A stretch of DNA of 33,397 nt, from the NCBI GenBank assembly GCA_947470105.1, contig CANISR010000017.1:1-33397 (forward strand), read 5' to 3'. The notes below the pieces were generated by a model. It had not been told where the DNA came from, did no database searches, and saw nothing but the letters and a program-made list of their open reading frames with translations. Positions 1-33,397 of the stretch are shown here, piece by piece. How positions within the stretch are numbered: position 1 is the stretch's first letter; each line of letters starts with the position of its first letter. Source of the stretch: Fidelibacterota bacterium (GTDB lineage: Bacteria > Pseudomonadota > Alphaproteobacteria > Rhodospirillales > Rhodospirillaceae). A program made the position numbers and the translations under genes.

Positions 1-2102
1 AAGCCGGCGCCCAGGTCGGGGGTGATGACGATGCCGCCCAGGAGCGGCCCGGCGGTGAGGTGCGCCGGGCCGTAGCCGCCACCCGCACCCGCCGCATAAG
101 CCTCCGCCAGGAACGGATTGACCTGGGTCAGCGCCGCCGCCGGCCAGTAGGCCTGGTGGCGGCCGATGTCCTGCAGCGCCGGAAGGCCGCGGTATTCCAG
201 CACGGTGGGATCGAAGGCCAGATCAGTCAGCTTGCGCCGGTCGGCCAGGTCGAAATTGGCTTCGTGGACCCAGCTGCCGATGGTGGCGCTTTCTTCAGGC
301 GTTGGGTGCAGGATCATGGCTTCCACAATGCGCCCGGCCTGGGCCGCCAGTGCCGGGGAGTCATAAGGCGTGTCGCCCAGCAGGGCGTTGACTGCTGCCA
401 GGCCGGCGCGGATGCCGGACTGCAAGCATTCCATCTGGTCGAGCTGGGCCGCGGCCCGGAGGTTCGGCAGCAGCACGGGATTTCCGGCTTCGTCATAGGC
501 CGCGAGGCTGCCCTCCCTGCACATGCAGGCATGCTCCAGCACATCGGGTGTACGCGATAGCAGGCGGCCCAGCGCGAGCCCCGGCCCATCTGTGCCCACG
601 AACGCATCCACCGCGAGGCCTCCGCTGCGCCGGGCGAGGCCCGTGTCGTTGAGGGCGAAGTAGAGCCCGCTCAGGATCACCGGCGAGCCTTCGCGCGCCA
701 GGATGCGGGCCAGCACCGCCTGGATGGTGGCGGCGTAGCCCAGATCCATGAGGGTGACGGTTTGAGGCTTGGCCAGGTCGATCTGCTTGCCGAGACCCTT
801 GAGCAGGTTGCGGCGATGGCCGGCGGAGACCGCCAATACTTTCTCGCGCAATGCGGGCCGGGTGACGATGGCATTCACCAGGGCCGGCAAGGCGCCGTCG
901 CGGTTCAGGTCAAAGCCGGGCATGTCGGCGGGCGCTAATCCGATCTTGTCCAGCACCGCCGCCGACGTCTCGCCCGGCGCGGTCATGATGAAGTCGGCCA
1001 TCAGGCCGAGATCGTCGGGATAGAGGGCCGCCCCGATCACCGCGCGGCGGGAGAGCCAGAGCTCTTCGGTCGCCATGGGAATGCCCAAGGCCTTTGCGGC
1101 CTCCTGAACGATGCCATCCAGGAACCGGCCTTCGCGCATGAGGCCGAACACGCGGGGTGTGCCCCGCGCCTTCGCCGTGCCCACCACCCAGCGGGCAAAC
1201 GCCGCAAAAGGCGGCGCCAAGGCCGACGCACCGATATGCCAATAGGGCCTTGAATCCGCTTTGATGTCGGCCGGCGCCCGGTGGCGCAGGCGCGAGCGTA
1301 AGCCGGTGAGGCCGAAATCCCCCGTGCCGGTCAGCGCGCCGTCCCGGAGCGAAATCTCCGCCGGGAATTCCTTAGCCTGCACCCGCGGCGCAAAATGCCA
1401 TTTGTCGTAATGCACATGAGCGATCTTTCGCGCGGCGCAGGGCGCCACATCAGCCTCGAAGCTGTCCCCGATATGGATTATTTCCCCCGGCGCGACACCG
1501 ATGTCCGCCAGCACCGTGTCGAACAGGTCGCGGTATTTGGGGCGGCCTGCTTCACATGAAACAAACAAGCGGTCGATAGGCGTGGAAAACCCTGCAGCCG
1601 CGAGCAGAGTGCTGATTTCGGCAGTGGTGAAATAAGTGTCCGAGACCAGGATCACTTTGGCTTTGGCGGTGCGCGCCACATCCACGAGCGCGGCAAGGTC
1701 CGGATCAAAGGTCAGTAGCCGTTGCTCGCAGGCCACCTCCGCGGCGGCGCGCGCAGCTACATCAAAGCCGGCGGTGAATAACTGGTCCGGCAGGCCGGCG
1801 TAGATGTCCACGAGTTTCACTTCGCGGTAGCCGGTGGCTGCTTGGGCTTTCTCCCGCGCCGCCCGTTCGCCGCCACGCCGCGCCTCAGCAAAGGCGACAG
1901 CGCTGATACCGGGCGCCAGCTTCCCGGCCGCGCGCAGGTCGCCGCCGAGGAGCAGGAACACATCAGCAGGCTCAGGCACGCGGCGCCACAGCAATGTGTC
2001 GAAGATATCCACCGACAGAACGCGGTACTTGCCGCTGCGCAGGCCTTCCGCAGTCGCGCGCAAGCGCGCGTCGGTGACGTTCAAGTTCGGCGAACTCTGC
2101 AT
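1..2102 (-). CDS. COG5610-type HAD-like hydrolase, C-terminus cut by window edge
   Basis: The reading frame stays open from an ATG at 2102 to the left edge, so about 700 residues are visible and the end is missing. The N-terminal part is a HAD-type domain: VDIFDTLLWR (residues 31-40, with Asp32 at the nucleophile position), ILVSDTYFT (motif II), a Lys in AGRPKYRDLF, and HIGDSFEADV (motif IV). Further on are FGLMREGRFL, the LSRRA segment and TLMDLGYAATIQ, patterns I associate with COG5610, a family often found among surface-polysaccharide genes. Some family members carry a further glycosyltransferase domain, which could lie beyond the edge. The start lies 47 bp after the PanE-like gene on the same strand, so it may be the last gene of the polyamine transcription unit. 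Substrate unknown. Family assignment is fairly secure, function is not. Confidence 0.75.
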   Translation of the reverse strand, partial: MQSSPNLNVTDARLRATAEGLRSGKYRVLSVDIFDTLLWRRVPEPADVFLLLGGDLRAAGKLAPGISAVAFAEARRGGERAAREKAQAATGYREVKLVDIYAGLPDQLFTAGFDVAARAAAEVACEQRLLTFDPDLAALVDVARTAKAKVILVSDTYFTTAEISTLLAAAGFSTPIDRLFVSCEAGRPKYRDLFDTVLADIGVAPGEIIHIGDSFEADVAPCAARKIAHVHYDKWHFAPRVQAKEFPAEISLRDGALTGTGDFGLTGLRSRLRHRAPADIKADSRPYWHIGASALAPPFAAFARWVVGTAKARGTPRVFGLMREGRFLDGIVQEAAKALGIPMATEELWLSRRAVIGAALYPDDLGLMADFIMTAPGETSAAVLDKIGLAPADMPGFDLNRDGALPALVNAIVTRPALREKVLAVSAGHRRNLLKGLGKQIDLAKPQTVTLMDLGYAATIQAVLARILAREGSPVILSGLYFALNDTGLARRSGGLAVDAFVGTDGPGLALGRLLSRTPDVLEHACMCREGSLAAYDEAGNPVLLPNLRAAAQLDQMECLQSGIRAGLAAVNALLGDTPYDSPALAAQAGRIVEAMILHPTPEESATIGSWVHEANFDLADRRKLTDLAFDPTVLEYRGLPALQDIGRHQAYWPAAALTQVNPFLAEAYAAGAGGGYGPAHLTAGPLLGGIVITPDLGAG

Positions 2103-2149
2103 GCTCGGCAAGAAACCCCGGGGAAATGGCGCGGAGCGGAGTGTAACGG

Positions 2150-3124
2150 CTACGCCGGCAAAAGTCCCGCGATGCGGCCCCTGAGGCGCGTCAGGCCGAG
2201 GAAGGCCTTGGTGTGCGGCACAGGCACGCCGGCGCGTTCGGCGATCTCCACCGCGGCTTCGACCACGCTCGCCAGTTCCAAGGGGCGTCCTGCTTCCAGA
2301 TCCTGGAGCAGAGACACCCGCACCGGCGCGTTTTGCCACTTGTCCACGGACAGTGGGCCCGGATCGATTCCCAAGGCCTGCCCGACGGCGCGCATCTCGC
2401 CCAGGACCGTGTTCATGGTCTCGCGCAGGAGGGGTTCGTGCCACATCTGGGTAATGGTGCCGAGCGTCAGGGCGCCCGGCGGGTTGACCGCCACGTTGAC
2501 CGCGAGCTTGGTCCAGATTTCCTTGCGGATATTATCCGTGACCTTGGCGTCGAAGCCGGCGCGGCTGAAGATCTCCGCGATGGGCTCCAGCCCGTCAGTG
2601 TCGTCGCTGGGTCTACCGAATGTGATGCCGTTGGCGTTGTTGTGCAGGATGGTGCCGTCGGCATTGGCGGTGGCGCTGAAATACACCACACCCCAGATCA
2701 CGCGGCTCAGCGGGATCTCCTTCGCCAGGGCCCCGTCCGGGTCCAGGGCTTGCAGGCGCGTGCCCTGCAGGGCGCCGCCGAACCCGTCGAAGAACCACCA
2801 CGGCGCGCCGTTCATGGCAAAGATCACCGGCGTATCCGCCCGGCACAGCGTCGGCAGCTGGCGCGCGATATCGACGAGCTGGTTGTTCTTGGTGGCGACG
2901 ATGACGAGGTCCTGAGGACCGAGGTCCGCGGGGTCGCTGGCGGCACGCACCGGCGCGTGAATTTCCCGACCGAGAGAATTGAGCCGGATGCCGCCGTCAT
3001 TCAGGAGCTTGGCCCGGGCTGGACGCGCCAGGGCGGAAACGTCAAGGCCGGTCTCGGCCAGCCTTGCGGCGATTGTGCCGCCGATGCCGCCGGGTCCGAC
3101 GATGCAGACTTTTTGCATGCTCAT
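2150..3124 (-). CDS. ketopantoate reductase family protein (PanE/ApbA-like)
   Basis: A 324-residue cytosolic NAD(P)H-dependent oxidoreductase. The N-terminus reads VCIVGPGGIGGTIAARLAE (residues 6-24), the glycine-rich Rossmann loop of the PanE/ApbA family. DLVIVATKNNQ follows, and the C-terminal half has the conserved KLAVNVAVNP segment (catalytic Lys region) and the RPLELASVVEA stretch. PanE reduces 2-dehydropantoate to pantoate for coenzyme A. However, the family includes many paralogues acting on other 2-oxo or imine substrates, and no other pantothenate gene is nearby. It follows the deoxyhypusine-synthase-like gene by 19 bp, so they are probably co-transcribed. An alternative start is the Met at 3118. 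Family is clear; the substrate is inference. Confidence 0.85.
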   Translation of the reverse strand: MSMQKVCIVGPGGIGGTIAARLAETGLDVSALARPARAKLLNDGGIRLNSLGREIHAPVRAASDPADLGPQDLVIVATKNNQLVDIARQLPTLCRADTPVIFAMNGAPWWFFDGFGGALQGTRLQALDPDGALAKEIPLSRVIWGVVYFSATANADGTILHNNANGITFGRPSDDTDGLEPIAEIFSRAGFDAKVTDNIRKEIWTKLAVNVAVNPPGALTLGTITQMWHEPLLRETMNTVLGEMRAVGQALGIDPGPLSVDKWQNAPVRVSLLQDLEAGRPLELASVVEAAVEIAERAGVPVPHTKAFLGLTRLRGRIAGLLPA

Positions 3125-3143
3125 CGGACCCGGGGCTTCGGTT

Positions 3144-4235
3144 CTAGTCTTTGAACATCTTGGCGAAGCGACGGGCCTTGCGCTTCTTCCACAGGCCGCG
3201 GTGATAGGCGTCCGAGGCGATCAGCGGCATGACGCTGGAAGCTTCGGCGAACACCATCTGTTCGTAAGCCGTGTCCACCTTGCCCCAGGAATTGGCTTCC
3301 TTGAGGGTCGAGGACGAGCAGGCGCCATCGCGCACATCGGCGACGGTGATCTGCACGGCGTACTTGTGCATCTCGGCTTCGATCCCCAGCACTTCGGCGC
3401 AGACCACGGTGTCCTGGACGAAGTTCTTGGGCACGCCGCCGCCGATCATCATCAGGCCGGTGGTGCCGGCCTTGATCTTGATGTCGGTGAGCTCGCGGAA
3501 GTCGGCGATGGAATCGATGGTGATGTGGCTCTTGGGATTGCGCACCTGGTGCAGCACCAGGCCGAAACCGGCCGAGGAATCCGTGAACGCCGGGCAGAAG
3601 ATCGGCACGTCGTTGTCGTAGGCGACTTCGACCAGCGAATCCTTCTTCCGGTTCTTCTTGCCCTTCAGCCAGGCGCCCATCTGGCGGATGAAAGCGCGGC
3701 TCGAATACGGGCCCGCTTTCATGCTGTCGGCAATCTCGCCGATGGTGGCGTCGCAGTGTTGGAGCTCTTCCTCATCGATATAGGTATCGTAGATGCGGTC
3801 GATGTAGAGGTCGCGCAGCTGGGTGTCGTCGTTGTACTGCGAGCCCTGATAGTGCTTGAAACCGAGGGCTTCGAAGAAATCCATGTCGACGATGGCGGCG
3901 CCCGTGGAAACGATGGCGTCGACCATGCCGTAGCGGACCATGTCGCGGTACACATGCATGCAGCCGCCGGCGGAGGTGGAGCCCGCGAGCGTCAGCACGA
4001 TGGAGCAGCTGGGGTCGCCCAGCATCAGGTTGAACATCTGCGCCGCGCGCCCCGTGTCGCGCGAAGTGAACGACATCTTGCCATAGGCGTCGATGATCGG
4101 ACGCGCGTCGAACTTGGTGATGTCGATGTGCTCGACCGGCGTCGACAGCAGCATGGCCTTGCGGTTGGAGCCCTTATTCTTCGGGCCCAACTTAGGGGCG
4201 GATTTCTTGGAGGATTTTTTCTTGGGCGCGGCCAT
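3144..4235 (-). CDS. deoxyhypusine synthase family protein (probable homospermidine synthase-type)
   Basis: A 363-residue member of the deoxyhypusine synthase family, counted from the ATG that begins MAAPKKKSSKK. An in-frame ATG at 4268 would add 11 residues, and neither start has a convincing Shine-Dalgarno. The family binds NAD and moves an aminobutyl group from spermidine through an imine on a lysine. That lysine is present in SWGK (about Lys319). Other conserved pieces are TLAGSTSAGGCMHVYRD, PIFCPAFTDSSAGF and MMIGGGVPKNFVQD. Bacteria lack the eIF5A target, so the acceptor is more likely putrescine, giving homospermidine, or another amine. Its position directly downstream of an ornithine decarboxylase supports a polyamine role. 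The first 25 residues are lysine-rich and probably disordered. Family is certain; exact reaction is inferred. Confidence 0.88.
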   Translation of the reverse strand: MAAPKKKSSKKSAPKLGPKNKGSNRKAMLLSTPVEHIDITKFDARPIIDAYGKMSFTSRDTGRAAQMFNLMLGDPSCSIVLTLAGSTSAGGCMHVYRDMVRYGMVDAIVSTGAAIVDMDFFEALGFKHYQGSQYNDDTQLRDLYIDRIYDTYIDEEELQHCDATIGEIADSMKAGPYSSRAFIRQMGAWLKGKKNRKKDSLVEVAYDNDVPIFCPAFTDSSAGFGLVLHQVRNPKSHITIDSIADFRELTDIKIKAGTTGLMMIGGGVPKNFVQDTVVCAEVLGIEAEMHKYAVQITVADVRDGACSSSTLKEANSWGKVDTAYEQMVFAEASSVMPLIASDAYHRGLWKKRKARRFAKMFKD

Positions 4236-4316
4236 GGTGAGGCGTCCATCTACTAGGGTTGCGAACATAGGAAATCCGCCCGGGGCGATCTCGGGGCGGT
4301 TTATGGCAAATTCTCA

Positions 4317-4350
4317 CCCGCACGTCGCTACTTTCGTAGCGGCGTGCGGG
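4317..4350 (-). other. intercistronic stem-loop between decarboxylase and DHS-like genes
   Basis: A near-perfect inverted repeat: arm 4317-4331, loop TTTC (4332-4335), arm 4336-4350. The 15 base pairs include one position that is T opposite G, which in RNA is a wobble on one strand. It starts seven bases after the decarboxylase stop codon. On the minus-strand transcript it is not followed by a run of U, so it does not look like a classical intrinsic terminator. It may set mRNA stability or lower downstream expression. A second, weaker repeat (CCGCCC and GGGCGG) lies at about 4276-4300. Confidence 0.6.
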
Positions 4351-4356
4351 GAGAGG

Positions 4357-5739
4357 CTATTTTAGGTCAAGAGGCGCGGATTCGGCATTACCGTCCGCTG
4401 ACATTGAGTCCGCGGACTGAGCCGACTCGGCGTTCAGGGTGTGGCCTGACGACACCACGCGCAGGTTGCCCCGGCGGCGCTGCGGGCGCGTATCGGAGGC
4501 CTGGGCCGCGGCTTCCGGCCACACGGTCGCGATCTGGGACGAATGGAAGCCGTTGAACCGGGTCTGCATGGTCGAACCGTAGGACCCAAGCATGCCGATC
4601 TCGATCCAGTCGCCTTCCTGGGTGTCTTCCGGGAGCATGAAGGGCCCCTTCATCTTGTCCAGGCTGTCGCAGGTGGGGCCGTAGAAGCTGTACGGCACCA
4701 TCTTCTCGGACGGCGTGCGCATATTGGGTGCGCTGGAGTTCTTGCCTGCCCGGCTGAGCGGACGCACCAGACGGACCGGGAAACGCCAGTTGAGGGCGCC
4801 GGCGTCGAACAGGCTGCCGTAGGTGCCGTCGTTGATGTAGAGGCGCCGGCCCTTACGCAGCGAGACGCGCGCGAGCATGGCGCCGCCGGCCGCGACCATC
4901 GCACGGCCCGGTTCACACCACAGCTCGGCCCCGGCGGCGACGCCGATATTGCCGATGATCGGCTGGGCGGCCTCGTTGATCGCCTGCATGTAATTTTCCA
5001 GCGGCGGCGGGGTCATGTTCGGGTAGTCGGCGGGAAAACCGCCGCCCACGTCGATGATGTCCACGCGCACTTTCGCCTTGCTGATGATGTCGGCGGCGCG
5101 GCCCAGGGCGGACTTGTACGCCACAGGGTCCATGCACTGGGAGCCGACGTGGAAGCAGACACCGATCCGGTGGGCCACCTTGCGGGCATGGCGCAGCAGG
5201 TCGGCGGCCGTCGCAGGGGCAGCGCCGAATTTGCCGGACAGGTCATAGGCCGCAACGTTGCCCGAGACCGCCAGGCGGATCATCAGGGTGAGGTCCTTGG
5301 CCGACTTGGTCTCTTCCAGGATCTTCATGAGCTCGCCCGAAGAATCGAGCGCGAATGTCCGCACGCCGAGCTTATAGGCCAGGCGGATGGCTTCGCGGCT
5401 CTTCACCGGGTGCATGAAGTGGAGCTCGGCGCTCTTGGGGAACAGGCCTTTGATCAGGCGCACTTCGTCCAGCGACGCCACGTCGTATTGACGGATGCCG
5501 GCGGCGTACATGTGACGCAGGAATTCTTCGCCCGGGTTGCACTTCACGGCGTAGAGCACCTTGCCCGGGAACTGGGCCAGGAACTTCTGGGCCTGGGCAC
5601 GGATCGGCTCCGGGAAAATGCACTGGACCGGCGCCTCGGGCTTCAGCCGCTTGGCGACGTCATCGACCGAGCGGTAGAGCGCTTCGGGATTGTCGGTCTG
5701 GTGGGGCTTTTCGAAGGAGCGCGTCTTGTTCTCGTACAT
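4357..5739 (-). CDS. ornithine/diamino acid decarboxylase, PLP fold type III (alanine racemase fold)
   Basis: A 460-residue PLP enzyme that should decarboxylate ornithine to putrescine, the first step of polyamine synthesis. YAVKCNP holds the PLP-binding lysine (Lys66). HVGSQ (197-201), DVGGGFP (230-236) and CEPGRAM (275-281) bind the cofactor phosphate and ring. GPTCDSLD carries the catalytic Cys357 and Asp358 contributed across the dimer. Beyond about residue 405 is an acidic, Ser/Ala/Asp-rich tail of some 55 residues not expected in the compact family fold. The start at 5739 (MYENKTRSFE) is preferred over a GTG-type upstream extension because homologues begin close to here and AAGAGAGA lies just upstream. 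Lysine could be an alternative substrate, as in some members. The gene is preceded by an unusual leader with its own small ORF. Confidence 0.92.
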   Translation of the reverse strand: MYENKTRSFEKPHQTDNPEALYRSVDDVAKRLKPEAPVQCIFPEPIRAQAQKFLAQFPGKVLYAVKCNPGEEFLRHMYAAGIRQYDVASLDEVRLIKGLFPKSAELHFMHPVKSREAIRLAYKLGVRTFALDSSGELMKILEETKSAKDLTLMIRLAVSGNVAAYDLSGKFGAAPATAADLLRHARKVAHRIGVCFHVGSQCMDPVAYKSALGRAADIISKAKVRVDIIDVGGGFPADYPNMTPPPLENYMQAINEAAQPIIGNIGVAAGAELWCEPGRAMVAAGGAMLARVSLRKGRRLYINDGTYGSLFDAGALNWRFPVRLVRPLSRAGKNSSAPNMRTPSEKMVPYSFYGPTCDSLDKMKGPFMLPEDTQEGDWIEIGMLGSYGSTMQTRFNGFHSSQIATVWPEAAAQASDTRPQRRRGNLRVVSSGHTLNAESAQSADSMSADGNAESAPLDLK

Positions 5740-5759
5740 TTCTCTCTTGATCCAGCAAG

Positions 5760-5983
5760 GCCGCTTTGGCGGCGTCAATCATCAGCCCGCCCGGGGAAAC
5801 CGGTCGGACGCCACGTCAACAATGGAAGGGGGTTTCAATCCCGAATGACGTCGAACCTGGAGATGACCACGAGGTCGTGGCCATCCCAGGCGATATGCCT
5901 GCAATGGACGAGGGCCGCCGGGACGCGGGCGGTTCGGAGGAAATTGGTCTTGCGGGTAGGTAGGGGCACTGCACGGCCTCCTT
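5760..5983 (-). promoter_or_regulatory. candidate regulatory leader of the ornithine decarboxylase (speF-motif-like position)
   Basis: The roughly 230 bases before the decarboxylase hold several inverted repeats readable on the minus strand. Repeats lie at 5887-5901 (five base pairs, five-base loop), 5867-5880 (CCACGA and TCGTGG), 5830-5842 (GGG and CCC around the small-ORF stop), 5771-5776 with 5807-5812 (GGCGTC and GACGCC), and 5760-5773 (GCCGC, loop TTTG, GCGGC). The last two share bases 5771-5773 and cannot form together; the second ends about a dozen bases before the decarboxylase Shine-Dalgarno. Alphaproteobacterial ornithine decarboxylase genes are known to carry a conserved upstream RNA called the speF motif. 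I infer that this may be a member but cannot align it here. Confidence 0.5.
5835..5969 (-). CDS. putative 44-residue leader peptide upstream of the ornithine decarboxylase
   Basis: A short ORF starts with GTG at 5969 and ends with TGA at 5835, 96 bases before the decarboxylase start. It has the Shine-Dalgarno AAGGAGG at 5977-5983, seven bases from the GTG, better than that of most genes in this window. The peptide begins MPLPTRKTNFLRTARVP, has a central HCRHIAWDGHDLVVIS (residues 22-37) and ends RFDVIRD. It uses CTA once and AGG twice, codons that look uncommon in this GC-rich sequence. In Escherichia coli speF, translation of a 34-residue leader (SpeFL) senses ornithine, so a leader-peptide role is plausible. 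The sequences are not obviously alike. No signal peptide or membrane segment is visible. It may be a regulatory uORF or a small functional protein. Confidence 0.55.
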   Translation of the reverse strand: MPLPTRKTNFLRTARVPAALVHCRHIAWDGHDLVVISRFDVIRD

Positions 5984-6230
5984 TATCAATTAGACGAACA
6001 AACAGTCCAACCAAGTAAAGGACGCTTACGTCGTTGCTTAACGGCTGATTGCTTTAGGCACGTGCGCGTACGTCTGGTTTCGCATTTACTCCTATTAGGG
6101 GGGATTGCAAGTAAAAATCCCCTTTGGGATCAATTATTTTCCCGTACGGTGCCGCGACAACGCACCGCGCTTGGAGTCATGGTGTGCTGACCGGCGCCGC
6201 GCAGGGGCGCACTCAAGGGGGAACACGACG
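5984..6230. other. gap between the polyamine leader and the MAPEG gene
   Basis: The 491-base space between the decarboxylase and MAPEG start codons must carry two divergent promoters. Beyond the leader described separately, this half is noticeably more AT-rich than its surroundings (around 5980-6010 and 6080-6145). It has a short repeat ATCCC-CTTT-GGGAT at 6116-6129. No -35/-10 pair is convincing on either strand. No further gene seen. Confidence 0.4.
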
Positions 6231-6626
6231 ATGCCGATTCAATTTCCATTCACCACGCTGGTCGCCGTCGCAGCGCTCGGCGTTTATGTCTGGCTGGCCA
6301 TGTGGGTGGGAAAAGCCCGCGGAAAATATGGTGTGGTGGCGCCCGCCGAGGATGGCCCGCCGGAATTCCGCCGCATCCTGCGCGCCCATATGAACACGCT
6401 CGAGCAGATCGTTTTGTTCCTGCCGGCGCTGGTCATGTTCGCCGTCGCCTGGGGCGATCAGGTCGCCGCCGCCATCGGCGTGCTGTGGCCGGTGGGCCGG
6501 GTGCTCTACGCCCTCGGTTACGCCAAGGCCGCCGAAAAACGCGGGCCCGGCTTCGGCCTTTCGTTCCTCTCGTCCTCGATTCTCTGGCTGGGCGCACTGG
6601 TGAGCGCGGTGATGACTCTTGTGTAA
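6231..6626 (+). CDS. MAPEG family membrane protein
   Basis: A 131-residue integral membrane protein. The start MPIQFPFTTL is chosen because AAGGGGGA lies about eight bases upstream; a longer in-frame ORF back to 6105 has no such signal. Four hydrophobic segments are visible, at about residues 7-24, 58-75, 78-96 and 112-130. Between the first two is VGKARGKYGVVAPAEDGPPEFRR followed by RAHMNTLEQ. The Arg-Ala-His-x-Asn-x-x-Glu pattern is the MAPEG hallmark (membrane-associated proteins in eicosanoid and glutathione metabolism). Bacterial members often bind glutathione or have unknown substrates. The gene stands alone, between the polyamine leader and the convergent phosphofructokinase. Family assignment is good, function unknown. 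Confidence 0.85.
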   Translation: MPIQFPFTTLVAVAALGVYVWLAMWVGKARGKYGVVAPAEDGPPEFRRILRAHMNTLEQIVLFLPALVMFAVAWGDQVAAAIGVLWPVGRVLYALGYAKAAEKRGPGFGLSFLSSSILWLGALVSAVMTLV

Positions 6627-6682
6627 TGCCGGCTTCCGACCGGCCGGCGTCATCCCGGCCGGGCGCGAAATCCTCGCGTAGG

Positions 6683-7768
6683 CTAGCCCGGGTAGCGCGC
6701 CTCCAGGCCTTCTCCGAGGTAGATCCCGAGGCGGCGCGCCGTCCGGACCATCTGGCTGTCGGCGGAGACGAACCGCGGGCCGCCGATCACCTCGGTCATC
6801 GAGACGTCGGTCACCAGGCCTCCGCGCCAGGCCACCATGCGCTTGCTGTCGCCATTTGCCAGCATACTGACTGCCCGGGCGCCGAAGCCTGAGGCCAGGA
6901 TCCGGTCGTAGGCCGCCGGCGACCCGCCGCGCTGCACATGCCCCAGAACGGTGCAGCGCGCATCAAAGCCGGTGCGGCTCTGGAGGCCGCGGGCGACGGC
7001 AAGGCCGACGTTGGCTTTCTTGCGGCGTTCTTCCACCGGCTGGGTGACCCCTTCCGCCACGACCACCAGCACCGCCGACGGGCGGTCATGAGTGACGCGC
7101 CGCACATGGGCCGCCACCTGATCAAGGTCATAAGGCACCTCGGGCATGAGGATGACGTCGGCGCCGCCGGCGATCCCGCCGTAGAGGGCGATGTAGCCGG
7201 AATCGCGGCCCATGACCTCCAGCACCATGATCCGGCTGTGGCTTGCCGCCGTGGTCGACAGGCGGTCCAGCGCCTGGCCCACCACTTCGACGGCGGTAAA
7301 GAAGCCGACCGCGAATTCCGTCCCGGGCACGTCGTTGTCGATGGTTTTCGGCACGCCAACCCAAGGAATACCGGCAGGCGCCAGCAGGCGGTCGAACAGG
7401 CGCATGGAGCCGTCGCCGCCGATGACCACCAGGGCCTCGATCCCGAGCCCCTTGATTGCCGCCACCACCTCGCCGGAGCGATCCGTGGTCCCGCCGCCGG
7501 GCGCCGGATAGGCGAACGGATCGCCTTTGGTGGTGGTGCCGAGAACCGTGCCGCCGGCCCTGAGCAGGTCGCCGCGCACGCTATCGGCCGTGAGCAGCGT
7601 GACGTCGGGGGGCGACTGCAGCAGCCCCAGGTGGCCCTGGCGCAGTCCCACCACTTCCCAGCCGCGGCCCGAGGCGGCGGCGGTCACGGCGCGGATAACC
7701 GCGTTCAGCCCGGCGCAGTCCCCGCCGCTGGTGAGGACGCCGATCTTACGGAATGTGGTTTCTGGCAT
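6683..7768 (-). CDS. pfkA: 6-phosphofructokinase (ATP-type by key glycine)
   Basis: A 361-residue PfkA-family enzyme phosphorylating fructose 6-phosphate in glycolysis. The N-terminus has GVLTSGGDCAGLNAVIR, the phosphate loop. GGDGS (117-121) has Gly120 where pyrophosphate-using enzymes have Asp, arguing for ATP. PKTIDND (140-146) holds the catalytic Asp144 and has Lys141 where the E. coli enzyme has Gly. The Gly/Lys pair is the mixed signature of the group III branch. Further conserved pieces are EVMGRDSGYIA, VVVAEGV and LGHVQRGGSPAAYDR. The ATG follows GGAGAGG with ideal spacing. It is divergent from the hemerythrin gene and shares its upstream region, which contains an FNR/FixK-like site. 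That would fit increased glycolytic flux when oxygen is low. Confidence 0.92.
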   Translation of the reverse strand: MPETTFRKIGVLTSGGDCAGLNAVIRAVTAAASGRGWEVVGLRQGHLGLLQSPPDVTLLTADSVRGDLLRAGGTVLGTTTKGDPFAYPAPGGGTTDRSGEVVAAIKGLGIEALVVIGGDGSMRLFDRLLAPAGIPWVGVPKTIDNDVPGTEFAVGFFTAVEVVGQALDRLSTTAASHSRIMVLEVMGRDSGYIALYGGIAGGADVILMPEVPYDLDQVAAHVRRVTHDRPSAVLVVVAEGVTQPVEERRKKANVGLAVARGLQSRTGFDARCTVLGHVQRGGSPAAYDRILASGFGARAVSMLANGDSKRMVAWRGGLVTDVSMTEVIGGPRFVSADSQMVRTARRLGIYLGEGLEARYPG

Positions 7769-7866
7769 AGGACCTCTCCGGCGGGGCTGGGGCGCTCAGT
7801 CTGGCCGCGACCGGGCCTCAAAGGCAACCGCTCCGCAGATGTGAAATGAACGGCGCAGCGAGTGTT

Positions 7867-7880
7867 TTGACCCGGATCAA
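7867..7880. promoter_or_regulatory. FNR/FixK-type palindrome TTGA-N6-TCAA
   Basis: The bases TTGACCCGGATCAA match the half-sites of the FNR/FixK/Dnr family exactly, with a fully symmetric five-base arm if read as TTGAC and ATCAA apart from one position. The centre is about 42 bp before the hemerythrin ATG and 105 bp before the phosphofructokinase ATG. For the phosphofructokinase, a class II activator position (-41.5) would give a start near 7832 and a 64-base leader. For the hemerythrin it would require a nearly leaderless transcript. The match is visible; that it works is inference. Confidence 0.5.
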
Positions 7881-7915
7881 CGCGGCCACCGGGCCGCCCG
7901 CGGGAAGACTGGGCC

Positions 7916-8494
7916 ATGCCGGACCGTCTGGAAATCATAACCCGCCTGCTGCAGGACCATGTGGCCACCCGCCGGGTCATGGCGTCCCTTGAGCATGAAG
8001 TCGACCAGGTCGCTCAATTCCACGCGCCCGATGCGGCGGCCATCGACGCCGCAATTAGGTTCTTCACCGGCCACATGGCCGAGATGCACCATCCCATCGA
8101 GGACATGATCTACAGGGCGCTGGCGCGAGAAGCCCCGGCCCAGGCCGCCGAGACCAAAAAAGTGGCTGAAGAGCATGATGAGGCCGGCGCGCTGGTCTCG
8201 CAGCTCGCCGAGGTAACGGCCGAGCTGGCTCTCGACTGCGGCCGGACACGGGCCGCATTCTGCCGCGTTGCACGCAGCCTGATCGCCTTCGAGCGCCACC
8301 ACCTGCGCCGCGAGGAGAGCGGGTTTTTCCGCTACGCGGGCGAGCTGCTTACGCCCGTGGCCTGGCACAGCATCAACATCACCGCCAAGGGGCTGGAAAA
8401 GACCCTGGCCGACGCCGCGGCCGGGCAAAAGACCGGGGATGAACATGCGCGCGGCCCGCGCTCACGCCGCCGCACCCTGGCGCTGCCGTCTTAG
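7916..8494 (+). CDS. hemerythrin HHE domain protein
   Basis: A 192-residue cytosolic four-helix protein of the HHE/hemerythrin-like family, which binds a di-iron centre used in oxygen, nitric oxide or iron sensing and protection. Candidate ligands are His15 (LLQDHVATRR), the HMAEMHHPIED cluster (about residues 53-63), EEHDE (about 87-91) and FERHHLRREE (about 125-134). The last 25 residues are basic and low in complexity. No transmembrane or DNA-binding domain is seen. The upstream FNR/FixK-like site supports a role under low oxygen or nitrosative stress. It overlaps the convergent chorismate mutase gene by four bases. Confidence 0.88.
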   Translation: MPDRLEIITRLLQDHVATRRVMASLEHEVDQVAQFHAPDAAAIDAAIRFFTGHMAEMHHPIEDMIYRALAREAPAQAAETKKVAEEHDEAGALVSQLAEVTAELALDCGRTRAAFCRVARSLIAFERHHLRREESGFFRYAGELLTPVAWHSINITAKGLEKTLADAAAGQKTGDEHARGPRSRRRTLALPS

Positions 8495-8874
8495 CCCTTG
8501 GGCTTGTGCAGCTTTTTCCAGTTGCGCTGTTCTTCGAGGGTGTAGGCATCGATCAGGTGGCGATAAACGTCCTCGAAGCAGTTCGGATTTACGCCCTGGG
8601 CCCTGGCGGCCTTGCGCACCCGGACGACAATCTCCTCCACCCGCGCCTGCACCACCACGCCCGCCACCGATGGTTTGAATCTGGCCGCTGAGGCGACGAG
8701 CTTCAGGCGGTGCGCGAGCATGGGCAGAAGCAAATCATCCATGGCGTCGATCGCGGCGCGGACCTCGGCCAGGCTCTTGCAGGCGGAGGGGCGTTTGACA
8801 CCCTTGGTCCAGACGTCTTTCGACGGTTTGCTTTTTGGCTTTGGCGTTTTGGTTTTCGCTCTAGGACGCGTCAC
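8491..8874 (-). CDS. chorismate mutase, AroQ type, with basic N-terminal extension
   Basis: A 127-residue protein whose last 95 residues match the all-helical AroQ mutase converting chorismate to prephenate for phenylalanine and tyrosine. Pieces fitting the active site are LAEVRAAIDAMD (first Arg), AHRLKLV, ARFK (Lys), QARVEEIV (Arg and Glu) and TLEEQRNW (Gln or Glu near the end). The GTG at 8874 is chosen because GAGGAAG lies six bases before it and overlaps the gshA stop codon (8885-8887), so translation is probably coupled to gshA. About 30 leading residues are rich in Lys, Pro and Thr and are absent from the compact mutase domain. A longer frame from upstream would read through gshA in another frame and is not credible. 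Confidence 0.82.
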   Translation of the reverse strand: MTRPRAKTKTPKPKSKPSKDVWTKGVKRPSACKSLAEVRAAIDAMDDLLLPMLAHRLKLVASAARFKPSVAGVVVQARVEEIVVRVRKAARAQGVNPNCFEDVYRHLIDAYTLEEQRNWKKLHKPKG

Positions 8875-8884
8875 TTTCGCTTCC

Positions 8885-10246
8885 TCAGAGACGATACGCC
8901 GTGTAGGCGGGCCGCACATCGCCACGCCACGCACCGCGGTACAGGGCCAGCATACGCTCGGCGGGCGTGAGACCCGAGTCGACCGTCTCCTGCAAGACAT
9001 CGAGATGGATGCTTTCGTCCTTGCCGTCTTCGAGCCGGCGGCGGCGCGCCAGACCGGCGCGCGCCAGCGCCAGGACCTCGCGCGCAATCTCCTGTAGACC
9101 GCGACCCGCGATCTGCGCCTTAAGGCCCAGGCGCGGTGCACCGAGATGAAGTGCGGCACGGGCGGCCTCGTCCCAGCCTTTGACCAGGTCCCAGGCGGCG
9201 TCCAGGCTTTGGGTGTCATAGAGCAGGCCGACCCAGAACGCCGATAGGGCGGTGAGATGGCGCGCATCGCCGCAATCGGAGCCGCGCATTTCCAGATAGT
9301 TCTTCACCCGCACTTCGGGAAACGCCGTGGACATATGATCGGTCCAGTCCGCCAGCGTCGGCGCCTCGCCGGGCAGCGCTGCCAGGCGGCCGTTCATGAA
9401 ATCGCGGAACGATTGGCCGGCCACGTCGATAAATCCGTCGCGGTAGACGAAATACATCGGCACATCGAGCAGATAGTCCACATAGCGTTCGAAGCTCATG
9501 CCGGACTCAAACGCAAACGGCAGCAGGCCGGTGCGGGCCGGATCAGTGTGGCGCCAGATGTTGGCGCGGAACGACAGGAAGCCGTTCTCCTTGCCTTCGG
9601 TAAACGGCGAATTGGCCCACAGGGCGGTGGCCAGCGGCTGCAGCGCCAGCGACACCCGCAGCTTCTTCACCATGTCGGATTCGGAGGCGTAGTCGAGATT
9701 GACCTGCACCGTACAGGTGCGCGTCATCATGTCGAGGCCCATGCTACCGACAATGGGCATATAGCGGCGCATGATGGCGTAGCGGCCCTTGGGCATCCAC
9801 TTGATGTCGTCGCGCGTCCAGTCGGGCGTGAGGCCAAGACCCAGCATACCCACGCCCAGTTCGTCACCGACGATGCGCACCTGCTTGAGATGTTCCTGAA
9901 GCTCGGCATCGGTCTGGTGGAGGGTTTCGACGGTAGCGCCGGATAGCTCCAGCTGGCCGCCGGGCTCCAGCGAGATGGTGCCCTTGCCCTTATGCGCCAG
10001 CGCGATGACGTTGGCGCCTTCCATCACCGGCTCCCAGCCGAAGCGCGTGAGGCCAGTGAGGATCGCGCGAATGCCGCGGTCTCCATCGTAGGCCAGGGGG
10101 CGCAGTGTCGCCTTATCGAACGGGAACTTCTCGTGCTCGGTGCCGATGCGCCAGGCGGATGCGGGCTTTGATCCATCCGCCAGCGTCGCGATGAGTTGTG
10201 TCTTGGAGGTGACCGGATCGGCCTTGTCGGAACGGAACGAGGTCAT
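8885..10246 (-). CDS. gshA: glutamate-cysteine ligase (plant/alphaproteobacterial type)
   Basis: A 453-residue ATP-dependent ligase joining glutamate and cysteine, the first step of glutathione synthesis. WRIGTEHEKFPF near the N-terminus is the glutamate/metal-binding signature, followed by FGWEPVMEG, ISLEPGGQLELSGA, RTCTVQVNLDY, NSPFTEGKENGF and YLEMRGSDCGD. Length matches the plant/alphaproteobacterial GCS2 branch rather than the enterobacterial GshA. The ATG at 10246 (MTSFRSDKAD) was preferred to an in-frame GTG at 10288 because it leaves the usual short N-terminus; neither has a strong ribosome-binding site. It lies downstream of rsmE with 69 bases between and is translationally coupled to the chorismate mutase. 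The MAPEG gene 2 kb away might be connected through glutathione, but that is speculation. Confidence 0.93.
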   Translation of the reverse strand: MTSFRSDKADPVTSKTQLIATLADGSKPASAWRIGTEHEKFPFDKATLRPLAYDGDRGIRAILTGLTRFGWEPVMEGANVIALAHKGKGTISLEPGGQLELSGATVETLHQTDAELQEHLKQVRIVGDELGVGMLGLGLTPDWTRDDIKWMPKGRYAIMRRYMPIVGSMGLDMMTRTCTVQVNLDYASESDMVKKLRVSLALQPLATALWANSPFTEGKENGFLSFRANIWRHTDPARTGLLPFAFESGMSFERYVDYLLDVPMYFVYRDGFIDVAGQSFRDFMNGRLAALPGEAPTLADWTDHMSTAFPEVRVKNYLEMRGSDCGDARHLTALSAFWVGLLYDTQSLDAAWDLVKGWDEAARAALHLGAPRLGLKAQIAGRGLQEIAREVLALARAGLARRRRLEDGKDESIHLDVLQETVDSGLTPAERMLALYRGAWRGDVRPAYTAYRL

Positions 10247-10315
10247 GCGGAGGACAAGGCCTACAGGAAGAGAAGGATATGGGGTCACTTACTTAGGGTG
10301 GCGCCCACAAGTAAT

Positions 10316-11059
10316 CTAGACCCAATCTCCACAGAAAGCTTGCCAGCAGGCGAGTGCCGCAAGCGCCGCAGTCTCGGCCCGCAGGATACGGGGCCCGAGG
10401 CCGACCGGCGTAGCAAACGGCAGGCGGCGTAAAGCGTCAAGCTCCGATTGGTCGAAGCCGCCCTCGGGACCGGTCAGAAAAGCGCAGGGGCTTTTCACGT
10501 CTGCGTCAGCATTCGCTTTCGCCAGGACCTGGGCGATGGGGGCGCCGCCTCCGGTCTCATCGAGGAAATAGAGCCGCCGGCCTTGCGGCCACGCGGCGAG
10601 AAAATCAAAAAACGGTCGCGCGTCGGAAAGCTCCGGCACCGACAGCCGGTCGCTTTGTTCTGATGCTTCCATGCAATGCGCACTGAGACGGGCGAGATTG
10701 ACGCGCCCGATGGTCGTGCGGCGGGTGAACACCGGATGCAGGGCGCGGACGCCCAGTTCGGTCGCTTTCTCCACCAGGAATTCAATGCGCTTCACCGGCG
10801 CGAACACCAGCCACACATCAGGGGTGACGGTTTGTTCGCGCAGTTTTTCACCGACATCCAGCTGCACCCGGCGCTTCGACGGAAACGCCACCTTGGCGCC
10901 CCATTCGCCGTCGCGGCCATTAAACAGCGCAACGTCTTCACCGGCTTTGGCGCGCATCACGTGGCTGAGATAGTGGGCCTGGCCCTCGCTGGCCTCAACG
11001 GCGGCGCCGGCGGCCAGGGACGCTTCAACGAACAGACGGGTGCGGGGCGTATAGGTCAT
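10316..11059 (-). CDS. rsmE: 16S rRNA (uracil-1498-N3)-methyltransferase
   Basis: A 247-residue SPOUT-class methyltransferase that methylates U1498 of 16S rRNA in the assembled 30S subunit. It has the N-terminal PUA-like part (LFNGRDGEWGAKV), PVKRIEFLVEKATELGV, the TGPEGGF loop (residues about 203-209) and LGPRILRAETAALAAL, the knotted SAM-binding signature. The ATG at 11059 (MTYTPRTRLF) is chosen by homology; a longer frame extends to 11182 across the divergent promoter region. Divergent from ubiA with only 48 bp between the two ATGs. The rsmE-gshA order is frequent in alphaproteobacteria. Confidence 0.95.
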   Translation of the reverse strand: MTYTPRTRLFVEASLAAGAAVEASEGQAHYLSHVMRAKAGEDVALFNGRDGEWGAKVAFPSKRRVQLDVGEKLREQTVTPDVWLVFAPVKRIEFLVEKATELGVRALHPVFTRRTTIGRVNLARLSAHCMEASEQSDRLSVPELSDARPFFDFLAAWPQGRRLYFLDETGGGAPIAQVLAKANADADVKSPCAFLTGPEGGFDQSELDALRRLPFATPVGLGPRILRAETAALAALACWQAFCGDWV

Positions 11060-11107
11060 GGGGTAGAACTGTACTGAAGCTATACCGCCACGCCTACCCC
11101 GACTCAC
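11060..11107. promoter_or_regulatory. compact divergent promoter region rsmE / ubiA
   Basis: Only 48 bases separate the two divergent start codons and neither has a Shine-Dalgarno. TATACC at 11081-11086 on the plus strand and TATAGC read on the minus strand at 11085-11080 overlap and could both serve as -10 elements, giving very short leaders. No convincing -35 element is seen in either direction. Confidence 0.3.
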
Positions 11108-12016
11108 ATGACCGACGACCCAGATCAATTCACCGATATCCGCGCCACCTGGTTCGACCGCCTGATTCCGCGCAGGTGGCATCCTTACGCGCGCCTGGCC
11201 CGCCTCGACCGGCCTATCGGCACCTGGCTTCTGTTGCTGCCGGGGTGGTGGGCCATCACGCTAGCCGGTTTCGGCGCGCCCAATTGGACGCTGGTGGTGC
11301 TGTTCCTGATCGGCGCCGTGGCTATGCGCGGCGCTGGCTGCACCTATAACGATATCGTCGACCGCGACATCGACGCCAAGGTCGCCCGCACCCGGACGCG
11401 TCCTTTGCCCGCGGGTGAAGTCTCGGTCCAATCCGCCTGGATCTTCCTGGCCATCCAGTTGCTGGTGGGCCTGGCGGTGCTGCTCTATTTGCGGCGCACC
11501 GCACAGATCGTGGCGATCTGTTCGCTGGCGCTGATTTTCACCTATCCGTTCATGAAGCGGATCACCTATTGGCCCCAGGCGTGGCTGGGCCTGACCTTCA
11601 ATTGGGCTGCACTCGTGGGCTGGGCCGCCATGCGCGGCCGCGTCGACCGCCCAGCGCTTTTGCTTTATGCCGCCGGCTTCTTCTGGACCCTCGGCTACGA
11701 CACCATCTATGCCCACCAGGACAAGGAGGACGACGCACTCGCGGGCGTGAAGTCCTCGGCCTTGGCGCTGGGCGAGAAGACCAGGGCCTTCGTCGGTGCC
11801 TGCTATCTCGCGACCATGTTGTTCGTGTTGTTGGCAATCAAGCCGCTGCCATTGGGCTGGCCGTCGCGATTTTTCTTCACCGCCGCGGCGCTTCACCTGA
11901 CCTGGCAAGTGCTGACCTTGAAGATCGACCAGCCCGCCAACTGCCTCACGCGCTTTCGGGCCAACCGGGACTTTGGCCTGCTGGTGCTGGCGGCGCTGCT
12001 GTTGCTGCGGCTTTGA
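11108..12016 (+). CDS. ubiA: 4-hydroxybenzoate polyprenyltransferase
   Basis: A 302-residue inner-membrane prenyltransferase attaching the polyprenyl tail to 4-hydroxybenzoate in ubiquinone synthesis. The first Asp-rich motif is NDIVDRDID (81-89) and the second is YDTIYAHQDKEDD (197-209), both binding Mg-diphosphate. About eight hydrophobic helices are visible, and RLDRPIGTWLLLLPGWW is the usual N-terminal signature. It ends three bases before the convergent HD-GYP gene, with no room for a terminator. ubiD lies 2 kb downstream on the same strand. Confidence 0.95.
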   Translation: MTDDPDQFTDIRATWFDRLIPRRWHPYARLARLDRPIGTWLLLLPGWWAITLAGFGAPNWTLVVLFLIGAVAMRGAGCTYNDIVDRDIDAKVARTRTRPLPAGEVSVQSAWIFLAIQLLVGLAVLLYLRRTAQIVAICSLALIFTYPFMKRITYWPQAWLGLTFNWAALVGWAAMRGRVDRPALLLYAAGFFWTLGYDTIYAHQDKEDDALAGVKSSALALGEKTRAFVGACYLATMLFVLLAIKPLPLGWPSRFFFTAAALHLTWQVLTLKIDQPANCLTRFRANRDFGLLVLAALLLLRL

Positions 12017-12019
12017 GAA

Positions 12020-13798
12020 CTATTCCGCCGCCTGCTTGGGCGCAGGTGGGGCGAGGTACTGGTTGATGTCTACCTTGTCGACCTGCTCGGGGCGCAGGAA
12101 CTGCTCCGCGTATTCGAGATAGGCGCCCGAGCGCAGGAACAGCTCGAACAGGTCCGGATCCACGTGCTTGTCCTTCTTCATGAAGGACAGGATCTTGAGA
12201 CTCTCCGACAACGTCTTGGCTTTCTTGTAGGGCCGGTCGGCGGCGGTGAGCGCCTCGAAGATGTCGGCGATGGCCATCATCTTCGCCGGCCAGGACATCT
12301 GGTCGCCCCTCAGCTTGTTTGGATAGCCGGTGCCGTCGATCTTTTCGTGGTGGCCGCCGGCGTACTCCGGCACCATTTTGAGATGCTTGGGGAAGGGCAT
12401 CTCCTTGAGCATGTCGATGGTCAGCACGATGTGGTCGTTGATCTTGCGGCGCTCGTCGTCGTTCAGCGTGCCGCGCTGGATGCACATGTTGGTGACTTCG
12501 CCGAGGTCGTATTCGGCTTCGCCGTGCTCCGGCAGGTTGGCGAGCAGGCTTTCAATGCCCTCGTCCGGCGGAGGCGCCTTCTCCATCAGCTTGCCTTCGG
12601 CCCAGCACAGGCCGAGCTTGCGGTCGAAGTGGCGATACCACCGTTGCTTGGCGATCTCGCAGACCTTGTCCTGTTTATCCTGGGACATGAACTCGCCGCC
12701 GAGATTGCTTTCGGCGATGAATTCCCATTGCGCCTTCAGCTCCACGCAGCGGTCCTTGAACTTCTTGCGCTCGACGCGGGCGCTTTTGCCCTTGGCGATG
12801 GCCTTGAGCATCTTGATCTCGGCGTCGCGGCGCAAAACCTCAAAGCGCATGCGCACTTCGTGAATGCGGTCGTAAATGGTCTGCAGCTTGGTGGCCTTGT
12901 CGACCACGAATTCCGGCGTCGTCACTTTGCCGATATCGTGCAACCACGCCGCCACATGCAGTTCGTACCACTGCTGTTCGTCGAGTTCGAAATCCTTGAA
13001 CGGGCCTTCTGTCGCGGCGCAAGCCTTGGTCGCAAGCATCTTCGTCAGTTCGGGCACGCGTTGACAGTGGCCGCCGGTGTAGGGCGATTTGGCGTCGATG
13101 GCGTGCGCCATGACCTTGATCATGGAATCCATCAGGGCCTTCTGCGCATCGATCAATTGCTGATTGTCGATGGCGACGGCGGCCTGTGAGGCCAGCGCTT
13201 CGACCATGCGCTGGGCATCCTTGGAGAAGGCGACCACGTTGCCGTTTTGGTCCTGGGCGTTGATGAGCTGCAGCACCCCGGTGACTTCTTCGGAGTAGTT
13301 TTTCAGCGGGATGCAGAGGAACGACTTGGAGCGGTAGCCCGTGCCCTGGTCGAATTTCTTGGTGCCGGAGAAATCGAAGCCCTCGGCGGTATAGGCGTCC
13401 TCGATGGTAATGGTTTTCTTGGTGAGCGCCGCGGCGGCGGAGACGTTGTTCATATTGGGCGCGCCGGTCTCGGCGTTGTACATGCGCACGGGGGGGAACG
13501 GGATCGGCACGCCCGTGGTGCCGCCCATGGCGATCTTGAGGGACCCGGTGCGCACGATCACGAACTTGAGGGTATTCTCTTCAGTCCGGAGGTAGAGCGT
13601 ACCCCCGTCGGCATTGGTGATCTGGATGGCCTCCAGCAGGATGCGTTCGGTCAGGCGGTCATGGTTGCGTTCCGCCGACAGGGCCAGGCCGATCTCGATC
13701 AGCCGTTCGAGGCCCGAACCGCCCCCGCCGATGCTGCCTTCCATACCGCCGTCCATACTGCCTCCGTGCCCCGCCGCGCCAACAGACAGGCGAGACAT
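12020..13798 (-). CDS. GAF domain plus HD-GYP phosphodiesterase with large insertion
   Basis: A 592-residue cytosolic signalling protein. Residues 1-28 are Gly/Ser/Met-rich. A GAF sensor domain spans about 30-215 (NADGGTLYLR, FLCIPLKNYSEEVTGVLQLIN). An HD-GYP domain follows from about 225: GGHCQRVPELT, WLHDIGK (HD at 287-288), HHEKIDGTGYP (483-493) and ADIFEALTAADRPYKK. HD-GYP proteins hydrolyse cyclic di-GMP. In typical members the HD and the HHE-GYP motifs are about 60 residues apart; here they are nearly 195 apart, so some 135 charged, probably helical residues (about 310-445) are inserted. The metal-binding residues look intact, so activity is likely. No membrane segment or receiver domain. 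The GAF ligand cannot be told. Confidence 0.9.
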   Translation of the reverse strand: MSRLSVGAAGHGGSMDGGMEGSIGGGGSGLERLIEIGLALSAERNHDRLTERILLEAIQITNADGGTLYLRTEENTLKFVIVRTGSLKIAMGGTTGVPIPFPPVRMYNAETGAPNMNNVSAAAALTKKTITIEDAYTAEGFDFSGTKKFDQGTGYRSKSFLCIPLKNYSEEVTGVLQLINAQDQNGNVVAFSKDAQRMVEALASQAAVAIDNQQLIDAQKALMDSMIKVMAHAIDAKSPYTGGHCQRVPELTKMLATKACAATEGPFKDFELDEQQWYELHVAAWLHDIGKVTTPEFVVDKATKLQTIYDRIHEVRMRFEVLRRDAEIKMLKAIAKGKSARVERKKFKDRCVELKAQWEFIAESNLGGEFMSQDKQDKVCEIAKQRWYRHFDRKLGLCWAEGKLMEKAPPPDEGIESLLANLPEHGEAEYDLGEVTNMCIQRGTLNDDERRKINDHIVLTIDMLKEMPFPKHLKMVPEYAGGHHEKIDGTGYPNKLRGDQMSWPAKMMAIADIFEALTAADRPYKKAKTLSESLKILSFMKKDKHVDPDLFELFLRSGAYLEYAEQFLRPEQVDKVDINQYLAPPAPKQAAE

Positions 13799-13855
13799 AT
13801 GTGTATCCGCGTCGTATTCGCCACCACCGGGTGCGACATTTTTTGAGGGCGTTTT

Positions 13856-13874
13856 ACCCGCTTCATCAGCGGGT
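13856..13874. other. inverted repeat ACCCGC/GCGGGT upstream of the HD-GYP gene
   Basis: Six-base arms at 13856-13861 and 13869-13874 flank a seven-base loop, 58 bases upstream of the HD-GYP ATG. There is no following T run on either strand, so it is not a clear terminator. It may be an operator or a 5-prime UTR hairpin. A small overlapping palindrome, GGGTTACCC, lies at 13871-13879. Confidence 0.35.
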
Positions 13875-13991
13875 TACCCTGAATTTCCCAACGACCTGTT
13901 AAGGCCCGGCATTTTAGGGGCACAGCTTTGGTGCGACAAGCGCGGGAAAGTTTTCCCTTTGCGGTTGGGAGCGCCGGTATTGGCGGCTTGC

Positions 13992-14020
13992 TTGACGGCC
14001 CAGGTCAGGGTCTCTTAAGG
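13992..14020 (+). promoter_or_regulatory. possible sigma-70-type promoter for ubiD
   Basis: TTGACG at 13992-13997 is separated by 17 bases from TTAAGG at 14015-14020. The -35 element fits well and the -10 poorly. A start near 14027 would give a leader of about 55 bases before the ubiD ATG. Rest of the 283-base gap 13799-14081: one hairpin and nothing else recognised. Confidence 0.3.
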
Positions 14021-14081
14021 AACACACTAAGTCACTGAGGGCGCGGGCGAATTATCGCCTGCCCCCAGGCGGGGATGGGCC

Positions 14082-15572
14082 ATGCCGTACCGATCGTTGC
14101 GCGAATTCATGAGCCGGCTGGAGAGCGCGGGACGCCTGATTCGGGTTTCGACCCCGGTTTCCCCCCACCTGGAAATGACCGAAATCCAGACTCGGGTCCT
14201 GGCCGAGGGCGGCCCGGCCATCCTGTTCGAGAATGTCATCGGCCGCGACGGCAAGCGCTCCCCCATGCCGGTCCTGGTCAACCTGTTCGGCACCACCGAG
14301 CGCGTGGCCTGGGGCATGGACCGGGAGCCCAAAGATCTGCGTGAGGTGGGCGAGACCCTGGCCTTCCTCAAACAGCCCGAGCCGCCGGGCGGCTGGCGCG
14401 AGGCGCTGGAGATGTTTCCGCTGCTGCGCACCGTCATGGCCATGAAGCCCAAGGTGGTGAGTAACGCTCCCTGCCAGGAGGTCGTACTCACCGGCGCCGA
14501 CATCGACCTGGGCGCCCTGCCTGTCCAGACCTGCTGGCCCGGCGATGCGGGTCCGCTCATCACCTGGCCCCTCGTCGTCACCAAAGGTCCCGGTGACGAC
14601 AAGCGCGATGTTTTCAACCTCGGCATCTACCGGATGCAGGTGACGGGGCGCGACACGACGCTCATGCGCTGGCTCAAGCATCGTGGCGGCGCCGGGCATT
14701 TCGACCGTTGGAAAGGCAAGAAGCGCGAGCCTTTGCCCGCGGCCTGCGTCATCGGCGCCGATCCCGGCACCATCCTCGCCGCCGTCACGCCGGTGCCCGA
14801 TACCCTGTCCGAATATCAGTTCGCGGGTCTCTTGCGTGGCCGCAAAGTGGAGCTGGTCGACTGCAAGACCGTGCCGCTGCAGGTGCCGGCCGGAGCGGAG
14901 ATCGTGCTCGAAGGCCATGTGATGCTGGACGAATACGGCGATGAGGGCCCGTTCGGCGATCACACCGGGTACTACAATTCCGTCGAGAAGTTCCCGGTGT
15001 TCCGCATCTCCGCCATCACCATGCGGAAAGACCCCATCTACCTCTCCACCTACACCGGCCGTCCGCCGGACGAACCCTCGGTGCTCGGCGAAGCCTTGAA
15101 CGAAGTTTTCATTCCGCTGTTGATCCAACAGTTCCCGGAGATCGTCGATTTCTGGCTGCCGCCGGAAGGCTGCAGCTACCGTATCGCCGTGGTGAGCATC
15201 AAGAAGGCCTACGCCGGTCATGCCAAGCGCGTGATGATGGGGGTATGGAGTTTCCTGCGGCAATTCGTCTACACCAAGTTCGTGATCGTGGTGGACGACG
15301 ACATCAACGCCCGCGACTGGAAGGAAGTCATGTGGGCCATCTCCACCCGCATGGATCCGGTGCGCGACATCACCTTGGTCGAGAACACGCCCATCGACTA
15401 CCTGGACTTCGCGTCCCCGGAGCCGGGCCTCGGCGGCAAGATCGGTCTCGACGCCACGAATAAGGTTTATCCGGAAACCCACCGGGAATGGGGCCAGAAG
15501 ATCGCCATGAGCGACGAGGTCATCAAGCTCGTCACCGAGAAATGGGCGAGCTACGGCTTTGGGAAGCCCTAA
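14082..15572 (+). CDS. ubiD: 4-hydroxy-3-polyprenylbenzoate decarboxylase
   Basis: A 496-residue prenylated-FMN-dependent decarboxylase that removes the carboxyl group of the prenylated 4-hydroxybenzoate ring in ubiquinone synthesis. Visible family segments are [42 protein letters not shown] (split across the Mn/K site region), [26 protein letters not shown] and [12 protein letters not shown], which carries the acid/Glu region of the active site. Full length for the family. It needs a UbiX flavin prenyltransferase, which is not in this window. It overlaps or abuts the following transporter gene. Confidence 0.94.
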
Positions 15573-15591
15573 TCCTTCTCTCGCCCTGCGC

Positions 15592-16500
15592 ATGGGCCCG
15601 CCGGAGTGGGCTGGCCTGGTTCTCCTGTCGGTGATCTGGGGCGCGTCGTTCTTTTTTTACCGCGTGATGGTGGTGGAGTTGCCGCCCATGACCATCGTGT
15701 TCGGCCGCCTGGTGATCGCGAGCGTGGTGCTGCACATATTCCTGCTGGCCACCGGCAACCCATTGCGCATGTCGCTGCGCACATGGGGACGCTTTACGGC
15801 GCTGGGGACGGTGAACAACGTCCTACCCTTCACCTTGATCGCCTACAGCGAAATTCGCATCTCGGCGGGGGTTGCCGCGCTTCTGATCGGCTGCGTGCCC
15901 GTGTTCAGCGCCCTGGCGGCCCATATGCTCACTCGTGATGAAAAGCTGACCGGCAATCGCATCCTGGGCGTGATCTTCGGACTCGCAGGGGTCGCCATTC
16001 TCATCGGCAAGGATGCCCTGCAGGGTTTGGCGAGCGCCGACTTTGTCGGCGAACTCATCTGCCTTAGCGCCGCAGTGATCTATGCCCTGGCCGGCATTTA
16101 CAGCCGCACCTTTTCCGATCTGCCGCCGCTGAAGGTGGCCACCGGACAGGTGACCATGGGGACGCTGGTGATCCTGCCGTTCATGCTGGCCGTGGATCAA
16201 CCTTGGGCATTGCCGGCGCCATCCCTCCCGGTGTGGGCCTCGCTGCTCACGCTCGCCGTAGCGGGCACAGCCTTTGCCTACATCCTGTTCTTCCGCCTTA
16301 TCGCCCGCATCGGCGCCATGAACATCTCGCTGGTCACGCTGATCCAGCCCGTGAGCGCCGCGTTTCTCGGCTGGCTGTTCCTCAGCGAAGGCATCGGCGC
16401 AAAAGACTTCGCCGGCATGGTGGTGATCGGCTTGGGCCTCTTATGTATCGACGGCCGCGTCCTGCAGCGCCTTAGAAGCGGTACAGCACGCCCACTTTGA
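15592..16500 (+). CDS. EamA/DMT-family transporter
   Basis: A 302-residue inner-membrane protein with ten predicted helices in two EamA repeats. The first starts at SVIWGASFFFYRVMV, the typical repeat opening; the second begins around GELICLSAAVIYALAGIYSR. Substrate is not predictable; family members export amino acids, nucleosides or other metabolites. The ATG at 15592 (MGPPEWAG) places the first helix at the usual distance. An in-frame TTG at 15559, inside ubiD and preceded by GGCGAG, is a possible alternative adding 11 residues. Probably co-transcribed with ubiD. Its 3-prime end overlaps the convergent outer-membrane gene by 29 bases. Confidence 0.88.
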   Translation: MGPPEWAGLVLLSVIWGASFFFYRVMVVELPPMTIVFGRLVIASVVLHIFLLATGNPLRMSLRTWGRFTALGTVNNVLPFTLIAYSEIRISAGVAALLIGCVPVFSALAAHMLTRDEKLTGNRILGVIFGLAGVAILIGKDALQGLASADFVGELICLSAAVIYALAGIYSRTFSDLPPLKVATGQVTMGTLVILPFMLAVDQPWALPAPSLPVWASLLTLAVAGTAFAYILFFRLIARIGAMNISLVTLIQPVSAAFLGWLFLSEGIGAKDFAGMVVIGLGLLCIDGRVLQRLRSGTARPL

Positions 16501-17152
16501 CCGCAGGATAAAACCGCAACCAATCGATATCGCTGGCGATCTTCTGCCGCTCTTGCTCGAGGTTGGCGGCAAAACCGGGGGCCGCGGCGATAGGACCCGA
16601 GGCCGCAAGTGCCACGCGCGGTCCGCCCTGGAACATCACGCCCGCGTCAGCCGTGAAAGCAAACCCGCTTCCGCCGCGCCCGCCGGCGTAACCCAGGCCG
16701 GCATAAGGTGCGATGTCGCGGAAGCTCACACGGCCTGTCAGCGTGCCGATCTGCGCCGGCGTGTAAGCCGTGCTGCCGATGGTGACGGCCCCGTTCGGCG
16801 TGCCTTTCATATCGAGACGGTTGCGGTTGAGATAAGCGCCGCCCGTGAGGCGAAAGCCTGAGTCGAACAGGTAAAGATCGGCCACGGCGCCGTAGCTCAT
16901 GAGCTTGAGGTCGCCGTCATAAGAGACATTGTCGGGGGTGAAGGTGCGAGAATAGGGGAAATAGGCCGCCATAGCGCGCAGCCCCAGCATATCGCTGACA
17001 TCGAAGCCGATTTCGGCCCCGATCCCGGGGGAGCCGGCCGTGACGCCGACGGAGACCCCGGACTGCGCCCGTGCTGTGCCGGTCAGGCCGGTTACAACGA
17101 AAGCACAGGCCAAAAGCCCGCCGAAAACCGTCTTGGAATAGCGCATGCGCAT
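16472..17152 (-). CDS. outer-membrane beta-barrel protein
   Basis: A 226-residue exported protein. The ATG at 17152 (MRMRYSKTVFGG) follows GGAGGA with good spacing, so the longer frame to 17185 is rejected. The signal peptide has a basic start, a hydrophobic core (LLACAFVVTGL) and a cleavage site after ARA. The mature part alternates polar and hydrophobic residues, with many Gly and aromatic residues, and ends VGVLYRF; a C-terminal Phe is the usual outer-membrane insertion signal. About eight strands could fit. Specific role unknown. Between about residues 170 and 205 is a segment, GPIAAAPGFAANLEQERQKI, that may form a loop or helix. Confidence 0.8.
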   Translation of the reverse strand: MRMRYSKTVFGGLLACAFVVTGLTGTARAQSGVSVGVTAGSPGIGAEIGFDVSDMLGLRAMAAYFPYSRTFTPDNVSYDGDLKLMSYGAVADLYLFDSGFRLTGGAYLNRNRLDMKGTPNGAVTIGSTAYTPAQIGTLTGRVSFRDIAPYAGLGYAGGRGGSGFAFTADAGVMFQGGPRVALAASGPIAAAPGFAANLEQERQKIASDIDWLRFYPAVKVGVLYRF

Positions 17153-17304
17153 GAAATCCTCCGGAAATGCCCGGCTAGCTAACACTCTAAGGCCAGTCCC
17201 GGTTCCCCCCGCCGGCGCATTTTAACGGCGTCTAATAAGCACTTGAGCCGTGGGCGCTAAATCGTGTTAGGTCGGGGCACATATTCCCCATTCCCAGGTC
17301 ACCA

Positions 17305-18648
17305 ATGTCCGAAACCTTAACGCTTGCCGATACGCTCACCGAACTGATCGCCTCGGCCAAGGCAGCCGGAGCCGAGGCTGCCGACGCCATCGTCGTCGAC
17401 GGCGCCTCGGTCTCCATCACCTACCGTCTCGGCAAGCTTGAACAACTGGAGCGCTCCGCGGGCGGCGACATCGGCTTGCGGGTGCTGATCGGTAAACGCC
17501 AGGCCATCGTGTCCTCCGCCGACCGGTCGCGCGAGGCGCTCAAGGACCTGGTGGAGCGGGCCGTGGCCATGGCCAGGATCGTGCCTGAGGATCCCTATTG
17601 CGGCCTCGCGTCGGTGGACCAGATCGCCAAGTCCCTGCCCACGCTCGACATCTGCGACCCCAAGGAAATCTCCGCCGAGACCCTCATCGCCAAGGCCGCC
17701 GCCTGTGAAGAGGCCGCGCGGGCGGTCAAAGGAGTTTCCAACTCCGACGGCGCCTCAGCGGGCTGGGGACGCTCTCAGGTCGCCATCGCAGCCTCCAACG
17801 GCTTCATGCGCAGCTACGAAAGCTCCGGGTCGAGCCTGAGCGTGTCGGTGCTGGCGGGCTCAGATCAAGGCATGGAGACCGACTACGATTACACTTCGGC
17901 GGTCTACTTCGCGGACCTCAAGTCGCCGGAGGACATCGGCCGCACCGCCGGCGACCGCGCCGTGCGCAAGCTCAATGCCCGCAAGATGCCAAGCTGCAAG
18001 GTGCCGATCATTTTCGATCCGCGCGTCGCCCGCGGCCTGGTCAGCCATTTCCTCGGCTCCATCAACGGCGCGTCGGTGGCCCGCGGCACCACCTTCCTCA
18101 AGAACGCCATGGATACCGACGTGTTCGCGCCCGGCATCCAGATCATCGAGGACCCGCACCGCCAGCGTGGCCTGCGCTCCAAGCCATGCGACGCCGAGGG
18201 CCTGGCTAACCAAAAGCGATCGCTCATCGACAATGGCCGCCTGACAAGCTGGATCCTGGACCTGCGTTCAGCGCGCCAATTGAATCTGGCTCCCACCGGT
18301 CATGCCGCCCGCTCCACCGGCAGTCCGCCGAGCCCGTCGGCGACCAACGTTTATCTCGCGGCGGGAACCGAGACTCCCGCGGCGCTCATGGCGGATATTA
18401 CGGAAGGCTTCTACGTCACCGATCTGGTCGGCCAGGGCGTCAATACCGTCACCGGCGACTATAGCCGCGGCGCCGTGGGCTTCTGGATCGAAAAGGGCCA
18501 GACTGCCTTTCCCGTGAGCGAAGTCACCATCGCCGGCCACTTGGCCCAGATGTTCAAAGCCCTGCGCCCGGCCAATGACCTGGAGCTACTGTACGGCGTT
18601 GACGCACCGACGGTGCGCATCGACGGCATGACCGTCGCCGGCACCTGA
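17305..18648 (+). CDS. pmbA: TldD/PmbA family metallopeptidase homologue, PmbA
   Basis: A 447-residue PmbA. In E. coli, PmbA (TldE) pairs with TldD to form a heterodimeric protease; TldD holds the zinc motif and PmbA lacks it. Matching that, there is no HExxH in this sequence. Typical segments are GKLEQLERSAGGDIGLRV, ARKMPSCKVPIIFDPRVARGLVSHFLGSINGASVARG (read in two parts), LDLRSARQLNL and GDYSRGAVGFWIEKG. Full length. No tldD lies in the window. A weak promoter-like TTGAGC at 17243-17248 lies upstream. Confidence 0.93.
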   Translation: MSETLTLADTLTELIASAKAAGAEAADAIVVDGASVSITYRLGKLEQLERSAGGDIGLRVLIGKRQAIVSSADRSREALKDLVERAVAMARIVPEDPYCGLASVDQIAKSLPTLDICDPKEISAETLIAKAAACEEAARAVKGVSNSDGASAGWGRSQVAIAASNGFMRSYESSGSSLSVSVLAGSDQGMETDYDYTSAVYFADLKSPEDIGRTAGDRAVRKLNARKMPSCKVPIIFDPRVARGLVSHFLGSINGASVARGTTFLKNAMDTDVFAPGIQIIEDPHRQRGLRSKPCDAEGLANQKRSLIDNGRLTSWILDLRSARQLNLAPTGHAARSTGSPPSPSATNVYLAAGTETPAALMADITEGFYVTDLVGQGVNTVTGDYSRGAVGFWIEKGQTAFPVSEVTIAGHLAQMFKALRPANDLELLYGVDAPTVRIDGMTVAGT

Positions 18649-18670
18649 CCGGCCACCCACGCCGGGTGCG

Positions 18671-19321
18671 TCAGCTCGACCGCATATAGTGGCAGCCCGC
18701 CTCTTGAGCGCGGCTGACGGCAAAGATCCCCGACGGCATGAGAACGACGCCGGGCACCAGCGACGCGATAATTTTCGCACGTGCCTCGTCCTCGGGAATC
18801 CTTTCGGTCGCCGCCAGCTTCATCACATAGTTGCCGAGCGCCATATTGCAGCCGAGCACGATGACGCCGCGCTTGATTGCCGCTTCCTCCGGCTTCTTGT
18901 TGATGAACGGGTTGCGCAAGAGATCGGCGCCGCTGGCCCGGTCCTTCATCTTGGTCTCCATGCCGAGTTGCAGCCGCGACCAGATCTCGTCGCCGAGAAT
19001 GATCGGCATGGCGGAATGCCGGATCACCATCACCGCCGCCATGTCGGCCTCGGCGCTATAGACATCCTTGTAGTCGCGCAGCCACGTCCAGGTATTAAAC
19101 AGCACCGTGCCGTAGTCGACCTCGCCGGCGTCGAACACCATGCGGTGTTTTGCGTCAGCGATGCGGTTGACCCAGGACAGGTCCCATTTCGACGTCGCGG
19201 CGGCGGGCGCCGCTTTGGCGGTTTTGGCGTTGGCGCCAAGGCCCGCGGCAAGCGTTCCTGAGGCCGCGGCTATTGCGCCGAGGAAGACTCGACGGTTGCT
19301 GGTCTGTGTGGATGCCGACAT
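18671..19321 (-). CDS. Tat-exported DsrE-like protein
   Basis: A 216-residue protein with a twin-arginine signal, NRRVFLGAIAAASGTLAAG (residues 9-27), so it is probably folded before export to the periplasm. The mature part fits the DsrE/DsrF-like fold (COG1416-type): AVMVIRHSAMPIILGDEIW, LLRNPF, GVIVLGCNMALGNYV with a single conserved Cys, and LVPGVVLMPSGIFAVSRAQEAGC. A DsrE-type fold suggests sulfur handling or a persulfide-carrying Cys, but many members have no known role. The start follows GGGGAG by seven bases. It is 23 bases downstream of the convergent pmbA and on the same strand as the lipid kinase, 103 bases away. Confidence 0.75.
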   Translation of the reverse strand: MSASTQTSNRRVFLGAIAAASGTLAAGLGANAKTAKAAPAAATSKWDLSWVNRIADAKHRMVFDAGEVDYGTVLFNTWTWLRDYKDVYSAEADMAAVMVIRHSAMPIILGDEIWSRLQLGMETKMKDRASGADLLRNPFINKKPEEAAIKRGVIVLGCNMALGNYVMKLAATERIPEDEARAKIIASLVPGVVLMPSGIFAVSRAQEAGCHYMRSS

Positions 19322-19424
19322 GATGAAACTCCCCTGCCCATCTGTGAGCGCGACGGGCAGCGTAGCCGTGTGGCCCAGAAATTGACAGCCACGAGGAGCG
19401 GCAGGGCGCCGGCCGCAGGATCGC

Positions 19425-20339
19425 TTAAGCCGGATACACCAGCATCACTGCATCGGGATCGACGGTGATACACACCGGCAGCGCCGTGATGATGTCGCCA
19501 TCGGCCTGCACGGGCTGGCCGGGCACACCCTCGATGATGACCTCGCGGCCAGTGATGATGTCCACATCCCACCAGGCGCCGACCTTGCCGAACATTAGGC
19601 CCAGGCCGTAGCGGAAGAAACTGAACCAGTTGCGGCCACGCATCAGCAGGACCTGGAAACTGTTGTCGCTGAGGGACGCATGGGGCGCCGCCACAAATGG
19701 ACCCCCGTAACGCCGCCCATTGCAGGCCACCGCCGAGGCCGATTGATGACGCACGCCATCAATGGTCACCGTGCTCATGGCGAGCTTGCCGGTGAACCCC
19801 ACCACCCCCGCCTGCCAGACATAGGCCAGCGGACCGAGGCGCTTCTTGAGGGCAAGCGACACGGTGGCCACCACGTTGGCGTCGAAGCCGGCGCCGGCCA
19901 TCATCATGAAGCGGCGCCCATTGGCGAGCCCGAGGCGGATCGGACGGACGGGACCCTTCGCCAGCGTGCGGCCGAGGGCGTCGGCGCCGCGGTCGAGGCC
20001 GATCTCGTCGGCCAGCACATTGGCCGTGCCCAGGGGAATCACGCCGAGGGCAATTGGCCTGCCCCTCAGGCCGTTGATGACTTCGTTGACGGTACCGTCG
20101 CCGCCGCCGGCCGCAACTACATCCCATTCATCAAGCGGCGCTTCGCGGGCGAGGACTTCACCGTGTCCGGGGGCTTTGGTTTCCACCACGCGCACCGCGC
20201 AACCCAAGGCGACTGCGGCGCTAACGACCGCGTCGAGTTTCTCGCGCCGGGCTTTGCCTGCGGCGGGATTGAAAATCACCAGGATGCGGCGCGGGCGTGA
20301 CGCCGACGCAGAGGCCCTCTCCGGTGTGGTGATGTTCAT
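19425..20339 (-). CDS. diacylglycerol kinase family lipid kinase (DgkB/YegS type)
   Basis: A 304-residue soluble lipid kinase of the diacylglycerol kinase catalytic family. RRILVIFNPAAGK opens the domain; GGGDGTVNEV (78-87) is the nucleotide-binding signature; PLGTANVLA (102-110) completes the active site. The C-terminal beta-rich half ends PVQADGD...LPVCITVDPDAVMLVYPA, usual for the family. It would phosphorylate diacylglycerol to phosphatidic acid or act on a related lipid. It is divergent from the PlcP-like/glycosyltransferase pair, whose proposed intermediate is diacylglycerol. That position suggests recycling or competition for the same pool. This link is inference. Confidence 0.88.
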   Translation of the reverse strand: MNITTPERASASASRPRRILVIFNPAAGKARREKLDAVVSAAVALGCAVRVVETKAPGHGEVLAREAPLDEWDVVAAGGGDGTVNEVINGLRGRPIALGVIPLGTANVLADEIGLDRGADALGRTLAKGPVRPIRLGLANGRRFMMMAGAGFDANVVATVSLALKKRLGPLAYVWQAGVVGFTGKLAMSTVTIDGVRHQSASAVACNGRRYGGPFVAAPHASLSDNSFQVLLMRGRNWFSFFRYGLGLMFGKVGAWWDVDIITGREVIIEGVPGQPVQADGDIITALPVCITVDPDAVMLVYPA

Positions 20340-20503
20340 TGCAAGCGCGCCCCGCGGTTCGGTCTCAGTAACGTAATAGCGATTCGGTTTGAAAATGAAA
20401 GTTCTGTTTCATCACGGTGAAGAGTTGGCGAAACCAGGGGGTGGTACTCTAGGCAGGCGACTCCGCTTCACGTACATCCGGCTCCGCGTGCTGAGGTTAT
20501 TAA

Positions 20504-21445
20504 ATGGTGAAACGGTTGCGCGCTCTCGGAAGCCAGCTCACGTTCAAGACCATCTTCGTCTCCGATATTCATCTCGGCACCCGTGGCTGTAAGGCCGAAT
20601 TTTTCCTCGATTTTCTGAAGCATACCGAATCCGACCAGCTTTACCTGGTGGGCGACATCATCGACGGCTGGCGCCTGAAGAAGAACTGGTTCTGGACCCA
20701 GGCCCATAACGACGTGGTGCAGAAGGTGTTGCGCAAGGCGCGCAAGGGCACCGACGTGATTTATGTCCCGGGCAACCACGACGCTTTCGCCCGGGACTTC
20801 CTCGACCACGCCTTCGGCGAGATCAAGGTCCGGAGCGACGCGCTGCATACCGCAATCGACGGACGCCGGCTGCTGGTAGTGCACGGCGACGAGTTCGACG
20901 GAGTCATGATGCACGCCCGCTGGCTCGCAGTTCTGGGCGACACCGCCTACACCTTTGCGCTCTGGCTCAACAACTGGTTCAACAGCGCCAGACGTCGCGT
21001 CGGCCTGCCGTACTGGTCCCTGTCCAAATATCTCAAGCATAAGGTCAAGAACGCGGTCGCCTTCATTGCAGACTACGAACACGTCATGGCGCGTATGGCC
21101 AAGGAGCGCGGCGCCGACGGCGTCATTTGCGGCCATATCCATCACGCCGAAATGCGCGACATCGACGGCGTCAGCTACTTCAACGACGGCGACTGGGTCG
21201 AGAGCTGCACCGCGCTGGTCGAGCACTTCGACGGCCGTTGGGAAATCCTGGCGTGGGCCGACCTCCGCGGTTTCGCGCCCGACGAGCAGCTCGGCCCGGA
21301 ACCCGCCGATACCACCGACGTGATCATTCCCCCTGCGGTCCTTTCAAAAATCCCTTTTGAAGCCAGCAACAGGTCAAAAGAATGCGAATACTCCTCGTCA
21401 CCGATGCCTGGCACCCTCAAGTCAACGGCGTCGTCCGAACCCTGA
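20504..21445 (+). CDS. plcP: PlcP-like metallophosphoesterase (LpxH-related phospholipase C)
   Basis: A 313-residue calcineurin-type phosphoesterase. Metal-binding motifs are in order: SDIHLG (Asp21, His23), GDIIDGW (Asp51), GNHD (90-93), HGDEFD (127-132) and GHIHH (near 207-211). The family is often labelled UDP-2,3-diacylglucosamine diphosphatase. In alphaproteobacteria such as Sinorhizobium, this type next to a GT4 enzyme is PlcP, which releases diacylglycerol from phospholipids during phosphate limitation. GAGG lies seven bases before the ATG. The frame overlaps the next gene by 64 bases, and the last 25 residues (after FEASN) look unlike a folded domain. A TGA at 21358-21360, one frame away, would end the protein before the next gene. 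No clear Pho box was found upstream. LpxH-type function remains possible. Confidence 0.75.
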   Translation: MVKRLRALGSQLTFKTIFVSDIHLGTRGCKAEFFLDFLKHTESDQLYLVGDIIDGWRLKKNWFWTQAHNDVVQKVLRKARKGTDVIYVPGNHDAFARDFLDHAFGEIKVRSDALHTAIDGRRLLVVHGDEFDGVMMHARWLAVLGDTAYTFALWLNNWFNSARRRVGLPYWSLSKYLKHKVKNAVAFIADYEHVMARMAKERGADGVICGHIHHAEMRDIDGVSYFNDGDWVESCTALVEHFDGRWEILAWADLRGFAPDEQLGPEPADTTDVIIPPAVLSKIPFEASNRSKECEYSSSPMPGTLKSTASSEP

Positions 21446-22452
21446 CCACCCTCAAGAATCACCTGGCGGCAGCGGGTCACGAACCGATCACCGTCACCCC
21501 CGACCAATTCCGCAGTTTCCCCTGCCCCACTTACCCGGAGATCCGCCTCGCGGTCCTTCCCGGCGCGCGCATGGAGCGGACCATCGAGAGCTTCCGCCCC
21601 TGTGTGGTGCATATTGCCACCGAGGGTCCCCTCGGCCTCGCAGCGAGAAGCTACTGCGTCAAGCGCGGCATCCCGTTCACCACGGCCTTCCATACGAAGT
21701 TCGCCGAATACGTCAACGCCCGCTCCGGCTTTCCGGTGGGCTGGACCTATAAGATGCTGCGGTGGTTCCACAAGCCCGCGCGCGCCGTGATGGTGGCGAC
21801 GCCCACCGTAGAGGACCAGCTCCGCGGCCGCGGCTTCGACAACATCAGGCGCTGGAGCCGGGGCGTGGACACCAGCCTGTTCAAGCCGCGCGACAAGGAT
21901 TTCCTGAATCTCCCGCGTCCCATTCAGCTCTACGTAGGCCGTGTGGCGGTGGAGAAGAACATCGAAGCCTTCCTCGCCATTAAGAATGACGGCAGCAAGG
22001 TGGTGGTCGGCGACGGCCCGCAGATCGCACAGCTTTCGCGCAAATATCCGGATGTTCATTTCGTCGGCGTGAAGCAGGGCGAGGAGCTGGCACAGCACTT
22101 CGCGGCCGCCGATGTTTTTGTCTTCCCGAGCCTCACCGACACTTTCGGATTGGTATTGCTGGAAGCCTTGGCCTGTGGGGTCCCGGTGGCAGCCTATCCG
22201 GTGGCCGGCCCCCTGGACGTCATCGGCGATGCACCGGTGGGCTGCCTGCACGAGGATCTGGGTGAAGCCATCGCGCGCGCCTTGCAGGCCTCGCCCAGCG
22301 CCTGCATCGCGCACGCGGAGAGCTATTCCTGGGAATCCGGCGTGCAGCAATTCCTGGCCAACATCTGGCCGTTCCCCACTGACAAGTTCTTCCCCGGTCC
22401 GGTGTCCGAAAGAAAATCCGGCAAGGCCGACGTGTCGTTGGCCGCAGAATAG
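21382..22452 (+). CDS. GT4 glycosyltransferase, probable glycolipid synthase (Agt-like)
   Basis: A 356-residue GT-B glycosyltransferase of family 4. MRILLVTDAWHPQVNGVVRTL is the typical N-terminus. The C-terminal half has YVGRVAVEKN, VVVGDGPQ and FPSLTDTFGLVLLEALACG, the nucleotide-sugar E-x7-E-type region. In alphaproteobacteria this gene next to plcP makes mono- and diglycosyl diacylglycerols that replace phospholipids when phosphate is scarce. Sugar donor (UDP-glucose, galactose or glucuronate) cannot be read. The start codon lies inside the plcP frame, 64 bases before its stop, so translation is probably coupled. It ends immediately beside the convergent small gene. Confidence 0.8.
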   Translation: MRILLVTDAWHPQVNGVVRTLTTLKNHLAAAGHEPITVTPDQFRSFPCPTYPEIRLAVLPGARMERTIESFRPCVVHIATEGPLGLAARSYCVKRGIPFTTAFHTKFAEYVNARSGFPVGWTYKMLRWFHKPARAVMVATPTVEDQLRGRGFDNIRRWSRGVDTSLFKPRDKDFLNLPRPIQLYVGRVAVEKNIEAFLAIKNDGSKVVVGDGPQIAQLSRKYPDVHFVGVKQGEELAQHFAAADVFVFPSLTDTFGLVLLEALACGVPVAAYPVAGPLDVIGDAPVGCLHEDLGEAIARALQASPSACIAHAESYSWESGVQQFLANIWPFPTDKFFPGPVSERKSGKADVSLAAE

Positions 22453-22815
22453 CTAAGGTTTTTTCCCCGCTGCTTTCGCCGCTTCGAGCGCATCCTTCTC
22501 GATGCCCTCTTTGTCGATCATGCCCATATCCGGGGGCGCCGGGAGCATCTCGCGGGTGGTGCGCTCGACGTCCTCATTGAGCTTCTGCTCCGCCGCCACG
22601 GCGTCCCGGCTCAGGGCTTCCAGCGGTGCGGTGGCTTCGTCGCTGGACGTAGCAGGCGGCGCGGCGGAAGGCACTGGCGCTGCAATCTGCGGCCGGGTCG
22701 AGGATGGGGGCGCTGCCGCCTCGGGCACGATGTGGTCACCGGCAACCAGGGCATAAAGCCCACCGCCGATGACAGCGGCGACCGCGACCCACGCCAATGT
22801 GCGTCCAAGTGACAT
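22453..22815 (-). CDS. small membrane-anchored hypothetical protein
   Basis: A 120-residue protein not recognised. Residues 1-26 (RTLAWVAVAAVIGGGLYALV) form one hydrophobic helix, either an uncleaved anchor or a signal. Residues about 32-65 are rich in Pro, Ala and Ser and likely flexible. The rest is an acidic, Ala/Glu/Lys-rich helical stretch (EQKLNEDVERTTREML). The likely topology is an inner-membrane anchor with a periplasmic domain. It lies between the glycosyltransferase and the DUF374 gene, on the opposite strand to both. Codon pattern and GC content look like the neighbours. Confidence 0.6.
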   Translation of the reverse strand: MSLGRTLAWVAVAAVIGGGLYALVAGDHIVPEAAAPPSSTRPQIAAPVPSAAPPATSSDEATAPLEALSRDAVAAEQKLNEDVERTTREMLPAPPDMGMIDKEGIEKDALEAAKAAGKKP

Positions 22816-22925
22816 CAGGGCTCCGTTTAACTAAAGTCCCGCCATGAGTTTCGCGCTCTCCCCTCTGGCCGGTCAACTCCGCGGCTATTACATGATGTGC
22901 AGATTGCAACGGGGGACGGGCTCGC

Positions 22926-23663
22926 GTGTCTAGAATCGTCAAGACGATCGGCCGTCTACCGCTGGTGCAGGCCATTGTCGCCGGCGCCGCCGCGACCCTG
23001 ATCGAGCTGGTGCGCGCCACCACCCGCTGGGAGACCGTGAACGGCGAGGCTGCAGCCGGCGCCTGGAGCGGAGAAAAGCCGGTCATAGTCGCCTTCTGGC
23101 ACAACCGCCTCGCCATGATGCCTTACTGCTGGGCGTCAGCGCGGCCGTTCCACATGCTCATCTCCGCCCACCCCGACGGCCGCCTAATCGCCAAGACGGT
23201 AGCCCATTTCGGCATAGACGCGGTCGCCGGCTCCTCGCGCCGGGGCGGCGCGGAGGCGCTCCGGTCTTTAGTGCGCCTTGCCAAGGCCGGTGAAAGCATC
23301 GGCATCACACCTGACGGCCCGCGCGGCCCCCGTATGAGGATTCGTGAAGGCGCCCTGGCACTGGCGAGATTGTCCGGCGCCCCCATCATCCCGGCAGCCG
23401 TGTCGGTGCGCAGGCGCATCGTGCTGCGCACCTGGGACCGCCTGATCCTCGCCCTGCCGTTCAGCCGCGGGGCCATGGTGTGGGGGAATCCTATCACCGT
23501 GCCGCGCGACGCCGACGAAGCCACCACCCTGGTGTTGCAGGAAGAACTCGAACGGGAGCTCAACCGCGTCACCGCCGAAGCCGATCGCCGCGCTGGTCAT
23601 CCCCCCATGGAACCAGCGCCTGTGGAAAATATTCCTCTGAAGAGGGCCAATGCGCGCGCCTGA
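22926..23663 (+). CDS. DUF374 lysophospholipid-acyltransferase-like protein
   Basis: A 245-residue protein of the DUF374 family, related to the lysophospholipid acyltransferases. FWHNRLAMMPY replaces the usual His-Asp acyltransferase box with the family pattern HNR. SAHPDGRLIAKTVAHFG, SSRRGGAEALR, GITPDGPRGPRM and GAPIIPAAVS are the other family signatures. DUF374 genes are usually found with waaA and lpxK, hence a suspected role in lipid A assembly. Here waaA is absent and lpxK follows directly, overlapping by 14 bases. The start is GTG at 22926 with a purine-rich stretch 5-10 bases upstream. Confidence 0.85.
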   Translation: MSRIVKTIGRLPLVQAIVAGAAATLIELVRATTRWETVNGEAAAGAWSGEKPVIVAFWHNRLAMMPYCWASARPFHMLISAHPDGRLIAKTVAHFGIDAVAGSSRRGGAEALRSLVRLAKAGESIGITPDGPRGPRMRIREGALALARLSGAPIIPAAVSVRRRIVLRTWDRLILALPFSRGAMVWGNPITVPRDADEATTLVLQEELERELNRVTAEADRRAGHPPMEPAPVENIPLKRANARA

Positions 23664-24624
23664 GTTCTGGCAGACCGAAAACGGCCTCGCCCGGCTGCTG
23701 TCGCCCATCGGCGCCATTGTCGGCGCCGTCACTGCCGGGCGCATCGCGCGCGCAAAGCCGGTGCGTGTAGGCGTGCCTGTTGTCTGTGTCGGAAATCTCA
23801 CCACCGGCGGCACCGGCAAAACTCCTGTGGCGGCCTCCATCGCCGCCAGACTCCGAACCCGCGGCTTTGCGCCCGCGATCCTGCTGCGCGGTTACGGCGG
23901 GAAGAAACAGCCTGTCCCGGTGCGTGTCGACCTGTCGCACCACACCGTCACCGACGTCGGCGATGAAGCCTTGCTGCATGCACGCACCTTCCCCGCCTTC
24001 GTTTCACCCGCCCGCGATCGCGCGGCCCTGGCGGCCATCGCCGACGGCGCCACAGCGCTGGTCATGGACGACGGCCACCAGAATCCGGGCCTCGCCAAAG
24101 ATCTGTCGCTGGTCGTCGTCGATGGCATCAGCGGCTTCGGCAACGGCCGCATCATCCCGGCAGGACCGTTACGTGAGGACATCACCGCCGGGCTAGCACG
24201 CGCCGACGCTGTGGTCCTGATGGGCGACGATCCGCGCGATCTCGCGTCGAAGCTGGCGGAGCGCCTGCCGGTTCTGCGCGCACGACTGGTGGCGGGGCCG
24301 GAATACAGCAGCCTGGCGCGCCAGCGTGTCGTGGCCTTCGCCGGCATCGGCGATCCGGGGAGGTTCTTCCGCACCTTGACGGCCGCCGGCGCCCAGGTGG
24401 TGGCCAAGCGCGTGTTCGACGATCACCACGAGTTCGACGCCGCCGATATCCAGCCGATCCTGGATGAGGCCTATGAACTGGATGCGCTGCCGGTCACGAC
24501 CGCGAAGGACGCGGTTCGCCTGTCGCCCGATCAGCGCCAGCAGGTGAACGTCGTGTCGGTGGCGGTGGAATGGGATGATCCTGCAGCACTGGACCGCGTG
24601 CTGGGCCACGCCTTCAGAATCTAG
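23650..24624 (+). CDS. lpxK: tetraacyldisaccharide 4-prime-kinase
   Basis: A 324-residue inner-membrane-associated kinase phosphorylating the 4-prime position of the lipid A precursor, the sixth step of the Raetz pathway. The N-terminus is amphipathic with a hydrophobic stretch (LLSPIGAIVGAVTAG). The Walker-A-like loop is VGNLTTGGTGKTPVAA (47-62). DDGHQNPGLAKDLSLVVVDG and PAGPLRED complete the family signature, with the catalytic Asp in DDGHQ. Near the end is TTAKDAVRL, also conserved. AGAGGG lies before the ATG, which sits within the end of the DUF374 gene. The 3-prime end overlaps the convergent GSCFA gene by four bases. Confidence 0.95.
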   Translation: MRAPEFWQTENGLARLLSPIGAIVGAVTAGRIARAKPVRVGVPVVCVGNLTTGGTGKTPVAASIAARLRTRGFAPAILLRGYGGKKQPVPVRVDLSHHTVTDVGDEALLHARTFPAFVSPARDRAALAAIADGATALVMDDGHQNPGLAKDLSLVVVDGISGFGNGRIIPAGPLREDITAGLARADAVVLMGDDPRDLASKLAERLPVLRARLVAGPEYSSLARQRVVAFAGIGDPGRFFRTLTAAGAQVVAKRVFDDHHEFDAADIQPILDEAYELDALPVTTAKDAVRLSPDQRQQVNVVSVAVEWDDPAALDRVLGHAFRI

Positions 24625-25466
24625 GATTTGCGCTCAAAGAACGTTTCGATGAACAGCCCGGTGATCAGGTCCAGGATCTCCGGCGCCACGTGGCGCTGAT
24701 CCACGCCGCCTGTGCCGAAGAACGGGCCCACATGGCCGCCGAGCCACCGCACGATCTCGAACGACGGCCAGTAAAACAGATCCGGAATGGCTTCATCCAT
24801 CAGGTCGTCGATGGCGACGCGGATGCGGCTTTTGGACACACAGTCCTGCGCGATAACAGAGGGATGGATCAGCGAATTCATCAGAGGTATCGGAGAAAGC
24901 GTCAGGAAGATGGGGATTCCGGGACGCAGCGCGCGCAGCCCCGTGACGGTGGAGCGGGTGTAGTTAAGGATTTCGTCTACCGACAACATCCGCCATTCGG
25001 TGCCCAGCAGCGTCTTCTTGGTCAGCGGCGACCAGGACGTGAAAAAAGCCGGTTTATCGTCATTAAACGGCTGAATCGCCACCCCCAAGGTGACGATGAA
25101 GGCGGCCGCCTGGGGCAACGCGGCGCGCACATCCACCAACGCCTCTTCCGGAATCACGTGCTCGCTGGTTTCGCCCACCAGCCCGCCGAGATGGCGCGCC
25201 CGCAACCGATTCACCAGGAGATTGGCAAACGCCGGCGTATTGGTCATCTCGCTCACGGCGAGATAGGTGCTGTTGTAGCCGGCCCGAACCAGAGCGTCGT
25301 TGATGTTCTCGGCAAAGCAGGAACCCAGGGTGAACACCTTGGCGTCGGTGGGGAACAATGGCTTTTCCGGCACATAGCCAGGCAGCACATAGGTCTTGAT
25401 GGCGGCGCGCAGGTCGCTGAGTTGCGCGGCGGTTTCGGGGAACTGATTTTTGTACCGGGTGGCCAT
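24621..25466 (-). CDS. GSCFA domain protein
   Basis: A 281-residue protein of the GSCFA family, named for the motif seen here: FTLGSCFAENIND (GSCFA at 48-52). The family is related to SGNH/GDSL esterases, so the Ser in GSCFA is a likely nucleophile; VTLGVAIQPFND, LTLSPIPLMNS and the C-terminal HVGPFFGTGGVDQRHVAPEI with a His may supply the rest. Its biochemical role is not known; a polysaccharide acyl-esterase role is commonly suggested. The start lies three bases after the M23 peptidase stop and has no ribosome-binding site, so translation is probably coupled. No signal peptide, so it should be cytosolic. Confidence 0.85.
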   Translation of the reverse strand: MATRYKNQFPETAAQLSDLRAAIKTYVLPGYVPEKPLFPTDAKVFTLGSCFAENINDALVRAGYNSTYLAVSEMTNTPAFANLLVNRLRARHLGGLVGETSEHVIPEEALVDVRAALPQAAAFIVTLGVAIQPFNDDKPAFFTSWSPLTKKTLLGTEWRMLSVDEILNYTRSTVTGLRALRPGIPIFLTLSPIPLMNSLIHPSVIAQDCVSKSRIRVAIDDLMDEAIPDLFYWPSFEIVRWLGGHVGPFFGTGGVDQRHVAPEILDLITGLFIETFFERKS

Positions 25467-25469
25467 GGG

Positions 25470-26300
25470 TCACGGTGTGCTTGATGCGTTCGGGGGCGGG
25501 AGAGCCGCCAGCAGCGTTTCAGGATCCAGACGCGCTGTGAACCAGCTTGCCGCGAAATGCAAATGCGGGCCTGTGGCCCGGCCGGTCATGCCGACCTCGC
25601 CGATGACGTCGCCTTGCCGCACCGACTGACCGTCCGCAACCAGGAGCTTGCTCATGTGGATATACATGGTCTGCAAGCCGAAGCCGTGGTTGATCATCAC
25701 CGTGTTGCCGGTCATCACCAGCATCTCCTTGGACAGCGACACCACGCCGTCGGCCGCGGCATGCACCGGAGTGCCGGTGGGAGCCGCGATATCCCAGCCG
25801 GCGTGCGGCGCCCGCGGTGTGCCGTTCAAGACCCGCTGGCTGCCGAAGGACCCGGACTTCCGGCCCGTCACCGGGCGAATGAATCCGCTTTCGAACCAGG
25901 GCCGAATTTCGAATTTGGCGCGGGCCGCGTTGAGGAATTTCTGCTCGGAGACGATGCGAGCTTCCAATTCGGGATCAGGAGTCACGAGTTGCTGCGGCAC
26001 ACCGTTGACATGCTCCACCTGCCACTCACGCTTCGAGATGGCCAATGTTCGAAGGTCGGGCGCCTCGCCGATAACGGCGACCGTGAGGATCGCCGATGGC
26101 CCTGCATCGCGGTCGAACCCGGCGATGAAGCGGCCGTCTGCGCTGACCGTTATCTTGCGCTTATCGAGTGTGACCAGGGCGCCCGCAGGCGCGGTTCCGA
26201 CGAGAAGCCCCCCCTGTTCGAGTTTGCCGCTGAGGGTTACGTCGGCCGCGAACACGGGGGCGGCTATGCACAGGGAAAGCAGGTAGATTGCCGCTCTCAC
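25470..26300 (-). CDS. LytM-type M23 zinc metallopeptidase
   Basis: A 276-residue exported murein endopeptidase. A signal peptide ([18 protein letters not shown]) is visible with cleavage near Ala18. A beta-rich N-terminal region is followed by an M23 domain (about 150-260). Zinc ligands His166 and Asp170 (HAGWD) and His248 (GPHLHF) are present, as are His215 (YIHMSK) and His246, the catalytic pair. So it should be active, cutting peptide cross-links in peptidoglycan. The start is GTG at 26300, with AAGGGA eight bases upstream. It overlaps the xseA stop in GTGA. A longer frame to 27218 runs antisense-free through xseA in another frame and is a shadow. Confidence 0.9.
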   Translation of the reverse strand: MRAAIYLLSLCIAAPVFAADVTLSGKLEQGGLLVGTAPAGALVTLDKRKITVSADGRFIAGFDRDAGPSAILTVAVIGEAPDLRTLAISKREWQVEHVNGVPQQLVTPDPELEARIVSEQKFLNAARAKFEIRPWFESGFIRPVTGRKSGSFGSQRVLNGTPRAPHAGWDIAAPTGTPVHAAADGVVSLSKEMLVMTGNTVMINHGFGLQTMYIHMSKLLVADGQSVRQGDVIGEVGMTGRATGPHLHFAASWFTARLDPETLLAALPPPNASSTP

Positions 26301-27724
26301 AGCAGGTTCCCTTGCTTCTCGTCTGCCTTGCGCGTGGCGGGCTTGGCGGCCTTCATTGGCTTCGGTGGCCCGTCGGTCACCTGAACACCGACCTTGCCGT
26401 CGCTGAATTCGATACTGAGTGCTGCGCCCGCCGGCGCCATCGCGGTGGATGTGATCGGCACGCCGCTGGCGTCGGCAATGATGGCATAGCCGCGCTCGAG
26501 TACTTTCTTGGGCGATACGGACTGCAGGCGCGCCCACAGGGCCTCGAGACGGGTGTCGGCATCGGCGACAGCGCGGCGCGCGGCGCCCGCAAGCCGGGTG
26601 GCGCTCACACCGACATCGCGACCGTGGCGTTCGATATCGCGGACAAAGCGGTCGAGATTGAGGCGGTTGACCAATGACGCGATATCCTGGGAACGGATCT
26701 GGATGAGTTTGAGAGGCCCCAGCCCGAGGCGTTCCGACAGCGCGTCCAGGTCCTGGGTTTTCTGGGCGACGATCATGTCCAGGCGCGGGATGCCGCGCAC
26801 CAGGCCCTGCAGATGAATACGGCCTTCCTCCAGAACACGGCTCACAGCCTGGAACAGGCGTCCGTGCCGTTCGTGAAGGTTGGCGATGAGTTCCAGGCGC
26901 ACCGGCACCGCCATCTCCGCCGCGGCGGTCGGCGTCGGCGCACGCCGGTCGCTGGCGTGGTCGATGAGGGTCCAGTCGGTTTCGTGGCCCACAGCGGATA
27001 TCAGCGGAATCGTCGAGGCGGCGGCAGCGCGAACAACCACTTCCTCGTTGAACGCCCACAGGTCTTCCAGGCTGCCGCCGCCGCGGGCGACGATGATGAC
27101 GTCCGGGCGCGGCACATCGCCGCTTTCCGTTAGTGAATTGAATCCGGCGATGGCGGCGGCGATTTCCGCTGCGGCGCCTTCGCCCTGCACCCGCACCGGC
27201 CAGATCAGAACCCGGCACGGGCAGCGGTCACGGATGCGGTGAAGAATGTCGCGGATGACGGCGCCCGTCGGCGAGGTCACGACACCGATGATCTGCGGCA
27301 GGTAGGGCAGTGGCTTTTTGCGCGCGTCGTCGAACAATCCCTCAGCGGCGAGTTTGCGGCGGCGGTCTTCGAGCAACTTGAGCAGCGCGCCCTCGCCCGC
27401 CAACTCCATGGTGTCGATGACGATCTGGTAGCTGGAGCGGCCGGGGTAGGTGGTGAGCTTGCCGGTGACCACCACCTCCATCCCTTCCTCGGGGCGGAAG
27501 GATACCTTTGACATGGTGCCCCGCCACAGAATGCCGTCGATCACCGCGCTCTCGTCTTTGAGCCGCAGGTAGCAATGGCCGGAGGCCGCGACCTTGGGCT
27601 GCGAGATTTCACCCCGCACGCGCACATAGCCGTAGGCGTCCTCCACCGTGCGCTTAAGGTTGGCGGACAGCTCCGAAACCGTCAGGGACGGCAGGTTATG
27701 GCTCGGGGATGGCGTGTCGCTCAT
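26297..27724 (-). CDS. xseA: exodeoxyribonuclease VII large subunit
   Basis: A 475-residue subunit of exonuclease VII, which degrades single-stranded DNA in both directions with the small subunit XseB. The N-terminus has the OB-fold region ([28 protein letters not shown] read in parts) and [21 protein letters not shown]. The catalytic domain has the signatures [33 protein letters not shown] and [18 protein letters not shown] long coiled-coil C-terminus follows, then GYAIIAD. The ATG at 27724 ([10 protein letters not shown]) is used; the longer frame to 28141 crosses the divergent purD. XseB is not nearby. Divergent from purD with 46 bases between. Confidence 0.95.
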
Positions 27725-27770
27725 GGCTCTGTTATGCCACGCACTTTGGCGCGAGGGAACGGAGACGGAT

Positions 27771-29066
27771 ATGCGGGTACTGGTGGTCGGCGGCGGCGGA
27801 CGCGAACACGCGCTGTGCTGGAAGATCGCGGACTCGCCCCTGTGCGACGCCTTGTTCTGCGCACCCGGCAACCCGGGAATCGCCGACGTCGCCACCTGCG
27901 TCCCTATTGCCGCCGAGGACGTGGACGCCCTGGTCGCCTGGGTCTCCAAAGAGCGCATCGATTTCGTCATGATCGGTCCGGAAGCGCCCATGACGCTGGG
28001 CCTCACCGACAAGCTCCGCGCCAATGGCGTCAAAGTCTTCGGACCCACCGCGGCAGCCGCGCGCCTTGAGGGCTCAAAAGCCTTCATGAAGGACCTGTTC
28101 GCCAAATACGGCGTGCCCACGGCCTGGTATGGCCGCTTCACGGACCCTCAGAAAGCCAAAGCCTTCATTTCGGAGAAAGGCGCGCCGATCGTCGTCAAGG
28201 CGGATGGCTTGGCTGCCGGCAAAGGCGTGGTGGTGGCGCGGGATATCGCCGAGGCCCATGCCGCGGTCGACCGGATGATGACCGAGAAAGTCTTCGGCGA
28301 CGCTGGGCGCGAGGTAGTGATCGAGGAATTCCTGGAAGGCGAGGAAGCGAGTTTCTTCGTGCTCGTCGACGGCAAGAACATGCTGCCGATGGTGGTGGCG
28401 CAGGACCACAAGACCGTGGGCGACGGCGACACCGGCCCCAACACCGGCGGCATGGGCGCCTACTCGCCCGCTGAAATTGTCGATGATGCTTTGCACGCCC
28501 GCATCATGAAGGAGATCATCGCGCCCACTGTTCGCGGCATGGCGGCGGAGGGAACCCCCTTCACTGGCGTGCTGTTCGCCGGGCTGATGATCACCAAGGA
28601 CGGACCCAAGACCCTGGAGTTCAATGTCCGCTTCGGTGATCCGGAGTGCCAGGTGCTGATGATGCGCTTGAAATCGGATTTATTGCCGGCCCTGGTGGCC
28701 GCCGCCGACGGCCAGCTCGCGAATTTCGACCTGCGCTGGCACGACGACGCCGCCTTGGTGGTGGTGATGGCGGCCAAGGGTTATCCCGGCACGCCCGAGA
28801 AAGGCACCGTGATCGGCGGACTGGCCGAAGCCGCCAAGGTCGAGGACGCGGTCGTGTTCCACGCCGGCACCAAAGCCGAAAACCACGACGGCAAGACCGC
28901 GATCGTCGCCAACGGCGGACGGGTCCTCGGCGTTGCGGCGCGGGGGGCCACCGTCGGCGCAGCCCAGCGGCAGGCCTATAAAGCTGTGGATGCGATCAAA
29001 TGGCCGGGGGGATTCTGCCGCCGTGACATCGGCTGGCGCGCCGTCGCACGCGAGAAAAATTCATAG
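27771..29066 (+). CDS. purD: phosphoribosylamine-glycine ligase
   Basis: A 431-residue ATP-grasp ligase making glycinamide ribonucleotide, the second step of purine synthesis. [19 protein letters not shown] is the diagnostic N-terminus. APGNPG, IGPEAP and the ATP-grasp pieces [26 protein letters not shown] and [14 protein letters not shown] follow, with [12 protein letters not shown] as the metal site. Full length. GGAG lies before the ATG at 27771; an in-frame extension upstream overlaps xseA and is rejected. Divergent from xseA, a pairing seen in many alphaproteobacteria. Confidence 0.96.
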
Positions 29067-29108
29067 CCTGCATTCCCGCCCGCGCAGGCGTGGCGCAGCC
29101 TCAGCCCG

Positions 29109-29636
29109 TCACTTGCACTGGGAAGACAACGTCATGGACCTGGGATCGGTCAGGGGCGGAGTGGTTTCATCCAGCAGGACCACGCCCGTGTAGTAGCCGC
29201 GGTCGGTGGCCTTGACGGCCACGTCAAACAGGTTCTTGACCAGCAGTTCGCGCCGCTGCCCTTGAAAATCTGCAGCCTCAAGTTTGGCGCTGTGCAGATA
29301 CATCAGCAGTTTCTCGGCGACGATCGGCGCCATCCAGCACGCCGCGCGCTCGTTTTCCCCGACCGCAAGCTGCAAACGAAGCGTCACCACCTGATAGGTG
29401 GCGCCGTCGCGCCCCAGGGTGGGCGCCATCATGCCGCCCAACTGAATCTGCGTGTCGCTGTAACCCACCTTACCCTCAGCGCCGGCAGCGCTCTGGGCCG
29501 GGGGCGCGGCCTTTTTCTTCTCTGGCGCTTTGGCCGGGGCTTTTTTCTCGGCTTTGGGCGCGGCGTGCTCTGCTGCCGTGGCGGCATGGCCAAAGATCAG
29601 GCAGGCGGCGAGCGCAAGGCGGGCGACTTTATGCAT
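29109..29636 (-). CDS. secreted hypothetical protein with Lys/Ala/Pro linker
   Basis: A 175-residue protein not recognised. A signal peptide is likely (MHKVARLALAACLIFGHAATA). Residues about 25-52 are almost only Ala, Lys, Pro and Glu, a charged flexible linker. The C-terminal domain (about 58-175) has VGYSDTQIQLGGMMAPTL, TYQVVTLRLQLAVGE, KLLMYLHSAKLEA and KNLFDVAVKATDRGYYTGVVLLDE. The pattern of strand, long helix and strand slightly recalls FliL-like periplasmic domains, but that is weak. Two Cys (in AACWMAP and the final SQCK) could form a disulfide. It is 25 bases downstream of the deaminase gene on the same strand, probably one transcript. Confidence 0.65.
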   Translation of the reverse strand: MHKVARLALAACLIFGHAATAAEHAAPKAEKKAPAKAPEKKKAAPPAQSAAGAEGKVGYSDTQIQLGGMMAPTLGRDGATYQVVTLRLQLAVGENERAACWMAPIVAEKLLMYLHSAKLEAADFQGQRRELLVKNLFDVAVKATDRGYYTGVVLLDETTPPLTDPRSMTLSSQCK

Positions 29637-29660
29637 GGCTTCGAGTTTAAACGTCCGCGC

Positions 29661-30113
29661 TCAGCGCCGCACGGCAAAAAAATTCTTGAGCAGGATCTCC
29701 GACCGCGCCGCTTCCACGCCGCCCACCACCTCCGGCCGGTGATGGCAGGTGGGGTGGGAAAAGACCCGCGGCCCGTGGTCAACGCCGCCGCCCTTGGGGT
29801 CGTAGGCCGCGAAGATGATTCGCCGCAGGCGCGCGAAGGATGCCGCCGTGGCGCACATGGGGCAGGGTTCGAGCGTTACATAAAGGTCGCAGCCCACCAG
29901 ACGGGGCGCCCCGATCTTGGCCCCGGCGGCGCGAATCGCCAGAAGCTCGGCGTGAGCGGTTGGGTCGGCATCCGCTTCCACCCGGTTGCCGGCTGCCGCC
30001 AGCACGCCCTGGGCGGGATCAACCACCACGGCGCCAATTGGCACCTCGCCCCTGGCCCCTGCGGCCTCAGCTTCGGCGAAGGCCAAGCTCATGAAATCAG
30101 GACTTAAATCCAT
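29661..30113 (-). CDS. tadA: tRNA adenosine(34) deaminase-like protein
   Basis: A 150-residue zinc deaminase of the CDA fold. PTAHAELLAI (51-60) holds the zinc ligand His54 and catalytic Glu56, and TLEPCPMCATA (80-90) holds Cys84 and Cys87. TadA converts A34 of tRNA-Arg(ACG) to inosine. The length, N-terminal MSLAFAEAEAAGARGEVPIGAVVV and the C-terminal RRIIFAAYDPKGGGVDHG fit TadA well. One oddity is CATAASFARLRR where E. coli TadA has CAGAMVHSRIGR. A guanine or other nucleoside deaminase is the main alternative. The ATG is at 30113. Confidence 0.85.
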   Translation of the reverse strand: MDLSPDFMSLAFAEAEAAGARGEVPIGAVVVDPAQGVLAAAGNRVEADADPTAHAELLAIRAAGAKIGAPRLVGCDLYVTLEPCPMCATAASFARLRRIIFAAYDPKGGGVDHGPRVFSHPTCHHRPEVVGGVEAARSEILLKNFFAVRR

Positions 30114-30227
30114 ATCCCGAGAGTGCGCGACCTGCCGGCTTGGGTCAATCGCAGTAAGGATTCAGTAACCCCTGGGGCCTACCCTGTAAGTAAGCGGCAA
30201 AAGCTGCACGAGAACAAAGCGAAGGCC

Positions 30228-31325
30228 ATGGTTCAGCATATCAGCGACCGGGTAATGGTGGCGGGTCAGTCCGTTGAGCGCACCACTTTGAGCGGGCTCA
30301 AGAGCGCCAGCGCCAAAAGCGGTGTGAGCTTTCAGTACCTGCTGGCCAAAGCGGCCCAGGAAAGCAGCCTCAAGGCCGACGCCACCGCCGACACCTCCTC
30401 CGCCACCGGCCTGTTCCAGTTCACCAAGGGCACCTGGCTCGACATGATGAAGCGCTACGGGGCGCAATACGGCTATGGCGAGCTGGCGAAAAACATCCTC
30501 ACCGGCGCCGGCGGCAAGTCTCAGGTTCAGGACGCCGCGGCCGAAACCAAGATCCTGGCGCTGCGGGAAGACCCCGAAGCCTCGGCGCTCATGGCCGCGC
30601 AATATGCCCGCGACAACGCGGCATCTCTGCACGAGACGCTGGGGCGCGGCGTTGACGGCCCCGATCTTTATCTCGCCCATTTCCTCGGCGCCACCGGCGC
30701 CGGCCTCCTGCTCGGCGCCGATAAGGACAATCCGGACAAGCCGGCTGCCGACTTCATGCCCGCCGCCGCCAAAGCCAATCGCAGTGTGTTCTTTGACCAC
30801 GACGGCAAGGCGCGCAGCGCCGCCGATGTGGTCAAGCTGGTGCGCGACCGCTTCGCCGCCCAGATGGATCGCTTCGCCGGTACGGCGAAGCAAGTCGGCG
30901 CCGTCGAAACTGCGAGTGCCGATCCGGTTCGGGCTATGCCGGCGGTCGCGGCCCTCGCGGCACTGCCCCAGAGCCGCAGCCCCATGATCAACCCGCTGGA
31001 CCTCAAAGGGGGTGCGGCGTCGAGCGATCCCAACAAGATGATGCAGTCTTGGTTCGTCATGGAGCAATTGGCCAAGCTCATCGCCTTGAAGCCCATGGCC
31101 ATGGGCGAGGCCGCCGATCCTTTCAAGGACAATTCTGTATCCTCAGGCGGATTCCAGGGCGGCGATTGGGGCGCCGCCATGAGCAAGGCCTTCGGACGCA
31201 ACCTGCCCGCCGACAGCCCCATGGCGGCCATCGCAAAGCCCCTGAACCACGCCGCCCGCGCCTATGACGCGGTCAAAGGCCAGGTCGCGGCCCTGCTCGG
31301 CAACCCGAAACGCAAGGATACCTGA
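30228..31325 (+). CDS. lytic transglycosylase-like protein
   Basis: A 365-residue protein with an SLT-type transglycosylase domain. FQYLLAKAAQESSLKADATA places the catalytic Glu at about residue 45, and SSATGLFQFTKGTWLDMMKRYG is the usual follow-up motif. These enzymes cleave the glycan backbone of peptidoglycan. No clear signal peptide precedes the domain, so it may be exported by another route or act with a secretion or flagellar system. The region after about residue 190 is Ala/Pro/Met-rich with no recognised domain. The ATG at 30228 is preceded by GAAGG; an in-frame GTG at 30123 would add 35 residues without a domain. Several lengths are possible. Confidence 0.78.
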   Translation: MVQHISDRVMVAGQSVERTTLSGLKSASAKSGVSFQYLLAKAAQESSLKADATADTSSATGLFQFTKGTWLDMMKRYGAQYGYGELAKNILTGAGGKSQVQDAAAETKILALREDPEASALMAAQYARDNAASLHETLGRGVDGPDLYLAHFLGATGAGLLLGADKDNPDKPAADFMPAAAKANRSVFFDHDGKARSAADVVKLVRDRFAAQMDRFAGTAKQVGAVETASADPVRAMPAVAALAALPQSRSPMINPLDLKGGAASSDPNKMMQSWFVMEQLAKLIALKPMAMGEAADPFKDNSVSSGGFQGGDWGAAMSKAFGRNLPADSPMAAIAKPLNHAARAYDAVKGQVAALLGNPKRKDT

Positions 31326-31398
31326 GCTCCTACGCCATTTACTTAGGCGGCAGGGCGGGATACTCCGGCGCATATCCACGGCCTGACCCCGGATTCCC

Positions 31399-32118
31399 AT
31401 GAAACAGCCCCTTATTGGTATTACCGCCGACAGCGAACAGCCCGGCGGGTACTCCAAATTCCCCTGGTATGCCCTGCGCCAGAACTATTGTTCGGCGGTG
31501 AGCGCGGCCGGGGGCGTGCCCATCGTGCTGCCCCATGAACCCCACCTCGTCGACCATTACCTCGGCATGATCGACGGCCTGGTGGTCTCGGGCGGCGCGT
31601 TCGACGTGGACCCGGCCCTGTTCGGCGCCACCACACGTCATGCCACCGTGTCGCTCAAGGAAGGCCGCACGGATTTCGAATTGCGCATGACCCAAGGTGC
31701 CCTCGCCGCCGACAAGCCCGTGCTCGGCATCTGCGGCGGTCAGCAATTGCTGGCCGTTGCCTTGGGCGGCACCCTGATACAGCACATCCCGGACGAAGTG
31801 AGTAACCCGCTGGCCCATGAGCAGCCCAATCCCCGCGATCAGGCCGGTCACGACGTAACCATCAAGGAAGGCTCGCTCCTTCATCGCATCACCGGCGCCA
31901 CTACGGCGCCCGTGAACAGCTCGCATCATCAGGCAGTCAAGAGCGTTCCCGACAATATTGTCGTGGATGCGGTGGCGCCCGACGGCGTGATCGAAGGCAT
32001 TGAGGACCCCTCGCGCAGATTCTGCATCGGCGTGCAATGGCATCCGGAGTTCCACATCTCTCCTGCCGACGTGCGCCTGTTCGCCGCCTTCATCGACGCC
32101 TGCCGCAAGGCCGCATGA
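31399..32118 (+). CDS. class I glutamine amidotransferase, gamma-glutamyl-GABA hydrolase (PuuD) family
   Basis: A 239-residue hydrolase with the glutamine-amidotransferase fold. The nucleophile is Cys112 in LGICGGQQLLAV and the catalytic His215 and Glu217 are in VQWHPEFH. PLIGITADSEQ at the N-terminus and SGGAFDVDPALFG are typical of the PuuD-like peptidase C26 branch. In E. coli PuuD cleaves gamma-glutamyl-GABA in putrescine breakdown; the window also holds a putrescine-making enzyme, 26 kb away, but nothing else of the Puu route. Substrate is therefore open. It ends in ATGA with the next gene. Confidence 0.87.
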   Translation: MKQPLIGITADSEQPGGYSKFPWYALRQNYCSAVSAAGGVPIVLPHEPHLVDHYLGMIDGLVVSGGAFDVDPALFGATTRHATVSLKEGRTDFELRMTQGALAADKPVLGICGGQQLLAVALGGTLIQHIPDEVSNPLAHEQPNPRDQAGHDVTIKEGSLLHRITGATTAPVNSSHHQAVKSVPDNIVVDAVAPDGVIEGIEDPSRRFCIGVQWHPEFHISPADVRLFAAFIDACRKAA

Positions 32119-32915
32119 TGAACGCACCCAAGGGCGGCGACAAAGACGGTACCGCAGAGAAAGGCGAGCGCATCGCAAAGGTCATGGCGCGCGCCGGGCT
32201 GTGTTCGCGACGCGATGCCGAAAAATGGATCGCCGCGGGCCGGGTCAAGGTCAACGGCGAGAAGCTCACCACGCCGGCATGCGTGGTCGGTCCCACCGAT
32301 GAAATCATGGTGGACGGCGAGCGCCTGCCCCAGGCGGATCGCACCCGTGTGTGGCGTTTCCACAAACCCAACGGCCTCGTCACCACCCACAAGGACGAGA
32401 AAGGCCGCACCACGGTATTTGAAGTGCTGCCGCCCAACCTGCCCCGCGTCGTCAGCGTCGGACGCCTCGATATCACGTCCGAAGGCCTTCTCCTGCTGAC
32501 CAACGACGGCGAGATCGCGCGCATGCTGGAGCATCCCTCCCGCGGCTGGGTGCGTCGCTATCGCGCCCGCGTCTATGGCCGCCCGGATGCCCGGCTGCTC
32601 GACAGCATCAAGGACGGCGTGACCGTCGAAGGCGTGCGGTACGGGCCCATCGAAGCCTCGCTCGACGGCGGCGAAGGCGGGTCCAAAAGCAATGTGTGGA
32701 TCACCCTGGCTTTGAGCGAAGGCAAGAACCGCGAAGTGCGCAAAGTGTTGGCGCATCTCGGACTCACAGTGACGCGCCTGATCCGCGTCTCCTATGGCCC
32801 GTTCCAGCTCGGCAATCTTGAGCCCGGCGTGATCGAGGAAATCCCGGTCCATGTGGTGCGCCAGCAGTTGGGCGCCAGCGCCCCGGTGGGCCTCTCCAAA
32901 AAGAGAAAGCGTTGA
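32115..32915 (+). CDS. rluB: RluB/RsuA-type rRNA pseudouridine synthase
   Basis: A 266-residue enzyme isomerising uridine to pseudouridine in ribosomal RNA. An S4 RNA-binding domain is visible (ERIAKVMARAGLCSRRDAEK, about 18-65). The catalytic domain has GRLDITSEGLLLLTNDG with Asp119. Further segments are HPSRGWVRRYRARVYG and LSEGKNREVRKVLAHLGL, a Rsu-family pattern. RluB (23S U2605) fits best, but RsuA or RluE-type targets cannot be ruled out. The ATG overlaps the previous stop (ATGA), with AAGG six bases before it. A longer frame back to 32037 lies in the upstream gene and is rejected. Confidence 0.88.
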   Translation: MMNAPKGGDKDGTAEKGERIAKVMARAGLCSRRDAEKWIAAGRVKVNGEKLTTPACVVGPTDEIMVDGERLPQADRTRVWRFHKPNGLVTTHKDEKGRTTVFEVLPPNLPRVVSVGRLDITSEGLLLLTNDGEIARMLEHPSRGWVRRYRARVYGRPDARLLDSIKDGVTVEGVRYGPIEASLDGGEGGSKSNVWITLALSEGKNREVRKVLAHLGLTVTRLIRVSYGPFQLGNLEPGVIEEIPVHVVRQQLGASAPVGLSKKRKR

Positions 32916-33397
32916 AACCTCCTGGTGCTAAGGGGGCCGCGGGAAAACTCCGGATCATCGGCGGCGTCTGGCGCGGCCGATCCATCGCGGTGCCGCCCGA
33001 GTCCGTGCGGCCGACCTCCGACCGGGCACGGGAAGCGGTCTTCAATCGCCTGATTCACGGATTTGCCGACCACGTCTTCCGCCTGCCGGGCGCTGTAGTC
33101 GTGGACGCCTTCGCCGGTAGCGGGGCCCTGGGCCTCGAAGCCCTGTCGCGCGGTGCCGCGCGCGCCACGTTCCTGGAGCGCGACTCCGCCACCGCGGCGC
33201 TCATCAAAGCCAATATTGCCACCCTTGGCGCCGAAGACCGCGCGGCAGTGATCGGCGCCGACGCCACAGCGCCGCCGCGCGCTACGGAGCCTTGCGATCT
33301 ATTGTTGATTGACCCGCCCTACGGCGAAAACGTCATGACGGCATCACTCATGGGCCTCGCGCGCGCGGGATGGCTCCAGCCGGGCGCGCTGGTCGTG
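32912..33397 (+). CDS. rsmD: 16S rRNA (guanine-966-N2)-methyltransferase, C-terminus missing
   Basis: The first 162 residues of RsmD are visible and the frame is open at the right edge. The enzyme methylates G966 of 16S rRNA. KLRIIGGVWRGRSIAVP, VRPTSDRAREAVFNRL and VVDAFAGSGALGLEALSRGA (SAM-binding loop) are typical, and LLIDPPYGE carries the catalytic NPPY-type motif as DPPY. The probable start is TTG at 32912, overlapping the rluB stop in TTGA. Homologues tolerate rare starts, but no better ATG is visible downstream before the first conserved motif. Cotranscription with rluB is common in alphaproteobacteria. Confidence 0.9.
   Translation, partial: MKPPGAKGAAGKLRIIGGVWRGRSIAVPPESVRPTSDRAREAVFNRLIHGFADHVFRLPGAVVVDAFAGSGALGLEALSRGAARATFLERDSATAALIKANIATLGAEDRAAVIGADATAPPRATEPCDLLLIDPPYGENVMTASLMGLARAGWLQPGALVV

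Follow-up and report, generated by a model that had tools for sequence, protein, structure and literature searches.

The window, by which is meant the whole 33,397-nucleotide stretch of DNA analysed here, encodes on its minus strand a pyridoxal-phosphate decarboxylase of the ornithine/lysine group (ODC; 4357-5739), with the domains PF02784 and PF00278. Its closest solved structures are lysine/ornithine and ornithine decarboxylases, and its substrate can only be presumed, as no NCBIfam cut-off was reached. On the same strand, and possibly in the same operon, is a gene for a deoxyhypusine-synthase-like protein (3144-4268; NF002699, 570 bits against a cut-off of 500; PF01916), for which the NCBIfam name is 1,9-bis(guanidino)-5-aza-nonane synthase.

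Upstream of the decarboxylase, again on the minus strand, lies a leader ORF (uORF; 5835-5969) that runs from a GTG codon (5969-5967) through 44 sense codons (VPLPTRKTNFLRTARVPAALVHCRHIAWDGHDLVVISRFDVIRD) to a TGA stop (5837-5835). It is preceded by an AAGGAGG Shine-Dalgarno sequence (5977-5983) and a seven-base spacer (5976-5970). All these elements had been described in an earlier sequence-only reading, and are upheld by the sequence and its conservation; the distance from the stop to the decarboxylase ATG at 5739 is 95 bases, rather than the 96 given there. The frame stays open in the 5' direction as far as a TTG at 6014, but this alternative start, which would give 59 codons, was dropped in favour of 5969, because relatives have ATG, GTG, TTG or ACG at the latter position. 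No Pfam domain was matched in the peptide. An ORF of 44 codons is little evidence by itself, and the case for it rests on conservation.

The remaining features of this minus-strand leader flank the ORF. Just 5' of the decarboxylase ribosome-binding site (RBS), the sequence can form a GCCGCC-AAA-GCGGCC hairpin (5759-5773), with similar hairpins seen by eye in members of the genus, and a consensus fold of the stretch between uORF and decarboxylase contains hairpins, with no clear anti-Shine-Dalgarno switch. On the other side, an RNA element (5961-6075) extends over the uORF start, and a putative sigma-70-like promoter (6083-6110) consists of TTGCAA (6110-6105), a 16-base spacer and TAAATG (6088-6083). 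By eye, relatives have a similar TTGATTT...TAAATG directly 5' of the RNA element. A short ORF starting within the promoter (ATG 6085-6083) was discarded, as a one-base indel, found by eye, changes its frame between relatives.

Conservation of the leader peptide

The sequence-only reading proposed searching for the peptide upstream of decarboxylases. Across 61 genomes, 14 (the window's included) matched below an E-value of 1e-7, in every case directly 5' of the same decarboxylase gene. Scanning contigs with a 20-base piece of the upstream RNA yielded 24 relative loci, of which 22 are titled as metagenome-assembled genomes (MAGs) and two as uncultured bacteria from bins. Within this clade, the record titles of several loci read Candidatus Marinimicrobia and those of others Rhodospirillaceae, probably through mislabelling of MAGs. 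The uORF is full-length, with 40 to 57 codons and a TGA stop, in 22 of the 24 relatives. The exceptions are L107, where it has only 11 codons, and L099, where it is cut by the contig end, such that 22 of the 23 relatives readable that far have a full-length uORF behind the same RNA. The stop is TGA in all 23 full-length uORFs, counting the window's. The Shine-Dalgarno sequence is AAAGGAGG in 23 of the 25 sequences including the window, and AAAGGAAG in the other two. Relatives start with ATG, with GTG as in the window (L096), with TTG (L103) or with ACG (L087 and L100), and initiation in the last two is doubtful, because of this codon. In both, the rest of the frame is kept; initiation there could be weak, non-standard or absent.

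The C-terminal block of the peptide, (C)RHIAWDGHDLVVISRFDVIRD, is kept in most relatives. Three (L086, L089 and L095) have lost its AWDGHDL core while keeping the VLRD-type end, and the core is partly changed in L088. Coding potential was assessed over 69 ungapped C-terminal nucleotides in 20 sequences including the window, leaving out the three degenerate sequences, the 11-codon L107 and L099, which the contig end cuts. In the uORF frame, pS was 0.64 and pN 0.19, a ratio of 0.30, with stops in none of the 20 sequences; the other two frames had ratios of 1.25 and 1.62, and stop codons interrupted 10 and 9 of these sequences, respectively. With L086, L089 and L095 kept in, variability still peaked at third codon positions (0.51, against 0.35 and 0.28). 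A codon model with free omega fitted better than one with omega fixed at 1; this fit gave no omega value, and was excluded from the case for coding. Loss of the reading frame, which the same reading had named as the result that would count against it, appeared only in L107. As far as sequence comparison can indicate, the window's uORF is a conserved, translated leader ORF, and its peptide is under purifying selection.

Separately, L107 (genome G035) retains the RNA element, Shine-Dalgarno sequence and start, with its 11-codon uORF followed by unrelated sequence, and looks like a natural loss of the peptide.

Leader peptides are known at ornithine decarboxylases in other bacteria: SpeFL acts through ornithine-dependent ribosome stalling. 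The window's peptide gave a Smith-Waterman score of 21 against SpeFL (MENNSRTMPHIRRTTHIMKFAHRNSFDFHFFNAR), compared with a shuffled mean of 19.3, and 303 of 1000 shuffles scored at least as high; no BLAST match was listed. Judged on sequence, the peptide is not SpeFL, and is unrelated to it. The arrangement is nevertheless alike, as in SpeFL/orf34 a short leader ORF also stands 5' of an ornithine decarboxylase with an untranslated stretch between them (PMC6386406). In Salmonella, translation of orf34 keeps Rho from terminating transcription and makes the speF RBS accessible (PMC6386406). However, the start of orf34 lies at nucleotide 32 of the mRNA (PMC6386406), whereas the window's uORF is preceded by about 100 nucleotides of conserved RNA.

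The RNA element and its relationship to ar45 and speF

The element was delineated on alignment A1, which comprises the window and its 24 relatives, and with the models R1 and R2. Between the predicted 5' end and the start of the uORF, the sequences of A1 hardly differ outside one loop. The 5' end can form a terminator-like hairpin (6021-6074), in which GACG (6074-6071) pairs with CGTC (6024-6021) and CGTGC (6062-6058) with GCAACG (6037-6032), followed by CTTT, a short T run that makes for a weak terminator. Further downstream, both the consensus and the window's own folds predict a hairpin sequestering the uORF Shine-Dalgarno sequence (5980-6021), in which CCTTT (6021-6017) pairs with AAAGG (5984-5980). 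In the predicted full-length leader this Shine-Dalgarno sequence would be paired: the first six bases of AAAGGAGG have pairing probabilities of 0.98-0.99, the seventh 0.31 and the eighth 1.0. The A1 consensus fold sets the AAAGG of the uORF against CCTTT, and AGGCCGTGC against GCACGTGCCT. The latter is a long-range pairing of the window family (5971-6065), between GCACG.GCCT (6065-6056) and AGGCCGTGC (5979-5971), and is in competition with the 5' hairpin. One of its pairs is broken in two of the 25 sequences; its bases are almost invariant, and it therefore lacks covariation. As none of the pairs in the window-family consensus fold changes on both sides, this fold rests mainly on energy. Single-sequence folding energies were unremarkable, with z-scores of -1.3 for the window leader and -1.05 for the L090 element.

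More distant sequences were reached in two steps. Within the window's family, R1, which includes the window and scores it at 120 bits, is present in 25 of 73 genomes, one of them the window's own. It also matched 30 of 385 genomes of the class, taken as Alphaproteobacteria on the basis of record titles and of the Rfam families present, at E-values up to 1. The E-values of R1 and of R2 are rough, and many records are MAGs. One R1 match, L115, lacks the element and was set aside as chance. The R1-matched relatives span many families, and share the order GACGC...CGCACGTGCC...GCAACGACG...GCGTCCTTTTTGG...hairpin...GAGAGGGAGG...ATG. R2 is a covariance model built from 27 relatives, one per genome, with no window-family sequence, and provides an independent score of 54.2 bits for the window (E 1.8e-8). 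It matched all 24 window relatives at or below 2.3e-6. At E-values up to 0.01 it was found in 62 of the 385 class genomes: the 27 model sources, the window's own and 34 new ones. Among 20 distant loci, Rfam at gathering thresholds matched nothing but an RNase P, and no carrier of the element was matched in a plasmid collection.

Covariation was evaluated on two alignments. In A4, 82 sequences aligned to R2 (L204, L213, L214 and L215 omitted; 10 of the 25 window-family loci used), both-side changes are seen in 17 of 22 pairs and amount to 132 cells; the shuffled mean was 43, and none of 500 shuffles reached 132. These figures lean towards R2, because the alignment was fitted to it. The helix corresponding to the CCTTT/AAAGG hairpin is among those that covary. 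In A3, a MAFFT alignment not fitted to the model and omitting L115 and the diverged L133, 85.3% of cells were paired against 83.0% after shuffling, and 22 were changed on both sides against 11.3, each matched by two of 500 shuffles; such changes fell in 7 pairs against 5.4, a number matched by 112 of 500. The outer stem and inner helix of the 5' hairpin were 99.4% paired across the 27 relatives in A3, with three compensated cells. Its one variable inner pair changes from G-C to A-U in L126 and L129, and to G-U in L134; as L126 and L129 belong to one genus, their change may be a single event. A conserved 5' leader structure with covariation and a single pathway downstream, the pattern of a riboswitch, is indicated by the A4 comparison together with the genes behind the R2 matches, and the covariation more weakly by A3.

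The sequence-only reading had noted that alphaproteobacterial speF genes carry a conserved upstream RNA motif. This motif lies upstream of ODC genes (Corbino 2005, PMC1273637). In Sinorhizobium, smrC45 (speF) is listed next to SMc02983 (PMC2573895). In Bartonella, a second RNA of unclear function, ar45, is reported to be independently expressed from directly upstream of speF, which itself behaves as a leader (PMC7717549). Rfam at gathering thresholds had no match in the whole window, and three matches within 5600-6250 at E-values up to 10 fell far under gathering scores and were taken as chance. RF00518 (speF) was unmatched in the window and its own genome, and had no match in 5600-6250 at E-values up to 10; RF02347 (ar45) likewise had none there, and its best match in the window's genome was elsewhere, at an E-value of 6.7. 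Among the genomes searched, RF00518 occurs in 14 of 385 of the class (12 over the cut-off), and RF02347 in 4 of 142, plus G285. Both occur together in G088, G099, G129, G180 and G285, where ar45 ends 7 to 9 bases 5' of speF. By eye, these joined leaders contain CGCACGTGCC and AGCAACGACG, then a T run and a strand that could pair with GAAGAGG; for L064 and L072, the 5' block lay beyond the stretch read.

It is intermediates that link the window to these RNAs. Set against the speF loci and order-level decarboxylase leaders, R1 matched only the window at E-values up to 1; R2, not R1, bridges to some of them. R2 matched nine of the 14 speF loci at the ar45-speF junction, with rough E-values of 7e-4 at L070 and between 0.026 and 1.5 elsewhere, and the match was not convincing in the remaining five. 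The intermediate locus L112 scored 22.6 bits against ar45 (E 0.0068; gathering score 40). Folding of the nascent strand gave the same inner CGTGC/GCAACG pairing, with a bulged A, in the window, L131, L067 and L070; the best nascent fold of L112 has the outer stem without this inner pairing. With that exception, the loci share the two features proposed to define an ar45/speF leader superfamily, a 5' CGTGC/GCAACG hairpin and a U-rich strand pairing with a Shine-Dalgarno-like strand. This sequence evidence makes the window element distantly related to the orphan RNAs ar45 and speF. As neither Rfam model matches it, by score it belongs to neither family, and the relation rests on the intermediates; the link to speF hence stands as remote homology, and not as membership of RF00518 or RF02347.

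The likenesses to each known RNA are partial. Like the window element, speF is a polyamine decarboxylase leader in Alphaproteobacteria, in which, by eye, a U-rich strand after the CGCACGTGCC/AGCAACGACG block can pair with a GA-rich, Shine-Dalgarno-like strand, but no conserved ORF followed this stretch in the few speF loci viewed by eye. An ORF with an ATC start in a speF-type leader was dropped, as by eye its frames differ between relatives. ar45 shares with the window the predicted CGTGC/GCAACG hairpin followed by a T run, but has been described as an sRNA, whereas the window element belongs to a leader with an RBS at its end. In G285, a locus of the ar45/speF type (L067) and a window-type element (L116) occupy separate contigs, and an ODC-type gene follows each of them, such that the two versions of the leader coexist.

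Genes and leader peptides behind the element

The genes behind the element were determined at 76 of 80 R2 places, 27 of which are R2's own source sequences; G000 (the window), G428:C290, G237:C173 and G206 were left out, and places with low scores, L214 and L215 (E about 0.002-0.003) among them, may have been misassigned. At 65 of the 76 the downstream gene is of the ODC type (tblastn, E up to 1e-5), at six it is homospermidine synthase (at L212 in part only; for the protein of L182, the matches to solved homospermidine synthases have an E-value of about 9e-177), and at one, L196, there are adenosylmethionine decarboxylase and spermidine synthase (speD/speE). Altogether, a polyamine gene follows the element in 72 of the 76 places. 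At L185 and L125 the sequence is too short to reach the downstream gene, and at L184 the ORF behind the element has no assignable name. At L166 (G130), the element precedes a 294-codon ORF with a glutamine-amidotransferase domain and no neighbouring decarboxylase, which may represent another kind of target. Three elements are present in each of G333 and G409, two of them ahead of ODC-type genes and the third ahead of homospermidine synthase. The homospermidine synthase and speD/speE genes point to a polyamine, rather than ornithine, as the relevant signal.

This context bears on whether the main action of the 5' half is in trans, the role presumed for the ar45 sRNA, with the uORF incidental. 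Independent expression of ar45 fits such a role, but the element ends on an RBS in most places read and stands before a polyamine gene in nearly all, and ar45 itself sits directly upstream of speF; trans action is accordingly regarded as very improbable.

Among the ODC leaders, 13 of 65 have no uORF, and the RBS of the element serves the decarboxylase directly. In 48 this RBS starts an ATG uORF of 8 to 59 codons, less surely in L127 and L201, where the ORF overruns the first aligned decarboxylase codon, and the remaining four (L199, L203, L204 and L205) are ambiguous. That the RNA is conserved far beyond any single peptide, and that the direct arrangement exists, could mean that only the RNA matters, the uORF being a passive by-product of an RBS inherited from the direct arrangement of RNA and decarboxylase. 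Such a by-product should not show the purifying selection seen on the window-family frame, or length changes, from 40 to 57 codons, that preserve it, making this explanation improbable.

The uORF peptides are clade-specific, and recur inside clades. The ending SSMRAPD is found in L177, L179, L169 and L172, GR[KE]NPLSS in L151, L153, L155 and L156, and PRIER in the ODC leader L207, the homospermidine synthase leader L182 and L185, where the gene lies past the contig end; SCTTGG peptides are found in L175, L176 and L192. uORFs of 14 codons stand behind the element in L182, L185, L191, L178, L170, L121 and L125, several with AP.PR and a final R, and precede homospermidine synthase in L182, L191, L178, L170 and L121. 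By their sequence, these are candidate arrest peptides with proline runs.

The sequence-only reading had suggested that the window's peptide is itself a sensor, in the manner of SpeFL: ornithine or a polyamine would stall the ribosome at the conserved C-terminus, opening the decarboxylase leader. The C-terminal block, the invariable TGA and the low pN/pS ratio among the 20 best-kept sequences are in keeping with this idea, as are the recurring C-termini of other clades, including a PRIER ending shared by leaders of different genes. Conversely, the AWDGHDL core is lost in three of the 23 full-length uORFs and partly changed in another, L107 has only 11 codons, and the uORF-free ODC leaders elsewhere mean that the peptide cannot be the common sensor. 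What holds of the earlier suggestion is a conserved coding leader ORF unrelated to SpeFL; there is no such support for the sensing role assigned to the peptide, given a deeply conserved RNA and clade-specific, sometimes absent peptides. Sensing by the peptide itself is possible, but rather unlikely as the primary mechanism. Of the two, only the RNA is shared by all these leaders, which favours it over the peptide as the primary sensor; the peptide would then be a relay or second layer.

Proposed mechanism and significance

The reading preferred here, and considered probable, is that the uORF of the window yields a genuine leader peptide, and that its translation begins inside an RNA switch serving polyamine-biosynthesis genes in many Alphaproteobacteria. 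The conservation of the peptide, the structured RNA with compensatory changes in relatives, and the polyamine-gene context are established. Early in transcription, the 5' end would fold into the terminator-like hairpin (GACG/CGTC, CGTGC/GCAACG, T run). In the full-length leader, the conserved GCACGTGCC strand would instead re-pair with the region after the Shine-Dalgarno sequence. In the window family these two states would be mutually exclusive, because GCACGTGCC can pair in only one of two places, inside the 5' hairpin or with the bases that follow the Shine-Dalgarno sequence. The balance between them would be set by a signal from the polyamine pathway, most simply its end product, acting directly or via a protein. 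Translation of the uORF would keep the C-rich stretch after its stop (AAACCCCCTTCC) covered by the ribosome, leaving the leader open and the decarboxylase made; in its absence, transcription or translation would be attenuated. This C-rich stretch and the hairpins between the uORF stop and the ATG would thereby form the relay to the decarboxylase, and the conserved C-terminus of the peptide may add pausing at the stop codon as a second layer. At loci of the direct type, the same RNA would act on the enzyme's own start. A comparable design is the glutamine-II (downstream-peptide) riboswitch, an RNA switch that overlaps the start of a short conserved ORF, although the RNA, genes and lineage are different.

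More tentatively, the element may be the basic form of an alphaproteobacterial class of polyamine riboswitches, of which ar45 and speF are a split-up and rearranged version. A single RNA would then combine attenuator hairpin and RBS switch, acting in many lineages through a relay leader peptide that is perhaps a second, clade-specific polyamine sensor. Among the matches listed in the open-licence literature beyond the speF and ar45 papers, insofar as their text was available, there was no such uORF, and no element shared by multiple polyamine genes.

The speF motif has been known since 2005, and the accessible parts of later reports still describe its function (PMC7717549) and that of ar45 (PMC7717549, PMC12403871) as unclear. 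Agrobacterium speF RNA did not bind ornithine, lysine, diaminopimelate, putrescine, cadaverine or spermidine (PMC1273637); homospermidine does not appear in the list of ligands in the available text of that report. Homospermidine is a candidate ligand from outside the published binding list. Placing ar45, speF and the window element in one family, situated on the RBSs of polyamine genes and often acting via a leader peptide, would provide these RNAs with a testable mechanism, and indicates several dozen further candidate leader peptides.
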